From Thiogranum longum (GTDB taxonomy: Bacteria > Pseudomonadota > Gammaproteobacteria > DSM-19610), in assembly GCF_004339085.1 (NCBI RefSeq), contig NZ_SMFX01000001.1, forward strand, positions 1,620,242-1,684,241: a DNA stretch of 64,000 nucleotides, in the 5' to 3' direction. Shown in pieces: positions 1 to 64,000 of this stretch. Below the pieces are notes generated by a model. The model saw nothing but the letters and a program-made list of their open reading frames with translations. It was not told the origin of the DNA and searched no databases. Numbering within the stretch: position 1 is the first letter of the stretch; each line of letters begins with the position of its first letter. The translations under genes and the position numbers were made by a program.

Positions 1-2
1 AC

Positions 3-974
3 ACCTTTATGGGTAAAGGCGCAATGCCCATGGACAACAAGCACTGCCTGTTTACCATGGGTTTACAGGGTAAGGACCACATCAATCACGCCATGGACCA
101 GGTAGACCTGGTGATTACCGTCGGTTATGACCTGGTGGAATACAGTCCGAGCTTCTGGAATGCAAACATGGACAAGAAAGTCGTTCATATTGACTTCCTG
201 CCAGCAGAAATCGACTACCACTATACTGTCAGCGTAGACGTGGTTGGCGATATCGCCGATGCACTCTGGCAGGTCAATATGGAACTGGAACGTAAATATG
301 CCGGCAAACTTCCCCTGCAGAACATCGATTCCTGGCAAAAACTGCGCAATACCATACTAGCTGATTTCGCGATGGAAAAAGACGATACATCTTTCCCGAT
401 GAAACCACAGAAAATTCTCTGGGATGTCCGCGAGTTTCTCGGCCCGGATGATTACCTGTTATCGGATGTCGGTGCACACAAAATGTGGATTTCACGTTAC
501 TACCAGTGCCAGGAAGCCAATACCTGCCTCATCTCCAATGGTTTCTGTTCAATGGGTTTTGCACTCCCCGGCGCAATAGGCGCCAAGATCGCCCAGCCAG
601 AACACAAAGTGCTCGCCATTTGTGGCGATGCCGGTTTCATGATGAATGTACAGGATCTCGAAACGGCAGTACGTCTTAAGCTGAACGTGGTGTTCATGGT
701 CTGGGAAGATGGCGAATACGGGCTGATCAAGTGGAAGCAACAGAACCAGTTCGATGGCAAACATTCCAGGCTGGACTTCGGGAACCCGAAATGGGATCAG
801 CTGGCCCGGTCGTTCGGTATGTGGGGCAAGACACTGACCCGTTCTGAACAGCTGGTGCCCGCACTGGAAGAAGCTTTCAGCCAGGAAGGCCCGGCACTGA
901 TTGCGGTACCGATCGACTATGCCGAAAATGTCAAGCTGACCAAACGGCTTGGCGAAATCGAGTGCACGATCTGA
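3..974 (+). CDS. Acetolactate synthase, catabolic (AlsS-like), 5'-truncated
   Basis: Thiamine-diphosphate enzyme expected to condense two pyruvates into acetolactate. The reading frame is open to the left edge, and the first residues (TFMGKG) match an internal motif of the family, so the N-terminal pyrimidine-binding domain lies outside the window. What remains is the end of the central domain (GYDLVEYSP, HIDFLPAEID) and the C-terminal TPP-binding domain, with GDAGF followed by LETAVRLKLNVV starting near base 624. The VGYDLVEY and VHIDFLPAE strings resemble catabolic AlsS-type enzymes more than biosynthetic IlvB. No regulatory subunit gene follows. The family call is firm; catabolic rather than biosynthetic is inference. 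Confidence 0.85.
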   Translation, partial: TFMGKGAMPMDNKHCLFTMGLQGKDHINHAMDQVDLVITVGYDLVEYSPSFWNANMDKKVVHIDFLPAEIDYHYTVSVDVVGDIADALWQVNMELERKYAGKLPLQNIDSWQKLRNTILADFAMEKDDTSFPMKPQKILWDVREFLGPDDYLLSDVGAHKMWISRYYQCQEANTCLISNGFCSMGFALPGAIGAKIAQPEHKVLAICGDAGFMMNVQDLETAVRLKLNVVFMVWEDGEYGLIKWKQQNQFDGKHSRLDFGNPKWDQLARSFGMWGKTLTRSEQLVPALEEAFSQEGPALIAVPIDYAENVKLTKRLGEIECTI

Positions 975-1018
975 CCGATGACGTGACCCTGCATACCCCG
1001 CGTTTTTTATCGGCCCGT

Positions 1019-1043
1019 GTTCAGGTAAGGTAACAGCCTGAAC
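1019..1043 (+). promoter_or_regulatory. Inverted repeat before the 230-residue unknown gene
   Basis: GTTCAGG (1019-1025) and CCTGAAC (1037-1043) form a perfect 7-bp inverted repeat with an 11-nt loop. It sits directly before the Shine-Dalgarno (GGGAGA, 1045-1050) of the gene at 1056. It could be a leader hairpin or an operator; no U-run follows, so it is not an obvious terminator. Confidence 0.4.
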
Positions 1044-1055
1044 AGGGAGAACAGC

Positions 1056-1748
1056 ATGCGTGCTGAAAGCAGCGAAAAACCGGGCATCCGTGAACAACAT
1101 GCATTGCGTCGACGCAATAATCCGCTTTTTGATGAAACCCGTCGCAACGTGGCAAATGAAGATCTTGCTTCTGCACGACTCGACGACGGCCTTGAACTGG
1201 ATCATTTCATGGAGGAGTTCCAGTTGCTGGTCCAGCGCGCCATCGATCTGAAGCCAAATACCCCCAGTGAAACCGTACTGGAGATAAAGGCCGCACTGGA
1301 CAAGTCCTATCAGCAGGCTTGCGCCCTGCCCGGCGACCAGACACAGGTCAAACAGGCCATCAGTCAACTGGTCAACGCAATTATGCGCGCTATTCGCAAC
1401 GGTATCGACAGTGATGCGCTGGCAGAGCAGGAACTGGAAGACGAGGAAACTGCACGCCGCGCGCACTTCAGCCTTCAGGAACTCCCGCTGGTCTCGGCAC
1501 TCACACACCCGGAATCCCCTATTGGGGAAAACGAGCTCATTCCGTCATTACTCAGCGAGCCTGAACAAACGCTTGCACCCAGCCTGACGATTTTCGACAA
1601 GGGGCAAATGGAAGTACTCTGTGAAGATGCCCGGGCGTTTCTGTCTCAACTCGATCCCGACCGGGCCCTGGATGAGGCATGGCGTAGACTGGAGCTGATG
1701 GAAGAAATCTTTCACCAGTCACATCAACCGCAACGCGGGGACCACTGA
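1056..1748 (+). CDS. Unknown conserved-looking protein, 230 aa, upstream of fpr
   Basis: No family recognised. The protein is soluble and acidic, mostly predicted helical (runs such as LDDGLELDHFMEEF and LDEAWRRLELMEEIF), with no signal peptide, membrane segment or cysteine cluster. The ATG at 1056 follows a good ribosome-binding site (AGGGAGA). The stop codon (1746-1748) directly abuts the start of fpr at 1749, so the two are almost certainly co-transcribed and translationally coupled. This makes a role linked to ferredoxin or flavodoxin reduction possible, but nothing in the sequence proves it. Confidence 0.75.
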   Translation: MRAESSEKPGIREQHALRRRNNPLFDETRRNVANEDLASARLDDGLELDHFMEEFQLLVQRAIDLKPNTPSETVLEIKAALDKSYQQACALPGDQTQVKQAISQLVNAIMRAIRNGIDSDALAEQELEDEETARRAHFSLQELPLVSALTHPESPIGENELIPSLLSEPEQTLAPSLTIFDKGQMEVLCEDARAFLSQLDPDRALDEAWRRLELMEEIFHQSHQPQRGDH

Positions 1749-2510
1749 ATGGCAAAGTCTGTCGATCCTGCACGCTGGTGCGAAGGCACAGTCCAGGAGT
1801 TGAAACCCTGGACAGAAAGACTCTATTCAATCCGTATCGATGCGCCGGTAGACCGCTTCACCGCCGGCCAGTTCACCAAGCTGGGCCTGATGATTGACGA
1901 CGAATTCATCAGTCGGCCCTACTCCTATGTCAATGCGCCGGACGAGCGTCCGCTGGAATTTTATTTCATTACGGTACCGGAAGGCCCGCTGACACAGCGG
2001 ATGGTCACCCTGTCACCCGGTGATGCCATTTATGTCATGCGCAAGGCAGCCGGATTTCTTACCCTGGCCGAAGTGCCGGAATCAAAACACCTGTGGATGC
2101 TCTCTACCGGCACTGCAATCGGGCCATTCCTGTCAATTCTGAAAACACCGGATCCCTGGAAGCGATTCGAGCGAATTGTTCTGGTGCATGCCGTGCGAAC
2201 AACGGCAGAACTTTCATTCCAGGACACCATTCAGACAATTGCAACCAGCCACCCGGACCAGTTCAGCTACATTCCGTTCGTCAGTCGCGAAGATACCGAT
2301 TTTGCCATTCGTGATCGCATTCCGGGGGCGTTGGCTTCAGGTGCACTTGAAGCGCGTGCCGGTATCGACATCACACCTGCGCAGTCCCAGGTCATGATCT
2401 GTGGTAACCCGGCGATGGTGAAAGATACAAGCGACGCGCTCAAAGCCCGTGGACTGGAACGCAATCGACGCCGCACTCCCGGACATATCACCGTAGAGAA
2501 CTACTGGTAG
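1749..2510 (+). CDS. fpr: Ferredoxin/flavodoxin-NADP+ reductase
   Basis: Transfers electrons between NADPH and ferredoxin or flavodoxin through FAD in the cytoplasm; in proteobacteria it supports Fe-S assembly and oxidative-stress responses. At 253 aa it has the length of bacterial Fpr. The FAD-binding barrel shows RPYSYVNAP (the RxYS motif, about residues 56-64). The NADP-binding lobe shows STGTAIGPFLSIL (about 119-131) and MICGNPAMV. The protein ends in VENYW, an aromatic terminus like those that stack on FAD in this family. It begins immediately after the stop of the unknown gene upstream. Confidence 0.93.
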   Translation: MAKSVDPARWCEGTVQELKPWTERLYSIRIDAPVDRFTAGQFTKLGLMIDDEFISRPYSYVNAPDERPLEFYFITVPEGPLTQRMVTLSPGDAIYVMRKAAGFLTLAEVPESKHLWMLSTGTAIGPFLSILKTPDPWKRFERIVLVHAVRTTAELSFQDTIQTIATSHPDQFSYIPFVSREDTDFAIRDRIPGALASGALEARAGIDITPAQSQVMICGNPAMVKDTSDALKARGLERNRRRTPGHITVENYW

Positions 2511-2537
2511 CCACTATCCGGTCGGACAGAAGTTTTT

Positions 2538-2543
2538 TATAAT
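2538..2543 (+). promoter_or_regulatory. Perfect -10 hexamer before the diguanylate cyclase
   Basis: TATAAT occurs in the 154-nt gap after fpr, but no good -35 is visible at 16-18 bp. A GGAGG at 2556-2560 directly touches an ATG at 2561 in another frame. This suggests transcription starts near 2550 and that the annotated start of the next gene needs checking. Confidence 0.4.
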
Positions 2544-2664
2544 GGCATGTTTGTTGGAGGATGGGCGATACCGAATCACCCCCTAAATCAGTAATAGTTG
2601 GAAGTAATTCAAAGGATTATGGAAGATTAATAACAAATCACATCAACGAAGACTGTCCGACCGC

Positions 2665-3756
2665 GTGGTGCTCGACGATCGCCGCCACCACCCGGACAGG
2701 CGTGCAAACAATGACCAGAGCGAGGGGCGCTACCGCTACCCGGGCTGGCAAGAACAGAAAATCCAGTTTATCACCCGCTTTATTTTCCTTGTACTTGGTG
2801 TCGGGTTTTTCAATTTTACAACGGGCATAGTGCCGACGCTCTGGTCCACCGAGCAACTCAATAGCGCCTACGCCATATACTTTATTCTCCAGGCTGGCAT
2901 GTTTATTCATGCCGCAAAAATAAACATCTGCCCAACGCGTTATCACCTGGCCATGTGGATTGATATCGCAATAGCCAGCATCTCGGTGCTGAATGACCCC
3001 TACCCCATACCGCCTTCACTGCTGGTCTACATCATGATCGTGCTGGGTAACGGCATGCGCTATGGCATGCGGCTGTTTGCCGAATCACTGATTGGCTGCT
3101 TCAGTGCCGTCATGGTCGTCCTTTTCCTGCGTTATGCGCTGGGAAACTCGGAGTTCTCACCGGGTCTTGTGTTTCTTAACCTGTTTGGCGGCATCATTCT
3201 CGTTTACTCCTACGTCCTGATGGGACGTATCGAACGTAGCCGTAAAGAACTGGAAACAAACAGCAACATCGACACACTGACCGGCTTGCTGAACCGGCGT
3301 GCGTTACAGGAAATAACCGGCACCATGTTCGAGAAACTGCAATGCAATCACAAAAAGTTTGTGTTGCTGTTTGCCGACCTGGACAAGTTCAAGGACGTTA
3401 ATGATGAACTGGGTCACGCTGCCGGCGACCTGGTGCTGCGCGAGTTTGCACGTATAGTGCGCGCCTGCATACGGGAACCGGATGTGGCGGCCCGTTTTGG
3501 CGGCGACGAATTCGTCATCATTCTGGAAGATGCCACCCTGAACCATGCGCAATTGATTGCTGAGCGCATACAGCAACAGGTTGCACGTTGGTCGGACGAC
3601 AATGAAATCGATTTCAGCGTAACGTTCGGCCTCGGTGAGGCACCAACCCACGGAAACAGCTTTTCGCATTTACTGGAACAGGTTGACCAGGCGCTATATC
3701 ATTCGAAATCCACACACACCGGCGGCGGAATAACTGTCGCACGGCCAGTCATTTGA
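2665..3756 (+). CDS. Membrane diguanylate cyclase (GGDEF)
   Basis: Makes cyclic di-GMP from two GTP. The N-terminal half has five to six hydrophobic segments (first about residues 35-53, last about 168-188), resembling a MASE-type membrane sensor. It is followed by a GGDEF domain from DTLTGLLNRRAL to the end. The active site FGGDEFVIIL is intact. An RxxD inhibitory site (REPD) lies five residues before GGDEF, so product feedback inhibition is expected. The GTG at 2665 is the first plausible start after an in-frame TAA at 2605, but its ribosome-binding site is poor and an ATT at 2626 is an alternative. The signal sensed is unknown. Confidence 0.88.
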   Translation: MVLDDRRHHPDRRANNDQSEGRYRYPGWQEQKIQFITRFIFLVLGVGFFNFTTGIVPTLWSTEQLNSAYAIYFILQAGMFIHAAKINICPTRYHLAMWIDIAIASISVLNDPYPIPPSLLVYIMIVLGNGMRYGMRLFAESLIGCFSAVMVVLFLRYALGNSEFSPGLVFLNLFGGIILVYSYVLMGRIERSRKELETNSNIDTLTGLLNRRALQEITGTMFEKLQCNHKKFVLLFADLDKFKDVNDELGHAAGDLVLREFARIVRACIREPDVAARFGGDEFVIILEDATLNHAQLIAERIQQQVARWSDDNEIDFSVTFGLGEAPTHGNSFSHLLEQVDQALYHSKSTHTGGGITVARPVI

Positions 3757-3778
3757 CTAAATACAGCAGAAGAACCTA

Positions 3779-5182
3779 ATGGAACAAGAAGTTGAAGTCG
3801 CCATCATTGGCGCGGGCAGTGCAGGACTCTATGCACTGGGGCAAGTCAGGCGCAAGACCGACCGTTATGTGCTGATTGATGGTGGAGAACTGGGCACAAC
3901 CTGCGCACGAGTAGGTTGCATGCCTTCAAAGGCGCTTATTCAAATTGCCGAAGACTTCCATCGCCGCACTATCTTTCCGCGCGAAGGTATCGAAGGCGGC
4001 GATACGTTGAGTGTGGAAGGTCCCGATGTACTGGAACACGTACAGGACCTGCGCGACATTTTTGTCGACAAGGTACTATCCAGCAGTACAGATGACATGG
4101 GTGAAAAATTCATTCCTGAATACGCACAGTTTATCGAACCTGGCCTCTTGCAGGTCGGTGAACGCCGTATCCGCGCCAAACGCATAGTCATTGCCTCAGG
4201 TTCGACACCTGTCATCCCCTCGCCATGGAAACAATTTGGCGACAGCATTCTTACCACGGATGAAATATTTGAACTGGAGAAATTGCCCGAATCACTGGCC
4301 GTCATCGGACTCGGCGTCATCGGGCTCGAACTCGGCCAGGCTTTCCACCGACTTGGTGTCAAGGTCACAGGCATTGACCAGCTGGAAACCATAGGTCATA
4401 TCGATGACCCGGACATCAACAAAACAGCGATCCAGATACTCGGAAAGGAAATGCCCCTGTGGCTCGGCCAAGCCGCTGATATTGAACAGGCGGCAGACGG
4501 CAGACTGCGTGTCAGCGCTGGCGACAAATCAATCGAAGTCGAAAAAGTACTGGTCTGTATAGGCCGACGCCCTAACCTGGAAAATATCGGCATTGAAAAC
4601 GCCGGCGTTAAACTGAACGCAAAAGGTATACCGGACTACAACCCGAACACCATGCAGATCGAAGACAAACCTTTGTTCATTGCCGGCGATGTTAATGGTG
4701 ACCGCCCTGTTCTTCACGAGGCTGCAGACGAGGGTCGAATTGCCGGCATTAATGCAGTAGCTGAAACACCCATGGCTTTCCGAAGAAAAACGCCGCTGTT
4801 CATTACCTTTTCGGATCCCAATCTTGTGCTGGTCGGGAAAACCTGGTCACAACTCGATCATGAAAATACGTTGATAAGCAGTGTAGCCCTGGGAATGCTG
4901 GGACGTGCACTGATCATGGGACGCAACAAGGGGCTGTTGCGACTCTACGCCGACAAATCCACTGGAAAACTGCTGGGCGCGTCAATGATAGCGCCGCATG
5001 GGGAGCACCTTGGCCACCTGATGAACTGGTGCATCGAACAGGAACTGACTGTCCTGCAAATGGTGCGTATGCCCTTCTATCACCCGGTACTTGAAGAAGC
5101 GATTCAGCCGGTGTTACGTGAAATGATCGTGAATGGTGGCTTTGTAAAAGATGACCTGCCACCAGACCTGGAACGCCGGTAA
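3779..5182 (+). CDS. Dihydrolipoamide-dehydrogenase-like flavoprotein disulfide reductase
   Basis: FAD/NAD pyridine-nucleotide disulfide oxidoreductase, 467 aa. The FAD motif IGAGSAGLYALG is at residues 9-20. The redox-active pair CARVGC (C-x4-C) sits near residues 42-47, followed by MPSKALIQ. The NAD motif IGLGVIGLELGQ is central, and the C-terminal catalytic dyad sequence YHPVLEE is present. These are E3-type features, but no 2-oxoacid dehydrogenase genes are nearby, so the partner is unknown. gshA starts 3 nt after its stop, which fits a thiol or redox function. The class is certain; the substrate is not. Confidence 0.85.
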   Translation: MEQEVEVAIIGAGSAGLYALGQVRRKTDRYVLIDGGELGTTCARVGCMPSKALIQIAEDFHRRTIFPREGIEGGDTLSVEGPDVLEHVQDLRDIFVDKVLSSSTDDMGEKFIPEYAQFIEPGLLQVGERRIRAKRIVIASGSTPVIPSPWKQFGDSILTTDEIFELEKLPESLAVIGLGVIGLELGQAFHRLGVKVTGIDQLETIGHIDDPDINKTAIQILGKEMPLWLGQAADIEQAADGRLRVSAGDKSIEVEKVLVCIGRRPNLENIGIENAGVKLNAKGIPDYNPNTMQIEDKPLFIAGDVNGDRPVLHEAADEGRIAGINAVAETPMAFRRKTPLFITFSDPNLVLVGKTWSQLDHENTLISSVALGMLGRALIMGRNKGLLRLYADKSTGKLLGASMIAPHGEHLGHLMNWCIEQELTVLQMVRMPFYHPVLEEAIQPVLREMIVNGGFVKDDLPPDLERR

Positions 5183-5184
5183 TC

Positions 5185-6759
5185 GTGTACCGGACTGCAC
5201 AGCAAAGGTTGAAGCGTTTGCTCGACCTGCAACACACACAGCTGATGCGCAATAGCGCAATTGGTGTGGAAAAGGAAAGCCTTCGTGTTAACGCGCGGGG
5301 AAGCATCGCCCAGACCCCGCACCCGGTAAAGCTTGGCTCTGCGCTTACTCACCCGTGTATTACTACGGATTTTTCCGAGGCGCTGGCTGAATTTATTACG
5401 CCCCCCCTGCAACAGGTCCAGGATGTTCTGGGATTCCTGCGCGATACACAACAATACGTTTACCAGTGCCTCGATGATGAATTCCTCTGGGCGACCAGCA
5501 TGCCCTGTGTTGTGGATGGCGAAACCAGTATCCCGATTGCGGATTACGGCACATCAAACTCGGGCATGATGAAGCACGTGTACCGGAAAGGTCTGGGTTA
5601 CCGACATGGCTGCACTATGCAGGTAATTGCCGGCGTCCATTTCAACTATTCTTTTCCACCGGAATTCTGGCCCATCTATGCAGAACTGGAAGGCAACCGG
5701 ATGCCCATGCAGGACTTTATTTCCGAGTCATACATGGGTCTGATCCGTAACCTGCAGCGTTTTGGCTGGCTGATTCCTTACCTGTTCGGCGCTTCACCGG
5801 CAATATGTAAATCGTTTATTGGCAGCAAGGATACCAAGCTGCAGAGTTTCAACGAGAACACCTATTACGAGCCATGGGCGACATCCTTGCGCATGGGCGA
5901 TATCGGCTACCAGAACAATCGTGAAAACGAAACCGGCATCAAGGCCAGTTATGACAACCTGCAAAGCTACATTGACAGCCTGATCTGTGCCATTACCACT
6001 CCCTGTCCGGAGTTTGAAAAAATCGGCATAAAAGTTGATGGTGAATGGCGACAGCTAAATGCCAATATCCTGCAGATCGAGAACGAGTACTACAGTACTA
6101 TTCGCCCGAAACAGATCGTCACCGGTAACGAAATGCCATCACTGGCACTACGCCGACGCGGCGTTGCCTACGTCGAGTTACGCTCGCTCGACGTTAATGC
6201 CTTCGATCCGCTTGGCATCAATGAGCGGCAGATGTACTTCCTCGAGTGCTTCCTGTTATTCTGCCTGCTACATGAAAGCCCGCCTATCAGCCTCAGCGAA
6301 CGCCGTGCTATCGACGAAAATGAATTAAAAACCGCCCACCAGGGACGCGATCCGGAACTGAAGCTGACACGCGACAACACGCCTGTTCTGCTCAGCACAT
6401 GGGCCGGTGAACTGCTGTCTGAAATGCACGGTGTATGCGAGCTGCTCGACAAGAGCACGGAGGGCTCGCCATATTGCAATGCGCTTGCTGCACAACAAAA
6501 GAAAGTCGATAACCCTGAACTGACACCATCAGCACGTATGCTTCAGGAAATGCGTGACCGGGGTGAAGGGTTTTATCATTTTGCCAAGCGCATGTCGGAA
6601 ATCCATCAGCATTTCTTCACCAACCTGCCCATGCGAGAAGACAGTCAGCGTTTTTACAGTGAACTTGCTACAAAATCCATCGAAGACCAGAAAGCCCGTG
6701 AAGCTGCCGATGTGCTGAATTTCGATGAATACCTGAAACAGTATTTCTCCCAGGTCTGA
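5185..6759 (+). CDS. gshA: Glutamate-cysteine ligase
   Basis: ATP-dependent first step of glutathione synthesis, joining glutamate and cysteine through a gamma-peptide bond. The 524-residue length and the N-terminus (IGVEKESLRV, then TDFSEALAEFITPP) match the E. coli-type GshA family. Further family strings are YGTSNSGMMKHVYRKGLG and YVELRSLDVNAFDPLG. It uses a GTG start two bases after the preceding stop, implying translational coupling to the flavoprotein disulfide reductase. The maf gene follows six bases later. Confidence 0.95.
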   Translation: MYRTAQQRLKRLLDLQHTQLMRNSAIGVEKESLRVNARGSIAQTPHPVKLGSALTHPCITTDFSEALAEFITPPLQQVQDVLGFLRDTQQYVYQCLDDEFLWATSMPCVVDGETSIPIADYGTSNSGMMKHVYRKGLGYRHGCTMQVIAGVHFNYSFPPEFWPIYAELEGNRMPMQDFISESYMGLIRNLQRFGWLIPYLFGASPAICKSFIGSKDTKLQSFNENTYYEPWATSLRMGDIGYQNNRENETGIKASYDNLQSYIDSLICAITTPCPEFEKIGIKVDGEWRQLNANILQIENEYYSTIRPKQIVTGNEMPSLALRRRGVAYVELRSLDVNAFDPLGINERQMYFLECFLLFCLLHESPPISLSERRAIDENELKTAHQGRDPELKLTRDNTPVLLSTWAGELLSEMHGVCELLDKSTEGSPYCNALAAQQKKVDNPELTPSARMLQEMRDRGEGFYHFAKRMSEIHQHFFTNLPMREDSQRFYSELATKSIEDQKAREAADVLNFDEYLKQYFSQV

Positions 6760-6765
6760 ACCAGA

Positions 6766-7353
6766 ATGAGTCAGGGAAGAACACTGGTACTTGCATCCAC
6801 TTCACCGTTCCGCCGCGCCTTGCTGGAAAAGCTGCAGGTTTCGTTTGAAACGCTGTCTCCCGATGTCGATGAAACACGTCAGGAAGGTGAGAGCCCGCAA
6901 AAGCTGGTCGTCAGGTTGTCAGAAGCCAAGGCACGCGCAGGCGCGCAAACATACCCGGATGCATTGATTATTGGTTCTGACCAGGTCGCCGTGTGTGGCG
7001 ACGAAGTACTGGGAAAACCTGGAAACCATGATAAAGCCTGTCAGCAGCTTGAACAGCTATCCGGCCAGCGTGTCGAGTTCCTTACCGGGATATGCCTTTT
7101 TGATTCGGGAAGCGGGAAAGCGCGCACGAACATCATTCCTTTCGCGGTCACTTTCCGCGAGCTTTCTGCAACGCAGATCGAGCGTTACCTGCGCACCGAA
7201 CAGCCTTACAACTGTGCAGGAAGTTTCAAGTCCGAAGCACTGGGTATCAGTCTGTTCGAGGCCATGCACGGTGATGACCCGAACGCACTGATTGGACTGC
7301 CGCTGATACAGCTGGTGACATGGCTGAATGAAGCCGGCGTAAATGTACCCTGA
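6766..7353 (+). CDS. Maf-type nucleotide pyrophosphatase (YceF-like, 7-methyl-GTP)
   Basis: House-cleaning enzyme that hydrolyses modified nucleoside triphosphates. The signature ASTSPFRRALLEKL is at residues 7-20. The acidic pair PDVDETR follows, then the catalytic-region string IIGSDQVAV and SFKSEALG later. The TSP(F/Y)RR and CAGSFKSE variants point to the YceF subfamily, known for 7-methyl-GTP. It is the last gene of the left-hand plus-strand group and faces sppA across 35 bp. Confidence 0.9.
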   Translation: MSQGRTLVLASTSPFRRALLEKLQVSFETLSPDVDETRQEGESPQKLVVRLSEAKARAGAQTYPDALIIGSDQVAVCGDEVLGKPGNHDKACQQLEQLSGQRVEFLTGICLFDSGSGKARTNIIPFAVTFRELSATQIERYLRTEQPYNCAGSFKSEALGISLFEAMHGDDPNALIGLPLIQLVTWLNEAGVNVP

Positions 7354-7388
7354 ACGATTCGCCCGGAAACATTACCCGCCGCACTCAT

Positions 7389-8360
7389 TTATTGCAGTGA
7401 GATGCTTTCGCTCGTCAGCACCTTGCCTACACCCCGCCCCATTGCGGTACCCAGTTTTTTACTGAACTTCTGCAACAGGTCTTCCTGGGGCGTGTAATCA
7501 ACTATTGTCTCTGCGCCGATGACTTCCCGCGCCACATAACCCGCGCTGCCCAGTTCGTCGACCAGACCGAGATCAATTGACTGCTCGCCGGTCCAGACAT
7601 AACCGCTGAACAGGTCAGGCGTTTCCTTCAAGCGTTCACCCCGACCTTCACGCACCACATTGATGAATTGCGAGTGAATGTCCGCCAGCAGATTTTTAAC
7701 ATGGGCGATATCAGACGCCTTGGCCGGCTGGAACGGATCAAGAAAACCCTTGTGCTCACCTGCTGTAATCAGGCGACGCTCGACACCGAGTTTTTCCATG
7801 GCGCCAACAAACCCGAAACCATCCATACGCACCCCGATCGAACCGACGATACTGGCCTTGTCCGCGTATATCTTGTCAGCGGCGGCGGCAACGTAATAGC
7901 CACCCGAGGCACAGATATCGGAGATCACGGCATAAAGCGGGATATCTGGATACTTGCTGCGTAAACGTTTGATCTCGTCATTAATGTAGCCAGCCTGTAC
8001 CGGACTACCACCGGGACTGTTGATCCGCAGAATGACGCCTGCTGTATTTTCGTTCTCGAAAGCATCGCGCAGTCCGGTAATAACGTTATCCGCGCCGGCC
8101 TCCTTGTCTGGTGCGATCACACCTTTTAGCTCAACCAGCGCAGTGTGACGTTTATGCTCGGCAGCATCCATTTCGAGATCGGGTGTGTACAGGTACACGA
8201 TGCCAACCAGGTATGCGAAGGTCAGAAACTTGAAAAATATTCCCCAGCGACGGGCGCGGCGCTGCTCGGCCAGTGATGACGTCGCGAGTTTCTGGATCAG
8301 GTCGCGCTGCCATTCAGATGTTTGTTCCTGTGTCGGATCGGTATTCTGATTCGATGTCAT
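7389..8360 (-). CDS. sppA: Signal peptide peptidase SppA, 36 kDa type
   Basis: Membrane-anchored serine protease that degrades cleaved signal peptides. There is one N-terminal transmembrane segment (about residues 43-61, FFKFLTFAYLVGIVYLY), so the catalytic domain lies in the periplasm. The nucleophile serine is expected in ICASGGYYVA and the general-base lysine in GEHKGFLDPF, the Ser/Lys arrangement of the short SppA family. At 323 aa it is half the length of the double-domain E. coli SppA. It forms a minus-strand cluster with the HAD phosphatase and rluC, an order also known from Pseudomonas. Confidence 0.9.
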   Translation of the reverse strand: MTSNQNTDPTQEQTSEWQRDLIQKLATSSLAEQRRARRWGIFFKFLTFAYLVGIVYLYTPDLEMDAAEHKRHTALVELKGVIAPDKEAGADNVITGLRDAFENENTAGVILRINSPGGSPVQAGYINDEIKRLRSKYPDIPLYAVISDICASGGYYVAAAADKIYADKASIVGSIGVRMDGFGFVGAMEKLGVERRLITAGEHKGFLDPFQPAKASDIAHVKNLLADIHSQFINVVREGRGERLKETPDLFSGYVWTGEQSIDLGLVDELGSAGYVAREVIGAETIVDYTPQEDLLQKFSKKLGTAMGRGVGKVLTSESISLQ

Positions 8361-8375
8361 GCCATTTACCTCGAT

Positions 8376-9101
8376 TTATAAAGCCAGTATTTCCTGTTTG
8401 ATGCAGCCAGGATCCAGTAATTGCTGTTCCGCAAGCCAGTCGACCAGTTCCGTAATCGTATCCAGGCACACCAGCGGGTTATGTTGAAGCAGGCGCTCGG
8501 GGGCGTGTACGCCGTAGTTAACCGCGACAGGGCCTATTCCTGCCTCGTTTGCCATCTTCAGATCGTATTCCGTATCACCAACCATCAGTGCATGGCGTGC
8601 TTCGATCCCGGTTTCCTGCAAAATTTCATTCAGCATTTGCGGGTGGGGTTTTGACCGGGTTTCGTCGGAACAACGAGTCACAGAAAAAAGGTTTCCCAGC
8701 CCGGTATCGGCCAACACCCGGTCCAGGCCGATACGCCCCTTTCCCGTTGCCACACCCAGCATAAACCCTGCGTCTTTTAACAGAGTAAGGGTTTCGCGAC
8801 TGCCGGGAAACAGGTCAGAGTGTTGTGTATCGGAAAACCAGTGATGCCGGTAACGTTCAACGAAACGGGCTGCAAAGTCTTCTTCCCGACCCGGGTACAA
8901 TGTTTCGATGGCTTCATGCAGGCCGAGACCGATAATGTTCCGGCATTCATCGATACTGCGTTCTTCCAGTGCCATATCCTGTATTGATGCCTGTAGCGCA
9001 TGCACGATCTGGGTTTCCGAGTCCATCAGCGTTCCATCCCAGTCAAACACAATCAGCTGCACGGCTGATGGCAGGTTTTTCACTTTATTGTCCGTTTCCA
9101 T
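8376..9101 (-). CDS. HAD-superfamily phosphatase (Gph-like)
   Basis: Haloacid-dehalogenase phosphatase, class IA. Motif I is FDWDGTLMDSE (residues 19-29, nucleophile the first D). Motif II is in VATGKGR, and motif III/IV are KPHP then GDTEYDLKMANEAG. It resembles phosphoglycolate phosphatase and the unnamed hydrolases encoded next to rluC in other gammaproteobacteria. The substrate cannot be read from sequence. It lies 24 nt downstream of rluC and 15 nt upstream of sppA, so the three probably form an operon. Confidence 0.9.
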   Translation of the reverse strand: METDNKVKNLPSAVQLIVFDWDGTLMDSETQIVHALQASIQDMALEERSIDECRNIIGLGLHEAIETLYPGREEDFAARFVERYRHHWFSDTQHSDLFPGSRETLTLLKDAGFMLGVATGKGRIGLDRVLADTGLGNLFSVTRCSDETRSKPHPQMLNEILQETGIEARHALMVGDTEYDLKMANEAGIGPVAVNYGVHAPERLLQHNPLVCLDTITELVDWLAEQQLLDPGCIKQEILAL

Positions 9102-9125
9102 ATTTATGGGCTCTGTATCGGTCCC

Positions 9126-10067
9126 TTACTCCAGTTGTTGAATCAGTTTTCTCAAATCAGGCGCCAGTGGTGCGCTGACTTCGATTTCACGCTGCCGTTC
9201 TTTATCCCTGAATGCGACAAAATGTGCATGTAGAAACAGGCGCTTCAGGCCGAGTTTGCGCAGTTCTCGGTTGAATTCCGCATCCCCGTATTTCGTGTCC
9301 CCGGCCAGCGGGTGTCCTGCGTGGGCGGCATGCACCCGTATCTGGTGTGTGCGGCCTGTTTTAAGTACAGCCTCCATCAGGCTGGCGTTTCCGTAACCTT
9401 CCAGAAAACGGAAATGCGTGAGCGCCACCTTGCCATCCGGGTCTACACGCACAATGCGTTCGCCACCCTGCATCTGGTTCTTGCGTAGCGGCGCATTGAT
9501 TTTCCAGGGTCCCTGGCTCCAGTCACCCCGGGCCAGCAGCAGGTAGCGCTTTTCGACATCGCCGGTGCGTAATAATTCGTGCAATGTACGCAATTCACTG
9601 CGCCGTTTGGCGATCAGCAGACAACCGGAGGTATCGCGATCGAGCCGGTGGACCAGTTCCAGGTAGGGCGCGTCCGGGCGTAACGCGCGCAGGGCCTCGA
9701 TCACGCCGTAACTCAGGCCGCTACCCCCATGCACAGCCATGCCGGCAGGCTTGTCCAGTACCAGCAACCGCTCGTCTTCATAGATAATGCTGTTCGCCAG
9801 CACTTCCACGGCGCCCGCCGTCGGGGCCGGCGCCTGCCTCTCAGCCACCCTGACGGGTGGAATCCGCACCTGGTCACCCGCTTTCAGGCGGTAATCGGCG
9901 CGGATACGCCCACGATTGACGCGCACCTCGCCCTTGCGCAGTAACCGGTAAATTCGGCTTTTCGGTACGCCCTTGAGAACACGCAACAGAAAGTTGTCAA
10001 TCCGCTGCCCGGCCTGCCCGGCGTTGATATCCATCCACTGCACGCTCGGTTTATCAGCATTTTCCAT
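9126..10067 (-). CDS. rluC: 23S rRNA pseudouridine synthase
   Basis: Converts uridines 955, 2504 and 2580 of 23S rRNA (E. coli numbering) to pseudouridine. An S4 RNA-binding domain occupies about residues 15-75 ([22 protein letters not shown]). It is followed by the catalytic domain with HRLDRDTSG, whose central Asp is the nucleophile, and by the [10 protein letters not shown] string. At 313 aa it is full length for RluC. It is transcribed divergently from rne across 452 bp, the arrangement also seen in E. coli. Confidence 0.95.
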
Positions 10068-10158
10068 GCGCGGGCATTCTACCAGCGTCGCCCATGGGCT
10101 GCTTGGGATTCTGCACCAATATCATGATATTTGAACGACTTGGAAGTATGATAAGTGT

Positions 10159-10187
10159 TTGATATCACGGGGTTGGACTGCTATAGT
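10159..10187 (+). promoter_or_regulatory. Sigma-70 promoter of rne
   Basis: TTGATA (10159-10164), a 17-bp spacer and TATAGT (10182-10187) form a near-consensus promoter pointing at rne. The predicted start is near 10194, giving an untranslated leader of about 325 nt. This is the best promoter match in the 452-bp gap between rluC and rne. Confidence 0.75.
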
Positions 10188-10193
10188 CAGAGT

Positions 10194-10519
10194 CGCTCGC
10201 GTTGCCGCACATCAATAAGGTGTAAGTATACGGCTGCCGACACGTGAACCCTATTCGTTTCCTTCGGACAACTGCAATACATAATGTCCGGGGATCGAGC
10301 AGAAGCCTTGTGGCTTCTACTGTTTTTTCATCAACGAACAACGACAGGTTGCTCCTGTGACATTAACGATAGTTATGATTTCCGGCCTGCTTGCCGGATC
10401 GGCATTCTGGTTGATCCGATCCTCCGGCGCACCTCGTATTGTGCGCCGTTATGAGCTTGTGCCGGTGCATATCACCGACTATCGCTACGCCATGGTAGAG
10501 CGCATGAGAGAAAATCCCA
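10194..10519 (+). promoter_or_regulatory. Structured 5' leader of rne
   Basis: This gene-free leader holds three clear hairpins. CGGACA (10265-10270) pairs with TGTCCG (10285-10290). AGAAGCC (10301-10307) pairs with GGCTTCT (10312-10318) around a TTGT loop, followed four bases later by TTTTTT. CCGGATCGG (10394-10402) pairs with CCGATCCTCCGG (10416-10427, one bulge). E. coli rne also has a leader of about 360 nt whose hairpins let RNase E control its own mRNA. The same autoregulation is inferred here; the middle hairpin plus U-run could also attenuate transcription. Confidence 0.6.
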
Positions 10520-12997
10520 ATGAAGCGTATGCTAATCAATGCCACGCAACCCGAAGAGCTGCGCGTGGCTCTGGTCGACGGCCAGAAACTCTTCGATCTC
10601 GATATTGAGGTACCCGCCCGCGGCCAGAAAAAGTCTAACGTATACAAAGGTAAAATAACCCGCATCGAGCCCAGCCTCGAAGCAGCCTTTGTTGACTACG
10701 GCGCCGAGCGCCACGGCTTCCTGCCCATGAAGGAAGTTGCCCGCACCTACTTCCGCGAAGGCGCCACTGAAGGCAGTGGTCGTGTATCGATCAAGGACGC
10801 CCTGCGCGAAGGCCAGGAGATCATCGTCCAGGTCGAGAAGGAAGAGCGTGGTAACAAAGGCGCCGCCCTGACCACTTTCATCAGTCTTGCCGGTCGCTAC
10901 CTGGTACTGATGCCCAACAATCCCCGTGCCGGTGGCGTATCACGCCGAATCGAAGGCGAGGACCGTAGCGTCGTACGCGACGCCATGGCGCAACTGAACT
11001 ACCCGGACACCATGGGCCTGATTGTGCGCACTGCCGGTGTCGGTCGTCAAAGCGAAGAACTGCAGTGGGACCTGGATTACCTGATCCACCTGTGGGAATC
11101 CATTGCCAAGGCCAGTGAAGAACGCCCGGCGCCCTTCCTGATTTACCAGGAAAGCAATGTCATTATTCGTGCCTTGCGCGATCACCTTCGCAGCGATATC
11201 GGTGAAATCCTTATCGACGACAAGGAAGTGCACCAGCGCGCCATCGAATTCATGACCCAGGTCATGCCGCACAATCTGCCCAAGCTGAAGCTTTACGATG
11301 ATCCGGTTCCGCTGTTTTCGCGCTACCAGATAGAAAGCCAGATCGAGTCCGCCTTCCAGCGCGAAGTGACACTTCCGGCCGGCGGCGCCATTGTGATCGA
11401 TCATACCGAGGCGCTGATTTCGATCGACATCAACTCGGCACGCGCCACCAAAGGCAGCGATATCGAGGAAACGGCACTCAATACCAATCTCGAAGCTGCC
11501 GACGAAATTGCTCGCCAGCTACGCCTGCGTGATATGGGCGGCCTGATCGTGATCGACTTCATCGATATGCAGCCAACCAAGCACCAGCGCGAAGTGGAGA
11601 ACCGTTTGCGTGATGCTTTACGCATTGACCGTGCGCGCGTGCAGGTTGGTCGTATCTCGCGTTTCGGTCTGTTGGAGATGTCACGTCAACGACTGCGCCC
11701 GTCACTGGGTGAATCCAGCCAGATTGTCTGTCCACGTTGTAATGGCCAGGGTACCGTGCGTGGCGTTGAGTCACTGGCACTGTCGATTCTTCGTATCATT
11801 GAAGAAGATGCCATGAAGGATAAAACCGGGCGCATCATTGCGCATGTCCCGGTCGATGTCGGAACCTACCTGCTGAATGAAAAACGCGACATCCTTTTCA
11901 ACCTGGAACAGCGACACAAGCTGAGTGTTACGCTGATTCCCACCCCCAGCCTGGAAACACCACACTATGAAATCAAACGTGTTCGTGCAGATGAACTGGG
12001 TGGTGAAGAAGGTGCTACCAGCCACAAACTGATTCCGGAGACCCAGGAAACCGATATCACGGCCACGCTACGCGAAAACAAGGCACCGGAAGTTGAAAAA
12101 GCAGCGGTACAGTCCATTGCGCCTGCCGCACCTGCCCCGGCACCGGCACCTGTTGCACAGCCAGCTGCAACGCCGGCAACCGGCCTGATACGGCGACTGT
12201 GGAAAAACCTGTTTGGAAAAACTGTCGAAATCGAGGAAGAGAAAAAGCCTGAACCACAACCGCGCAGCCGCTCACGTGGCGGTAACCGCGGCGGGCGCAA
12301 CCGATCCGGTAATGCCAGGCGTAGTCAGGGAGCCCGTCGTAACGAAGGTGAAAAACGTGAAGCCTCCGACAACCCGCCACAGGGACAAAAACCCCGTCGG
12401 CGTAACGACAATGCCGGAAAGAAAGACAGCAAAGAAGCCGCCAAAGAGAAGGACGCGGTTGAAAAAACAGATGCGTCGAAAGCCACAGCTGAACAGAAGG
12501 CCACGCCAGAACAGAACAAGGGACAGGGTCAACAACGCAGCCGGCGTGGCCGGCGTGGCGGACGCCGTCGGTCCAGTCAGCGTCGCGATGGTAATACCAC
12601 CCAGAATCCGCAAAATACAGATTCCGGTGATGCAGCAGGCAATGTCACCAAACAACAGGGTAAGCCTGCTACAGGCAACACCCCTGCAGGCGGTGAAGAC
12701 GGAAACCGGACTGCCACGGCAAAGGCTTCTACATCAGAATCCGGCCAGGCAGAGACCGGTCGATCCCGACGCAAGCCACAGTCAGAACCACCGGCAAAGA
12801 CTCCCGGGACTGACGCCCGTCTGACAGCAAAACCTGATAGTACTCCGAAACCTGCAAGTGGCACGCCGACTGACGCGCCAAAACTGCCGGCTGTCAGTGC
12901 GCCAAAACCCGTAGCGACGGTGGCTGATAAAAAAGAGTCAGCACCAAAGCCAGCGGCGGCCGCTGCTGACAAACCCGGCACTATGGGTGACGAGTGA
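10520..12997 (+). CDS. rne: Ribonuclease E
   Basis: Essential endoribonuclease of mRNA decay and rRNA/tRNA processing, and scaffold of the degradosome. The start [10 protein letters not shown] is the family's canonical N-terminus. An S1 domain spans about residues 37-120. The DNase I-like catalytic part holds the two metal aspartates in SIDINSA (about D303) and VIDFIDM (about D346). The zinc-link CPRCNGQGT lies near residue 403. Beyond about residue 510 the protein is low-complexity: Ala/Pro stretches, an Arg/Gly-rich block ([12 protein letters not shown]) and long Lys/Glu and Pro/Thr runs, typical of the disordered scaffold half. At 825 aa it is shorter than E. coli RNase E, by a shorter C-terminal half. 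Confidence 0.97.
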
Positions 12998-13048
12998 TTT
13001 CAGACGCACACTCACCTGAATAACGGCGGTGAATTTGTCAGTGCTTTA

Positions 13049-13534
13049 TTAACTGACTTCGATCCGTTGACGTATTTCTTCCAGCAAACCCTGCGCACCG
13101 TCCTCGACCATATCGAGGACGCGCTCGAATCCTTGAGCACCGCCATAATACGGGTCTGGCACATCACCATGCTGGCTGGTTTCGGCAAACTCCAGTAGCA
13201 GCCGGACGCGCTCCTGATAGTGTGCCGGGCAGATTGCACGCAGTTCATCAAGATTGTCATGATCCATAGCCAGTACATAGTCGAATGACTCAAAGTCATG
13301 TTCACGAACACGACGCGCGCGCTGCGAGGTAAGGTCAATGCCTCGTCCGGCCGCCGCCTGGGTAGCACGGCGATCCGGTGGTTCACCGACGTGGTAGGCA
13401 TGAGTGCCTGCGGAGTCGATATCGACATGTGCAGCGAGGCCCGCCTCTTCTACCAGGCGCTCAAACACACCCTGGGCGGTCGGCGAACGACAAATATTGC
13501 CCATACATACAAACAATACCTTTGTTTTACTCAT
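13049..13534 (-). CDS. Low-molecular-weight protein-tyrosine phosphatase
   Basis: 161-aa cytoplasmic phosphatase with the P-loop C-x5-R near the N-terminus (VCMGNICRSPTA, residues 9-20) and the acid/base loop DPYYGG near residue 120. Homologs dephosphorylate bacterial tyrosine kinases that control exopolysaccharide, but no such kinase is in the window. In Pseudomonas the equivalent gene sits between kdsB and murB beside rne; here murB is absent. A good ribosome-binding site (AGGAAAGG) precedes the ATG at 13534. Confidence 0.93.
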   Translation of the reverse strand: MSKTKVLFVCMGNICRSPTAQGVFERLVEEAGLAAHVDIDSAGTHAYHVGEPPDRRATQAAAGRGIDLTSQRARRVREHDFESFDYVLAMDHDNLDELRAICPAHYQERVRLLLEFAETSQHGDVPDPYYGGAQGFERVLDMVEDGAQGLLEEIRQRIEVS

Positions 13535-13561
13535 GGTTATAAACCTTTCCTAATGTGTTTT

Positions 13562-13589
13562 ATCTTACCTGGTATTCATTATCGCGCAA
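13562..13589 (-). promoter_or_regulatory. Putative promoter of the tyrosine phosphatase gene
   Basis: On the minus strand TTGCGC (13589-13584), 16 bp, TAAGAT (13567-13562). It is a moderate match placed 28 bp before the start codon at 13534. It overlaps the region that would hold the divergent promoter of the gene at 13615. Confidence 0.4.
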
Positions 13590-13602
13590 TCAGATTGTCC
13601 GT

Positions 13603-13608
13603 TACAAT
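13603..13608 (+). promoter_or_regulatory. -10-like element just before the 13615 gene
   Basis: TACAAT ends six bases before the ATG at 13615, so transcription would begin at or next to the start codon (leaderless mRNA). No convincing -35 is seen, and no Shine-Dalgarno precedes the ATG. Confidence 0.35.
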
Positions 13609-13614
13609 GCGGCA

Positions 13615-13887
13615 ATGATTGAAGAAGCACTCAAGCACCGGTTACGCAGCCTGGTAGGGCACAAGGTGGAATATTGTGGTCAGCAATGCCGGGTTATTGA
13701 GGTGCTGGATTCCGAGCAGGCACTGGTCGTCCAGTGCATGTCACAAACGGTATCGGCTGTGATTCAGGGCAACCAGTACGGTGAAGCAACGCGACGGGTA
13801 CAGGCCTGCCACACCATCAGGCTATACGATGAAACAAACCAGCTGGATCCGGACATCGATCATTGGCTGAATCAGGCTTCACTCTGA
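13615..13887 (+). CDS. Unknown small protein, 90 aa
   Basis: No family recognised. The N-terminal 60 residues (MIEEALKHRL, KVEYCGQQCRVIEVLD, ALVVQCM) look like a small beta-rich fold with three cysteines, and the C-terminus is acidic. The frame also runs upstream to 13555, but that extension has no ribosome-binding site; the ATG at 13615, next to a TACAAT element, is preferred. Its end overlaps the convergent kdsB end by 16 bp. It sits where Pseudomonas-type genomes carry other genes between kdsB and rne. Coding potential looks real but expression is unproven. Confidence 0.6.
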   Translation: MIEEALKHRLRSLVGHKVEYCGQQCRVIEVLDSEQALVVQCMSQTVSAVIQGNQYGEATRRVQACHTIRLYDETNQLDPDIDHWLNQASL

Positions 13888-14651
13888 CGCGCCCTGAGCA
13901 GTTCTTCTGCAATCACCAGATCGTCCTCGGTGTCGACACCCGGACCGGGGCGCTGTCCGGCTTCCGCCACGTGAACGCGTTCGCCGTACCAGAGCGCCCT
14001 TAATTGCTCGAGCTGTTCCGCCTGCTCTAGTGGACAAGGCCGCATTTCCACATAACGATTCAGATAACCGACCCGATACGCATAAATACCGATATGGCGC
14101 AGTGGCATGATACCGATCGGTAATGCCTTGACATCATCCATCAGTAAATCGCGGTCCCAGGGTATCGGCGCACGACTGAAATACAACGCAAAGCCTGCCT
14201 TGTCCCTGACCACCTTGACCACATTCGGGTCAAAGAACTCACCAGCAGCCACCAATGGCGTAGCTACAGTGGCTATTGATGCCTCACTGTTGCCGGCAAG
14301 ATCATTGGCTACCTGGTCGATCAGGCCTGGCGGCATCAACGGCTCATCACCCTGCACATTGACGACAATCGTGTCAGCGGACCAGCCCAGCGAGGTAACC
14401 ACTTCGCCGAGCCTGTCGGTACCGCTGGCATGGGTAGTCGCCGTCATGCACACTTCGGCGCCGAATTCCCGTGCTGCTTTTTCTATGCGCTCGTCGTCAG
14501 TGGCAATAACAATCTGGTCTGCACCACACCGCCCTGCCGCTTCCCAGACATGCTGCAACATAGGTTTGCCGATCAGTTCCCGCAATGGTTTACCAGGCAA
14601 CCGGGTTGAGGCATAACGCGCCGGTATTACAACTTTAAAAGAATGACTCAT
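13872..14651 (-). CDS. kdsB: 3-deoxy-manno-octulosonate cytidylyltransferase
   Basis: Activates Kdo to CMP-Kdo for the inner core of lipopolysaccharide. The nucleotide-binding N-terminus VIPARYASTRLPGKPL is at residues 8-23, followed by IVIATDDERI, VQGDEPLMP and EHVDTEDD-like GVDTEDDLVIAEEL near the end. The length of 259 aa is typical. It is the last gene of the envelope operon, 16 nt after ycaR. Confidence 0.96.
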   Translation of the reverse strand: MSHSFKVVIPARYASTRLPGKPLRELIGKPMLQHVWEAAGRCGADQIVIATDDERIEKAAREFGAEVCMTATTHASGTDRLGEVVTSLGWSADTIVVNVQGDEPLMPPGLIDQVANDLAGNSEASIATVATPLVAAGEFFDPNVVKVVRDKAGFALYFSRAPIPWDRDLLMDDVKALPIGIMPLRHIGIYAYRVGYLNRYVEMRPCPLEQAEQLEQLRALWYGERVHVAEAGQRPGPGVDTEDDLVIAEELLRARQSEA

Positions 14652-14667
14652 TGTCCCCCCCTGGCAT

Positions 14668-14856
14668 TCAGGACGCCTGGATTTCTTCTTCCGCCGGAAG
14701 TTCGCGGGCTTCTTCTTCGAGCATAACGGGGATATCGTCGCGTATCGGGTAAGCGAGTCGATCCACCTTGCAAATCAGCTCCTGTTTTTCCTTGTCGTAA
14801 ACCAGGGGCCCCTTGCAGACCGGGCAAGCCAGAATATCGAGCAGTTTTTTATCCAC
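14668..14856 (-). CDS. ycaR: Trm112-family small zinc protein (YcaR)
   Basis: 62-residue protein beginning [18 protein letters not shown], the signature of the Trm112/YcaR family, with a CxxC pair (11, 14) and a further Cys in ELICKVD. Eukaryotic Trm112 activates methyltransferases; the bacterial role is unsettled. Its start overlaps the end of lpxK by 8 nt and kdsB follows, the usual lpxK-ycaR-kdsB order. Confidence 0.92.
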
Positions 14857-15853
14857 AATATTTTTTCCGTTTCAGGGTTTCAAGCAACCATTTTGTAAAT
14901 GCCGGCCCGGGATTCAGTTCAAGTGGCACATACCAGCAGTTTTTGCCTGCGAATGCACGACATTTTACCGCGTCTTTTGCTGTCATTAAAACCGGGAAAT
15001 CATCATCAAAGCGGATATCCGCTTCAATAAACGGGTGATGATCTCCAAAATGACGTGTGTCGGGCTGCAAACCCTGTGCATTCAACATTCCGAAAAATCG
15101 CCCAGGATTACTGATCCCCGCAACCGCGTGGCAGGGCTGGTTAGCAAAGGACCCTAGTGGGCGCCTGTTGTGCGGATCCAGCAGGTTGATTGCATCTCCT
15201 GGTTCGCTGGCAATATGAAAGCCCGCCTCCGGGTGCTCACCCAGCGCAACAGTTGTGTCCACCTGTTGCAGGCGTGAGACTGGTTCCCGGAGAGGTCCTG
15301 CAGGCAGGCAATGCCTGTTACCAAAACCACGCAACGGGTCGATCATGACTATCTCGATATCACGGCCCAGCTGTTCGTGTTGCAAACCATCATCGCTGAC
15401 CAACACATCCACAGGGTTCTCAGCCAGTAAAGCGCGTGCCGCCGCCAGCCGGTCAGATCCGGCATAGACAGGCACAGCACAGGATTGCGCAAGTAATACA
15501 GCTTCATCACCACTGGCATACGGATCGCTGTCTGCTGTGACCCGGTGTGGCCAGTTGGCGGCTTTTCCACCATAACCCCGCGTGATAATACCGACATGAA
15601 GACCTTGCTCTGACAACAAACATACCAACGCTGTAACAAACGGTGTTTTACCCGTGCCACCCACCGTCAGGTTTCCTACCACGACAGTCGTCACACCCGG
15701 GTGTATGGCGGGTAACAATCCTGCCCTGCGTGCCTTTCGTCTGATCCTCACCAGCGTACAATATAAACAGGATAACGGCATCAACCAGGCAGGTGGTGGT
15801 GTCTCCGCATACCAGATACGGTTGAGCCAGTGTTCCAGGTTATCGCGGATCAT
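14849..15853 (-). CDS. lpxK: Tetraacyldisaccharide 4'-kinase
   Basis: Phosphorylates the 4' position of the lipid A precursor at the inner face of the cytoplasmic membrane. Walker A is [14 protein letters not shown] (about residues 57-70), and the catalytic DDGLQH motif appears as [11 protein letters not shown]. At 334 aa it is full length. It starts in an ATGA overlap with the end of msbA, so kinase and lipid A flippase are translationally coupled. Confidence 0.96.
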
Positions 15854-17616
15854 GTCAGCCGTGAATCGCTGAATTGCAACCGGTACAGATCAGCATAAAC
15901 GCCCCGTTTTGCCAGCAGTTCCGAATGCGTTCCACTTTCTGCCAGTGCCCCTTTCTCCAGTACCAGGATGCGATCGGCATGTTCTACCGTGGACAGGCGA
16001 TGGGCAATGACCAGCGATGTACGTTTCTGCATCAACTGTTCCAGCGCATCGTGCACCAGTCTTTCTGACACACTGTCGAGTGCGGAGGTTGCTTCATCCA
16101 TTACCAGTATCGGCGCATCCTTGAGTATGGTGCGGGCAATCGCCAGGCGCTGACGCTGTCCACCTGATAATAATGCACCACGATCACCGATTCGTGTATC
16201 AAGCCCCTGTGGCAGTTCGTTGATAAAATCCATCGCATGCGCAGATTCCGCCGCCGCAATAATTTCCTGCTCGCTGGCGTCCGCCAGACTGCCAAAGGCG
16301 ATATTGTTACGGATGGTATCGTTAAACAGAATCACCTCCTGCCCCACCATGCCGATCTGACTACGCAGGTCGGCGCGTCGGTAGTCTCTCAGGTCCCGAC
16401 CATCGAGCAACACGCTACCACTGACGGGGTCATGGAAGCGCACCAGCAATTGCGCCAGCGTGGATTTTCCACTGCCTGAATGACCGACCAGCGCCACGCG
16501 CTGGCCGGGTTCGATAAGAAAAGAAAGATGCTCAATAACATTGCCCTTGTGTTCATCGTAGGCAAACGAGACATCACGGAATTCTATGGCGCCACGTACC
16601 CGTGACAACCTCGCGTTGCCGCCCGGGTCTTCGTTCTCCTCGTCCAGCACAGCAAAGATACTGCGCGCCGCCGCCACACCCCGCTGCACGGACGCGTTGA
16701 TGTTGGTCAGCCGTTTCATGGGTTGCATCAATAACATCATGGCCGCAATGAAGGAGACAAAGCTGCCGACACTGATTTCGCTGGCGACCGACTCCAGTGT
16801 GGTCAGATACACTACCAGGGCCAGAATGCAGGCCGCTATAAACTGGATAACCGGTGTGCTGGCACCGGCCACGGCAGCCATTCTGAGGTGCAGTTTACGA
16901 TTGCGTTCATTCACACCACGAAAACGGGACTCCTGCCAGCGTTCCGCGTTAAATGTCTTGATCAGGCGGTGCCCGTGAATGGCTTCGTCGCTAAACTGTG
17001 TCAGTTCGCCCATCGAATCCTGGATACGTTTACTGATACGCCGGAAACGACGGCTGACATAGCGGATCAGAAGGACCAGCACCGGTCCGACCAGCAGAAA
17101 CAACAGCGTCAGCCAGCCACTGATCCAGAACATATAGCCGAGCAGAAATAACAGTGTCAGCGAGTCACGGATCAGGATTGTCACTGCATTGGTACTGGCC
17201 TCTGCAACCTGCTCGACATCAAAGGTCAGTCGTGACAACAAACGGCCGGCCGTGTTTCGATCATAGTAACTGGCCGGCAGGCGCAGGAATTTGTGGAACA
17301 GTTCTTCACGTAGTTGACTGATGACTCGCCGGCTGATCAGCGCCATACCGTAGCGTGATGCAAAGCCCGCCAGCCCCCGAAACAGAAACAGCAGGATCAG
17401 GGCGATGGGAACAAGACGGATAGTAGCCGGATCACGCTCGATAAAATTACCGTCGAGCATGGGTTTCATAAGGGCAGCAAAACCGGTCTCGGTAGCCGCC
17501 ACCAGCACCATTGCCACGACAGCACCGGCGAAGATGCGCCAGTGTGGTCTGGCGTAAGTCAGCAGTCGTCGGTAAGGCCCGGTTACCGAAACAGCAACCG
17601 GTTCACTCTCCGCCAT
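15850..17616 (-). CDS. msbA: Lipid A export ABC transporter MsbA
   Basis: Homodimeric flippase moving lipid A-core across the inner membrane. An N-terminal six-helix domain occupies about residues 1-320, then an ATPase with Walker [13 protein letters not shown], signature LLSGGQRQRLAIA and Walker B ILVMDEATSALD. The open frame extends to 17718 inside exbD, but that part reads as out-of-frame exbD. The ATG at 17616 (MAESEPVAV) gives 588 aa, the family length, and a 14-bp overlap with exbD. Its place between exbD and lpxK fits lipopolysaccharide assembly. Confidence 0.94.
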   Translation of the reverse strand: MAESEPVAVSVTGPYRRLLTYARPHWRIFAGAVVAMVLVAATETGFAALMKPMLDGNFIERDPATIRLVPIALILLFLFRGLAGFASRYGMALISRRVISQLREELFHKFLRLPASYYDRNTAGRLLSRLTFDVEQVAEASTNAVTILIRDSLTLLFLLGYMFWISGWLTLLFLLVGPVLVLLIRYVSRRFRRISKRIQDSMGELTQFSDEAIHGHRLIKTFNAERWQESRFRGVNERNRKLHLRMAAVAGASTPVIQFIAACILALVVYLTTLESVASEISVGSFVSFIAAMMLLMQPMKRLTNINASVQRGVAAARSIFAVLDEENEDPGGNARLSRVRGAIEFRDVSFAYDEHKGNVIEHLSFLIEPGQRVALVGHSGSGKSTLAQLLVRFHDPVSGSVLLDGRDLRDYRRADLRSQIGMVGQEVILFNDTIRNNIAFGSLADASEQEIIAAAESAHAMDFINELPQGLDTRIGDRGALLSGGQRQRLAIARTILKDAPILVMDEATSALDSVSERLVHDALEQLMQKRTSLVIAHRLSTVEHADRILVLEKGALAESGTHSELLAKRGVYADLYRLQFSDSRLT

Positions 17617-18028
17617 TTTCAGGTTGGTTGGTCGCCAGGGACATCTGCTCGAGTCCCAGCTGCGAGGTGGCATCCATGGCGCGGATGACGGCTTCGTAGG
17701 GTGATGTGCGATCAGCACGAATCACAACCGGCATTTCTTTTTTGTCACCCATGAACTTGCGAATCGCACCTTTCAGCGTTTCCAGTTCGTTATTGACCAC
17801 CTGTTCTCCACCAATGAAGAAGTGCCCTTCGGCATCGATCAGGATTTCCAGCACCTCATCGCGCTCTTCCGCGACGTCGGCGCTGGCTTCCGGAAGTTCG
17901 ATCTTGATTTCGGATTCGCGCTGAAAGGTGGTAGACACCATAAAAAATATCAGCAGGATAAAGACGACATCGATGAGCGGTGTCAGGTTGACCTCCGGTT
18001 CATCGGTTGGCGTCTGGCGCAGCTTCAC
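17603..18028 (-). CDS. exbD: ExbD/TolR-family proton-channel partner
   Basis: 141-aa inner-membrane protein with one N-terminal transmembrane helix (LIDVVFILLIFFMVSTTF, about residues 18-35) containing the family's essential Asp in PLIDVVF, and a periplasmic C-terminal domain. It works with ExbB to couple proton flow to an envelope partner. It starts with GTG in a GTGA overlap with exbB. No TonB is encoded nearby; the ExbBD pair next to comEC and lpxK is a recurrent gammaproteobacterial arrangement. Confidence 0.92.
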   Translation of the reverse strand: MKLRQTPTDEPEVNLTPLIDVVFILLIFFMVSTTFQRESEIKIELPEASADVAEERDEVLEILIDAEGHFFIGGEQVVNNELETLKGAIRKFMGDKKEMPVVIRADRTSPYEAVIRAMDATSQLGLEQMSLATNQPENGGE

Positions 18029-18660
18029 GCTATATCCCCCATCACGCTGTCCCGGGAACGCTGTCCGTGCAACACTTCAACCATACGCAGAGCCTGTTGT
18101 TCCATACGAATGACCAGCAATTGCACCTTGCCGCGGAAGTAGCGGTAGGCCATCAATGTGGGAATGGCAACAGCCATACCCGCTGCCGTCGTTATCAGTG
18201 CCTCGGAAATACCTCCGGCAAGTGCAGCAGGGTTACCCACGCCCTGTGTCGTAATGGCAGAAAATACCTTGATCATACCAATCACCGTACCCAGCAACCC
18301 GAGTAACGGGGAGATAGCCGCAATGGTTCCGAGCGTATTGATGTATCGCTCCAGTTCGTGAACCACATGGCGACCGGTGTCCTCGATCGCCTCCTTCATG
18401 ACTTCACGGCTTGCGTTGCGGTTAATGAGGCCGGCCGCGAGTATGCGCCCCAGCGGAGAACTGGCACGCAAGGCCTGCATGCGCTCCATGTCGAGCTTCT
18501 TCTCCTTGGCCCATTCCCATACCTGGGAGGCCAGTTCAGGCGGTATGACGCGCCGGATGCGCAACGTCCACAAGCGTTCAGCGATAATCGCAAAAGCGAT
18601 AATCGAGCAGGCAATAATGGGGGCCATCAACCAGCCGCCAGCGGTAACCAGTTCAAACAC
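18025..18660 (-). CDS. exbB: ExbB/TolQ/MotA-family proton channel
   Basis: 211-aa membrane protein with three transmembrane segments (about residues 8-28, 115-137, 155-177). The conserved helix region ISPLLGLLGTVIGMI is followed by GISEALITTAAGMAVAIP, whose threonines line the channel in the family. It forms the motor with ExbD. The GTG start at 18660 has an AAGGAC ribosome-binding site. A 100-bp gap with no clear promoter separates it from comEC. Confidence 0.93.
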   Translation of the reverse strand: MFELVTAGGWLMAPIIACSIIAFAIIAERLWTLRIRRVIPPELASQVWEWAKEKKLDMERMQALRASSPLGRILAAGLINRNASREVMKEAIEDTGRHVVHELERYINTLGTIAAISPLLGLLGTVIGMIKVFSAITTQGVGNPAALAGGISEALITTAAGMAVAIPTLMAYRYFRGKVQLLVIRMEQQALRMVEVLHGQRSRDSVMGDIA

Positions 18661-18760
18661 GTTTGCCGTCCTTTACCATAGGTCTGTCCGATAATTCGGT
18701 ATCGCTGCGAATGATACTTGAATCAGGCGCAAATACGAATGCCCCTGCACATCTCCCCTG

Positions 18761-21157
18761 TTATTGCGCGGTGGCTGACCCCACCAGGGCACCAAAATGT
18801 CGATGCCGACGATAGCGGCTGATAAAAACAGGACGACCCGCATCAATATGAACCTGGATACTGCCCTCTTCAGCCGTATTAAGCTGCATTGCACCCTGGT
18901 TCTTGTAACGGCGACTCACTTCAGGCCTGGGGAAACCGAAACGGTTCAGATAACCGCTGGAAAAAATAACCAGTTCAGGCTTCACCGCCGCGACAAATCC
19001 TGAGCTGGAGGATGTCAGGCTTCCATGATGCGGCGCCAACAAGACAGTGGCGGCCAGTTTCCCGGGGATCTGCTGCAACAGGCGATTTTCCACACGGCGC
19101 TCTATATCACCCGGCAGCAGGATTGAACGACCATCCTGAGCTGTCACACGCAGAACGCAGGAAGCGTTGTTTCCGCTGCCACGGTCCACTCCCGGAGACA
19201 GCATTTCGAACTGCACCTGGTCCCAGCTCCAGTGCTGGCCGGCCTGGCAATTATGTACGTCACGAAATCCCAGCTCATCTGCTTCACCGCTGTAAATACG
19301 CCCAGTGTTGAACATGGCGCGAATTGCCGGTGCTCCGCCAGCGTGATCATTATCAGAGTGGCTGATGACCAGATGATCAATAAATTTGTATCCCTGCCAG
19401 CGCAGGTAAGGTGCAACAACCGCTTCACCCGTATCGAATCCGCTGCGAAAAGATGGCCCGGCATCGAATACCAGCACACGTTGTCGCGTTTGTATGACAG
19501 CAGACAACCCCTGCCCGACATCCAGTACCGTTAACCAGACATTTCCGGTATCCGGGCGCTGTGGTGGTGAAAACATGACAGGCATGAGTAACAGCAGGCC
19601 CACCAGTCGAACCGGTAGCGTCCCGGGTGCAAGCACGCACACCACAGCAGGCACCAGGGCAGCTACGCCCAGGGGTGTGATCGCAGGTAAATACAGCAGG
19701 TTTCCCGGCCAACCGGCAAACCACTCCAGCCCACGCCACAATAATCCCGCCGAAGTGGCTGCCAGCACAAGAAACCAGCCTGCAGCCACAGGCCATAGCG
19801 ACAGGCAGGACAGCCCGGCGAGTAACGGTGGCACAATCAGAAAGCCGGTCCAGGGTATGGCCAGCAGGTTCACCAGTGGAGCAACAAGCGAGACCTGCTG
19901 GAACCAGACCCAGCCTGGCACCAGCAAAGCAACCGGAAGGAGAAATTGCAGGCGACCAATACCGCGCCACTTCGACCGGCTGTCCTGGTGGCCTACACTC
20001 AGATACAGGATTGCGGCAACGGCCCCGAACGACAACCATAATCCAGGCGTCAGGACAGAAAGCGGTTCAAGCAACATCACCAGTATCAGCGCGAGTGACC
20101 AGGTGTGCCAGGGTGCAAGCTTTTGCGAGGCAAATCCTGACAGCATGAACACTGTAATCATGATCAGTGCGCGTTGTGCCGGCACCTGAAACCCGGATAA
20201 CAGCGAATACCCCAGTGCGGCCAGTATGCTGGCAAGCGCTGCAGCGTGGCGGGCCGGCCAGAAGTAACTCAGGCCAGACCAGGCCCAGCTGTAGCGCACC
20301 AAACCGAAGACCAGGCTTGCCACCAGGCCAACATGAAGACCGGATATTGCAAGCAGGTGCCCGGTTCCCGTAGCGCTTAACACATCCCACTGCGTGGAAG
20401 TCATCTGGCTGCGGTCGCCAACACCAAGTGCCCTTAACACAGCCGTCATGGGGTTGCCCGCAAGCCGGGTGGAAAGTTCTCCTGCAAGCCATTCACGCAA
20501 ATGCTGAACCGTAGCCCCTGGTGAGTTGCCGATTCGGCGGTTGCCGGCATTGCTACGAATATAGCCAGTGGCGCGAACACCGGCCGAAAGCAACCAGCGC
20601 TCATAATCAAACCCGCCGGGATTGGCAAAACCGTGCGGGCGTTTCAGGCGCACACGCAATTGCCAGCGTTCACCCGGGTGAAGCTCCGCTGTGTTGCGGT
20701 ACCAGTTAAGGCGAGCTGTCAGGGGTAGCCTGTGACAGCCTGTTGCATCGTGATAACAGTCAATTTCGAACAGAAAACGTAAACGCCCGGCCGGCATCGC
20801 TTCAGGCATTCCCTTGATCACGCCTTCGACCAGCAGGTCACGGTTTTCCAGGCCGGTCGGTAACTGTTGCACCAGCAACAGTTGCAGACTCCAGCCGCAC
20901 CACAGGAATCCCGCCATCGCGATACCGACCAACCGACAAGGCTTCAAAGGGACAAACAGAAACATTGCCAGTGGCGCAGCAAACCACCAGCCTTCTACCG
21001 GCATAAATGTCAGAAATACACTGATTCCGGCCAGCATGGCCAGTGCGGAGTAAAGCATTTCGTCCCTGAAATCCCGTTTTTCCGTGTTGCTTACAGTACA
21101 CCTGTCTCGGAAAAGCGACAAGTTGTGGCGTAGTTCACTATGTCTGTCCGCCGACAT
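18761..21157 (-). CDS. comEC: DNA internalisation protein ComEC/Rec2
   Basis: Inner-membrane channel that brings single-stranded DNA into the cytoplasm during natural transformation. Order of parts: N-terminal hydrophobic helices and an OB-like soluble region (about residues 30-210), the Competence membrane domain with LLAISGLHVGLVA, then a metallo-beta-lactamase domain from about 540 with HSDNDHAGG and APHHGS. All 798 residues are open, so it looks intact. It heads the minus-strand operon running to kdsB. The first residues before about position 30 are poorly constrained, so a later start is possible. Confidence 0.93.
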   Translation of the reverse strand: MSADRHSELRHNLSLFRDRCTVSNTEKRDFRDEMLYSALAMLAGISVFLTFMPVEGWWFAAPLAMFLFVPLKPCRLVGIAMAGFLWCGWSLQLLLVQQLPTGLENRDLLVEGVIKGMPEAMPAGRLRFLFEIDCYHDATGCHRLPLTARLNWYRNTAELHPGERWQLRVRLKRPHGFANPGGFDYERWLLSAGVRATGYIRSNAGNRRIGNSPGATVQHLREWLAGELSTRLAGNPMTAVLRALGVGDRSQMTSTQWDVLSATGTGHLLAISGLHVGLVASLVFGLVRYSWAWSGLSYFWPARHAAALASILAALGYSLLSGFQVPAQRALIMITVFMLSGFASQKLAPWHTWSLALILVMLLEPLSVLTPGLWLSFGAVAAILYLSVGHQDSRSKWRGIGRLQFLLPVALLVPGWVWFQQVSLVAPLVNLLAIPWTGFLIVPPLLAGLSCLSLWPVAAGWFLVLAATSAGLLWRGLEWFAGWPGNLLYLPAITPLGVAALVPAVVCVLAPGTLPVRLVGLLLLMPVMFSPPQRPDTGNVWLTVLDVGQGLSAVIQTRQRVLVFDAGPSFRSGFDTGEAVVAPYLRWQGYKFIDHLVISHSDNDHAGGAPAIRAMFNTGRIYSGEADELGFRDVHNCQAGQHWSWDQVQFEMLSPGVDRGSGNNASCVLRVTAQDGRSILLPGDIERRVENRLLQQIPGKLAATVLLAPHHGSLTSSSSGFVAAVKPELVIFSSGYLNRFGFPRPEVSRRYKNQGAMQLNTAEEGSIQVHIDAGRPVFISRYRRHRHFGALVGSATAQ

Positions 21158-21158
21158 C

Positions 21159-21167
21159 TGATAGAAT
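21159..21167 (+). promoter_or_regulatory. Extended -10 promoter of the outer-membrane barrel gene
   Basis: TGATAGAAT is an extended -10 (TGn then TAGAAT). The predicted transcript starts near 21174, about 49 nt before the GTG start. It overlaps the region just upstream of comEC, so the two genes are divergent. Confidence 0.45.
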
Positions 21168-21179
21168 TTGCACGACTTA

Positions 21180-21198
21180 CCCGGCTAAACAGGCCGGG
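21180..21198 (+). promoter_or_regulatory. Hairpin at the 5' end of the barrel-gene leader
   Basis: CCCGGC (21180-21185) pairs with GCCGGG (21193-21198) around a 7-nt loop. It lies close to the inferred mRNA 5' end, where such stems often stabilise outer-membrane-protein messages. Confidence 0.4.
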
Positions 21199-21222
21199 CA
21201 TCACTACCGAGCCGGAGGAAAC

Positions 21223-21978
21223 GTGCGACAACTTGCTATCTATGCTGCCCTGCTAACCTTCGTTTCACCGTTTGCCCAGGCTGACAACCTGAAGGCCGAG
21301 GCCGGCGCTCAATACTGGTCATACGACATTGGCGGTTCCGTACGTTATCAAAGCAAGCGCTCATCTGATGACATCGATGTCAACGATGACCTCGGCTATA
21401 ACGACGATGACCTGAACAGTTATTACCTGTCTTTCGAGCACCCCGTTCCAGCGCTACCGAACGTCCGTGTCAGCTTCACCAACATCGACACAAGTGCCAA
21501 CGGCACACTTTCCAAAAGCGTGGACTATGGCAACACCACCTTTGCGGTAAACGAGGACGTCAACAGTGAACTCCAGCTGGATCAGACGGATGTCACCATG
21601 TACTACCAGCTGTTTGACACGGTACTTAACGTCGATCTCGGCCTGAATGCAAAGTACATTGATTCCCGCTCGCGTATCACCGGCTCTGCATCCGGCACCG
21701 AAACGGCGGATGTTTCCGGCTGGGTTCCCATGCTCTATGCCGGGTTTGGCGCTGATCTGCCCTTTACCGGCCTGTCCATTAGCGCCGATGGCAGTTTTGT
21801 CGGTTACCAGGACAGCACCTTCTACGATTACACGCTGAAAGCCAGCTACATCACCCCATGGTATCTGGGTGTCGATGTTGGCTATCGTGCCGTACGTCTG
21901 AATCTCGATGATTTTGACGGCTCCTATGCCGACATCGAATTTGACGGGCCCTTCGCCGGCGCACATCTCGAATTCTGA
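21223..21978 (+). CDS. Outer-membrane beta-barrel protein, TIGR04219-like
   Basis: 251-residue protein with a cleavable signal peptide (about residues 1-20, ending FAQA) followed by alternating beta-strand sequence rich in aromatic and acidic residues (QYWSYDIGG, YYLSFEHP). It ends AGAHLEF, a C-terminal Phe as needed for Bam-mediated insertion. The layout recalls the TIGR04219 outer-membrane family of unknown function. The GTG start follows a strong GGAGG. The lytic-transglycosylase-like lipoprotein gene begins 8 nt after its stop. Confidence 0.8.
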   Translation: MRQLAIYAALLTFVSPFAQADNLKAEAGAQYWSYDIGGSVRYQSKRSSDDIDVNDDLGYNDDDLNSYYLSFEHPVPALPNVRVSFTNIDTSANGTLSKSVDYGNTTFAVNEDVNSELQLDQTDVTMYYQLFDTVLNVDLGLNAKYIDSRSRITGSASGTETADVSGWVPMLYAGFGADLPFTGLSISADGSFVGYQDSTFYDYTLKASYITPWYLGVDVGYRAVRLNLDDFDGSYADIEFDGPFAGAHLEF

Positions 21979-21986
21979 GTTGCTTC

Positions 21987-22604
21987 ATGCGCCGCCGGCG
22001 TCTCCTCCCTTTCCTCAGTCTTGCCCTGCTTGCCGCTTTGCTGGCAATGTCCTGTGCTACATCACCACCCCGCAATACCGTCGACAGTTGCGCTATCTTC
22101 AATGAAAAAGGCGGCTGGTATTCCGATGCGCTGGACAGCCAGAAAAAATGGGGGGTTCCGATTCACGTGCAACTGGCGATCATTTACCAGGAATCCCGTT
22201 TCGTACACGATGCCAAACCTCCGCGGAAGAAACTGCTGTGGGTCATTCCATGGACACGGCTGTCATCTGCCTATGGCTACGGGCAAATCAAGGACGGTAC
22301 CTGGGACTGGTACCGCAAATCCACCGGTAACCGCTGGGCAGATCGTGACGACTTCGAGGACGTGGTAGATTTTATCGGCTGGTACGTCGATGTTTCGCAC
22401 CGCAAGCTCGGCATCAGCAAATCAGATGCCTACAACCAGTACCTGGCATACCACGAGGGCCATGGTGGCTTTAAGCGCAAGACCTACAAAAAAAAGCCCT
22501 GGCTGATCAAGGTGGCTAAAAAGGTGGCTTCACGTGCATCCGTCTACCACACACAACTCAAGCAATGCGAAAGCAAGCTTGACCGGGGCTGGTGGATTTT
22601 CTAG
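21987..22604 (+). CDS. Lipoprotein with lytic-transglycosylase (SLT-like) domain
   Basis: 205 aa. A signal peptide with a lipobox-like LLAMSC puts the lipidated Cys at residue 23. The SLT-type lysozyme fold is suggested by IYQESRFVHDA (catalytic Glu), SAYGYGQIKDGTW and YHEGHGGF. Such enzymes cleave peptidoglycan glycan strands into 1,6-anhydro ends. Unlike the common E. coli Mlt proteins, a charged loop (PPRKKLLWVIPW) separates the catalytic Glu from the GYGQ motif. It follows the barrel gene by 8 nt. Catalysis is inferred from motifs only. Confidence 0.78.
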   Translation: MRRRRLLPFLSLALLAALLAMSCATSPPRNTVDSCAIFNEKGGWYSDALDSQKKWGVPIHVQLAIIYQESRFVHDAKPPRKKLLWVIPWTRLSSAYGYGQIKDGTWDWYRKSTGNRWADRDDFEDVVDFIGWYVDVSHRKLGISKSDAYNQYLAYHEGHGGFKRKTYKKKPWLIKVAKKVASRASVYHTQLKQCESKLDRGWWIF

Positions 22605-22616
22605 ACGCGTTTTCGG

Positions 22617-23297
22617 TCAGTCGGAAAGACGGCCGTCATCCAGGTGCAGTACATAATCCATACGTTCCGCCAGCTGGATATCATGCGTAACTATCACGAA
22701 GCTGGTATTGAGATCCTGGTTCAGTTCAAGCATCAGCTGGTAGATATGCTCGGCATTGCGCCGGTCCAGGTTACCGGTCGGCTCATCTGCAAGCACACAG
22801 TCCGGGTGTGTTACCAGGGCTCTTGCGACGGCGGCACGCTGCCGTTCTCCGCCGGACAACTCGGAAGGCTTGTGCCGGATGCGGGCTTCCAGGCCGACGC
22901 GCTGCAGAAGGTCAGCCGCTTTCTTGCGCGCTTCGGAAATCACGCAACCACGGATAACAAGTGGCATGGCGACGTTTTCCAGTGCAGTAAATTCAGGTAG
23001 CAGGTGGTGGAACTGGTAAACAAAACCCAGGTGCCGGTTACGCAGTCGACTTCGCGCTGCTTCGCTCATGCGGCTGAATGCGTGCCCCATCAGCTCCACT
23101 TCGCCACAGGTCGGCTTGTCCAACCCGCCCAGCAAATGCAGCAAGGTACTCTTGCCGCTACCTGAATTCCCGACGATTGCCAGCTGCTGACCGGCTTTAA
23201 CAGTCAGATCCACCTGTTCCAGAACGGCCACATTCAGGTCGCCTTCGTTAAAGGTACGACCCAGTCCCCGACATGCGAGTATGGCAGTGTCATTCAT
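22617..23297 (-). CDS. lolD: Lipoprotein-releasing ABC transporter ATPase LolD
   Basis: Energises release of outer-membrane lipoproteins from the inner membrane to LolA. Walker [14 protein letters not shown], signature [16 protein letters not shown] and Walker [13 protein letters not shown] are all present. The frame is open upstream to 23555, but that part is the antisense-frame shadow of the permease gene. The ATG at 23297 (MNDTAILA) gives the family's 226-aa length and an 8-nt overlap with the permease stop. Confidence 0.94.
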
Positions 23298-24546
23298 AAC
23301 GCAATGCCTCGGCCGGCTGCGTGCGCGAAGCACGCCAGGCCGGGTACAGTGTGGCGATAAAGCTGAGCAGGAACGCCACCAGACCGACCTGCCATACATC
23401 GGGCCAGTTGATCTTCGATGGCAGGTCACTGATGTAATACACGTCAGCCGGCATGAACTGCACACCAAAAGCCTTCTCGATGGCCGGCACGATGGTTTCA
23501 ATGTTGAGTGCCAGCGCAATACCGCCCGCCAGCCCGATCGCAGTGCCAAGAACACCGATCAGTGCACCCTGAATCATGAAAATGCGCAAAATGACGCCCG
23601 GCGTAGCCCCGAGTGTGCGCAGGATGGCGATATCGGCACGCTTGTCGGTCACAACCATGACCAGTGTGGATACGATATTGAAGGCCGCCACAGCGACAAT
23701 CAGCGTCAGAATGACGAACATAACGCGTTTCTCGGTCTGTACAGCGCGAAAGAAATTGGCGTGCTGGCGCGTCCAGTCCTCTACCTTCATATCGCCGCCG
23801 AACTGCCGGGCCAGTTGCTGCGCCACGCGCGGCGCCTGGAACAGGTCTTCCAGCTTCAGCCGAACACCACTAACCTTGTCACCAAGCCTGAACAGGCGTG
23901 CCGCATCCTGCATGTGCACCAGTGCCACGCCACGGTCGTACTCGTACATACCCACCTCAAAAATACCCACTACGCGAAAACGCCTCAATCGCGGAAGGAT
24001 GCCGGCGGGGCTGAAGTTGGCCTGGGGCGTGACCACGGTAATACTGTCTCCGACGCGCGCATCAAGGCTGTAAGCCAGCTCACTGCCGAGAATAATCCGG
24101 TACTCACCCGCCTGCAGGTCATCCATACTGCCGATGCTCATATGCTCGCCTACCGTCGAAACGGCCGGTTCGCGCGATGGCAAGATGCCCCGAATCAAGG
24201 CCCCGCTGACTTTCTTGCCCTGTGTCAGCATGACCTCGCCCTGCACATAGGGCGCCACACCGACCACCTGCGGGTTCTGTTTTGCCAGTTCAGCCGCCTT
24301 TTCCCAGTCGCCAAGTGGCTCCCGGTAGCCACTGATACTGGCGTGTGATGCCATACCAAGGATTCGGGTCCTAAGCTCCTGTTCGAAGCCGTTCATGACT
24401 GATAGCACCGTGATCAACGCAGCAACACCCAGGGCGATGCCCAGCATCGAGATCAGGGAGATGAAGGAGATGAAGTGGTTACGGCGCTTGGCGCCGGTGT
24501 AGCGCAGGCCAATCCAGATTTCCAGGGGTCGAAACATGCGGGGCAT
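23290..24546 (-). CDS. Lipoprotein-releasing permease (LolC/LolE/LolF type)
   Basis: 418-aa MacB/FtsX-type permease: one N-terminal transmembrane helix (about residues 28-50), a large periplasmic domain, and three C-terminal helices (about 275-400). The N-terminal [26 protein letters not shown] is typical of the Lol permeases. Only one permease gene is present next to lolD, so a homodimeric LolF-type exporter is likely, as in gammaproteobacteria that lack separate lolC and lolE. A second start at [10 protein letters not shown], three residues in, is possible. Confidence 0.9.
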
Positions 24547-24615
24547 TAAATCACAAGCGCGAGCTGCCGAAAACAGTTGATGTACTTTATAAATTCAACT
24601 TCAAGGATAACCATC

Positions 24616-24900
24616 ATGCGTTCCATCCGTGTATTGTTTCTGCTCTCGCTCGTCTCCGGCCTGTTTGTACAATCCGCCACCGCCGATACTCTGCTGGTCG
24701 AATCGGTACAGTCCGCCCCGGACGTCAGTCGTCCCGAGCGCGGTATGACCATGGACCAGGTACTACAGAACTGGGGGGAACCTCAGCATCGCGTTGGCCC
24801 CGTCGGGGAGCCACCGATCAGCCACTGGGTGTACCCGGATTTCGTGGTGTACTTCGAAAGCACTTACGTCCTGCATTCTGTCGTACCGCACGGAAAATAG
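24616..24900 (+). CDS. Small exported protein of unknown function, 94 aa
   Basis: A signal peptide (about residues 1-21, cut after SATA) precedes a 70-residue mature domain with MTMDQVLQNWGEPQ and PPISHWVYPDFVVYFE. The pattern (a helix, a GxP turn, then beta strands) is reminiscent of the BamE/SmpA-like fold that judges lipoprotein envelope steps, but this is weak. The start at 24616 has AAGGAT upstream; the longer frame from 24577 does not. It precedes aguA by 27 nt. Confidence 0.7.
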   Translation: MRSIRVLFLLSLVSGLFVQSATADTLLVESVQSAPDVSRPERGMTMDQVLQNWGEPQHRVGPVGEPPISHWVYPDFVVYFESTYVLHSVVPHGK

Positions 24901-24913
24901 ATATGGATGCCGG

Positions 24914-24919
24914 TACAAT
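24914..24919 (+). promoter_or_regulatory. -10-like element just before aguA
   Basis: TACAAT ends eight bases before the ATG at 24928, again implying a very short or absent leader. No -35 match is visible, so it may be coincidence. Confidence 0.25.
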
Positions 24920-24927
24920 GTGCCGGC

Positions 24928-25989
24928 ATGACTACACCAGATCTCCGGTTGCCTGCCGAGTGGGAACCCCAGTCCGGGGTTATGCTGACCTGGCCACATG
25001 CCAATAGTGACTGGAACGAAAGCCTGTCCGCTGTCGAGTCCAGCTTCTTCCGCATTGCCATCGAAATCGCCCGTCGGGAAATGCTGCTGGTAAATTGCTG
25101 CGATGCACCGATGGCAAACCGTATCCACACACGACTGTGTGAACAGGGTGTCCCGCAACAAAACCTGGTAACCGCTATCGCCCCGTCAGACGACAGCTGG
25201 GCCAGAGACCATGGCCCGCTGACACGGCTGCACAAGGGGGATCCCGAGTTAATGGATTTTGTTTTTAACGGCTGGGGGCACAAATATCCGGCTGACCAGG
25301 ATAACGCCATAACACGTCGACTGGCACGCTGTGGTGTATTCGGTAACACTCCGGTCAGGTCCGTTAACCTGGTGCTTGAAGGTGGAAGTATCGACAGCGA
25401 TGGTACTGGCTCCCTGCTGACAACCCGTCGCTGCCTGCTGGATCCGCAACGCAACCCCGGGCTCGATAGCGAAGCCATCGAAAAACACCTGCGCGACCTG
25501 CTGGGAATTGAGCGTGTCCTGTGGCTGGAAAACGGAGAACTGGAAGGCGATGACACCAATGGCCATATCGATATGCTGGCCCGATTTGTCAGCCCGGAGC
25601 ATATTGTTTACCAACAGTGCACAGAACCTGACTACCCGGGCTATGCAGCCCTGCAAGCCATGGAGGCCGAGCTTCGGGCATTGCGATGCGCAAGTGGAAA
25701 GCCTTACCAGCTAAGCGCCCTGCCCTGGCCATCGCCGAAATACAAGGACAATGGTGAAAGACTACCCGCCAGCTACGCGAATTTCCTGGTCATCAACGGC
25801 GCACTATTGCAGCCTGCCTACGAGGACAGCCAGGATGACGTGGCAGCAACACAGCTGCAGGCGTGCTTTCCTGACCGGGACATTATCCAGCTTCCCTGCC
25901 TGCCCCTGATCCAGCAATTCGGCAGCCTGCACTGCGTCACCCTGCAGTTTCCATCCGCTGTTGAGTTCCGGCACCCAAACCCCGGATAA
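24928..25989 (+). CDS. aguA: Agmatine deiminase
   Basis: Hydrolyses agmatine to N-carbamoylputrescine and ammonia, in the arginine-to-putrescine route. Guanidino-group-modifying fold: WARDHGP, LEGGSIDSDG (substrate acid), NGHIDMLARF (catalytic His) and the C-terminal nucleophile Cys in GSLHCVTLQFP. The ATG at 24928 (MTTPDLRLP) gives 353 aa and starts right at the conserved N-terminus; an in-frame start at 24907 lies upstream of any clear ribosome-binding site. aguB follows 9 nt later. Confidence 0.94.
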   Translation: MTTPDLRLPAEWEPQSGVMLTWPHANSDWNESLSAVESSFFRIAIEIARREMLLVNCCDAPMANRIHTRLCEQGVPQQNLVTAIAPSDDSWARDHGPLTRLHKGDPELMDFVFNGWGHKYPADQDNAITRRLARCGVFGNTPVRSVNLVLEGGSIDSDGTGSLLTTRRCLLDPQRNPGLDSEAIEKHLRDLLGIERVLWLENGELEGDDTNGHIDMLARFVSPEHIVYQQCTEPDYPGYAALQAMEAELRALRCASGKPYQLSALPWPSPKYKDNGERLPASYANFLVINGALLQPAYEDSQDDVAATQLQACFPDRDIIQLPCLPLIQQFGSLHCVTLQFPSAVEFRHPNPG

Positions 25990-25998
25990 TGCCATTCA

Positions 25999-26889
25999 AT
26001 GAAACCGCAGACACTCAGGGTTGCTGCCGTGCAAATGGCCTGCTCGGCAGACCCGGACACCAATCTTCGCCATATCGATGAGCAGCTTGAAAAAGCGGCC
26101 AGCGCCGGTGTGCAGCTGGTGTTGTTACAGGAACTGCATAATCACCGGTATTTCTGCCAGTCAGAAAACCCGGAGAATTTCGATCTGGCCGAAACCATCC
26201 CCGGCCCGACCACAGAACATCTTTCCGAACAGGCGCGCCGTCATGAACTTGTGATTGTCGCCTCGCTGTTCGAGCGCCGCGCAAGCGGGCTGTACCACAA
26301 CACCGCCGTGGTGCTCGACAGTGACGGCTCACTGGCCGGCAAATACAGAAAGATGCATGTCCCGGATGATCCCGGTTACCACGAAAAGTTTTACTTCACA
26401 CCCGGCGACCTTGGTTTTCTGCCAATCACCACACGTGCGGGCAAACTGGGTGTACTGATTTGCTGGGACCAGTGGTATCCGGAAGCTGCTCGCCTGATGG
26501 CACTCGCCGGCGCCGAACTGTTATTATACCCGACAGCCATTGGCTGGGACGACGAAGACAACGAAACTGAACAGCAACGTCAACTGGAAGCCTGGATGAC
26601 CGTGCAACGTGCCCACGCTGTCAGCAATGGGCTACCGGTCATCGCCTGTAATCGTAGTGGCTATGAGGCCGACCCTGAAGGCGGAAGCAATGGCATCCGT
26701 TTTTGGGGAAGCAGTTTTATTGCCGGCCCACAAGGTGAGCTTCTGGCCCGTGCACCGGCACAGGAAAATATCCTGCTGATCGCCGACATCGATCTCGCCC
26801 GCAACGAACAGGTAAGGCGTATCTGGCCATTTCTGCGAGATCGCCGCATCGACGCTTATGATGACCTGACGCGCCGCTTCAGGGACTAA
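25999..26889 (+). CDS. aguB: N-carbamoylputrescine amidase
   Basis: Nitrilase-superfamily enzyme that converts N-carbamoylputrescine to putrescine, CO2 and ammonia. The catalytic Glu-Lys-Cys set is seen in LLQELHNHRYFC (Glu), YRKMHVPDDPGYHEKFYF (Lys) and LICWDQWYPEAARL (Cys). The 296-aa length is standard. It completes the agmatine pathway begun by aguA directly upstream. No arginine decarboxylase is in the window. Confidence 0.95.
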   Translation: MKPQTLRVAAVQMACSADPDTNLRHIDEQLEKAASAGVQLVLLQELHNHRYFCQSENPENFDLAETIPGPTTEHLSEQARRHELVIVASLFERRASGLYHNTAVVLDSDGSLAGKYRKMHVPDDPGYHEKFYFTPGDLGFLPITTRAGKLGVLICWDQWYPEAARLMALAGAELLLYPTAIGWDDEDNETEQQRQLEAWMTVQRAHAVSNGLPVIACNRSGYEADPEGGSNGIRFWGSSFIAGPQGELLARAPAQENILLIADIDLARNEQVRRIWPFLRDRRIDAYDDLTRRFRD

Positions 26890-26908
26890 ATACAACAAGG
26901 ACCACAGC

Positions 26909-28039
26909 ATGATTCTCATCCTGAAACCCGATATAAATACCAACAGCGAAACCTTCCGTTCGCTGGAGACCTTCCTGGAGAATTTACCGAATATCCGTCA
27001 CCGCGTACACCAGGAGACCGGGGCACAGCAACTACTCACCGAGGTATATCTGGTCGGGGATACCGCTGCGCTGGCGATAGAAGACATGCAGAGTCTGCCG
27101 GGGGTCGAGCGCGTGGTGCGGGTTTCAGAAGAATACAGAGTTTTGGGTCGTCACAAGGATGACAGGCGCCCGACCTGGTTCGACTACAATGGCGTACGCT
27201 TCGGGCAGGATACGCTGCACGTGTTTGCCGGGCTGTGCGCCGTAAATACACGTGAACACGTAGAAGCCATGATGAAGGCACTGCAGTCACACGGACAGGT
27301 ATGTACCCGTATGGGCGCCTACAAGCCACGCACCAGCCCCTACTCTTTCCAGGGCCATGGAAAAGCCTGCCTGCCCTATGTTTTTGAGCTGGCTGGCAAA
27401 TATGGTATCAAGGTGGTCGCCATGGAGATCACGCACGAAGACCATGTCGATGAAATTGTCGAGGCACTGGAGCAGACCGGTAATCCTACTGGCGTCATAC
27501 TGCAGATCGGCACCCGCAACACACAAAATTTCGAACTGCTTAAATCGGTCGGGCGCCAGAAACGCTTCCCTGTACTGCTCAAACGCGGCTTCGGCATTAC
27601 CCTGGAAGAATCATTGAATGCAGCCGAGTACCTGGCCAGTGAAGGAAACCGTAATGTTGTTTTCGCCCTGCGTGGCATGAAAACCAACATGGGCGATCCG
27701 CACCGCAACCTCGTCGACTTCGCCCACGTGCCGGTGGTAAAACGCCTGACGCGCATGCCGGTGTGCATCGATCCCTCACACTCCGTCGGTACCCGCGACA
27801 TGGCGCCTGACGGCATGCTGGACGTCATGCATGTTACGGCGCAGGGCGTTATCGCAGGCGCCAACATGATACTGGTGGATTTTCACCCCGACCCCGCCAG
27901 TGCGCTGGTGGACGGTCCACAGGCACTGACCCTCGACGAGCTGCCCTGGTACCTGGATGATGTGCAAATCGCACGTGAAGCCTACCTCAAACGTCAGCAA
28001 CGCGCAGAAGCAGCCGGCAGCCCCGGAGTGCCGGGATAA
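26909..28039 (+). CDS. DAHP-synthase-like protein (type I beta family) with altered active site
   Basis: 376-aa relative of 3-deoxy-7-phosphoheptulonate synthase. An N-terminal ferredoxin-like regulatory domain (about 1-85) precedes the (beta/alpha)8 barrel, which has YKPRTSPYSFQG (138-149), LLKRGF (223-228) and DPSH (288-291). Metal-ligand positions that look kept are Cys110, His291 and Asp335. Compared with the family as I remember it, GPCSVE reads GLCAVN here, CERG reads ALRG (Leu254), and the metal Glu in IEVHP is Asp324 (VDFHP). It may be a true aromatic-pathway enzyme or a paralog of changed function. It follows aguB by 19 nt. Confidence 0.75.
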   Translation: MILILKPDINTNSETFRSLETFLENLPNIRHRVHQETGAQQLLTEVYLVGDTAALAIEDMQSLPGVERVVRVSEEYRVLGRHKDDRRPTWFDYNGVRFGQDTLHVFAGLCAVNTREHVEAMMKALQSHGQVCTRMGAYKPRTSPYSFQGHGKACLPYVFELAGKYGIKVVAMEITHEDHVDEIVEALEQTGNPTGVILQIGTRNTQNFELLKSVGRQKRFPVLLKRGFGITLEESLNAAEYLASEGNRNVVFALRGMKTNMGDPHRNLVDFAHVPVVKRLTRMPVCIDPSHSVGTRDMAPDGMLDVMHVTAQGVIAGANMILVDFHPDPASALVDGPQALTLDELPWYLDDVQIAREAYLKRQQRAEAAGSPGVPG

Positions 28040-28052
28040 TTCTCGAACAGGT

Positions 28053-28829
28053 CTACCTGACACGTTTCAGGCTGTTGCGGTCAAAGTCACGTTCAGTCAG
28101 ACCGGTTTTGAATATGTAGTTACTCCACGTCAGTCGCGTACTCTTGCCGGTCTGGTGATTTTCCATGAACATGTCGTGGGAGCGCCAGTAACGATCCAGA
28201 AACTGCCGGTAGTCGGTGAATATGAGTGTTTTCAGCAAACTGTTCTTGCGGTCATAGTAGACAATTTTCAGTGGCCGATATTCCGCCTTGTCGACCCACA
28301 CAACCTGGCGCGTATAACCTGAATACTTGTCTACCGGATCTCGCTCTATGACATAGCAGTCCGCACCATCGTATGACTCGTCACGCAGGTATTTGTAGGT
28401 ATATTTTTCCACTTCCTGGGAAGACAGGTCTTCGTAGGCGAATTCGCTGCCCATGAAAGGCCCGGATTTATTGCGCGAGGAAATACGCTTGACGCGCTTC
28501 AGTGCAGGGAGGTACAGCCACTGGTCATCTGGCCCGCTCTTGTGGGTAAAGCTGAGAAAGGCCGTACCCTTCACGTCTGCCGGGCTGTCGAAAATAGTCA
28601 GGCTCTTGTCGCCGTCATTTTCCACTTCAAGTGTCCTGACGCGAATGTCCCGGGTGCTCTCCTCTCCCTGCCGGTTGCGCAGCAGCATACGCATCGAAGC
28701 CGTGGAATCGTGAAACCCTGTATCGCGGCGATCGGCTTCGTTCGCAATCTCCAGGCCTTTCTCTTCGGGTGTCTGTGCCGTCGCGTTAAACGACAGACCC
28801 AGAAGGATCAGTATGCACAGTTTTTTCAT
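28053..28829 (-). CDS. LolA-like outer-membrane lipoprotein-sorting protein (RND partner)
   Basis: 258 aa with a signal peptide (MKKLCILILLGLSFNATAQ) followed by a beta-rich domain of the LolA-like, PF17131 type: SFTHKSGPDDQWLYLPALKRVKRI, GSEFAYEDL and RQVVWVDKAEYRPLK. Such proteins are regularly encoded with MMPL/RND exporters and may carry lipids or lipoproteins across the periplasm. The ATG at 28829 has AAGGTGAG upstream and is preferred over 28847. It overlaps the end of the RND gene by 44 nt. Confidence 0.85.
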   Translation of the reverse strand: MKKLCILILLGLSFNATAQTPEEKGLEIANEADRRDTGFHDSTASMRMLLRNRQGEESTRDIRVRTLEVENDGDKSLTIFDSPADVKGTAFLSFTHKSGPDDQWLYLPALKRVKRISSRNKSGPFMGSEFAYEDLSSQEVEKYTYKYLRDESYDGADCYVIERDPVDKYSGYTRQVVWVDKAEYRPLKIVYYDRKNSLLKTLIFTDYRQFLDRYWRSHDMFMENHQTGKSTRLTWSNYIFKTGLTERDFDRNSLKRVR

Positions 28830-31116
28830 CACTCTCACCTTTATCAAGTGCCATCAGCAAAGTCGGCAACAACAGGAAATCCGCCAGCAAGGCAAAGCCG
28901 ATGGTAATTGCTGTCAACAGTCCCATGCCGGAGTTCAGTTCGAAGGGCGAGTACACCAACACCAGGAAACCTGCCATCAAAACCGCAGAGGTTGTCCATA
29001 GAGCCGTACCCACCGTATGGAAGGCGTAGCGCACGGCGTCCGGAGAAGAAAGTCCTTCCTCACGGCGTGCGCGCAGGTATTTACTGAGGAAATGCACGGT
29101 ATCGTCAACCACGATACCCAACGTCATCCCCGTTACAATAGATAATGCAAGGCCCACCTGACCTACCAGCAGGCCCCACAGACCAAATGCCATTCCGGCT
29201 GGCACCAGGTTGGGAATGATACTGATCAACCCGATACGCACCGAGCGCAATGCGAAAATCAGCACGAACGAAATAAGCACCAGGGCTACTGTAGTGCCCA
29301 CCAGCATACTGTGAATATTGCGCTTGCCGATATGTGAAAACATAACCGCCGGACTGGCACCGTGCGCCTGCATCGACGCCGGTGCATTCGCCTCAAGCCA
29401 TTGCTGTGCACGTGCTTCCAGCGCAATCGTCTGGTTACTGGAAAGACTCCCCAGCGACACATCCAGCTTGGTGGCAGATTTGTCGATATTGATCTGGTTG
29501 TTCAGGTCCAGCCCGTAGGGTAATGACATTTCATAAAGCAACAGGTACTGCGCGGCCAGTTCGCGCTGGTCTGGCAGGCGGTACCAGGCAGGATCATCAC
29601 CGTGCAGGTTCTTGTTGAGCCGCTTCATGGTGTCAGATAGCGTGCTGACATGTTTGACTTCCGGCTGCTCACGGTACCAGTTGGCAAACTCATCCAGTTT
29701 GCGCAGGTAGGCCGGCTCACTGATTCCTCCCGGCTCACCCGCACCCAGTGAGTAGGAAATACTGTATAGACCGGTCAGGTGATCCGTTACGTAGTCGGTA
29801 TCAACACGGAACGGAACACGCTCATCAAAGTACTTGACGAATTCATCGTTAAGCTCATTGCGCGGAACAAAGGAAATCAGGCCTGTTACCAGCACAGCCA
29901 TGAACAGCAATACGGACTTGCGGCGCTCAACGACGAGGTTCGCCAGTGCATCCATAATGGGTGCTGAACGTCCGGGCCCGCTTCGATGCCTGACCGGCAA
30001 CAACAACATCAATGCAGGAAGCAAGGCCATACTGTACAGGAAGGATGCCACCACACCGATGGCAACTACATTACCCAGGTCACGAAATGGTGGTGCATCC
30101 GAGAAGTTCATCGACATAAAGCCGATAGCGGTCGTGAGGGAGGTAATCATGATCGGCTGCAAGTTTATACGCAGGCTCTCCAGCATGGCATCACGTTGCG
30201 ATTCACCTCCCCGAACTTTCTGCAGGAAGGTCACAAGAAAATGAACGCTGTTCGCCACTGCCAGTGTCATGATCATGGTGGGAGCACTCGCCATAGGCGG
30301 TGTTATATGAATACCCAGCCAGCCTGCAAGCCCCATGGCGGTAATAATCGACAGTATGATCACAAGCAATGTTGCAAATGTCGCCGCCAGGGAGCGCAAT
30401 AACAGCAACAGCACAAGCACGATGACGGCGAACATAATCGGCACCAGCGTCTTCATGTCGCTGAGTGCCATTTCCGAGAATGCGTTATTCAGCAGTACGA
30501 CACCGGTCAGGTGAACCTCCAGTTCCGGATATTGCTCCAGGAGCCGGGTCGCCAGGTTGCGGCTGAAAGCGACAACCTCCGGCACTTCCTTTTCAGGGTT
30601 TACGCCGGGCAACTGGACAGTGACATTGACTCCCGTAGTGCGCGAATCCGGTGCAATCAGGCGATTCACCAACAAAGGTTCGGTCGTTGCAATACCGCGT
30701 ATCTTTTCCAGTTCGTCGGCATCAAGGCTGGACGGATCCGGCACCAGGTCCTCTACAACCAGGTCATCAGCTTCCGCGTAGGTGTGCTGGAAGTTGGTCA
30801 CCGAATCGACGCGGATTGAATAGGGAATCTGCCAGGATGCCTCGGTCAGCCAGCGAATGGCTTCGAGCGTATCGGGTGTAAACACATCGCCATTGGCTGG
30901 CGAAATCGCGAACAGGACATTATCCGACTTGGTATAGACATTCTGCAGGTGCTCGAATGCCAGCAGTTGCGGGTTTTCTTTGCTGAAGAAAATCCGGTAG
31001 TCATTGGAAAACTCGAGATGGCGCGCACCGCTGGCGGCAAGAAATGCAAAAACAATTGCACACAAAAATGCGCTCCATCGCCAGCGAACCAATTGGCTCG
31101 CGAATAACCTCACCAT
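28786..31116 (-). CDS. MMPL/RND-family exporter (HAE-3-like)
   Basis: 776-aa inner-membrane transporter with two repeats, each one helix plus a large periplasmic loop plus a five-helix bundle. The first bundle is at about 215-370 (sterol-sensing-like), the second at about 600-760. The conserved GMTLGIVVDDTVHFLSKY motif lies in the second bundle. No membrane-fusion protein or outer-membrane channel is encoded, so it is more like the lipid/hopanoid/pigment exporters that pair with LolA-like proteins than the AcrB drug pumps. It is co-transcribed with the TetR gene upstream and the LolA-like gene downstream. Confidence 0.88.
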   Translation of the reverse strand: MVRLFASQLVRWRWSAFLCAIVFAFLAASGARHLEFSNDYRIFFSKENPQLLAFEHLQNVYTKSDNVLFAISPANGDVFTPDTLEAIRWLTEASWQIPYSIRVDSVTNFQHTYAEADDLVVEDLVPDPSSLDADELEKIRGIATTEPLLVNRLIAPDSRTTGVNVTVQLPGVNPEKEVPEVVAFSRNLATRLLEQYPELEVHLTGVVLLNNAFSEMALSDMKTLVPIMFAVIVLVLLLLLRSLAATFATLLVIILSIITAMGLAGWLGIHITPPMASAPTMIMTLAVANSVHFLVTFLQKVRGGESQRDAMLESLRINLQPIMITSLTTAIGFMSMNFSDAPPFRDLGNVVAIGVVASFLYSMALLPALMLLLPVRHRSGPGRSAPIMDALANLVVERRKSVLLFMAVLVTGLISFVPRNELNDEFVKYFDERVPFRVDTDYVTDHLTGLYSISYSLGAGEPGGISEPAYLRKLDEFANWYREQPEVKHVSTLSDTMKRLNKNLHGDDPAWYRLPDQRELAAQYLLLYEMSLPYGLDLNNQINIDKSATKLDVSLGSLSSNQTIALEARAQQWLEANAPASMQAHGASPAVMFSHIGKRNIHSMLVGTTVALVLISFVLIFALRSVRIGLISIIPNLVPAGMAFGLWGLLVGQVGLALSIVTGMTLGIVVDDTVHFLSKYLRARREEGLSSPDAVRYAFHTVGTALWTTSAVLMAGFLVLVYSPFELNSGMGLLTAITIGFALLADFLLLPTLLMALDKGESDEKTVHTDPSGSVV

Positions 31117-31136
31117 CTGGATTCCTTGTTATTGTT

Positions 31137-31763
31137 TCAGCACGTTTTCAGCGACAGAAGAAACTGTATCAACCCCCGGTTACAGGTTCTCAAACGATCC
31201 TTGCTTTGCGCACTTTTTGCAAGCCCGATACAACCTTCCAGCGCAGCCATCACAAAGGTGGCGATTTCTTCACAATCACAGTCTGCGCTGATTTCCCCCT
31301 GTTGCTGCGCCTTTTCCAGCGCCTCCTGTGTCGCACCGTGCCACGCCTCGAACAACCGATCCAGGCGCAGGCGGAACCCCTCGTCCAGTGGAGACATTTC
31401 CTGGGCAAGATTGTTCAATGGACAACCGTACTGAATCATTTCCGGTGGCTTGTTATCCGGTAATTGCTCAATCACGTCAATCAGTGCCTGGAAACTGTCT
31501 TCAGCGCCTCGCAACGGCTGGATCCACATCGCCTGCATGGTCTGCTGGATGACTTCATCGACAACAGCATAGCCAAGTGACTGTTTATTAGGGAAATGAT
31601 GGTATAGCGCACCTTTCGTCAATGACGTGGCTGCAAGCACCTCATCCAGGCGCATACCCTGGAAACCATTTCGATAGATTTCCATAAATGCAGCTTCAAG
31701 TATCCGCTGTCGTGTCTGATCCGGGTTTCTGGGCGCCCGGGCCGCGCTATCTGCCTGTTGCAT
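31137..31763 (-). CDS. TetR/AcrR-family transcriptional regulator
   Basis: 208 aa. The DNA-binding helix-turn-helix lies at about residues 30-65 (LDEVLAATSLTKGALYHHFPNKQSL), and a helical ligand-binding domain with five cysteines follows. It is the first gene of the RND operon and is divergent from the DsrE-like operon. The imperfect palindrome at 31824-31841 is a good candidate operator, which would let it control both directions. A ribosome-binding site (AGGAAGGTGAG) precedes the ATG. Confidence 0.9.
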   Translation of the reverse strand: MQQADSAARAPRNPDQTRQRILEAAFMEIYRNGFQGMRLDEVLAATSLTKGALYHHFPNKQSLGYAVVDEVIQQTMQAMWIQPLRGAEDSFQALIDVIEQLPDNKPPEMIQYGCPLNNLAQEMSPLDEGFRLRLDRLFEAWHGATQEALEKAQQQGEISADCDCEEIATFVMAALEGCIGLAKSAQSKDRLRTCNRGLIQFLLSLKTC

Positions 31764-31820
31764 GACTCACCTTCCTGTCGCCCTCACTGACATTATTCGG
31801 GAACTTGTAATGGAAAGCTA

Positions 31821-31850
31821 TTGACAAACCATCTGGTCGGTACGTATTCT
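31821..31850 (+). promoter_or_regulatory. Promoter with overlapping TetR-type operator
   Basis: TTGACA (31821-31826), an 18-bp spacer and TATTCT (31845-31850) form a strong promoter for the gene at 31914. Within the spacer, ACAAACCATCTGGTCGGT (31824-31841) is an imperfect palindrome centred on ACCA-TC-TGGT, the size and style of TetR operators. Binding there would block RNA polymerase. Repression by the neighbouring TetR protein is inferred. Confidence 0.65.
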
Positions 31851-31913
31851 AGCAACTAATACATATCGGGACAATACCGGAATCCAACGAAATCCAGCAG
31901 GAGCTCGAAGGTT

Positions 31914-32366
31914 ATGACAGCAACAACGCTTGGCATCAGTATTGGAGAGGCCATACCGGATCGGCGTCTTTCATCCAATGCCTATTCAGGAACCCTGCAG
32001 CTGAAAGGCAAGCGGGTTCGCATAGACATCAGCGAAAGTGCCACCCAGGCACTTTCTGACCGCGATGAACCTCTACTGGTCGAGCTCGAGCTGTATTTCA
32101 GCTGCCTGGTACGTAAACAGATTCGGTTTACCGCCCTTCAGCAAGAGCCCGGGAGGGACAGTGACTGCACACGCGTTATGGAAGGTCTGTATGCCAGTTT
32201 CCGTACCGTCACCACCGCACATTGCCGTATTGACGAAACCGACGGTAAACCGCCAGTGGAAACCCTGCCGGTGAAAAAACCCGATCTGTTTGTTCCGGAC
32301 TGGCTGAAACTCGATTTTCGCGCCGGTCGCTGGCTTGGCGAATATGGATTCAAGAATGATCTTTGA
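31914..32366 (+). CDS. Unknown protein, 150 aa, first gene of the DsrE-like operon
   Basis: No family recognised. The protein is soluble with no signal peptide. It opens with a beta-rich region (YSGTLQLKGKRVRIDISE), has a central segment with two cysteines (FSCLVRKQ, DSDCTRV) and a third in TAHCRID, and ends in a Pro/Lys-rich stretch and RAGRWLGEYGF. The start has GAAGG directly upstream. It is transcribed from the TTGACA promoter ahead of the DsrE-like gene, 27 nt away, so the pair likely acts together. Confidence 0.7.
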   Translation: MTATTLGISIGEAIPDRRLSSNAYSGTLQLKGKRVRIDISESATQALSDRDEPLLVELELYFSCLVRKQIRFTALQQEPGRDSDCTRVMEGLYASFRTVTTAHCRIDETDGKPPVETLPVKKPDLFVPDWLKLDFRAGRWLGEYGFKNDL

Positions 32367-32393
32367 CCCCTTAACCCTGATGGGAGGTTCACT

Positions 32394-32999
32394 ATGAGCA
32401 CCGATGTAAGCAATACCGAGATGGATCAATGGCTCGACAAGAAACTGGATGAGCTGCTACCCGGCAAACTGAAAAGTATCGATGAAACCAAAACCCCCTC
32501 CATGGCCATGATCGCCACCAAGGGCACCCTGGACTGGGCCTATCCACCCTTTATCCTGGCGTCAACCTCCTCTGCCCTCGGCTGGGATACTTCGATTTTC
32601 TTCACCTTCTATGGCCTGCTGCTGCTCAAAAAAGACCTGAGTGACGCCATGGTCAGCCCGCTGGGCAACCCGGCCATGCCGATGAAAATGCCGTTCGGTC
32701 CCAAGTGGTTCCAGGACTTCGACTGGCCGATGCCCAACCTGCTCATGGCAGGTGTCCCCGGGTTCGAAAAGGTCGCCACCGGACTGATGAAGAAAACATT
32801 CAAGAACAAGGGAGTAGCAACAGTGGAAGAGTTGCGTGAACTCTGTCTTGAAGCTGATGTCAAAATGGTTGCTTGCCAGATGACGGTGGACGTATTCGGA
32901 TTTGACCAGAGCGAGTTTATTCCGGAAGTGACCGACTATGTCGGAGCGACGTACTTCCTTCCGGTGGCCAAGGATGCCGATGTCTGCCTGTTTATTTGA
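32394..32999 (+). CDS. DsrE/DsrE2-like sulfur-carrier family protein
   Basis: 201 aa. The DsrE-family core (MAMIATKGTLDWAYPPFILASTS, then FFTFYGLLLL) is followed by a C-x9-C pair at Cys151 and Cys161 in ELCLEADVKMVACQ, the arrangement typical of DsrE2 proteins that pass persulfide sulfur between TusA and rhodaneses in sulfur oxidisers. No tusA, rhodanese or hdr gene is next to it. A good ribosome-binding site (GGGAGG) precedes the ATG. A strong terminator follows at 33024, closing the two-gene operon. Confidence 0.82.
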   Translation: MSTDVSNTEMDQWLDKKLDELLPGKLKSIDETKTPSMAMIATKGTLDWAYPPFILASTSSALGWDTSIFFTFYGLLLLKKDLSDAMVSPLGNPAMPMKMPFGPKWFQDFDWPMPNLLMAGVPGFEKVATGLMKKTFKNKGVATVEELRELCLEADVKMVACQMTVDVFGFDQSEFIPEVTDYVGATYFLPVAKDADVCLFI

Positions 33000-33023
33000 A
33001 ACGTTTTCATAGTCCCTCCTTCG

Positions 33024-33050
33024 ACCGGCGTTCTGCGCCGGTTTTTTTTG
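33024..33050 (+). terminator. Rho-independent terminator of the DsrE-like operon
   Basis: ACCGGCG (33024-33030) pairs with CGCCGGT (33036-33042) around a 5-nt loop, followed directly by TTTTTTT. It ends the 31914-32999 transcript and shows that the in-frame upstream extension of mfd to 33048 is not its start. Confidence 0.92.
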
Positions 33051-33095
33051 TCCGGTTATGCGAGAATACACGGCTTTGCCGCACACCAGATTGTT

Positions 33096-36000
33096 ATGTC
33101 ACAGGCCGCCAGCCAAACAACATCCGATGCCGATCAGGCAGACCCCTTACACCCGTGTCTGCCGGAGGCGCGTCAACGCGTAATCTGGTCCCGCATGTAT
33201 GGCGACAGCCTGCCGCTGATCCTGGCCGGTGCCGCACAGCAACACGAAGGACTGCTACTGGTCATCACCCCGGACAGCCAGAGTGCAGAACAGCTACAGT
33301 CACAACTGCGTTTCTTTTGTGATGATGCATCGCTGGATATCCTGTGTTTTCCTGACTGGGAAACCTTGCCCTATGATGCGTTTTCACCGCACCAGGACAT
33401 TATCTCCGAACGGCTCGAAACCCTGTGTCGCCTGCCTGAGCTGAAGCGTGGCGTGCTACTGGTACCGGTGGCCACACTGCTGCAGCGGCTGCCACCGAAA
33501 AGTTTCCTGGACCAGTACAGCCTGGTACTCGATCGTGGCGATACACTTGACCTCGACGCCATGCGCAAACGACTCGAAACCGCCGGATACCGTTGCGTGG
33601 AACAGGTCATGGAGCATGGCGAATTTGCCGTGCGCGGCGCCCTGCTGGACCTGTTTCCCATGGGCAGCGCGACACCGTTCCGCATCGATCTGTTCGATAA
33701 TGAAATCGAGTCCATCCGTACCTTTGACCCGGAAACACAACGCTCCATCGACAAGGTACAACAGGTACGCCTGTTACCGGCACGTGAATTCCCGGTCGAC
33801 GAGGCGGCCATCAGACGCTTCCGCCAGAACTGGCGGGACCTGTTTGAAGGCGACCCGCAACGTGCGCTGATCTACCGCGACGTCAGTAATAACGTTATCC
33901 CTGGAGGCATCGAGTATTACCTGCCGCTGTTCGTCGAGGAAAGTGCCACGCTGTTCGACTACCTGCCGGGCGACTGTTTCCTGGTAGAAAGCGAGGATGC
34001 TCATGCGGCGATTGATGAGTTCCGGCAGGAAGTCGAGGAGCGCTTCGAATCCCTTCGACACGATATTGAACGGCCACTGCTGCCACCGGATCGTCTCTAC
34101 CTGTCTGACGATGAAATGCGTCGTGCGCTCGATAACAGCGCGCGTATCGAGCTGCAGCGTGCGGAAGCACTGGACCTGCACGGCAAAACACTCCCGGGGG
34201 GCGCATCGGCACAGACAACTCATCTCAATTATGCGACCCGCGCGCTGCCCGATTTGCAAATCAAGGTGCGCACGGAACACCCGGCGGCCGCATTGCAGAA
34301 TTTCATCGCCGGCTTCCCGGGACGTGTACTGGTTTGCGCCGAATCGGCTGGCCGACGCGAAACCCTGCAGGGGCAGCTACGTGAATTTGGCCTGCGGGCG
34401 CAGACGGTTGCTGGCTGGCACGCATTTCTTGAAAGTGACCTTGATCTCGGTATCACGGTTGCACCCCTCGAAAAAGGCGCGTGGTTAGCCGGTGAAAATC
34501 CGGTCGTCCTGATTACCGAGGCCCGCCTGTTTGGTGAGCGCGCCCTGCAACAGCAACAGCGCAGGAAACCGAAACGCGATGCCGAAGCCATTGTCCGCAA
34601 CCTCACCGACCTGAATATCGGTGCTCCGGTGGTACACGAAGACCACGGTGTCGGTCGCTATATCGGTCTGCAGAAACTGACCGTCGGTGGCCGCGAGTCC
34701 GAATTTCTCACACTCGAATATGCCGGTAACGATAAACTCTATGTCCCGGTTGCCTCACTGCATCTGATCAGCCGCTACACCGGTTCCAGCCCGGAAAGCG
34801 CACCACTGCATCGGCTTGGCAGCGACCAGTGGGAAAAAGCCCGCAAGCGTGCTGCTCAGCGAGTGTGTGATGTCGCCGCCGAACTGCTCGACATCTATGC
34901 ACGCCGTGCCGCTCGCCAGGGTTATACCTTCCCGTTCGATGCCGATGAATACCGCGCCTTCGCCAGCACCTTCCCGTTCGAGGAAACGCCCGACCAGGCC
35001 AGTGCTATCGAAGCCGTTATTGCCGACATGACCGGCCCGCAGCCGATGGATCGTGTGGTGTGTGGTGATGTCGGGTTCGGAAAGACCGAAGTCGCCATGC
35101 GTGCCGCATTCGTCGCTGCACAGGCCGGACGCCAGGTGGCTGTGCTGGTGCCGACCACCCTGCTCGCCCAGCAGCACTACCAGAACTTTGCCGACCGCTT
35201 TGCCGACTGGCCTATCCGGGTCGATGTGCTGTCGCGCTTCCGCAGTAAAAAACAGCAGGACGACATCCTGCAGCGTTATGCAAACGGCGCACTGGATATA
35301 TTGATTGGCACACACAAGATTCTGCAGGGTGACGTCAAACCGAAAAATCTTGGCCTGGTCATTATCGACGAAGAACACCGCTTTGGCGTGCGCCAGAAGG
35401 AAATACTCAAGGCACTGCGGACCGAGGTCGACCTGCTCACGTTAACCGCCACACCGATACCACGCACACTGAATATGTCCCTGTCCGGCCTGCGCGACCT
35501 GTCCATCATCGCCACGCCACCGGCACAACGACTGACCATCAAGACCTTTATCACGGAATGGAACAAGGCCACCATCCGTGAGGCCTGCCTGCGCGAAATC
35601 AAGCGCGGCGGCCAGGTTTACTTCCTGCACAACGAAGTCGACAACATCGAAATCATCGCCCGTGAACTGCGCGAACTGATGCCGGAAGCCACCCTGGAAG
35701 TCGGTCATGGCCAGATGCGCGAGCGTGAACTGGAGCAGGTAATGCTGGACTTCTACCACCGTCGCTTCAATATCCTGCTGTGCACCACCATCATTGAAAG
35801 CGGTATCGATGTACCCAGTGCCAACACCATTCTGATCAACCGCGCCGACAAACTCGGGCTTGCCCAGTTACACCAGCTACGCGGTCGCGTCGGACGATCT
35901 CATCACCGCGCCTATGCCTACATGGTGGTGCCACCACGCAAGGCCATGAGTGACGATGCCATTAAACGCATCGAGGCCATTGAATCGCTGGAAGACCTGG

Positions 36001-36626
36001 GTTCCGGTTTTACCCTGGCTACCCACGACCTGGAAATCCGTGGCGCCGGTGAACTGCTGGGTGACGACCAGAGCGGCCAGATTCACGAAATAGGTTTCAG
36101 CCTGTATACCGAACTGCTGGAGCGCGCCGTCACTGCCCTGAAAGCCGGCCGTCAGCCGGAACTGGAGCGCCCGCTTAACCATGGCCCGGAAGTCGACCTG
36201 CACCTGCCGGCGCTGATTCCCGATGATTACATGCATGATGTGCACGGCCGCCTGATCCTGTACAAACGCATTGCCAGTGCAGCGAACGAAGACGAGCTGC
36301 GTGAGTTACAGGTAGAAATGATCGACCGTTTTGGCCTGCTGCCGGAACCGGTCAAACAACTGTTCGAGGTCACGCGACTGAAACTTGAAGCGGCACCACT
36401 CGGCATCAGCAAAATCGATGCCGGCGAGGAAAGCGGCAGGCTGCTGTTCGGGCCGGAACCGAACGTGGACCCGGGCACTATCATCCGGCTTATCCAGACC
36501 GAGCCACAGCACTACCGGCTGGATGGCTCTGATATGATCCGTTTCTATGCAGACATGAATGACACTGAAAAACGTCTGCATACTGTCAGTAATTTACTGG
36601 AAAGGTTGAGCACCCGTTCAGCTTAG
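33096..36626 (+). CDS. mfd: Transcription-repair coupling factor
   Basis: Displaces RNA polymerase stalled at DNA damage and recruits UvrA. Order: UvrB-like N-terminal module (about 1-350, with DWETLPYDAFSPHQD), RNA-polymerase-interaction domain near 500-560 (VHEDHGVGRYIGLQ), the RecG-like translocase (Walker A GDVGFGKTEVAMRAAF, DEEHRFGV, TATPIPRTLNMSLSG, QLRGRVGRSHHRAYAY) and the C-terminal TRCF domain. The ATG at 33096 gives 1176 aa; the longer frame to 33048 begins inside the preceding terminator and is rejected. Confidence 0.96.
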   Translation: MSQAASQTTSDADQADPLHPCLPEARQRVIWSRMYGDSLPLILAGAAQQHEGLLLVITPDSQSAEQLQSQLRFFCDDASLDILCFPDWETLPYDAFSPHQDIISERLETLCRLPELKRGVLLVPVATLLQRLPPKSFLDQYSLVLDRGDTLDLDAMRKRLETAGYRCVEQVMEHGEFAVRGALLDLFPMGSATPFRIDLFDNEIESIRTFDPETQRSIDKVQQVRLLPAREFPVDEAAIRRFRQNWRDLFEGDPQRALIYRDVSNNVIPGGIEYYLPLFVEESATLFDYLPGDCFLVESEDAHAAIDEFRQEVEERFESLRHDIERPLLPPDRLYLSDDEMRRALDNSARIELQRAEALDLHGKTLPGGASAQTTHLNYATRALPDLQIKVRTEHPAAALQNFIAGFPGRVLVCAESAGRRETLQGQLREFGLRAQTVAGWHAFLESDLDLGITVAPLEKGAWLAGENPVVLITEARLFGERALQQQQRRKPKRDAEAIVRNLTDLNIGAPVVHEDHGVGRYIGLQKLTVGGRESEFLTLEYAGNDKLYVPVASLHLISRYTGSSPESAPLHRLGSDQWEKARKRAAQRVCDVAAELLDIYARRAARQGYTFPFDADEYRAFASTFPFEETPDQASAIEAVIADMTGPQPMDRVVCGDVGFGKTEVAMRAAFVAAQAGRQVAVLVPTTLLAQQHYQNFADRFADWPIRVDVLSRFRSKKQQDDILQRYANGALDILIGTHKILQGDVKPKNLGLVIIDEEHRFGVRQKEILKALRTEVDLLTLTATPIPRTLNMSLSGLRDLSIIATPPAQRLTIKTFITEWNKATIREACLREIKRGGQVYFLHNEVDNIEIIARELRELMPEATLEVGHGQMRERELEQVMLDFYHRRFNILLCTTIIESGIDVPSANTILINRADKLGLAQLHQLRGRVGRSHHRAYAYMVVPPRKAMSDDAIKRIEAIESLEDLGSGFTLATHDLEIRGAGELLGDDQSGQIHEIGFSLYTELLERAVTALKAGRQPELERPLNHGPEVDLHLPALIPDDYMHDVHGRLILYKRIASAANEDELRELQVEMIDRFGLLPEPVKQLFEVTRLKLEAAPLGISKIDAGEESGRLLFGPEPNVDPGTIIRLIQTEPQHYRLDGSDMIRFYADMNDTEKRLHTVSNLLERLSTRSA

Positions 36627-36641
36627 GGCAGGATGGTTACC

Positions 36642-37343
36642 ATGATAAAATTTACCCGGCGCGTTTTTTATACCCTGTTCCTGTTCAACAGCCTGATATC
36701 CCCGATCCTGGCTGACGATGCACCGCGTCAGTTCGATATCGAATTGCTGATTTTCCAGAATCTCAGTGCGAGCGATGGAGGCGAAGTCTGGCCTGTTGAC
36801 TACTCGGAATGGTTTACCGAAGACACAACGGGATCAAATGGGGAAGGAACCCGGGGTGCGCCCCGTACCGGCAAGAGATTGAACAATCCGTTCTGGCTTG
36901 ACCGTCAAAACCTGCACCTGGCGGCCGAACAGGTGGCGCTTAAACGCTCTGCCAATTACCGGCCATTGCGCCATATTGCCTGGCGCCAGACAGTACTCGA
37001 CCGCAAGCGGGCACAAGCTATCGAACTACCACCGGGTGGAAACCAGTTTTCGACAACGGTGGAAGGCACTGTACGCGTTGCCGTCGAACGCTACCTGCAT
37101 CTCTATCTCGACCTGCAACTGATCGACAAAACGCTGGTTATAAAAACCGACTTCAGTGACAACGAACTGCCGGAGTTCAGGCTGAAAGAACACCGCCGCA
37201 TGCGTAGCAAGGAATTACATTATTTCGATCATCCAAAGTTCGGTGTGATTGCGCTGATTACACCTTACACGCCCGCCCCATCACAGGCAGAAACCGCGAA
37301 ACCACCAGCTACTGAATCACCCACAAAAAATCCCGGACAATAA
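36642..37343 (+). CDS. CsiV-like peptidoglycan-associated periplasmic protein
   Basis: 233 aa with a signal peptide (about residues 1-25, ending ILA). The mature start FDIELLIFQNL and the WRQTVLDRKRAQAI segment with the C-terminal LKEHRRMRSKELHYFDHPKFGVIALITPY are characteristic of the CsiV family, described in Vibrio parahaemolyticus/cholerae as a binding partner and activator of the LpoA-PBP1a system. It follows mfd by 15 nt, as in many gammaproteobacteria. The ATG at 36642 is better spaced from AGGGCAGG than that at 36633. Confidence 0.85.
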   Translation: MIKFTRRVFYTLFLFNSLISPILADDAPRQFDIELLIFQNLSASDGGEVWPVDYSEWFTEDTTGSNGEGTRGAPRTGKRLNNPFWLDRQNLHLAAEQVALKRSANYRPLRHIAWRQTVLDRKRAQAIELPPGGNQFSTTVEGTVRVAVERYLHLYLDLQLIDKTLVIKTDFSDNELPEFRLKEHRRMRSKELHYFDHPKFGVIALITPYTPAPSQAETAKPPATESPTKNPGQ

Positions 37344-37365
37344 AAAACCGGGCCGAAGCCCGGTT
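37342..37365 (-). terminator. Rho-independent terminator downstream of the methylthioinosine phosphorylase gene
   Basis: AACCGGGC and GCCCGGTT (37346-37353 and 37358-37365) form an 8-bp stem with a CGAA loop. Read on the minus strand the stem is followed by TTTTTT (37347-37342), ending the long minus-strand operon. On the plus strand only weak U follows, yet it may also slow csiV transcripts, whose stop codon overlaps it. Confidence 0.88.
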
Positions 37366-37390
37366 AATGCATCTATTAATGTAATGCCCG

Positions 37391-38137
37391 TTATATTGTT
37401 TTTAACCAATTGATTAGCAAAGTTTCAACATTAATCATTGCTGAATTCAGAGTTTGTTGAATCTCTTCCATGTGAATTGCCTTGCCACCAAACCCGGCGG
37501 CACGGTTGGCAACCACCGAGCAAGAGGCGTAACAAAGGCCCAGTTCCCGGGCCAGCGCCGCTTCCGGCATGCCCGTCATCCCGACCAGTGTGCAGCCATC
37601 ACGCCGCATGCGATCGATCTCAGCCGCAGTTTCAAGCCTTGGACCCTGGGTTGCGCCATACACCCCGCCGTCAGACAGCTGGATGTCACTCGACTGTGCG
37701 ACATTCAGTAACGTGTGGCGCAGGGTTTCACAGTAGGGTTCGGTGAAATCGATATGCGTAACCTTGCCGGGGCTGCCATCGAAAAAGCTGTGTTTACGTC
37801 CCCAGGTGTAATCGATGATCTGGTTCGGAAGCGCGAGCACACCAGGCAACATATCTGCCTGTATACCGCCAACAGCCGCAACGGCAACGACCTGCTCCAC
37901 TCCCGCTTCACGTAATGCAAACATATTGGCCCGGTAGTTGACCCGGTGAGGCGGGATGGAATGTGCTGCTCCGTGACGTGCCAGAAACACCACGTCACTA
38001 CCATCGATACGCCCATGGCTTAACGGTGATGAAGGTTTGCCATACGGGGTTTCCAGCTCCTCGTGACGGATGATTTCCAGCCCTTCAATCCGGCCCAAAC
38101 CGGTTCCGCCAATAATGCCTGCTACAGTCACCTGCAC
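37391..38137 (-). CDS. S-methyl-5'-thioinosine phosphorylase (MTIP)
   Basis: 248-aa purine nucleoside phosphorylase of the MTAP family: IIGGTGLGRIEGLEI at the N-terminus, phosphate-site RHGAAHSIPPHRVNYRAN, and ATQGPRLETAAEI. The TGMPEAALARELGLCYAS segment is typical. In Pseudomonas aeruginosa the equivalent enzyme splits methylthioinosine into hypoxanthine and methylthioribose-1-phosphate. The adjacent phosphoribosyltransferase gene would salvage the hypoxanthine, which supports MTIP over plain MTAP. Confidence 0.85.
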   Translation of the reverse strand: MQVTVAGIIGGTGLGRIEGLEIIRHEELETPYGKPSSPLSHGRIDGSDVVFLARHGAAHSIPPHRVNYRANMFALREAGVEQVVAVAAVGGIQADMLPGVLALPNQIIDYTWGRKHSFFDGSPGKVTHIDFTEPYCETLRHTLLNVAQSSDIQLSDGGVYGATQGPRLETAAEIDRMRRDGCTLVGMTGMPEAALARELGLCYASCSVVANRAAGFGGKAIHMEEIQQTLNSAMINVETLLINWLKTI

Positions 38138-38142
38138 TCCTT

Positions 38143-38694
38143 TTACGTTGTCCCTGCGACAGCGTAGATCGCCGGCAGATTTCGCCAGTAGCCGTGAAAA
38201 TCCATACCACAGCCGAATACATAACGGTCCTCGACTTCCAGGCCAACAAAATCAGCCGTTAGTCCCGGGGCTTTTCGGTGGTGTTTTTTCTCGACCAGCA
38301 CGGCGCTGTATACGGCTTCAACGTCCTGCTCCCGGCAGTACTCCATGATAGCGGACAGCGTCAAGCCTTCATCGAGTATGTCATCCACAACCAGCACAGT
38401 ACGCCTCTTCAGGTCATGCAGCGGGCGCGCCAACCAGTTCAGGGTCAGCCCGCCTTGTGTCCCCTGGTAACGCGTAGCGTGCAGGTAATCCAGTTGCACC
38501 GGGAAATCCAGCCGGGTAAACAATTCGCCGGTCGGGACCAGACCGCCGCTCATCACGCACAGTATGACCGGGTTCGTATCACACAGTTCGCGTGTAATGT
38601 CCTTCGCCATACGGTCATAGGCTGAGTCAACGGCATGGCGGTCAAAGACGAGGTCTGCACTGCGTCGCACTGCCTCGATTTCGGCCAGGGTCAT
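38143..38694 (-). CDS. Hypoxanthine-guanine phosphoribosyltransferase
   Basis: 183 aa. The PRPP-binding loop VVDDILDEGLTLSAI is at about residues 100-114, and the YLHATRYQ and FVGLEVEDRYVFGCGMDFHGYWRNLPAIYAV segments match the HGPRT family. It makes IMP or GMP from the free base and PRPP. It sits 5 nt before the phosphorylase gene, forming a two-step salvage of methylthio-nucleoside purines, and overlaps mscS in ATGA. Confidence 0.92.
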   Translation of the reverse strand: MTLAEIEAVRRSADLVFDRHAVDSAYDRMAKDITRELCDTNPVILCVMSGGLVPTGELFTRLDFPVQLDYLHATRYQGTQGGLTLNWLARPLHDLKRRTVLVVDDILDEGLTLSAIMEYCREQDVEAVYSAVLVEKKHHRKAPGLTADFVGLEVEDRYVFGCGMDFHGYWRNLPAIYAVAGTT

Positions 38695-39806
38695 TTAACA
38701 GCACCTTCCGGCAATGGCGGTTCCAGCTTCAGGCCATCCGGCACATGTACTGTTGAGGTCGGGAAGGCAATCTCCGCACCGTGATTACGAATAATCTGCT
38801 CGATCTTCAACAACACATCCTGCTTGATGGAGTGGAACTTCACCCAGTTGGTCGTATGTGTAAAGGTATAAATAAAGAAATCCAGTGACGATGGTGCAAA
38901 GGTGTTGAAATTGACCATCAGGGTCTGGCTGTCGTCGATCTCCGCGTGCTGGCGCAGCATGGTTTCAATATCTGCAAGTATGTCTGCAACCTTTGCAGCA
39001 TCATCGTAGCGCAGACCGATGGTCTCGTAGATACGCCGGTGCGTCATGCGCGAAGGGTTTTCCACAGCGATACTGGCAAACATTGAATTCGGCACATAGA
39101 TGGGGCGTTTGGAAAATGAGCGGATAGTCGTCAGTCGCCAGCCTATGTGCTCCACAGTGCCTTCAATTTCACGGTCAGGTGAACGAATCCAGTCGCCGAT
39201 CAGGAACGGGCGGTCGAGGTAAATCATCAAGCCGCCAAAGAAATTGGACAGCAGATCCTTGGCAGCAAAACCGATGGCAATACCCCCAATGCCACCAAAA
39301 GCCAGCACGCCGGATACGCTGAAACCCAGCGACTGCAGGATAACCAGTGCCGAGGTGATGATGATAGACAGTCGTACCAGTTTGGCAATGGCATCAGCGG
39401 TGGTACGGTCATAGGGTTCGCCGCTGGACAAGCCGCGCTCGATCACAGTTTCCTGTAGTCGGGCGGTTAACCGCACCAGGAACCAGGCAACTGCGACAAT
39501 TACGCCGACACGGCGAATCGGATCAACGGCGTTGAAAATGACGGCATCGGATTCGACGCGAACAATATCCGCAGCGAAGGTAATACCTACCACCCAGATC
39601 AGTAATGTCAGTGGCCGTGCTGCTGCCTGCACCACATCATCGTCCCAGGGATTGCTTGTCTTGCCGAGTCGCTGGTGGAGGCGACTTAACAGGCGCCGCT
39701 TGACGAGGTCTGCCAACATGGTGACAAACACCACGATAAATACCTGTATCACCCAGGTATTGGTGCCGGTCCAGTCAGACAACATTGTGATAATCTGATT
39801 TTGCAT
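38691..39806 (-). CDS. MscS-family mechanosensitive ion channel
   Basis: 371 aa with an extra N-terminal helix block (about 1-110) and then the MscS core. The pore-lining helix has the AFGGIGGIAIGFAAKDLLSNFFGG glycine-alanine pattern (about 170-193), followed by the beta domain (FLIGDWIRSPDREIEGTVEHIGWR) and the cytoplasmic end. It protects cells from osmotic downshock by letting solutes out. It lies between nagZ and the phosphoribosyltransferase in the minus-strand operon. Confidence 0.93.
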   Translation of the reverse strand: MQNQIITMLSDWTGTNTWVIQVFIVVFVTMLADLVKRRLLSRLHQRLGKTSNPWDDDVVQAAARPLTLLIWVVGITFAADIVRVESDAVIFNAVDPIRRVGVIVAVAWFLVRLTARLQETVIERGLSSGEPYDRTTADAIAKLVRLSIIITSALVILQSLGFSVSGVLAFGGIGGIAIGFAAKDLLSNFFGGLMIYLDRPFLIGDWIRSPDREIEGTVEHIGWRLTTIRSFSKRPIYVPNSMFASIAVENPSRMTHRRIYETIGLRYDDAAKVADILADIETMLRQHAEIDDSQTLMVNFNTFAPSSLDFFIYTFTHTTNWVKFHSIKQDVLLKIEQIIRNHGAEIAFPTSTVHVPDGLKLEPPLPEGAVK

Positions 39807-39815
39807 TTCTTCCTT

Positions 39816-40865
39816 TTACTCCATGTCCATATCCAGCCAGCTCTCTGTTTCACAGCGGGCCAATCTTGTGGTTACCGACTTCCAGCGTTGACCCTGGCGC
39901 AGGGTTTCTCGGGCCGGAAACTGTCTTCCGTGCATCCGTGCCAGGCGCAATTGTGCTGCCGGATCAGTGTAATTCGACAACGATTCGACAACCTCGACAG
40001 CACGTTCAGGCTGGTTGCAGACCAGCACCATGTCACAACCTGCCTGCAGCGCCAGTTGAGCGCGCTGTGGATAGTCACCGGCCCATTCTGCACCGCCCAT
40101 ACTCAGGTCATCGCTGAAAATAACGCCCTGAAACTGCATGGCGTCGCGCAGTATGCCGGTCAACCAGTAGCGTGAAAAGCCTGCCGGCTGGCTATCGACT
40201 TGCGAGTACAGAACATGCGCCACCATTACGCTGTTCATACCGTTACGCGCCAGCCTTGCAAACGGTATCAAATCCTGTTGCTGCAGATCTGCCAGGCTGC
40301 GTTCATCTTCCGGCAGGCCGTGGTGTGAATCGATAGCCACACCACCGTGACCGGGGAAATGCTTGCCAACCGACGCCATGCCGGCCTGGTGCATGCCACG
40401 CTGATAGGCCATTGCCAGTTCGGTAACCGCCTCCGGGGTGCGATGGAAGGCACGGTCACCAATGACTGCGGAAACCCCGAGATCGAGATCGAGTACCGGG
40501 GCAAAACTCAGATCGACACCAACCGATAACACCTCGCTGGCCATTAACCAGCCTGCATCCTCGACCAGTGCCAGTGCCGCAGCCGGGTTATCGTCGTACA
40601 ATTCGGAAAACACACCGACGGGCGGCAACCTGAAAAAACCGTCACGAAAACGCTGTACGCGTCCACCTTCCTGGTCCACCGCGATCAACAGGGGGGGCTG
40701 GCGAACAGCGTGAATATCCGCCGCCAGTTTTGTTACCTGCTCCGGTGATTCGTAATTGCGACTGAACAGGATTACGCCACCTACGGCAGGGTGCAACAGG
40801 AGTTCGCGCTCTTCTGCCTGTAACTCCAGTCCCTGAACGTCCAGCATAACCGGCCCCATACTCAT
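39816..40865 (-). CDS. nagZ: Beta-N-acetylglucosaminidase NagZ
   Basis: Cytoplasmic glycoside hydrolase family 3 enzyme that removes N-acetylglucosamine from anhydromuropeptides during peptidoglycan recycling. The GH3 motif KHFPGHGGVAIDSHHG (catalytic His included) is at about residues 163-178, DDLSMGGAEWAGD holds the nucleophile Asp, and the substrate-site QEGGRVQRF is near residue 65. The 349-aa length is standard. It is directly adjacent to peptide-type permeases and near a YkuD protein, which fits a wall-recycling context. Confidence 0.95.
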   Translation of the reverse strand: MSMGPVMLDVQGLELQAEERELLLHPAVGGVILFSRNYESPEQVTKLAADIHAVRQPPLLIAVDQEGGRVQRFRDGFFRLPPVGVFSELYDDNPAAALALVEDAGWLMASEVLSVGVDLSFAPVLDLDLGVSAVIGDRAFHRTPEAVTELAMAYQRGMHQAGMASVGKHFPGHGGVAIDSHHGLPEDERSLADLQQQDLIPFARLARNGMNSVMVAHVLYSQVDSQPAGFSRYWLTGILRDAMQFQGVIFSDDLSMGGAEWAGDYPQRAQLALQAGCDMVLVCNQPERAVEVVESLSNYTDPAAQLRLARMHGRQFPARETLRQGQRWKSVTTRLARCETESWLDMDME

Positions 40866-41678
40866 CTACCTGTTCTCCTGTCCACGCTGACCAGAACGCA
40901 CATCCAGCCAGTCTCGCAATTGATCACCCAGCAGATTAACACTCAGCACTACCAGCATCAGCGCCACACCCGGCGCCAGGACCAGGTGTGGGGCTACCAG
41001 CATATAGCGTACGCCATCACGAATCATGCTTCCCCAGGAAGCGTCAGGTGGCTGAACACCCAGACCGAGAAATGACAGGCCGGACTCGGCTATTACTACG
41101 GCTGCAATGCCAAAGGTCGCTTCCACCACCAGCGGCGCACTGATCAGCGGCAATAAATGACGCTGTATGATACGCGGAGATCGTGTACCAAGTGCCTGTG
41201 CTGCCTGTACATGTTCCCGCTGTTTAACAGACATGACCTGGGCACGCGCCAGTCTGGCGTAACCCACCCAGCCAACCAGTGTCAGCGCAAAAACGAGGTT
41301 ATCGATACCCGGCCCGAGCAGACCGGCCAGGGCAATCGCCAGAAGGATGCCCGGGAATGCCATAAACACATCCATTACCATCACCAGTACTCTTTCAGCA
41401 CCACCACCATACCATGCAGCTGCACTTCCGATCAGCACACCAAACAGCATGGACAGGCCGACAACCAGCATGGAAACCCGGAACGATACTGCCGCCCCGA
41501 CCAGCAGGCGGTCGAGCACCGGACGTCCCAGATCATCCGCACCAAGCCAGTGTTCACGATCTGGTGTTTCAAGAATATCGGGCAAGGCAACCTGGTCCGG
41601 CTGCAGGGGTAACCAGTGCCCTCCCAACGCAACCAGTGTCCAGGCAAGTAATACCAGCATGGCGAAACGATGGATCAT
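40866..41678 (-). CDS. Peptide/oligopeptide ABC transporter permease (DppC/OppC type)
   Basis: 270-aa inner-membrane permease with about five to six helices. It starts with a hydrophobic segment (about residues 4-24), and the conserved cytoplasmic EAA-like loop lies in AQALGTRSPRIIQRHLLPL (about 165-183). It pairs with the upstream permease, with which it shares an ATGA overlap. No ATPase (DppD/F or OppD/F) is in the window, so a unit elsewhere must energise it. The substrate is unknown. Confidence 0.9.
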   Translation of the reverse strand: MIHRFAMLVLLAWTLVALGGHWLPLQPDQVALPDILETPDREHWLGADDLGRPVLDRLLVGAAVSFRVSMLVVGLSMLFGVLIGSAAAWYGGGAERVLVMVMDVFMAFPGILLAIALAGLLGPGIDNLVFALTLVGWVGYARLARAQVMSVKQREHVQAAQALGTRSPRIIQRHLLPLISAPLVVEATFGIAAVVIAESGLSFLGLGVQPPDASWGSMIRDGVRYMLVAPHLVLAPGVALMLVVLSVNLLGDQLRDWLDVRSGQRGQENR

Positions 41679-42607
41679 TGCGACTGCCCGAGCCTGATAC
41701 GTGGATCGGCCTTCACATACAACAGGTCGGTCACCAGGTTAACCAGCACGTAACTCAGGCTGATCAGCAAAACACAGCCCTGCACTACAGGATAATCACG
41801 TCGCTGGATGGATTCCACCAGCAAGGCGCCAACCCCGGGCCAGTTGAACACGATTTCCGTGACCACTGCGCCACCGAGCAAAGCGCCCAGTTGCATGCCC
41901 AGCAAGGTCAATACCGGCAGCCAGGCATTTCGCAGCGCATGGCGTACCAGCACGGTTCGTGAATCCAGCCCCTTGGCACGTGCCGTGCGGATAAAATCTT
42001 CACCAAGCACTTCCAGCAAGCTGCTGCGTACCATGCGTGACAGCACGGCGGCAAGACCGGTACCCAGCGTAACAGCCGGTAACACAACAGACAGCACCCC
42101 TTCCCGTCCGCTGACCGGGAACCACCCCAGACCGAGTGAGAAAACCATCACCAGCAGCGGCCCAAGCCAGAAATTTGGAATGGAAACGCCCACGAGTGAA
42201 AACCCCATTGCTGATCTGTCCCATACACTGTCCTTGCGTGCGGCTGCCAGCAAGCCAAGCGGCAAGGCAACAACAAGCGCCACAAGGAATGCCAGCGCTG
42301 AAAGTTCAAGGGTCGCCCCCAGTCGTTCGAGCAACAGACTGAACACCGGTTCGTGGTAGTACAAAGAACTGCCAAGGTTCAGCGATAACACACCGGTCAG
42401 GAAGGCCACCCACTGATCTGCCAGAGGTTGATCCAGCCCCAGCGCATGCCGCAATGCTTCGGTATCCGCAGCTGTTGCGGATTCGCCGAGCATAACGGCC
42501 ACCGGGTCACCCGGCACCCAGTGGATAAGAAAAAAAACCAGTGTAGTGACACCGAACAGCACCCATAGTGCGTTCAGCAAACGCGAAGCCAGGTACGTCG
42601 GCATCAA
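41675..42607 (-). CDS. Peptide/oligopeptide ABC transporter permease (DppB/OppB type)
   Basis: 310-aa permease with the family N-terminus YLASRLLNALWVLFGVTTLVFFL and HWVPGDPVAVMLG, and the EAA-like loop ARAKGLDSRTVLVRHALRNAWLPVL (about 215-240). It forms the channel with the DppC-like protein encoded after it. It begins 9 nt after the MinD-like gene's stop, which breaks up the usual substrate-binding protein-permease order. Confidence 0.9.
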   Translation of the reverse strand: MMPTYLASRLLNALWVLFGVTTLVFFLIHWVPGDPVAVMLGESATAADTEALRHALGLDQPLADQWVAFLTGVLSLNLGSSLYYHEPVFSLLLERLGATLELSALAFLVALVVALPLGLLAAARKDSVWDRSAMGFSLVGVSIPNFWLGPLLVMVFSLGLGWFPVSGREGVLSVVLPAVTLGTGLAAVLSRMVRSSLLEVLGEDFIRTARAKGLDSRTVLVRHALRNAWLPVLTLLGMQLGALLGGAVVTEIVFNWPGVGALLVESIQRRDYPVVQGCVLLISLSYVLVNLVTDLLYVKADPRIRLGQSQ

Positions 42608-42616
42608 ATCGCCCGT

Positions 42617-43795
42617 TCAGGAAGAAGTGGATTGCGGTTGAGGATTTTCGTAAGCGTCATCGAGACTGTGACAGGCGAAGTGAATGACCTTGCCATCAGG
42701 CTGTTCAAGTTCATAGACCGGGAAACTGTTATCGGGCTCACCTGCAATTTCATAACCAGAGGCCAGTTCGGCCACCCAGCGTTCAGGACAACAGGAGCGC
42801 AAGCTGCGACGTCCCCGGTCAAGTGGCACCACAGAGGTGTCAGAAGGTTTCTCACTGGCCTGCCTGAGATGGGTGACTTCACTGATCAATGCATCCACCT
42901 GGGCATTCAGCAACTCAATCTGGTCTTCAAGCTCCGCGCGTTCAGGCGTCTCATCTTCAGAAGCTGCTACCTCATCACATGAGGATGAGGTTATGCTGTG
43001 CCCGGCTGTCTCGAGGTAACGCTTCCAGAAAGTCGTCGTATCAACACGCTTAATGCTATTGTCTTCCAGCAATAACTGTCCCGCCAGTGAGCCGATATCA
43101 CGGGCCGCTACCGACTCCGGGCTGTGGCTGCTCAGGGCCTGCTGCTTTAGCACGGCCTTTTGCATACGTTCATCTTCCTGCACCAGCCCGAGCAGTGGCA
43201 GCCTGAGTTTCAGGTAAAACTCGACCACTTCCCTGAATCTATCGTAACTATGCCTTCCAACTGAATGATTTCTTGAGTGATTTACAATAACCTGAACACG
43301 CCCCTGGTACGACTCGGCGTATAGCAGCTTGAGCAGGGCATAGGCATCAGTCATCGAGGTTGGTTCCGGCGTGATAACCATCAGCACTTCGGGACTGGCC
43401 AGCGACAGTGCCAGCACATTGCGCGCAATCCCCGATGATGAATCTATGATGACAAAATCATAGTTCTCCAGCGCCTGCATGGCGTTTGCCAGGCGTCCTA
43501 GCTGTTCCGGTGACAACCGGGCCATACGTTCCGAACCCGAACTGCCGGGGAGAATATCCACACCCTGAATATTGCGCAGCATAATGGCGTCAACTGACAA
43601 GCCGGAAACAATCACATCCTCCAGCGTGTGCTGTGGACGCAAGCGGAGCATGACGTTGACGTTGGCCAATCCCCAGTCTGCATCGATCAGGCAAACACGT
43701 TTGCCACGTTGTGCCAGTTGCATGGAAAGGTTTACAGCAATGCTGGTTTTGCCAACGCCGCCCTTGCCACTGGTGATGGAAACAAATCGAGTCAT
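42617..43795 (-). CDS. MinD/FlhG-family P-loop ATPase with extra C-terminal region
   Basis: 392 aa. The deviant Walker A SGKGGVGKTSIAVNLS (about 8-23), DADWGLANVNVML and the IDSSSGIARNVL switch give a MinD/FlhG-type ATPase, usually a membrane-positioned dimer that places flagella, divisome or other machinery. From about residue 285 comes an added part: a short coiled coil (EDQIELLNAQVDALISEVTHL) and about 90 residues with paired cysteines (SLRSCCPERW) and an acidic tail. No flhF or minC gene is near, so its cargo is unknown. Confidence 0.83.
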   Translation of the reverse strand: MTRFVSITSGKGGVGKTSIAVNLSMQLAQRGKRVCLIDADWGLANVNVMLRLRPQHTLEDVIVSGLSVDAIMLRNIQGVDILPGSSGSERMARLSPEQLGRLANAMQALENYDFVIIDSSSGIARNVLALSLASPEVLMVITPEPTSMTDAYALLKLLYAESYQGRVQVIVNHSRNHSVGRHSYDRFREVVEFYLKLRLPLLGLVQEDERMQKAVLKQQALSSHSPESVAARDIGSLAGQLLLEDNSIKRVDTTTFWKRYLETAGHSITSSSCDEVAASEDETPERAELEDQIELLNAQVDALISEVTHLRQASEKPSDTSVVPLDRGRRSLRSCCPERWVAELASGYEIAGEPDNSFPVYELEQPDGKVIHFACHSLDDAYENPQPQSTSS

Positions 43796-43883
43796 GTAAC
43801 CCCGGCAGGCGTTCTGGCCTGCCCTCCCCCAAACGTCAGTTTTATGGCGAAATCATACCACACGATAGCAAAGGGATCAGCCT

Positions 43884-44405
43884 TTATGTACTTTCCTGAT
43901 CGGGTGATTTTATGAGTACCGGGAAGCCGGGGGTAACCGCATCGAAGAGGGTTATAACATCGCGATTGTGCATGCGAATACAGCCGTGAGAAAGCGCCTC
44001 GCCCAGCGGTTCGCTGTCCGGACACCCGTGAATATAAATGTATCGACGCTGGGTATCTACGTCACCGAGCCGGTTCACCCCGGGCTCGTTGCCGCTGAGC
44101 CAGAGAATACGGGTCAGTATCCAGTCCCGTTGCGGGTGTTCTTTTCCCAGTTCCGGCGTCCAGACTTCACCGGTCGGGCGCCGGCCGACAAATACCGTCC
44201 CGGCCGGGCAGCCCGCACCGATCATGGCGCGTATCCTGTGCCAGCCACGAGGAGTTTTCTCACTGCCAGACTGCTCGCCCGCCCCTTTCTTCGCTGTTGA
44301 TACGGGCCAACTTCGAACACATTCATGGCCCCGGAACAGGTCAAGGCGCTGGTCTGCCAGGCTGACCTCCAGACGGGATGGTGGCAATTGATGTTTAGCT
44401 GGCAT
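43884..44405 (-). CDS. YkuD L,D-transpeptidase-fold protein without signal peptide
   Basis: 173 aa. The YkuD catalytic motif is complete: His126 in IYIHGCPDSEP, then SHGCIRM with nucleophile Cys142. The N-terminus (MPAKHQLPPSRLEVSL) has no signal peptide or membrane helix, so the protein should stay in the cytoplasm. That resembles ElsL of Acinetobacter, a cytosolic YkuD enzyme acting as an L,D-carboxypeptidase in peptidoglycan recycling, more than the periplasmic Ldt cross-linking enzymes. The nearby nagZ and peptide transporter genes support this. Function is inferred. Confidence 0.82.
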   Translation of the reverse strand: MPAKHQLPPSRLEVSLADQRLDLFRGHECVRSWPVSTAKKGAGEQSGSEKTPRGWHRIRAMIGAGCPAGTVFVGRRPTGEVWTPELGKEHPQRDWILTRILWLSGNEPGVNRLGDVDTQRRYIYIHGCPDSEPLGEALSHGCIRMHNRDVITLFDAVTPGFPVLIKSPDQEST

Positions 44406-44458
44406 AGACCGCGGTAATTTCCTGCGCGCGTAGTGGCGGGTTTATCGAGACTGATTCG

Positions 44459-44467
44459 AGTATAACA
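44459..44467 (-). promoter_or_regulatory. Extended -10 before the YkuD gene
   Basis: On the minus strand TGTTATACT (TG at 44467-44466, TATACT at 44464-44459) is an extended -10 in the 64-bp gap. No -35 is obvious. It would give the YkuD gene its own transcript about 47 nt upstream of the ATG. Confidence 0.45.
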
Positions 44468-44469
44468 AG

Positions 44470-45948
44470 CTACTGCTGTCGAACAACCTGCGCCAGCGCA
44501 TCGAAATTACCATCCGCTGCGAGGTGATAACCAACAATATTGTCACGGGCCGCGAAGTACTGACCCTCGAACCACAAAGGAATATATGGCAAGGTTTCCA
44601 GCAGTCTTTGTTGCAATCGCCTGTATATTTCAGCCTGTCGCTGCAAGTCTGTTTCCTGCATCGCTGCATCGATCAATTCATCCGTCTGCCTGTCGCTAAA
44701 CCTTCCCCGGTTTGCACCGGCTGGTGGCAGAGACATGCTGTGAAAGGCGTAGCGAAAAATATCCGGTGACTTGATACCCACCCAGGCAAGGCTGTAGAGC
44801 TGGAAACGCCCCGCCTTGATATCGCCAAAAAAAGTGCCCCAGTCATAACTGCTGACCGTTACACGAATGCCGGCTTCGGCGAGTTGTTGCTGCAGGATGG
44901 TCGCCAGCCGGATGCGGAACGGGTCACTCGACGTCTTGTAGGTGAGACGCAGCGGGTTTTTCGGGCTGTAACCGGCTTTCTGCAATAACGCGCGTGCACG
45001 TGGCAGATCACGCTCAATACCCGCTAGCGACACACCGGCCCAGTGTTCCGGTGGCAACAGTGCCGATGCCTTGCGCGCCGCCCCCCGAAACACATAGTGA
45101 ATAATAGCGTCCCTGTCGATGGCCAGTGCTACAGCACGGCGCACCTGCAGTTTTCCGCTTGCAGGATCCTGCATCTGAAACCCGAGGTAGGAAAAATTAC
45201 TGCCATTGCGCCGGGCCACCTGTATGTTGTCATGGCCATCAAGCCAGTCGATCAATTCAGGTGGCAAGTCATTTTGCAGCAGGTCAACTTCGCCACGCAG
45301 GAGTTTCAACACACGCATGGTCGGATCATGCACTTGTTCGAATACCAGTCTTTGACCATCGCTGACACGCGCCAGCTCAAGCCGACCGGCCTGCGGCCAG
45401 TTGACGAAACGGAACGGGCCACTGCCTAGCGGACGATGATGTAGTGGCAAACCTTTCTCTATCGCTGCGGCTGGAACGATTCCCACTGTCATCCAGGCAG
45501 GAAACAGGGGAGCCGGTTGATCAAGATAAAAATCCAGCGTGTCGGGGTCGATTACCTCAATGCGCTTTATCAGTTCAAGCGCACCATAGTGTGGCGAAGC
45601 CGTGGCAGGATCGAGTACGGAGCGGTACGTGGCGGCCACGTCCCTGGCCTCGAGTCGCGTGCCATCGTGAAACATTCTGCCCTGTTTGCGCAGAAAAAAG
45701 CGGTAGTGGTCGGGTGCCAATCGCTCCCAGCGCGCCAATGACGCCACTGGCCGGAACTGTTCATCAAAATCGACCAGTCGCGCATAGAGCAGTCGATTGA
45801 TTCGCTCGGATGCGGCATCGCTGGCATATCGCGGATCAAGACCCGAGGGAACCGTCGCCAGCGCAAAACGGATCGCCCCGCTGTCGGGGGGCGAATCGCA
45901 CCCGCAAAGCCAGAACGCAAGACACACTGCCAGAACACGTATCACCAC
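44470..45948 (-). CDS. Peptide-type ABC transporter substrate-binding lipoprotein (SBP family 5)
   Basis: 492-aa solute-binding protein of the Opp/Dpp/Mpp family. A signal peptide ends in FWLCGC, a lipobox-like site with an unusual Cys at -2, so it is likely a lipoprotein. The mature start FALATVPSGLDPRYASDAASERINRLLYARLVDFD and the family strings FHDGTRLEARDVAATYRSV and VRRAVALAIDRDAIIHYVFRG are clear. It probably feeds the DppB/DppC-like permeases encoded two genes downstream. It starts with GTG overlapping the CYTH gene by 7 nt. Confidence 0.9.
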   Translation of the reverse strand: MVIRVLAVCLAFWLCGCDSPPDSGAIRFALATVPSGLDPRYASDAASERINRLLYARLVDFDEQFRPVASLARWERLAPDHYRFFLRKQGRMFHDGTRLEARDVAATYRSVLDPATASPHYGALELIKRIEVIDPDTLDFYLDQPAPLFPAWMTVGIVPAAAIEKGLPLHHRPLGSGPFRFVNWPQAGRLELARVSDGQRLVFEQVHDPTMRVLKLLRGEVDLLQNDLPPELIDWLDGHDNIQVARRNGSNFSYLGFQMQDPASGKLQVRRAVALAIDRDAIIHYVFRGAARKASALLPPEHWAGVSLAGIERDLPRARALLQKAGYSPKNPLRLTYKTSSDPFRIRLATILQQQLAEAGIRVTVSSYDWGTFFGDIKAGRFQLYSLAWVGIKSPDIFRYAFHSMSLPPAGANRGRFSDRQTDELIDAAMQETDLQRQAEIYRRLQQRLLETLPYIPLWFEGQYFAARDNIVGYHLAADGNFDALAQVVRQQ

Positions 45949-46409
45949 GTGCTGTACGGCTGTTTTGCGAGGTTCATGTTGTAGTAACGCGGATCATCGG
46001 AAACTTCCTCACCAAGCCAGTCAGGCTTTTCGAAAGTCTCATCTTCATCGTCAAGTTCAATTTCGGCAACAATGAGGCCGGCGTTACTGCCTTCAAATAC
46101 ATCGACTTCCCATACATGTCTACCGTGCCTGACAGGGTATCGGACCTTGTCGATGCAGTCGTCGCTACGCAACATCTGCAGCATCTCCTGCGCATCTTCA
46201 AGGGGCACAGGATAATCATACTCGAGGCGTCGTATCGGTGATGTGGCGCATTTGATATTCAGCCAGGCATCATCACCTGAAATACGAATCCGCACACAGC
46301 GTTGCGGGTCATGCGACAGGTAGCCCTGTCGGTAACGTGACCCGTTACCGGCGTGTACTTGCCAACTATCACTCCTGACCAGGAATTTTCGCTCGATCTC
46401 TACGCCCAT
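45942..46409 (-). CDS. CYTH-domain phosphohydrolase (triphosphatase-like)
   Basis: 155 aa with the signature EIERKFLV at residues 4-11, then RYRQGYLS and RIRISGDDAWLNIK, and acidic positions later (VDVFEGSNAGLIVAEIEL). CYTH proteins bind triphosphates with metal inside a beta tunnel; known activities include inorganic and thiamine triphosphatase and class IV adenylate cyclase. The short single-domain form resembles bacterial triphosphatases, but the substrate is not readable. The ATG at 46409 is inside ygfX (41-bp overlap). Confidence 0.88.
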   Translation of the reverse strand: MGVEIERKFLVRSDSWQVHAGNGSRYRQGYLSHDPQRCVRIRISGDDAWLNIKCATSPIRRLEYDYPVPLEDAQEMLQMLRSDDCIDKVRYPVRHGRHVWEVDVFEGSNAGLIVAEIELDDEDETFEKPDWLGEEVSDDPRYYNMNLAKQPYSTW

Positions 46410-46851
46410 GCGCGCATTGTAGCAAGCGCACACGAAGCCGGCGAAAATCATCCGCTCCAGTGCGGTCCCCGACAACAATGACAGTGACCTTGCGAAAACG
46501 GCCTGTACGGAAACGTATTGCAACCAGCTGTGAAGTCACATAGAACGGCACGCAGACTGTAGCCGGATACCAGCCAGCAGTTATTTTTATTTTCCAGCCT
46601 GAAGCCTGCTCCCAATACAAGGCCTGGACCGCGTAACGTGCGAGTGGAGATACGTGCAGGCGGTATAAACGGCAGAACTGGCCGAACAGGATCACAACAG
46701 CCAGCCCGCGAAGAACCGGGGACAGCGGTACCAGCAGCCAGGCAGAAATACCCGCCATATGCAGGGCAAGCAGTATTTTCAGCAGCAGCGGCGAATTGCC
46801 CAGTTCAAGGCGAAGCGGACGATCGAATCTGTTCCACAAGTTGAGCGACAT
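46369..46851 (-). CDS. YgfX (CptA)-like inner-membrane protein
   Basis: 160 aa. Two hydrophobic segments near the N-terminus (about residues 23-45 and 46-62) are followed by a soluble tail with WKIKITAGWYPATVCVPFYVTSQLVAIRFR and a DDFRRLRVRLL end, the YgfX pattern. In E. coli YgfX (CptA) is the partner of SdhE and has been called a toxin affecting MreB and FtsZ. Here it directly overlaps sdhE by 47 bp at the end of the sdh operon, which supports the identity. Confidence 0.8.
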   Translation of the reverse strand: MSLNLWNRFDRPLRLELGNSPLLLKILLALHMAGISAWLLVPLSPVLRGLAVVILFGQFCRLYRLHVSPLARYAVQALYWEQASGWKIKITAGWYPATVCVPFYVTSQLVAIRFRTGRFRKVTVIVVGDRTGADDFRRLRVRLLQCAHGRRDRAKIPGQE

Positions 46852-47047
46852 CCTTGTCGGCAGGTTGTATACGGCCCATCAGCCATTCCAGTAAAACGGC
46901 ATCCGGATAATCAAGCAGGGTATCGAAACGTTGCGTGGCATTGGCATCCAGTTGCGCGTAGCCATGGTCAAGAAAATCCCGCAACAAAAGATCAAGCTCC
47001 AGCATGCCCCGGCGACACTTCCAGCGCAGCCGTGCGAGTTCAGTCAC
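46805..47047 (-). CDS. sdhE: Succinate dehydrogenase flavinylation factor SdhE
   Basis: 80-aa protein that promotes covalent FAD attachment to SdhA. The family RGxxE motif is present (RLRWKCRRGMLELDLLLRDF, at about residues 7-25), with the helical remainder DYPDAVLLEWLMGR. The GTG start at 47047 overlaps the sdhB stop as GTGA, so the two are translationally coupled; longer in-frame starts to 47116 lie inside sdhB and are less likely. Confidence 0.9.
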   Translation of the reverse strand: MTELARLRWKCRRGMLELDLLLRDFLDHGYAQLDANATQRFDTLLDYPDAVLLEWLMGRIQPADKDVAQLVEQIRSSASP

Positions 47048-47745
47048 AACGAGCGTTTGACCATCAGCGCCTTGATATGACCGATGGCTCTCGTCGGGTT
47101 GAGTCCTTTGGGGCAAACCTCGACGCAGTTCATGATGGTGTGACAGCGAAACAGGCGGAACGGCCCTTCCAGGTCATTCAGGCGCTCCTCGGTTGCCTGG
47201 TCGCGCGAATCGGCAAGAAAGCGCCAGGACTGTAACAGCGCTGCCGGGCCGAGAAACTTGTCCGGGTTCCACCAGAATGACGGGCAGGAGGTGGAACAGC
47301 AGGCGCACAAGATACATTCGTACAAGCCATCCAGCTGTTCCCGCTGTTCCGGTGTTTGCAGTCGTTCTACTTCGGGACAGGGATCATCATTGGTGAGGTA
47401 GGGCTTGACAGTCCGGTATTGTTTATAGAACTGCGACAGGTCAACAATCAGGTCGCGTACCACCGGCATACCCGGCAGGGGTCGGATTTCCACCGGCTGT
47501 TTCAGTTCGGAGAGCATGGTGATGCAGGCCAGGCCGTTACGACCATTGATATTCATACCGTCAGAGCCGCATACACCTTCCTGACATGAGCGACGGAAAC
47601 TGAGACTCTGGTCCTGCTCCTTTAACAGCAACAACGCATCCAGCAGCATCATGCCCTGCTCGACTTTCTCATCTGCCAACTCATAGTCCTGCATGTACGG
47701 CCTGGCATCCTGGTCTGGGTCGTAGCGGTAAATGGAGAACTTCAT
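47044..47745 (-). CDS. sdhB: Succinate dehydrogenase iron-sulfur subunit
   Basis: 233 aa, complex II electron-transfer subunit. The [2Fe-2S] site is CQEGVCGSDGMNI (with Asp instead of a third Cys, as in E. coli). The [4Fe-4S] and [3Fe-4S] ligands are CILCACCSTSCP and CHTIMNCVEVCPKGLNP. It passes electrons from FAD in SdhA to ubiquinone at SdhC/D. It begins 1 nt after the sdhA stop. Confidence 0.96.
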   Translation of the reverse strand: MKFSIYRYDPDQDARPYMQDYELADEKVEQGMMLLDALLLLKEQDQSLSFRRSCQEGVCGSDGMNINGRNGLACITMLSELKQPVEIRPLPGMPVVRDLIVDLSQFYKQYRTVKPYLTNDDPCPEVERLQTPEQREQLDGLYECILCACCSTSCPSFWWNPDKFLGPAALLQSWRFLADSRDQATEERLNDLEGPFRLFRCHTIMNCVEVCPKGLNPTRAIGHIKALMVKRSL

Positions 47746-47746
47746 A

Positions 47747-49513
47747 TCAATAGGTCCGTTTTTTTGGCGGGAAGCTGTCTACCGTTAGCGGTTTGATACG
47801 CACCGGCTTGTAGTCCATTTTGTCACCGTCCAGTGAGAACAGGCTGTGGCGCATCCATTTAGCATCATCACGTTCAGGATAGTCGATACGCGAATGCGCA
47901 CCACGACTTTCGGTCCGCGCCAGCGCCGAGGTGACCGTGGCCACACCGATCTCAACCAGGTTTTCCAGTTCCATGGCCTCGATGCGCGCGGTATTGAACA
48001 CCTTGCTGTGATCGTCGATATAGGCATCACGAATACGTGCACGAATTTCCAGCATCTTGTCCTTGCCCTGCTGCAACACTTCCTCGTTACGAAATACGCT
48101 GCAGTGGTCTTCCATAACCTTGGCTAACTCCCGTCGCAGGCCCGGCACTGACTCACCCTTGCCCTGGCGGTTCCAGCGCGTCAGGCGCTGCATGGCAACA
48201 TCTGTAGCGCCTTCCGGTATCGGGCGGTGATAACGCTGTTCGGAAAGATGGTCGATAATATGGTTGGCGGCCGCTCGCCCGAACACCAGGATATCGAGCA
48301 GGGAGTTTCCACCCAGGCGGTTGGCGCCGTGTACTGATACGCAGGCGCATTCGCCGACCGAGTAAAGGCCCGGCACAGGTTCTTCAGCACCCTGCTGTTC
48401 CGGTATCACCACCTGACCGAAACGGTCGGTGGGGATACCCCCCATGGTGTAGTGGGCCGTCGGAAATACCGGGATCGGCGTTTCTGCCGGATCGATGTGC
48501 AGAAACGTCATGACCGTATCGCGTATGCCCGGCAGACGTTTCTTGACAATATCCGCGCCAAGATGATCCAGCTTGAGTAAAACGTGATCCTTGTTGGGCC
48601 CGACACCACGCCCCTCGCGCACCTCGGTTGCAATGGCGCGACTGACCACATCCCGGCTGGCAAGGTCCTTGGCATTCGGTGCATAACGCTCCATGAAACG
48701 CTCACCATCGGCGTTGAGCAGGTATCCGCCCTCACCTCGCACACCTTCCGTGATCAGCATGCCCTTGCCGGCAATGCCGGTCGGATGAAACTGGAAGAAC
48801 TCCATGTCCTGCAACGGCATGCCGGCGCGCAGCGCCATGGCCATGCCGTCACCGGTATTGACCAGGGCGTTGGTGTTGGTACGGAACAACTGGCCGGCAC
48901 CACCGGTAGCAATCAATGTCGTCTTGGCTTCTATCAGGATAGGTTCGCCACTGGCAATCTCGATCGCCAGTGCGCCCAGAAAATAGCCGTCCTGGTCCTT
49001 GATAAGATCAATAGCAAAATACTCATCAAAGAAATGCGTTTTGGCACGTATATTCTGTTGATAGAGCGAATGCAGGATGGCATGACCTGTTCGATCTGCC
49101 GCTGCGCAGGTGCGCGCTGCCTGCTCACCCCCGAAATTTCGACTCTGGCCGCCGAAGGCACGCTGGTAAATGCGACCGGTGTCCAGTCGGGAGAATGGCA
49201 CGCCAAAATGCTCGAGCTCATACACCACCCGTGGCGCCGCACGACACATATACTCGATGGCATCCTGGTCACCCAGGTAATCACTGCCCTTGACGGTATC
49301 GAACATGTGCCAGTGCCAGTTGTCCGGCACCACGTTGGCAAGCGCCGCATTGACACCCCCTTGTGCCGCCACGGTGTGCGAACGGGTGGGAAATACCTTT
49401 GAGACGACCGCCACACGTGCGTCGGCCTGGGAAAGTTGCAAGGCAGCACGCAATCCGCCGCCACCGGCGCCAATGATCAGCGTATCAAAACTGCGTTTGG
49501 GTATGGTGCTCAT
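47747..49513 (-). CDS. sdhA: Succinate dehydrogenase flavoprotein subunit
   Basis: 588 aa. The FAD-binding GAGGGGLRAALQ is at residues 15-26, and the histidine expected to hold FAD covalently is in TRSHTVAAQGG (about 45). Substrate-site and capping strings include FHPTGI, GEGGYLLN and HGANRLGGNSLLD. It oxidises succinate to fumarate in the TCA cycle and respiratory chain. It sits 3 nt after sdhD, in the usual C-D-A-B order. Confidence 0.97.
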   Translation of the reverse strand: MSTIPKRSFDTLIIGAGGGGLRAALQLSQADARVAVVSKVFPTRSHTVAAQGGVNAALANVVPDNWHWHMFDTVKGSDYLGDQDAIEYMCRAAPRVVYELEHFGVPFSRLDTGRIYQRAFGGQSRNFGGEQAARTCAAADRTGHAILHSLYQQNIRAKTHFFDEYFAIDLIKDQDGYFLGALAIEIASGEPILIEAKTTLIATGGAGQLFRTNTNALVNTGDGMAMALRAGMPLQDMEFFQFHPTGIAGKGMLITEGVRGEGGYLLNADGERFMERYAPNAKDLASRDVVSRAIATEVREGRGVGPNKDHVLLKLDHLGADIVKKRLPGIRDTVMTFLHIDPAETPIPVFPTAHYTMGGIPTDRFGQVVIPEQQGAEEPVPGLYSVGECACVSVHGANRLGGNSLLDILVFGRAAANHIIDHLSEQRYHRPIPEGATDVAMQRLTRWNRQGKGESVPGLRRELAKVMEDHCSVFRNEEVLQQGKDKMLEIRARIRDAYIDDHSKVFNTARIEAMELENLVEIGVATVTSALARTESRGAHSRIDYPERDDAKWMRHSLFSLDGDKMDYKPVRIKPLTVDSFPPKKRTY

Positions 49514-49516
49514 CGT

Positions 49517-49867
49517 TTATCCCGGGGGTAAGAGTGCTGCAAGGCTCAATGCGCGCAATATCCATAACAGGCTGACCAGCAACATCAGCGCCGTTCCGGC
49601 CATGAACATCAACCTCAGCCAGGCAACATGGATATAGTCAATCAGCACATCGCGCACGCCGACCCAGACATGGAGCAGCACGGCCAGTAAAAACAGGACC
49701 GTGGAAATGCCCATCAGCGGCTGGCTTAGCCAGCTATGCCATTGAACATAGTCCCAGTTGTCCCGGGTGAAAAAGACCGTCAGCACCGAGACAAAATAGA
49801 TTGCAAGATAGATGGCGGTAAAACGTTGCAGAAGCCAGGCGCGCAAGCCCTGTGCGGCACGACTCAC
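49517..49867 (-). CDS. sdhD: Succinate dehydrogenase membrane anchor subunit D
   Basis: 116 aa with three transmembrane helices (about residues 14-35, 55-77, 85-107). The heme/quinone-site string LLHVWVGVRDVLIDYIH is in the second helix, whose first His is the expected heme ligand. The GTG start at 49867 overlaps the sdhC stop in GTGA. Confidence 0.93.
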   Translation of the reverse strand: MSRAAQGLRAWLLQRFTAIYLAIYFVSVLTVFFTRDNWDYVQWHSWLSQPLMGISTVLFLLAVLLHVWVGVRDVLIDYIHVAWLRLMFMAGTALMLLVSLLWILRALSLAALLPPG

Positions 49868-50244
49868 AGCGGGTATACCACATAGGCGGCAACCACCAGC
49901 AACGCAGCAAAATTTACGATACGGGCCGTTAATCGTGCGGTGGGTTTATCGACGCCGATATCGGCATCCAGTAACAAATGGCGGATCCCGGCCAACAGGT
50001 GATGACTCAGCGACCACACCATGAACAGGAGAAGCAAGCGGAAAAAGGTTGAATGGAGATATCCCACAGCCCGCACAAAACCCTGTTCATTTTCCAGCGA
50101 CAGACCGAACAGCCAGGCAAAAAGCGGTATGGAAAGAAACATCAGGACACCGGATATCCGATGTCCGATGGAGGCGATGCCGCCCGGCGGCAGCCTGATG
50201 GCCAGCAGATTGAGGAACTTGGGCGCTGCTTTTTGTTTTGCCAT
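49864..50244 (-). CDS. sdhC: Succinate dehydrogenase cytochrome b556 subunit C
   Basis: 126 aa with three helices. The quinone/heme motifs are GHRISGVLMF (residues 27-36) and SLSHHLLAGIRHLLLD, where a His should ligate heme b. An extended -10 at 50280-50272 puts the transcript start near 50265, so the ATG at 50244 (MAKQKAAP) is the real start and the longer frame to 50319 is not. It opens the sdhCDAB operon. Confidence 0.93.
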   Translation of the reverse strand: MAKQKAAPKFLNLLAIRLPPGGIASIGHRISGVLMFLSIPLFAWLFGLSLENEQGFVRAVGYLHSTFFRLLLLFMVWSLSHHLLAGIRHLLLDADIGVDKPTARLTARIVNFAALLVVAAYVVYPL

Positions 50245-50271
50245 GAAATCGACTAACCCTGTCTTTGGAGT

Positions 50272-50280
50272 TTTATACCA
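50272..50280 (-). promoter_or_regulatory. Extended -10 promoter of the sdh operon
   Basis: On the minus strand TGG then TATAAA (50280-50272) forms an extended -10, with a partial -35 (TGGCGA) at 17 bp. Predicted start near 50265, about 20 nt before the sdhC ATG. ygfZ diverges from the same gap. Confidence 0.55.
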
Positions 50281-50374
50281 TCTGCCCGGATGAATCGCCA
50301 GCTTTTGTGTGGCTGACATTGTAGAGAAGATTGTCTACCATTCCCCCGGATTACCTGATGGATATCCACAGCCC

Positions 50375-51424
50375 ATGATTACCGACTGGAAGAATTTTCT
50401 CGAAAACGCCGGCGCCGAGTTTGACGAACACGGTGTTGCCCACTATGGAAACCTGCGCCGCGAGCTGAGTGTGGCGCTGACCGGCAACGTCTTTGCCGAC
50501 CTCTCACACTATGGCCTGATCTCGGTGCACGGTGAAGATGCAGCAGACTTCCTGCTCAGTCAGTTTACCAATGACCTGCGCGATGTCGATGAGGCACACA
50601 GCCAGTTCAGCGGCTACTGCAACGCTAAAGGCCGCCTGCTGGCCACCTTCCGTATATTCCGCCGTGGTGACAGTTACTACCTTGGCCTGCCGGCCGAAAT
50701 GGTGGAATCGCTGATCAGCAAATTACGCCTGTACGTACTGCGTTCGAAAGTAAATCTCGAGGAAGCCAGTGATACCTTTGTTCACTTGGGTGTATCCGGC
50801 GAGTCTGCGGCAGCCGACCTGGAAAAAGCTTTCGGTGCACTCCCGGAAAATATTCACGAGGTTGTGCAGAATGATGACGGGCTGGTTATCCGGGTACCCG
50901 GCGTACGTCCCGGTTACGAAGTTTTTACAACGGTGGAACTGGCCACTTCGCTGTGGGATGCCCTGAATGTCCACAACGCACCTGTGGGTGCGGATGCCTG
51001 GCAGTTGCTGGATATCGAGGCCGGTATTCCGATGATTTATCCGGAAACCCGCGAAGCCTTTGTCCCGCAAATGGTCAATCTGCAGCTGGTCGATGGCGTG
51101 AGTTTTCGCAAGGGCTGTTATCCCGGACAGGAAATCGTGGCGCGCATGCAGTACCTCGGCAAACTCAAGCGGCGCATGTACCGGGGTCATATCAGCAGTG
51201 ACAACCGCCCCCGGCCCGGTGATGAAATATTCCCTGCGGAAAATGCCACCCAGAGTGCAGGTACGGTGGTTTCCGCCGCACCTTTTCCGGATGGCGGCTA
51301 CACCTTGCTGGCGGTTCTGCAAATTGCCAGCGCAGAATCCGGCCATCCACTGCACGTCGGCACCAGTGACGGCCCTGCACTCGAGCTCGAGCACTTGCCC
51401 TACCCGTTCCAGGACGGCGAATAA
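50375..51424 (+). CDS. ygfZ: Folate-binding Fe-S cluster factor YgfZ
   Basis: 349-aa GcvT-like, folate-binding protein that supports maintenance of some Fe-S enzymes. The family signature KGCYPGQEIVARMQY is at about residues 245-259, with the essential Cys inside. The N-terminal strings FADLSHYGLISVHGEDAADFLLSQFTND are typical. The ATG at 50375 (MITDWKNF) gives the family length; the extra 22 residues from 50309 are unlikely. It diverges from sdhC, keeping the sdhE-ygfX-ygfZ neighbourhood. Confidence 0.92.
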   Translation: MITDWKNFLENAGAEFDEHGVAHYGNLRRELSVALTGNVFADLSHYGLISVHGEDAADFLLSQFTNDLRDVDEAHSQFSGYCNAKGRLLATFRIFRRGDSYYLGLPAEMVESLISKLRLYVLRSKVNLEEASDTFVHLGVSGESAAADLEKAFGALPENIHEVVQNDDGLVIRVPGVRPGYEVFTTVELATSLWDALNVHNAPVGADAWQLLDIEAGIPMIYPETREAFVPQMVNLQLVDGVSFRKGCYPGQEIVARMQYLGKLKRRMYRGHISSDNRPRPGDEIFPAENATQSAGTVVSAAPFPDGGYTLLAVLQIASAESGHPLHVGTSDGPALELEHLPYPFQDGE

Positions 51425-51503
51425 CGCAAAATACGGACTTCAATAAAACACTATTGAGGTCGCTAACCACAAGGATGACCCGCGCAACCGGAAAGGAGCC
51501 TTA

Positions 51504-52340
51504 ATGGAACCGGAAAATGTTTTTGTCAAAGAACTGATCGACGACCTGGAAAGCGGGCATCTGCAGCTCCCCACTCTGCCCGAAGTCGCCCTCAGGGTGC
51601 GGGATGTTGTCGATGATGAAGATGCCAATGCCAACCAGATTTCACAGATTATTGCCCAGGATGCGGCCTTGTCAGCCCGCCTGCTCCAGGTCGCAAACTC
51701 CCCCCTGTACCGCGGACGCAACGAAATCGATCGCCTCGACATGGTGGTCTCACGACTCGGTAGCAAACTGGTGCGTAACCTGGTTACCAGCCAGGTCATG
51801 AAACAGATGTTCCAGGCAACCCATGATGCCGTCGACCGGCACCTGCGTGCCGTGTGGGAGCACAGCGTACAAGTGGCCGCCATTTCACGTGTACTGGTAG
51901 GACAATGCGCGGGCATCTCCCCTGACCAGGCCATGCTCGCCGGCCTGCTACACGATATCGGCACTCTGCCTATCCTGTACCGGGCCGAGGAGCGCAGCGA
52001 ACTACTCGACAACCCCGGACTGCTCGACCACCTCGTCACTACACTTCACACCAGGGTCGGTGGCGCCATACTCAGGCACTGGCAATTTCCTGAAGCCCTG
52101 GTAGCCGTCGCCGAACAACACGAAGACCTCACACGCGTTCACGAGGGACCGGCAGACCTGGTAGATGTTGTCCAGGTTGCCAATCTGCAAAGCCATATGG
52201 GCACAGAGCACAATCTGGCCAATACAGACTGGACCCAGGTCGCAGCTTTCCACCAGCTGGGGCTGGATATTGACGTGGATGAAATCGAACTGACGGACCG
52301 TATAGAAGAAATTAATGAAGTACAGGAGTTATTTGTTTAA
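51504..52340 (+). CDS. HDOD-domain protein
   Basis: 278 aa, a single HDOD domain (about residues 13-210): LPTLPEVALRVRDVVDDEDANANQISQIIAQDAALSARLLQVANSP is the family start, with the HD-like GLLHDIGTLPIL and TRVGGAILRHWQFPEALVAV. HDOD proteins take part in regulation and signalling; they usually lack HD-GYP catalysis. The next gene is a GAF-GGDEF-EAL protein 185 bp away, which suggests c-di-GMP-linked signalling. AGGAG precedes the ATG. Confidence 0.92.
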   Translation: MEPENVFVKELIDDLESGHLQLPTLPEVALRVRDVVDDEDANANQISQIIAQDAALSARLLQVANSPLYRGRNEIDRLDMVVSRLGSKLVRNLVTSQVMKQMFQATHDAVDRHLRAVWEHSVQVAAISRVLVGQCAGISPDQAMLAGLLHDIGTLPILYRAEERSELLDNPGLLDHLVTTLHTRVGGAILRHWQFPEALVAVAEQHEDLTRVHEGPADLVDVVQVANLQSHMGTEHNLANTDWTQVAAFHQLGLDIDVDEIELTDRIEEINEVQELFV

Positions 52341-52525
52341 TATCAACAGGTTATATTGCATAGGTAAAGTTATTAATAAACTAATTGTCATGACTTGAAA
52401 TTATTCGCTCCAGACACAACCCGGTATACAATTTTTTTCTGTTAATCAACTATTAAGCCTCACCCAGATCGGCCGATCCTCAGCATAATCCCAAGGTCAT
52501 TCCGGCCTCGTAGTATGGAGGGATT
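52341..52525. other. AT-rich gap between the HDOD and GGDEF-EAL genes
   Basis: No gene or clear terminator seen. TATACAAT (52425-52432) could be a -10 for the next gene, but no -35 is at the right distance. A GGAGG just before 52526 is the ribosome-binding site. Confidence 0.4.
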
Positions 52526-54493
52526 ATGCGTCCTCAAGTGGACAGTAACACCCGGAACAGAATCCGGGAACTCGAAGACCTGCTTCATCAGAAGGAGGCC
52601 GAGCTTGCGTTGCTGACCGAAATCTCTGAAATCGTGGCCAGTGAGGACGGACGGGACACTGCTTTCGTTGTTATTGCCGAGCGTGCACGCACGTTGCTCG
52701 GCGCAAAAACCGTTACCATTCCCCTGCTCTCGACTGACCAGACCAGTTACACCTACCGGGCAGCAGCAGGTCAGAACGCCGAAGAGCTTACGGGCGCAGA
52801 GCTTCCCATCGAAGTCGGCTTGTGTGGCTGGGTGCTGCGTAACCAAAAACCCTGGTGGCGGGGAACACTGGACGATCTTGAGGAAAATGAGCGTAATTAC
52901 TGGGAGAAGCAGGCCGGTAATATTATTCTTGTGCCCCTGGTCGGTAAGCGACGTTTCCTTGGAGGTATCGCCGCCATCGACAAGATGGACGGCAGCAGCT
53001 TTACCGAACAGGATCTTGGACTGCTCGCCATGTTCTCGCGCCAGGTCGGCTTTGCCGTCGAGAATGCCATGTACCTCGAAGAGCTACAGACTGCCACTGA
53101 ACACATGGAAACCTATCGTATACAACTCGAGCAGAGTAACCGGCAACTGCTGAGAACCAATGAAGAACTGGAACACCTGGCTTTGCATGATCCGTTAACC
53201 GGACTCCCTAACCGGTCGCTGGTTGTTGACCGTATGCAGCAGGCCATCCTTAACGCACGTCGCAACCAGGAGCCCATGGCGCTGTTGATGCTCGACCTTG
53301 ACCACTTCAAGGAAGTCAACGATACACTGGGTCACCTTGTCGGCGACAAACTTCTCACGCGTGTTGGTGAACGCTTTCAAAGCAGCTTGCGCGAGCCGGA
53401 TACGCTGGGAAGGCTGGGTGGCGATGAATTTGCCATTGTCCTCCCCCAGGCCAGCCAGGAGGATGCGCGCATCGTCGCCGAGAAATTGCAGGATGCGTTG
53501 CGACGCCCGGTCGATATCGAGCAGAACAGCTTCTCGGTTGCCGCCAGCATCGGTATTGCGGTCTACCCGGAACATGGCCCGGACCCTTCCAGCCTGCTAC
53601 GCAGCGCCGATATCGCCATGTATGTGGCCAAACGCGCTCGTAATGAATTCGCTATATATAAACCGGAATTCGACACCTACAACCCGGATCACCTTTCCTT
53701 GTTACGCGACCTGCGAGAAGCCATACGGAGAGGTAGTATTACAGCCGCCTTCCAGCCAAAACTTGATTTGCGCAGCGGCATTATTGTCGGCGTTGAGGCA
53801 CTGGCACGCTGGCACCACCCGGAGCGGGGGGATATCCCACCTTATGAGTTTATTCCTATTCTTGAACAGACCGGCTTAATCAAACCCTTTACCCTGCAGA
53901 TCCTTGAAAAGGCCGTCGATTATTGCGCGCAGTGCCGTCAGAGAAACATGGAGTTCAGTGTCGCGGTCAACCTGTCCATGCACAACCTGCGTGATGACAA
54001 GCTTCCCGAACAAATCAGCGAGATCATTAATCGCTATGATTTTGACCACAGGCAGTTAGTACTCGAAATCACAGAAAGCGCTATCATGCATGACCCGGAA
54101 CACAGTCTTGGCATACTCGGACAACTGGACGAAATGGGTTTGAAATTATCCGTAGACGACTTCGGTACGGGTTACTCATCGTTGACTTACCTGAAACGGC
54201 TTCCGGTCAGCCAGCTGAAAATTGACCGCTCTTTCGTGAAGGATTTAATCACGGATGAGGATGACGCCATGATTGTCCGGTCCACCATCGAACTGGCACA
54301 TAATCTTGGCCTGGATACTGTCGCAGAAGGCGTTGAAGACGAGCAGACACTGGAACACCTGCGCGCACTGAACTGTGACATGGCACAGGGTTTCCTGATC
54401 AGCCGACCACTTTCGCCCGACAACTTCTTCCGCTTCCTGGCATCCAGCCCATGGGCGGCACGATCAAAAAGACCTGAACCGGAATCCGGTTAA
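52526..54493 (+). CDS. GAF-GGDEF-EAL cyclic di-GMP protein
   Basis: 655 aa. A short N-terminal coiled coil (RIRELEDLLHQKEAELALL) leads to a GAF sensor domain (about 35-180), then GGDEF with intact RLGGDEFAIVLP and an RxxD inhibitory site (REPD), then EAL with GVEALARWHHP, EITESAI and DDFGTGYSSL, all of the active type. It may therefore make and break c-di-GMP, with the GAF domain setting the balance. It is cytosolic with no membrane segment. The signal is not known. Confidence 0.93.
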   Translation: MRPQVDSNTRNRIRELEDLLHQKEAELALLTEISEIVASEDGRDTAFVVIAERARTLLGAKTVTIPLLSTDQTSYTYRAAAGQNAEELTGAELPIEVGLCGWVLRNQKPWWRGTLDDLEENERNYWEKQAGNIILVPLVGKRRFLGGIAAIDKMDGSSFTEQDLGLLAMFSRQVGFAVENAMYLEELQTATEHMETYRIQLEQSNRQLLRTNEELEHLALHDPLTGLPNRSLVVDRMQQAILNARRNQEPMALLMLDLDHFKEVNDTLGHLVGDKLLTRVGERFQSSLREPDTLGRLGGDEFAIVLPQASQEDARIVAEKLQDALRRPVDIEQNSFSVAASIGIAVYPEHGPDPSSLLRSADIAMYVAKRARNEFAIYKPEFDTYNPDHLSLLRDLREAIRRGSITAAFQPKLDLRSGIIVGVEALARWHHPERGDIPPYEFIPILEQTGLIKPFTLQILEKAVDYCAQCRQRNMEFSVAVNLSMHNLRDDKLPEQISEIINRYDFDHRQLVLEITESAIMHDPEHSLGILGQLDEMGLKLSVDDFGTGYSSLTYLKRLPVSQLKIDRSFVKDLITDEDDAMIVRSTIELAHNLGLDTVAEGVEDEQTLEHLRALNCDMAQGFLISRPLSPDNFFRFLASSPWAARSKRPEPESG

Positions 54494-54502
54494 CGCCTTT
54501 CG

Positions 54503-55984
54503 TCAGGGACGCATGTGCGGGAACAGCAGCACATCACGTATCGACGGGGAATCCGTAAACAACATTACCAGCCGGTCAATGCCGATACCTTCGCCTGCAG
54601 TCGGCGGCATGCCATGCTCCAGCGCACAGACATAATCCTCATCGTAGTGCATGGCCTCATCGTCACCGGCTTCCTTTTCCTCGACCTGCTTGCGGAAGCG
54701 TTCAGCCTGGTCTTCAGGATCGTTTAACTCCGAAAAGCCGTTTGCGATCTCGCGACCACCGACAAAGAACTCGAAACGGTCAGTCACAAAGGGGTCGTCA
54801 TCATTGCGCCGGGCCAGCGGTGAAACCTCCGTTGGGTAAGCCGTAATAAAGGTAGGATCCTTCAGGCGGTGTTCAACGGTTTTCTCAAAAATCTCGATCT
54901 GCACCTTGCCAAGGCCATAACTGTCCCTGATCGGGATTTCCAGTGACTCGGCCACTTTTCGCGCAGCCTCCAGATCATCAAGCCCGGCCGGATCGAGGTC
55001 AGGATTGAAATGCAGGATAGATTCCCTGACGGTCATCCGTGTAAACGGCTTTCCGAAGTCATAGTGCTCGCCCTGGTATTCCAGCACGGTACTGTCAAGG
55101 ACATACTCCGCCATGTTGCGCAGCATTTCCTCGGTGATGTTCATCAGGTCATGGTAATCCGCATAGGCCTCGTAGAATTCGAGCATGGTGAACTCGGGAT
55201 TGTGCCGGGTCGAAAGACCTTCATTGCGGAAGTTGCGATTGATTTCATATACCTTCTCGAAACCACCTACAACCAGGCGCTTCAGGTACAGCTCCGGGGC
55301 AATGCGTAAATACAACTGCATATCCAGTGCATTGTGATGGGTCGTAAACGGCCGTGCCGTTGCACCACCCGGAATCACCTGCATCATGGGCGTTTCAACT
55401 TCAAGGAAACCACGCGTATTCAGGAACTCGCGAATGAACTGCACAATGCGCGAACGAACGATAAAGGTATCCCGTGATTCCTGGTTCATAATCAGGTCGA
55501 GATAACGCTGACGGTAACGGATTTCCTGGTCGGTCAGGCCGTGGAATTTCTCCGGCAGCGGACGCAGGGACTTGGTCAGTATACGCAGCGCATCAACCCT
55601 GACGGAAAGCTCACCGGTACGTGTCTTGAACAACACGCCTTCGGCAGAAATGATATCGCCGATGTCCCAGCCCTTGAAATCCTGGTAGTTCCCTTCCGGC
55701 AGCGTGTCGCGCTGTACAAACAGCTGCAGACGACCGGACATGTCCTGGATATGCGCAAAACTGGCCTTGCCCATAACGCGCTTTCCCATCATGCGACCGG
55801 CCACCTTGACCCGTACCGGGTTGGCCTCCAGCTCAGCCTCGTCTGTCGCATCGTATTGTGCGTGCAGTTCCGCCGCCAGCGAATCGCGCCGGAAATCATT
55901 GGGGAAAGCATTACCCTGCTCACGCAACTGGTCCAGTTTCTGGCGGCGCTGGGCAATGAGCTTGTGTTCGTCCTGGTCTGTCAT
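54503..55984 (-). CDS. lysS: Lysyl-tRNA synthetase, class II
   Basis: 493 aa. The OB-fold anticodon domain (about 60-170, [25 protein letters not shown]) precedes the class II core, which has motif 1 ([21 protein letters not shown]), motif 2 ([20 protein letters not shown]) and motif 3 ([24 protein letters not shown]). It charges tRNA-Lys. It follows prfB by 24 bp, the prfB-lysS order of E. coli. Confidence 0.97.
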
Positions 55985-56008
55985 GGTTATCTACTTTGCT
56001 GAGTGAAT

Positions 56009-57104
56009 TTACAGGCCACTTTTCAGGCTGGCCTCGATAAAGGTATCCAGGTCGCCATCCAGCACGGCCTGGGTATTGCCGGTTTCGACGCCGGTGCGCA
56101 GGTCCTTGATACGCGACTGGTCGAGCACGTAGGAACGGATCTGGCTGCCCCAGCCAATATCGGACTTGCTGTCCTCGACCTGCTGCTGGCTGGCATTGCG
56201 CTTCTTGATTTCCAGCTCATACAGCCTGGCCTTGAGTTGTTTCATGGCCGTGGCGCGGTTCTTGTGCTGTGAGCGGTCATTCTGGCACTGCACCACAGTA
56301 GCGGTCGGTTCGTGGGTAATACGCACAGCCGACTCAGTCCGGTTAACGTGCTGACCGCCAGCACCACTGGCACGGTAGACATCAATACGCAGGTCAGCCG
56401 GGTTAATGTCGATATCGATGTCGTCATCGACTTCCGGTGATACGAAGACCGCGGCAAACGATGTATGCCGGCGATTACCGGAATCAAACGGTGACTTGCG
56501 TACCAGTCGATGCACACCGGTTTCTGTGCGCAGCCAGCCGAACGCATAAGGACCACTGATTTTCACCGTAGCACTCTTGATACCGGCGACTTCACCGGCG
56601 GAGACTTCGATCAGCTCGGCCGTAAAGTCATGTCGTTCAGCCCAGCGCAAATACATGCGCAGCAGCATATTCGCCCAGTCCTGCGCCTCGGTGCCGCCGG
56701 AACCCGCCTGGACATCGAGGAAAGCATTATTGGCGTCCATCTCGCCGGAGAACATGCGCCGAAACTCCAGTGCGGCGACACGTGATTCCATCTCGGCAAC
56801 ATCACTGACGACGGACTCAAAGGTTTCCTCGTCATGCTCTTCCGCCGCCATGGCGACAAGATCCTCGGCATCCTGCAAACTGCTTTCCAGAGAACTCAGC
56901 GTATCGACCACTTCCTCGAGACGCGCGCGTTCGCGCCCGAGCTGCTGTGCACGCTCCGGGTCATTCCATACGTCGGGTTCTTCGAGTTCGCGCTGGATCT
57001 CTACCAGCTGCTCGCGCTTGTTGTCGTAGTCAAAGGTACCCCCTCAGCGTCCTCGAACGCTCGCGAAGGTCCTTGATCTGGTTAACGACGGGATTGACTT
57101 CCAA
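56009..57104 (-). CDS. prfB: Peptide chain release factor 2, with programmed +1 frameshift
   Basis: Terminates translation at UGA and UAA. Translation starts at TTG 57104 (AGGAG upstream; [17 protein letters not shown] as in RF2 N-termini). It meets an in-frame TGA at 57032-57030 after 24 codons and must shift +1 at CTT T to continue from 57031 in the second frame to 56009, giving 364 aa, the E. coli length. The second frame has the codon-reading SPF motif ([14 protein letters not shown]) and the GGQ peptidyl-hydrolysis motif ([14 protein letters not shown]). See the separate frameshift-site feature. Confidence 0.96.
57029..57044 (-). promoter_or_regulatory. Programmed +1 frameshift site of prfB
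   Basis: On the minus strand AGGGGG (57044-57039) is the internal Shine-Dalgarno-like element, followed by TAC CTT TGA C. This matches the E. coli RF2 autoregulatory site in order and spacing. Low RF2 lets the ribosome pause at TGA and slip, making more RF2. Confidence 0.95.
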
Positions 57105-57160
57105 AACCACTCCTGCTGCCGCTACGGCCTGTCAAACAAAGACGCGAATCATACCGGGTA

Positions 57161-57388
57161 TTAACGGCGCTGAATATCAACAAGACGATGATTGGCGTCC
57201 ACGCGAATGAGAAAGGTGCCTCGCACCCCTTCGGAGGTCACGAACTTGCGAAGCGACAGGGCCGGAAACTGCACCCTGCGACCCTGCGCGTCCACCGCAA
57301 CCACGTTTTGCGCCACCCCCTGGTACATGCGCTGGTAAGCCTCGGGGCTGATGTCGAGCATAACGGTGTAGGTGTAATGGCGTGACAT
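57161..57388 (-). CDS. DUF2835-family small protein, 75 aa
   Basis: Recognised by MLDISPEAYQRMYQGVAQNVVAV and RVQFPALSLRKFVTSEGVRGTF, matching the DUF2835 family I recall of about 70 aa, mostly beta strands, of unknown function. It lies 56 nt upstream of prfB on the same strand. The ATG at 57388 follows an AT-rich gap with no clear ribosome-binding site, so the start is moderately certain. Confidence 0.75.
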   Translation of the reverse strand: MSRHYTYTVMLDISPEAYQRMYQGVAQNVVAVDAQGRRVQFPALSLRKFVTSEGVRGTFLIRVDANHRLVDIQRR

Positions 57389-57448
57389 TTATCAATAAAC
57401 TAGTTTAACTATATTCAGTTACTTACTGTATATACTAATGATATTTTT

Positions 57449-59182
57449 TTAAACCCTTCCAGGCTCCAGCCATTCAATCACCAGCTGCAGGTTCAGCATG
57501 CCACGGTACTCGTTACTGTCGAGATGGTACACAGCGCGCACCTCTTCTCCCACAGCCGGCACAAAACGCTCGACCTGCGAAAACGCGATCGCATCGACTG
57601 CCGGTCCACCGTCAACCGGGCGTAGTGACAACTTGAGATGACGTTCGCCAACAACTCTGACCGCACCCACACAAAATGTCCCGTCAAACAGCGGCTCGGG
57701 GAATCCCTGACCCCAGGGACCTGCGTCACGCAACAGTTCTGACACTTCAAGGCTGAAATCTTCGGCCTGCAGACTGCCATCCGTTTCCAGTACACCGGTC
57801 AGCTGCGTCTCATCCAGTTGCTGCTCCAGCTCGGTAATAAACGCCCGCCGAAAATCCTCCAGCCGGGAAGACTCAAGCGACAACCCGGCGGCCATTGCAT
57901 GTCCGCCGAACTTGAGCAATAACCCGGGATGATGCGAAGCAACGGCATCCAGTACATCACGAATATGCAACCCCGGTATCGAACGCGCCGAACCCTTTAA
58001 CTCACCCTCGCCCGCATCGGCGAACACGATGACCGGACGATGAAACTGCTCCTTGATACGTGATGCGAGAATACCGATCACGCCCTGGTGCCAGCCTGCA
58101 TCGTAGAGACAGAAACCGGCGGGAAGATCCCTGTCTTCGAGCTGCATGGCATCAAGGTGGCGATTGGCATCGGCCTTCATATCCGCTTCGATCTCACGAC
58201 GCTCACGGTTCAATGCGTCAAGCTTGCGCGCCAGGTCTGCCGCCTGTTCCCCGGACGCGCTTAGCAGGCATTCAATACCCAGCGACATATCATCCAGACG
58301 CCCGGCTGCATTCAGGCGCGGGCCCACGGCAAAACCGAAGTCCGCCGCGATAACACGCGACGCATTGCGCCCGGCCACGTCCAGCAACGCGCGGATACCG
58401 GGACGACAGTGGCCTGCCCGAATACGCCGTAACCCCTGCCTGACCAGCAACCGGTTGTTCTGGTCGAGCGGCACCACATCGGCCACCGTGCCCAGCGCAA
58501 CCAGGTCAAGATATGACGCGAGATTGGGTTCCACGATGCCCTGCTGAACGAACCAGTCCGTGACGCGCAGCCGGCTGCGCAATGCCATGACCAGGTAGAA
58601 AGCGACACCGACACCGGCCAGTGACTTCGAAGGAAAGCTGTCTCCGGGCTGGTTGGGATTGACAATCGCATCAGCCGCCGGCAACTGCTCGCCCGGCAGA
58701 TGGTGATCCGTCACCAGCACACGAACACCCGCCTCCCGCGCTCGTGCGACGCCCTCGATGCTCGATATGCCGTTGTCCACCGTAACGATCAGGTCGGGCT
58801 TCCGCTGTAACGCAACTTCAACGATTTCCGGCGTCAGCCCGTAGCCGAACCGGAACCGGTCCGGTACAAGATAGTCGATCTGTGTCGCGCCCATTTCGCG
58901 CAGCGCGGCGACGACCAATGCGCTGCTGGTTGCACCGTCGGCATCGAAATCACCTACCACAAGCATTCGCTGCTGTTGCTGCAACGCGTCTGTCAGCAGC
59001 TCAACCGCCTTGTCGAGTCCTTTCAGTAAATCCGGTGCATGCAGGTCGGAAAGGCCACGCTCCAGCTCCTCATCCGTCGCGCGGCGCGCCGCATAAATTC
59101 GCCTGAGCAGTGGGTGCCTGGCCCCGCCCGATGGTAACCGGCACACATCCGGCACGGCGCGTAGTTGAATACATTTAGACAT
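57449..59182 (-). CDS. recJ: Single-stranded-DNA-specific exonuclease
   Basis: 577-aa 5'-3' exonuclease of recombination and mismatch repair. DHH-family motifs: VVGDFDADGATSSALV (metal Asps), VTVDNGISSIEG, VTDHHLPGEQLPAADAIVNP (DHH), and the C-terminal GGHAMAAGLSLE. The OB-like end (about 470-577) is present, so it looks intact. Its ATG lies within an 8-nt overlap with the rpfE-like gene. Confidence 0.95.
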   Translation of the reverse strand: MSKCIQLRAVPDVCRLPSGGARHPLLRRIYAARRATDEELERGLSDLHAPDLLKGLDKAVELLTDALQQQQRMLVVGDFDADGATSSALVVAALREMGATQIDYLVPDRFRFGYGLTPEIVEVALQRKPDLIVTVDNGISSIEGVARAREAGVRVLVTDHHLPGEQLPAADAIVNPNQPGDSFPSKSLAGVGVAFYLVMALRSRLRVTDWFVQQGIVEPNLASYLDLVALGTVADVVPLDQNNRLLVRQGLRRIRAGHCRPGIRALLDVAGRNASRVIAADFGFAVGPRLNAAGRLDDMSLGIECLLSASGEQAADLARKLDALNRERREIEADMKADANRHLDAMQLEDRDLPAGFCLYDAGWHQGVIGILASRIKEQFHRPVIVFADAGEGELKGSARSIPGLHIRDVLDAVASHHPGLLLKFGGHAMAAGLSLESSRLEDFRRAFITELEQQLDETQLTGVLETDGSLQAEDFSLEVSELLRDAGPWGQGFPEPLFDGTFCVGAVRVVGERHLKLSLRPVDGGPAVDAIAFSQVERFVPAVGEEVRAVYHLDSNEYRGMLNLQLVIEWLEPGRV

Positions 59183-60167
59183 CCATTAATGTCCGGTAGT
59201 CTGCCTTGCCCCGCCACCATGCCAGCAGATCACGGCGATGCAAGGGATAACGAAAACCATCCAGTGGCAGCAGTTCCAGCCGCCCGATCCTGCCGCGCAG
59301 CAGCAGCGACAACAGGGGCCTGAACCAGTCCTGTTCGTACTGTGCCAGCGCAGTACACCAACGCTGGACATCCCCGTCAGCTGCCGCGGCTTCGCACCCC
59401 TTGAGGTCAACCAGCACATCACCCTGATCGACCGGCAACTGCCCCGCACCTGTCACCACCCCTGTATGGGGTGTGTCGTGCAGGTCTGCCAGACCTGACA
59501 GCAAACGGCGCCCCGTGTAGAGCTGTGAATACACAACCTCGCCTGCAACCGGCATCTGCCCACCTCCCCACAACCATAAACCGTTCACCAGCGGCCGGCC
59601 ATGCGTGGCGCGTTCCTGATTGACTTCGTGCCCATGCAGCAGCATCTGCATTTCGTTGATGCACCGCAGCCAGTCTTCCGCCCCGCTACCGGTCGGCAGG
59701 TGACCACTGACCGGTTGACCGATGACCCGCTGCAGGGGCGTTGTTGTGGGTACCGGGGCGGACTTGCCGACGCTGACATACCAGCGATCTGCCGCGGCGT
59801 AGTGCGCCTTCCAGCCATCATTCTCCAGCCAGGGTTTCACGGCTTCGAACAGGGCGCGCCCTTCGTCTTCATTGAGCGCGGCCGCTGCAGCCGTAAACAA
59901 TAGCAGACCACTGGTATCCGCGCGCAGGTGAACCGGGTCGAGATGCAGGCATGTGCCTTCGGGAGGTATCGAAAAGTCAGCCAGGTACTCGAGCGCCGCT
60001 GCAGGCGCGGGTTCTGTATCAATGCCAAACAATGCACAGGCGGCAGTTTCAACATCGACATGCGAAAAGGCCACGCGCTGGCTGTGTCCCAGCCAGCGTG
60101 ATAACGCCGGTGCAACAGGAAACAGGTCATCGGCATAACCGCTGAAGTCAGCGGTCAGGCCGGGCAC
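59175..60167 (-). CDS. RpfE-like protein (phosphoglycerate-mutase-like regulator family)
   Basis: 330 aa. The overall sequence resembles the RpfE family described near recJ-prfB-lysS in Xanthomonas, related to COG4255, with LHLDPVHLRADTSGLLLF, EVNQERATHGRPLVNGLWLWGGGQMP and WFRPLLSLLLRGRIGRLELLPLDG as characteristic parts. RpfE's role is uncertain; the gene cluster name comes from pathogenicity-factor regulation in Xanthomonas, but no rpfF, rpfC or rpfG is here. It lies between thrC and recJ. Confidence 0.78.
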   Translation of the reverse strand: MPGLTADFSGYADDLFPVAPALSRWLGHSQRVAFSHVDVETAACALFGIDTEPAPAAALEYLADFSIPPEGTCLHLDPVHLRADTSGLLLFTAAAAALNEDEGRALFEAVKPWLENDGWKAHYAAADRWYVSVGKSAPVPTTTPLQRVIGQPVSGHLPTGSGAEDWLRCINEMQMLLHGHEVNQERATHGRPLVNGLWLWGGGQMPVAGEVVYSQLYTGRRLLSGLADLHDTPHTGVVTGAGQLPVDQGDVLVDLKGCEAAAADGDVQRWCTALAQYEQDWFRPLLSLLLRGRIGRLELLPLDGFRYPLHRRDLLAWWRGKADYRTLMDV

Positions 60168-60187
60168 CAGCAGGCTGACCGATCGTA

Positions 60188-61267
60188 TCAGCTGAGATTA
60201 CTCACAATCGCTTCGCGCACCGGGCCAAGTTCGGCATCGATGGTAGTCACGCCCTCGGTACACTGGCTGATGGCGGTGTCCGGGTCCTTGAGACCGTGTC
60301 CCGTCAAGGTACAGACAACAACGCTGCCTTCCGGAATCTTGCCACTTTTGATATCACGCATGGCGCCGGCCAGCGACGTCGCCGAGGCGGGCTCGCAGAA
60401 AATACCTTCCTTCTCGGTCAGCAGTTTCTGTGCGGCAAGAATTTCTTCATCCGTGCATTCGTCGAACCAGCCGTCGGATTCCTCACGCACTTTCCAGGCC
60501 TTGTCCCAGGATTGCGGGTGACCGATACGGATGGCCGTCGCCACCGTGTCCGGGTTGTCGACCATCTCGCCACGCAGGAACGGTGCCGCACCGGATGCCT
60601 GGTAACCCACCATCGTCGGCCGGGTGTTGACGATACCGTGCTCGAAGTATTCGCTGTAACCCATCCAGTGCGCGGTGATATTGCCGGCATTGCCGACCGG
60701 CAGGCAGTGAAAGTCCGGCGCACGTTCCAGTTCCTCGACAATCTCAAAGGCGGCAGTCTTCTGCCCCTGCAGACGGAACGGGTTAATCGAGTTCACAATG
60801 GTGACCGGCGTGTTCTCGCCAACGTCCTTGACCAGCTGCATACCCTCGTCAAAGTTGCCACGGATCTGTAGCACCACCGCCCCGTGAATCATCGCCTGCG
60901 CCAGTTTACCCAGCGCGATCTTGCCTTCCGGGATCAACACGAACGCGGTAATACCGGCACGCGCCGCATAAGCCGCAGCAGACGCCGAGGTGTTACCGGT
61001 CGAGGCGCAGATCACTGCCTTGCTACCCTCTTCCACCGCCTTGGTCACCGCCATGGTCATACCCCGGTCCTTGAACGAACCGGTCGGGTTCAGACCTTCG
61101 TATTTAACATAAATGTCCACATCCTTGCCCAGCTCGCGCGGAATGTTGCTGAGGCGTATCAGTGGCGTATTACCTTCGCCAAGACTGATAAGACGGGTGT
61201 CATCATGGACGGGAAGGCGATCGCGGTACTTGTCGATCAGACCGGTATAGCGTTGACGGAATGGCAT
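60188..61267 (-). CDS. thrC: Threonine synthase
   Basis: 359-aa PLP enzyme converting O-phosphohomoserine to threonine, last step of threonine synthesis. The PLP lysine lies in GSFKDRGMTMAVTKA (about residues 62-65), with the phosphate-cup motif CASTGNTSASAAAYAARAG and GNAGNITAHWMGY. The start MPFRQRYTGLIDKYRDRLP is typical of the short threonine synthase class. It follows hom in the hom-thrC order. Confidence 0.96.
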   Translation of the reverse strand: MPFRQRYTGLIDKYRDRLPVHDDTRLISLGEGNTPLIRLSNIPRELGKDVDIYVKYEGLNPTGSFKDRGMTMAVTKAVEEGSKAVICASTGNTSASAAAYAARAGITAFVLIPEGKIALGKLAQAMIHGAVVLQIRGNFDEGMQLVKDVGENTPVTIVNSINPFRLQGQKTAAFEIVEELERAPDFHCLPVGNAGNITAHWMGYSEYFEHGIVNTRPTMVGYQASGAAPFLRGEMVDNPDTVATAIRIGHPQSWDKAWKVREESDGWFDECTDEEILAAQKLLTEKEGIFCEPASATSLAGAMRDIKSGKIPEGSVVVCTLTGHGLKDPDTAISQCTEGVTTIDAELGPVREAIVSNLS

Positions 61268-61308
61268 GTCAGTTACCTGTTAAGAAAATGTATTTAAACC
61301 GGGCGCCT

Positions 61309-62625
61309 TTACTCACTACCAAGATGCTCGACACGAATACGCGTCACGGCACCCTCGATGGAATCCAGCGCTTCAATCTGGCTGATGGCGGCGTTCATCT
61401 GCTTCTCACGCACACGGCGGGTCAACAGGATGACAGCAACCTTCTCTTCGCCTTCCGGCGGTTCTTTCTGGATCACGGCTTCAATGCTGATACCGCCGTC
61501 GCCGAGAATACGCGCAACATCGGCCATTACCCCGGGGCGGTCGGCCGCACACAGGCGCAGGTAATAGGCCGTCTCGACATCATCCATCGGCAGGATCGGC
61601 AGGTCGGACAAGGCATCCGGCTGGAAGGCCAGGTGCGGGACGCGGTTTTCCGGGTCGGCCGTCAGTGTACGGGTCACATCCACCAGGTCGGCGACCACGG
61701 CAGACGCCGTCGGCTCCGCGCCGGCACCGGCACCATAATAAAGCGTTGGGCCCACCGCATCGGCCTGAACCAGCACAGCATTCATCACGCCATCAACGTT
61801 CGCGATCAACCGTTTCTCGGGAATCAAGGTGGGATGCACACGCAACTCGACACCGGCCGGCGTGCGACGCGTTACACCCAGGTGCTTGATGCGATAGCCC
61901 AGTTGTTCGGCAAAGGTGACGTCTTCGCGCGTGATTTTGCTGATGCCTTCGGTATACACCTTGTCGAACTGCAACGGGATACCGAACGCGAGGGAACCCA
62001 GGATACACAGCTTGTGCGCGGCATCGATACCTTCCACATCGAAGGTGGGATCGGCCTCGGCATAACCCAGCGCCTGCGCCTCGGCCAGCACATCGGCAAA
62101 GTCACGGCCTTTGTCACGCATTTCGGTCAGAATGAAATTGCCGGTACCGTTGATAATGCCCGCAATCCAGTCGATACGGTTGGCCGCCAACCCTTCACGC
62201 ACGGCCTTGATGATCGGCATGCCACCGGCGACGGCCGCCTCGAACGCCACCATAACTCCTTTCTTCTGGGCAGCGGCAAAAATCTCGTTGCCGTGCGTGG
62301 CAATCAGCGCCTTGTTGGCCGTAACCACGTGCTTGCCGTTGGCAATCGCTCTCAGCACCAGCTCGCGTGCCGGCTCATAGCCGCCGATCAGTTCCACGAC
62401 AATGTCGATATCCGGGTCATCCACCACCGCGAAGGCATCATCGCTGACACGAATGTTCTGGATACCCGGCACAGTGTCCGAGTCGTACTCGCGCGCCGCC
62501 GCGTAGGTAATTTCAATACCCCGTCCGGCGCGGCGTTCGATTTCCTCCGCGTTGCGGCGCAGTACATTAAAGGTACCGCCACCGACGGTACCCAGACCCA
62601 GTAACCCTACTTTAACCGGTTTCAA
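61309..62625 (-). CDS. hom: Homoserine dehydrogenase
   Basis: 438-aa NAD(P)-dependent enzyme reducing aspartate semialdehyde to homoserine, the branch point to threonine and methionine. The dinucleotide fold [11 protein letters not shown] is at residues 7-17, the conserved [10 protein letters not shown] and [17 protein letters not shown] lie in the catalytic part, and a C-terminal ACT domain (about 350-435, [18 protein letters not shown]) is likely to bind threonine. It starts with TTG overlapping alaC by 4 nt. Confidence 0.96.
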
Positions 62626-63875
62626 GAACCCCCCTCGCCCGCTGCTGCGAGTAATGTGTTGTCGTTACGGAACATGTCCCGTATGCCACGCACCGCCTGA
62701 CGGGTGCGGTGCTCGTTTTCAATCAGGCCGAAGCGCACAAAACTGTCGCCGTATTCACCAAAACCAATACCGGGTGATACCGCCACCTTCGCTTCCGCCA
62801 GCAATTTCTTGGTGAACTCCAGCGAACCCATCTCACGATAGGGCTCGGGAATCGGCGCCCACACAAACATGGTCGCTTTCGGTTTCTCGACCTGCCAGCC
62901 GATACTGTTCAGGCCATCGCACAGCACATCGCGCCGGCTCTTGTAGGTCGCCACGATTTCATCCACACAATCCTGCGGCCCTTCCAGTGCTGCGATCGCC
63001 GCCACCTGGATCGGCGTGAACATTCCATAGTCGAGATACGACTTGATGCGCGTGAGCGCGGCCACCAGTGTTTTGTTGCCGCACATAAACCCGACACGCC
63101 AGCCCGGCATGTTGTAACTCTTGGACAGGGAATAAAACTCCACCGCAATCTCTTTCGCACCCTCTACCTGCAAAATGGACGGCGCCTTGTAGCCGTCAAA
63201 CACCAGGTCGGCATAGGCCAGATCGTGCACCACCCAGATCTCGTGCTCGCGGGCAATGGCCACCACGCGCTCGAAGAAATCCAGCTCGACACACTGGGTG
63301 GTCGGGTTGCCGGGAAAATTCAGAATCAGCATCTTCGGTTTCGGCCAACTGTCCTTGATGGCCTTTTCCAGCTCCTCGAAGAACGTCTGTTCGCCACCGG
63401 TCAGGGGGACGTGACGGATATCGGCACCCGCGATCACAATGCCATAGGGATGGATCGGGTACGCCGGGTTAGGCACCAGCACCGCGTCACCCGGCCCGAC
63501 CGTGGCCAGCGCCAGGTGCGCCAGACCTTCCTTGGAGCCAATCGTGACAATCGCCTCGGTTTCAGGGTCCAGCGACACCGCGTATTTACGCTGGTACCAG
63601 TCGCAGATCGCCTTGCGCAGCCGCGGGATACCGCGCGACATGGAATAGCGGTGCGTATCGTTTCGATGCGCCGCCTCGCACAACTTGTCGACAATATGCG
63701 GCGGTGTCGGGCGGTCCGGATTACCCATGCCAAAATCAATGATATCCTCGCCACGCGCCCGAGCGGCCGCCTTCAACTCATTGACAATATTGAAGACATA
63801 CGGCGGCAAACGTTTGATTCTGGGAAAGTCGTCCACGGACTGCTCTGTCGGTTGCGTAATTTTCACGGAAAACAA
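62622..63875 (-). CDS. alaC: Alanine aminotransferase-type aminotransferase (AlaC)
   Basis: 417-aa class I PLP aminotransferase. The PLP lysine is in [18 protein letters not shown], preceded by [17 protein letters not shown] and [13 protein letters not shown], which match the AlaC subfamily that makes alanine from pyruvate and glutamate. The start [12 protein letters not shown] is followed by the family-typical [21 protein letters not shown]. It heads the alaC-hom-thrC run and diverges from the gene at 63934. Confidence 0.9.
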
Positions 63876-63897
63876 AACGCGTAGGGTACTGAAATTA

Positions 63898-63926
63898 TTG
63901 AAATGTCACAAGCCGCAGACTATCGT
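63898..63926 (+). promoter_or_regulatory. Promoter of the Mth938-like gene
   Basis: TTGAAA (63898-63903), 17 bp and TATCGT (63921-63926). The predicted start lies about at the ATG at 63934, suggesting a leaderless or nearly leaderless message. Confidence 0.55.
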
Positions 63927-63933
63927 TGCGACC

Positions 63934-64000
63934 ATGCATTTTGTTCAGGAAGACTTCAGCAGCGATTTATTGATCCGTGGCTACGACGACGGGGAGATTC
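63934..64000 (+). CDS. Mth938/NDUFAF3-like domain protein, partial
   Basis: Only the first 22 residues are present (MHFVQEDFSSDLLIRGYDDGEI). The start MHF followed by LIRGYDDGEI is typical of the Mth938-like family, related to complex I assembly factor NDUFAF3 and common beside alaC in gammaproteobacteria. The gene runs off the right edge; the call rests on this short segment and the neighbour alaC. Confidence 0.55.
   Translation, partial: MHFVQEDFSSDLLIRGYDDGEI

Follow-up and report, generated by a model that had tools for sequence, protein, structure and literature searches.

The locus examined here raises the question of whether a single TetR repressor could join an envelope transporter to the sulfur carriers of the cytoplasm, and what signal would then release it. 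The window, the whole 64,000-nucleotide stretch of DNA analysed, is part of the single 2.92-Mb contig of its genome (G000); the host, Thiogranum, is a sulfur-oxidising marine gammaproteobacterium. Five genes occupy positions 28053-32999. The minus strand carries the genes for a TetR repressor (31137..31763; domains TetR_N and TetR_C_13), a HAE3-like RND/MMPL transporter (28786..31116) and a LolA-like periplasmic carrier (28053..28829). Facing them on the plus strand are ORFX (31914..32366), which encodes a 150-residue protein, and the gene for a DsrE2 sulfur carrier (32394..32999).

This face-to-face arrangement, put forward in the original prediction, is borne out by gene calls and profile matches: 233.6 bits to PF17131 for the LolA-like protein (1.8e-69; cut-off 30), 144 bits to PF03176 for the RND protein (cut-off 20.5) and 216.2 bits to NF047629 for DsrE2 (cut-off 210). 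Against the HAE3 family TIGR00921 of NCBIfam the RND protein scores 178.9, below the membership cut-off of 351.9, and no gene for a fusion protein adjoins it. The best start of the LolA-like gene is the ATG at 28829, within a longer TTG-initiated frame that extends to 28847; the N-terminus reads as a probable Sec signal, and PDB 3bk5 is a relative (352 bits). The RND and LolA genes overlap by 44 bp, and gaps of only 20 bp and 27 bp separate TetR from RND and ORFX from DsrE2, respectively, and because of this close packing we read the genes as two operons. A terminator-like hairpin (33023..33043, plus strand) follows dsrE2, ahead of mfd.

The two operons diverge from a 150-bp intergenic region in which two promoter-like sites were found, against 0.4 expected in shuffled sequence. 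The ORFX-dsrE2 promoter, TTGACA-18-TATTCT (31821..31850, plus strand; 10/12), has a TTGACA box that is invariant in 14 aligned intergenic regions. It is overlapped by a promoter-like site for TetR-RND-LolA, TTGTCC-17-TAGAAT (31846..31874, minus strand). The TetR-type palindrome that had been claimed for the 31821-31850 promoter is present, as a diverged form of the operator of the TetR subfamily. This predicted operator 1, ACAAACCATCTGGTCGGT (31824..31841, plus strand), overlaps the -35 box and spacer of the plus promoter and has three mismatches to the subfamily consensus ACATACC-N4-GGTATGT. The probability of such a match within the intergenic region is 0.003. Across the 64-kb window matches of this quality are no more frequent than chance (2 found, 1.5 expected), so the evidence for the operator is its position and conservation rather than the single match.

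That conservation is extensive. The consensus, with two mismatches or fewer, lies upstream of the subfamily TetR in 36 of 40 loci elsewhere, chosen from 80 named loci and one other. It was also found in all 20 intergenic regions between TetR and DsrE2 or ORFX, the best site having one to three mismatches (P ≤0.017, 300 dinucleotide shuffles each), which places the predicted action of TetR in the shared intergenic region and not elsewhere only. At the intergenic region of G009, a relative lacking TetR, there is no operator (6 mismatches, P 0.88). Most family genomes have site 1 within the TTGACA...TATTCT promoter, followed shortly downstream by site 2 in the reverse promoter. In the window, as in G012, the relative closest to it, only site 1 is retained, operator 2 of the window being degraded. 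The operator is absent before the RND-LolA paralogue cluster and the second dsrE2 of the same genome, and before the ORFX-DsrE2 genes of G011 (second copy) and G155 (best sites with 4-6 mismatches in each case). Scanning the window genome for the operator alone at up to three mismatches was uninformative (92 sites, against 82 in a reversed control), and of six inspected among the other one-mismatch sites of 13 genomes, one precedes a TetR gene (G002).

To survey the linkage of the operons, the TetR/ORFX regions of relatives were fetched and the window genes mapped onto them. A TetR of the window type occurs in 17 of the 20 family genomes examined, the window genome included, and in all 17 it is divergent from DsrE2, ORFX or both; two of these loci (G006 and G015) have DsrE2 without ORFX, and three (G003, G018 and G019) are interrupted by contig ends. 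In G009 TetR has been lost and RND is retained beside ORFX, and neither TetR nor ORFX was seen in G004 and G013, which are 71% and 75% complete. The order mfd-DsrE2(-ORFX)|TetR is common, as far as contigs reach, to three genomes of another family (G140, G254 and G350), the last without ORFX and RND. Linkage of the two operons in relatives, one of the two refuting tests set beforehand, thus holds in every one of the 17 family genomes with this TetR and in three from another family. In relatives further removed, TetR-RND-LolA occurs without DsrE2, and among the 80 named loci of the TetR subfamily RND is found in 31, CMD in 18 and DsrE2 in three, two of the last being contigs already counted.

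The same operator marks a second locus. An exact pattern combining promoter and operator, TTGACAAACNNNNNGGTNNGT, gave ten matches in 17 genus genomes and none when reversed as a control; six of the ten lie upstream of ORFX-dsrE2 and four upstream of tusA. The only second match in the window genome is tusA at about 1.1463 Mb, about 0.5 Mb from TetR; the product of this gene is identified as TusA by PF01206 (85.1 bits). Upstream regions were then compared for the best tusA match of 29 genomes (41 genomes gave a match and 30 had a locus). The operator stands before 11 of 13 tusA orthologues, as defined by a shared second palindrome, with one to three mismatches and with none of 200 shuffles as good; it is absent before the orthologues of G008 and G018 and before all 16 other tusA genes. 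The second palindrome and a neighbouring TetR gene suggest that tusA may also be under another regulator. The nearest relatives of TusA and DsrE2 are encoded side by side in nine other genomes of the class and on two plasmids, which makes dsrE2 and tusA, now at separate loci, look like a functional pair. A plasmid from Thiothrix subterranea has TetR-TusA-DsrE2-CMD with a distinct TetR that is 26% identical to P0003 and has the same Cys and Lys, and in G053 ORFX faces TetR-TusA-DsrE2. Given the operator shared by both loci and this adjacency elsewhere, the predicted regulon has three parts, TetR-RND-LolA, ORFX-DsrE2 and TusA, and their co-regulation by TetR is well supported by the comparison of genomes.

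Cys114 and Lys183 of TetR are invariant in all 21 aligned sequences and align exactly with Cys106 and Lys175 of NemR, which PMC7464077 gives as the residues of its HOCl (bleach) switch. These residues suggest, without proving, that TetR could be a thiol sensor acting through Cys114. TetR and NemR are 20% identical, short of orthology, and the targets of NemR, nemA and gloA, are not the neighbours of TetR here, so TetR can be said to work like NemR but not to be NemR. Other TetR structures of this class also have a cysteine at the position of Cys114; being so widespread, the residue is not specific to sulfur.

ORFX matches no Pfam or NCBIfam family. Among 52 homologues its Cys64 is invariant and its Cys104 nearly so. 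Outside the main locus it also accompanies DsrE2 in G011 (second copy), G155, G053, G140 and G254; of 44 ORFX loci fetched, 39 have no DsrE2 nearby. Some homologues lie near AhpC/CMD genes, and TetR of the subfamily heads a CMD and ORFX operon in Thiobacillus thioparus, a Sulfuriferula MAG and one MAG labelled Rhizobium. Two structural models of ORFX place SufA/IscA at the top of the structural list with low Z scores, 6.0 (rmsd 3.3, 87 residues aligned) and 5.4 (3.1, 86). We do not claim homology to IscA/SufA, the hhalign probability against PF01521 members being below 1% in two profile comparisons and no Pfam match being found. Cys161 of DsrE2, in the motif ACQMT, is invariant in 14 of 14 sequences, and in seven of seven in a set that includes the paralogue from the same genome and in which one row repeats the window protein.

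The neighbourhoods of the transporter bear on its cargo, for which the original prediction offered either lipids or sulfur compounds in an export and detoxification module. RND and LolA occur together in 47 loci, and in 27 of these a conserved long protein follows LolA; it is absent from the window and from Thiogranum loci. The copies tested matched no Pfam family and no PDB sequence, and we read the protein as a putative outer-membrane barrel. Of the 47 loci, 14 (including two that repeat other contigs) have a gene for a secreted DsrE-family protein (PF02635) close to LolA, and four have one for a secreted rhodanese. The window has neither at the locus, and the best match in its genome to a LolA-linked secreted DsrE is only 27% identical. 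The genome does encode an RND-LolA paralogue pair (57% and 70% identical, respectively), whose neighbours are a SoxA/TsdA-type cytochrome, a DsrE, two SoxB-like proteins and a FisR-like sigma-54 activator. The sigma-54 activators of this cluster, G140 and G350 contain Cys-x10-Cys-x6-Cys. FisR itself carries a third cysteine. Its sulfur bridge joins Cys53 and Cys64, according to PMC9495516, and this spacing is that of the first two cysteines in these activators. A flavoprotein at the TetR loci of G140 and G350 is sulfide:quinone-reductase-like, below the NCBIfam cut-off. The sulfur side of the predicted module has gained from the tusA operator, the secreted DsrE and rhodanese genes near LolA and the paralogue cluster, and the lipid side keeps support from the barrel-like protein found outside Thiogranum; for cargo and signal alike, the choice between them is one that we infer.

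We give somewhat better than even weight to the explanation that a thiol-reactive signal releases TetR and so switches on a DsrE2-TusA relay and a transporter of hydrophobic molecules as one three-part regulon. At rest, a TetR dimer would sit on ACATACC-N4-GGTATGT-like sites over the -35 box and spacer (in relatives also the -10 box) and block RNA polymerase. Modification of Cys114 by the signal, with Lys183 nearby as in NemR, would cause TetR to leave the DNA; the signal would most likely be sulfane sulfur, or a sulfur-derived electrophile or oxidant. DsrE2 and TusA would then relay sulfur among cytoplasmic proteins, with ORFX as a putative accessory thiol protein, and RND would pass a hydrophobic molecule to LolA, destined for the outer membrane. 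The three mismatches of the window operator, its degraded second site, the two tusA orthologues lacking a site and the many subfamily loci lacking sulfur genes all argue against this explanation.

A lipid ligand for TetR is a serious rival. TetR might be a classical ligand sensor, with a fatty acid, hydrocarbon or other hydrophobic compound inducing RND-LolA and any outer-membrane protein, and DsrE2 and TusA recruited for the repair of thiols or iron-sulfur proteins. TetR-RND-LolA without DsrE2 is indeed the common form, a putative barrel often follows LolA, and in Thalassolituus oleivorans TOL_3187 (MMPL and LolA-like) and the next gene are strongly induced on C28 alkane (PMC6304351). The operator shared with tusA, and the retention of DsrE2|TetR where RND is gone (G350 and L124), leave us regarding such a ligand as possible but on balance doubtful. 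Alternatively, the locus could serve a NemR-like defence against electrophiles or oxidants, in which DsrE2, TusA and ORFX mend or replace damaged thiols and sulfur trafficking is secondary. This defence shares its sensing step with our preferred explanation and differs in purpose. It would account for Cys114 and Lys183, for the CMD genes headed by TetR in 18 of the 80 loci and for the ORFX homologues beside AhpC/CMD genes; it fits less well with predicted operons that include no NemA- or GloA-type detoxifying enzyme and with the sulfur oxidation indicated by host and neighbours, and we regard it, like the lipid ligand, as possible but on balance doubtful.

The arrangement might also reflect neighbourhood alone, TetR controlling its own transporter operon and ORFX-DsrE2 merely lying between TetR and mfd. 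Since mfd adjoins TetR-RND-LolA without DsrE2 in L170, L182 and L196, and TetR in L193, DsrE2 could owe its place to mfd, and with overlapping promoters an operator anywhere between them would touch both. Such an accident is very unlikely in our judgement, as operator 1 lies inside the plus promoter's -35 box and spacer in most family genomes, the unlinked tusA has the same site and loss of the operator accompanies loss of TetR in G009.

Several known systems resemble parts of the proposed regulon. Like NemR, the E. coli bleach and electrophile sensor, TetR is a repressor whose gene heads the operon that it controls; the predicted targets here are a transporter and sulfur carriers instead of nemA and gloA. 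HpnN and BstA lipid transporters resemble the HAE3-like RND in having no fusion protein, but the matches are weak (115 bits to HpnN and 11 to BstA, far under both cut-offs) and the partner of RND here is LolA-like. Rhd-TusA-DsrE2 clusters of Allochromatium and Metallosphaera, described in PMC4175335, share an NCBIfam-equivalog DsrE2 and a TusA with Thiogranum, where in contrast dsrE2 and tusA are at separate loci joined by the TetR operator and dsrE2 is paired with ORFX. TOL_3187/TOL_3188 of Thalassolituus, an MMPL-LolA/porin pair, resemble relatives of the locus in which RND and a LolA-like protein precede a predicted outer-membrane protein, but there RND and LolA-like are fused in one protein that is linked to alkane growth, and the source text accessible yielded no link to DsrE2/TusA. 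In the cst operon a repressor controls DsrE/TusA-type sulfur handling, as proposed here, but CstR is of the CsoR family, not TetR, and the operon is not known to include RND-LolA. CstR is a sulfane-sulfur sensor (PMC9495516). No passage on TetR was found in PMC9774590. In keeping with the earlier view that this is not a described system, no publication was found that combines DsrE, TetR, RND and LolA, in a search that covered few subscription journals; the parts are known, and the combination of an envelope transporter with DsrE2/TusA under one predicted TetR appears to be new to the literature searched.

To our knowledge, two questions are open for sulfur oxidisers: how intracellular sulfane sulfur is sensed, and how or whether hydrophobic sulfur is moved across the envelope. 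A speculative and rather unlikely answer to both is that RND-LolA, joined in relatives by an outer-membrane protein, may be a trans-envelope route for S8 or long polysulfanes, induced by sulfane sulfur through the TetR thiol switch together with the DsrE2-TusA relay, with secreted DsrE and rhodanese receiving in the periplasm. One predicted repressor and a well-defined operator, tying DsrE2/TusA to a specific transporter, bring both questions within reach of experiments that need a single protein, two promoters and one deletion.

The TetR encoded in the window belongs to a subfamily that also heads TetR-methyltransferase-CMD-ORFX operons in Thiobacillus and Sulfuriferula, with a perfect operator upstream of these operons (loci L138, L151 and L154). 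On a Thiothrix subterranea plasmid, a YeeE/YedE thiosulfate transporter adjoins a TetR-TusA-DsrE2-CMD locus (L399:5035-7144), and in the family relative G009, which has lost the window-type TetR, a different TetR locus includes TusA and DsrE2 (L062).

Within the window, 3.5 kb separates the LolA-like gene from an ABC permease gene on the minus strand (23290-24546), whose product we take to resemble the lipoprotein-release protein LolC/LolE. The cluster that holds the second RND-LolA copy of the genome (L320; contig positions 2630000-2648000) also encodes a SoxA/TsdA-type cytochrome, a FisR-like activator and a DsrE, together with two SoxB-like proteins and a long unnamed protein. Each end of the contig (2916538-2916789 and 24-221) carries part of a third DrsE_2 gene; the chromosome is therefore circular, opened within this gene.

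In the tusA region of the same contig (about 1146242-1147206; L313:1501-2465), a second palindrome, GTGAACGTTCAC, follows the operator in the promoter and a TetR_C_7 gene lies directly downstream of tusA, which together hint at dual control of tusA.
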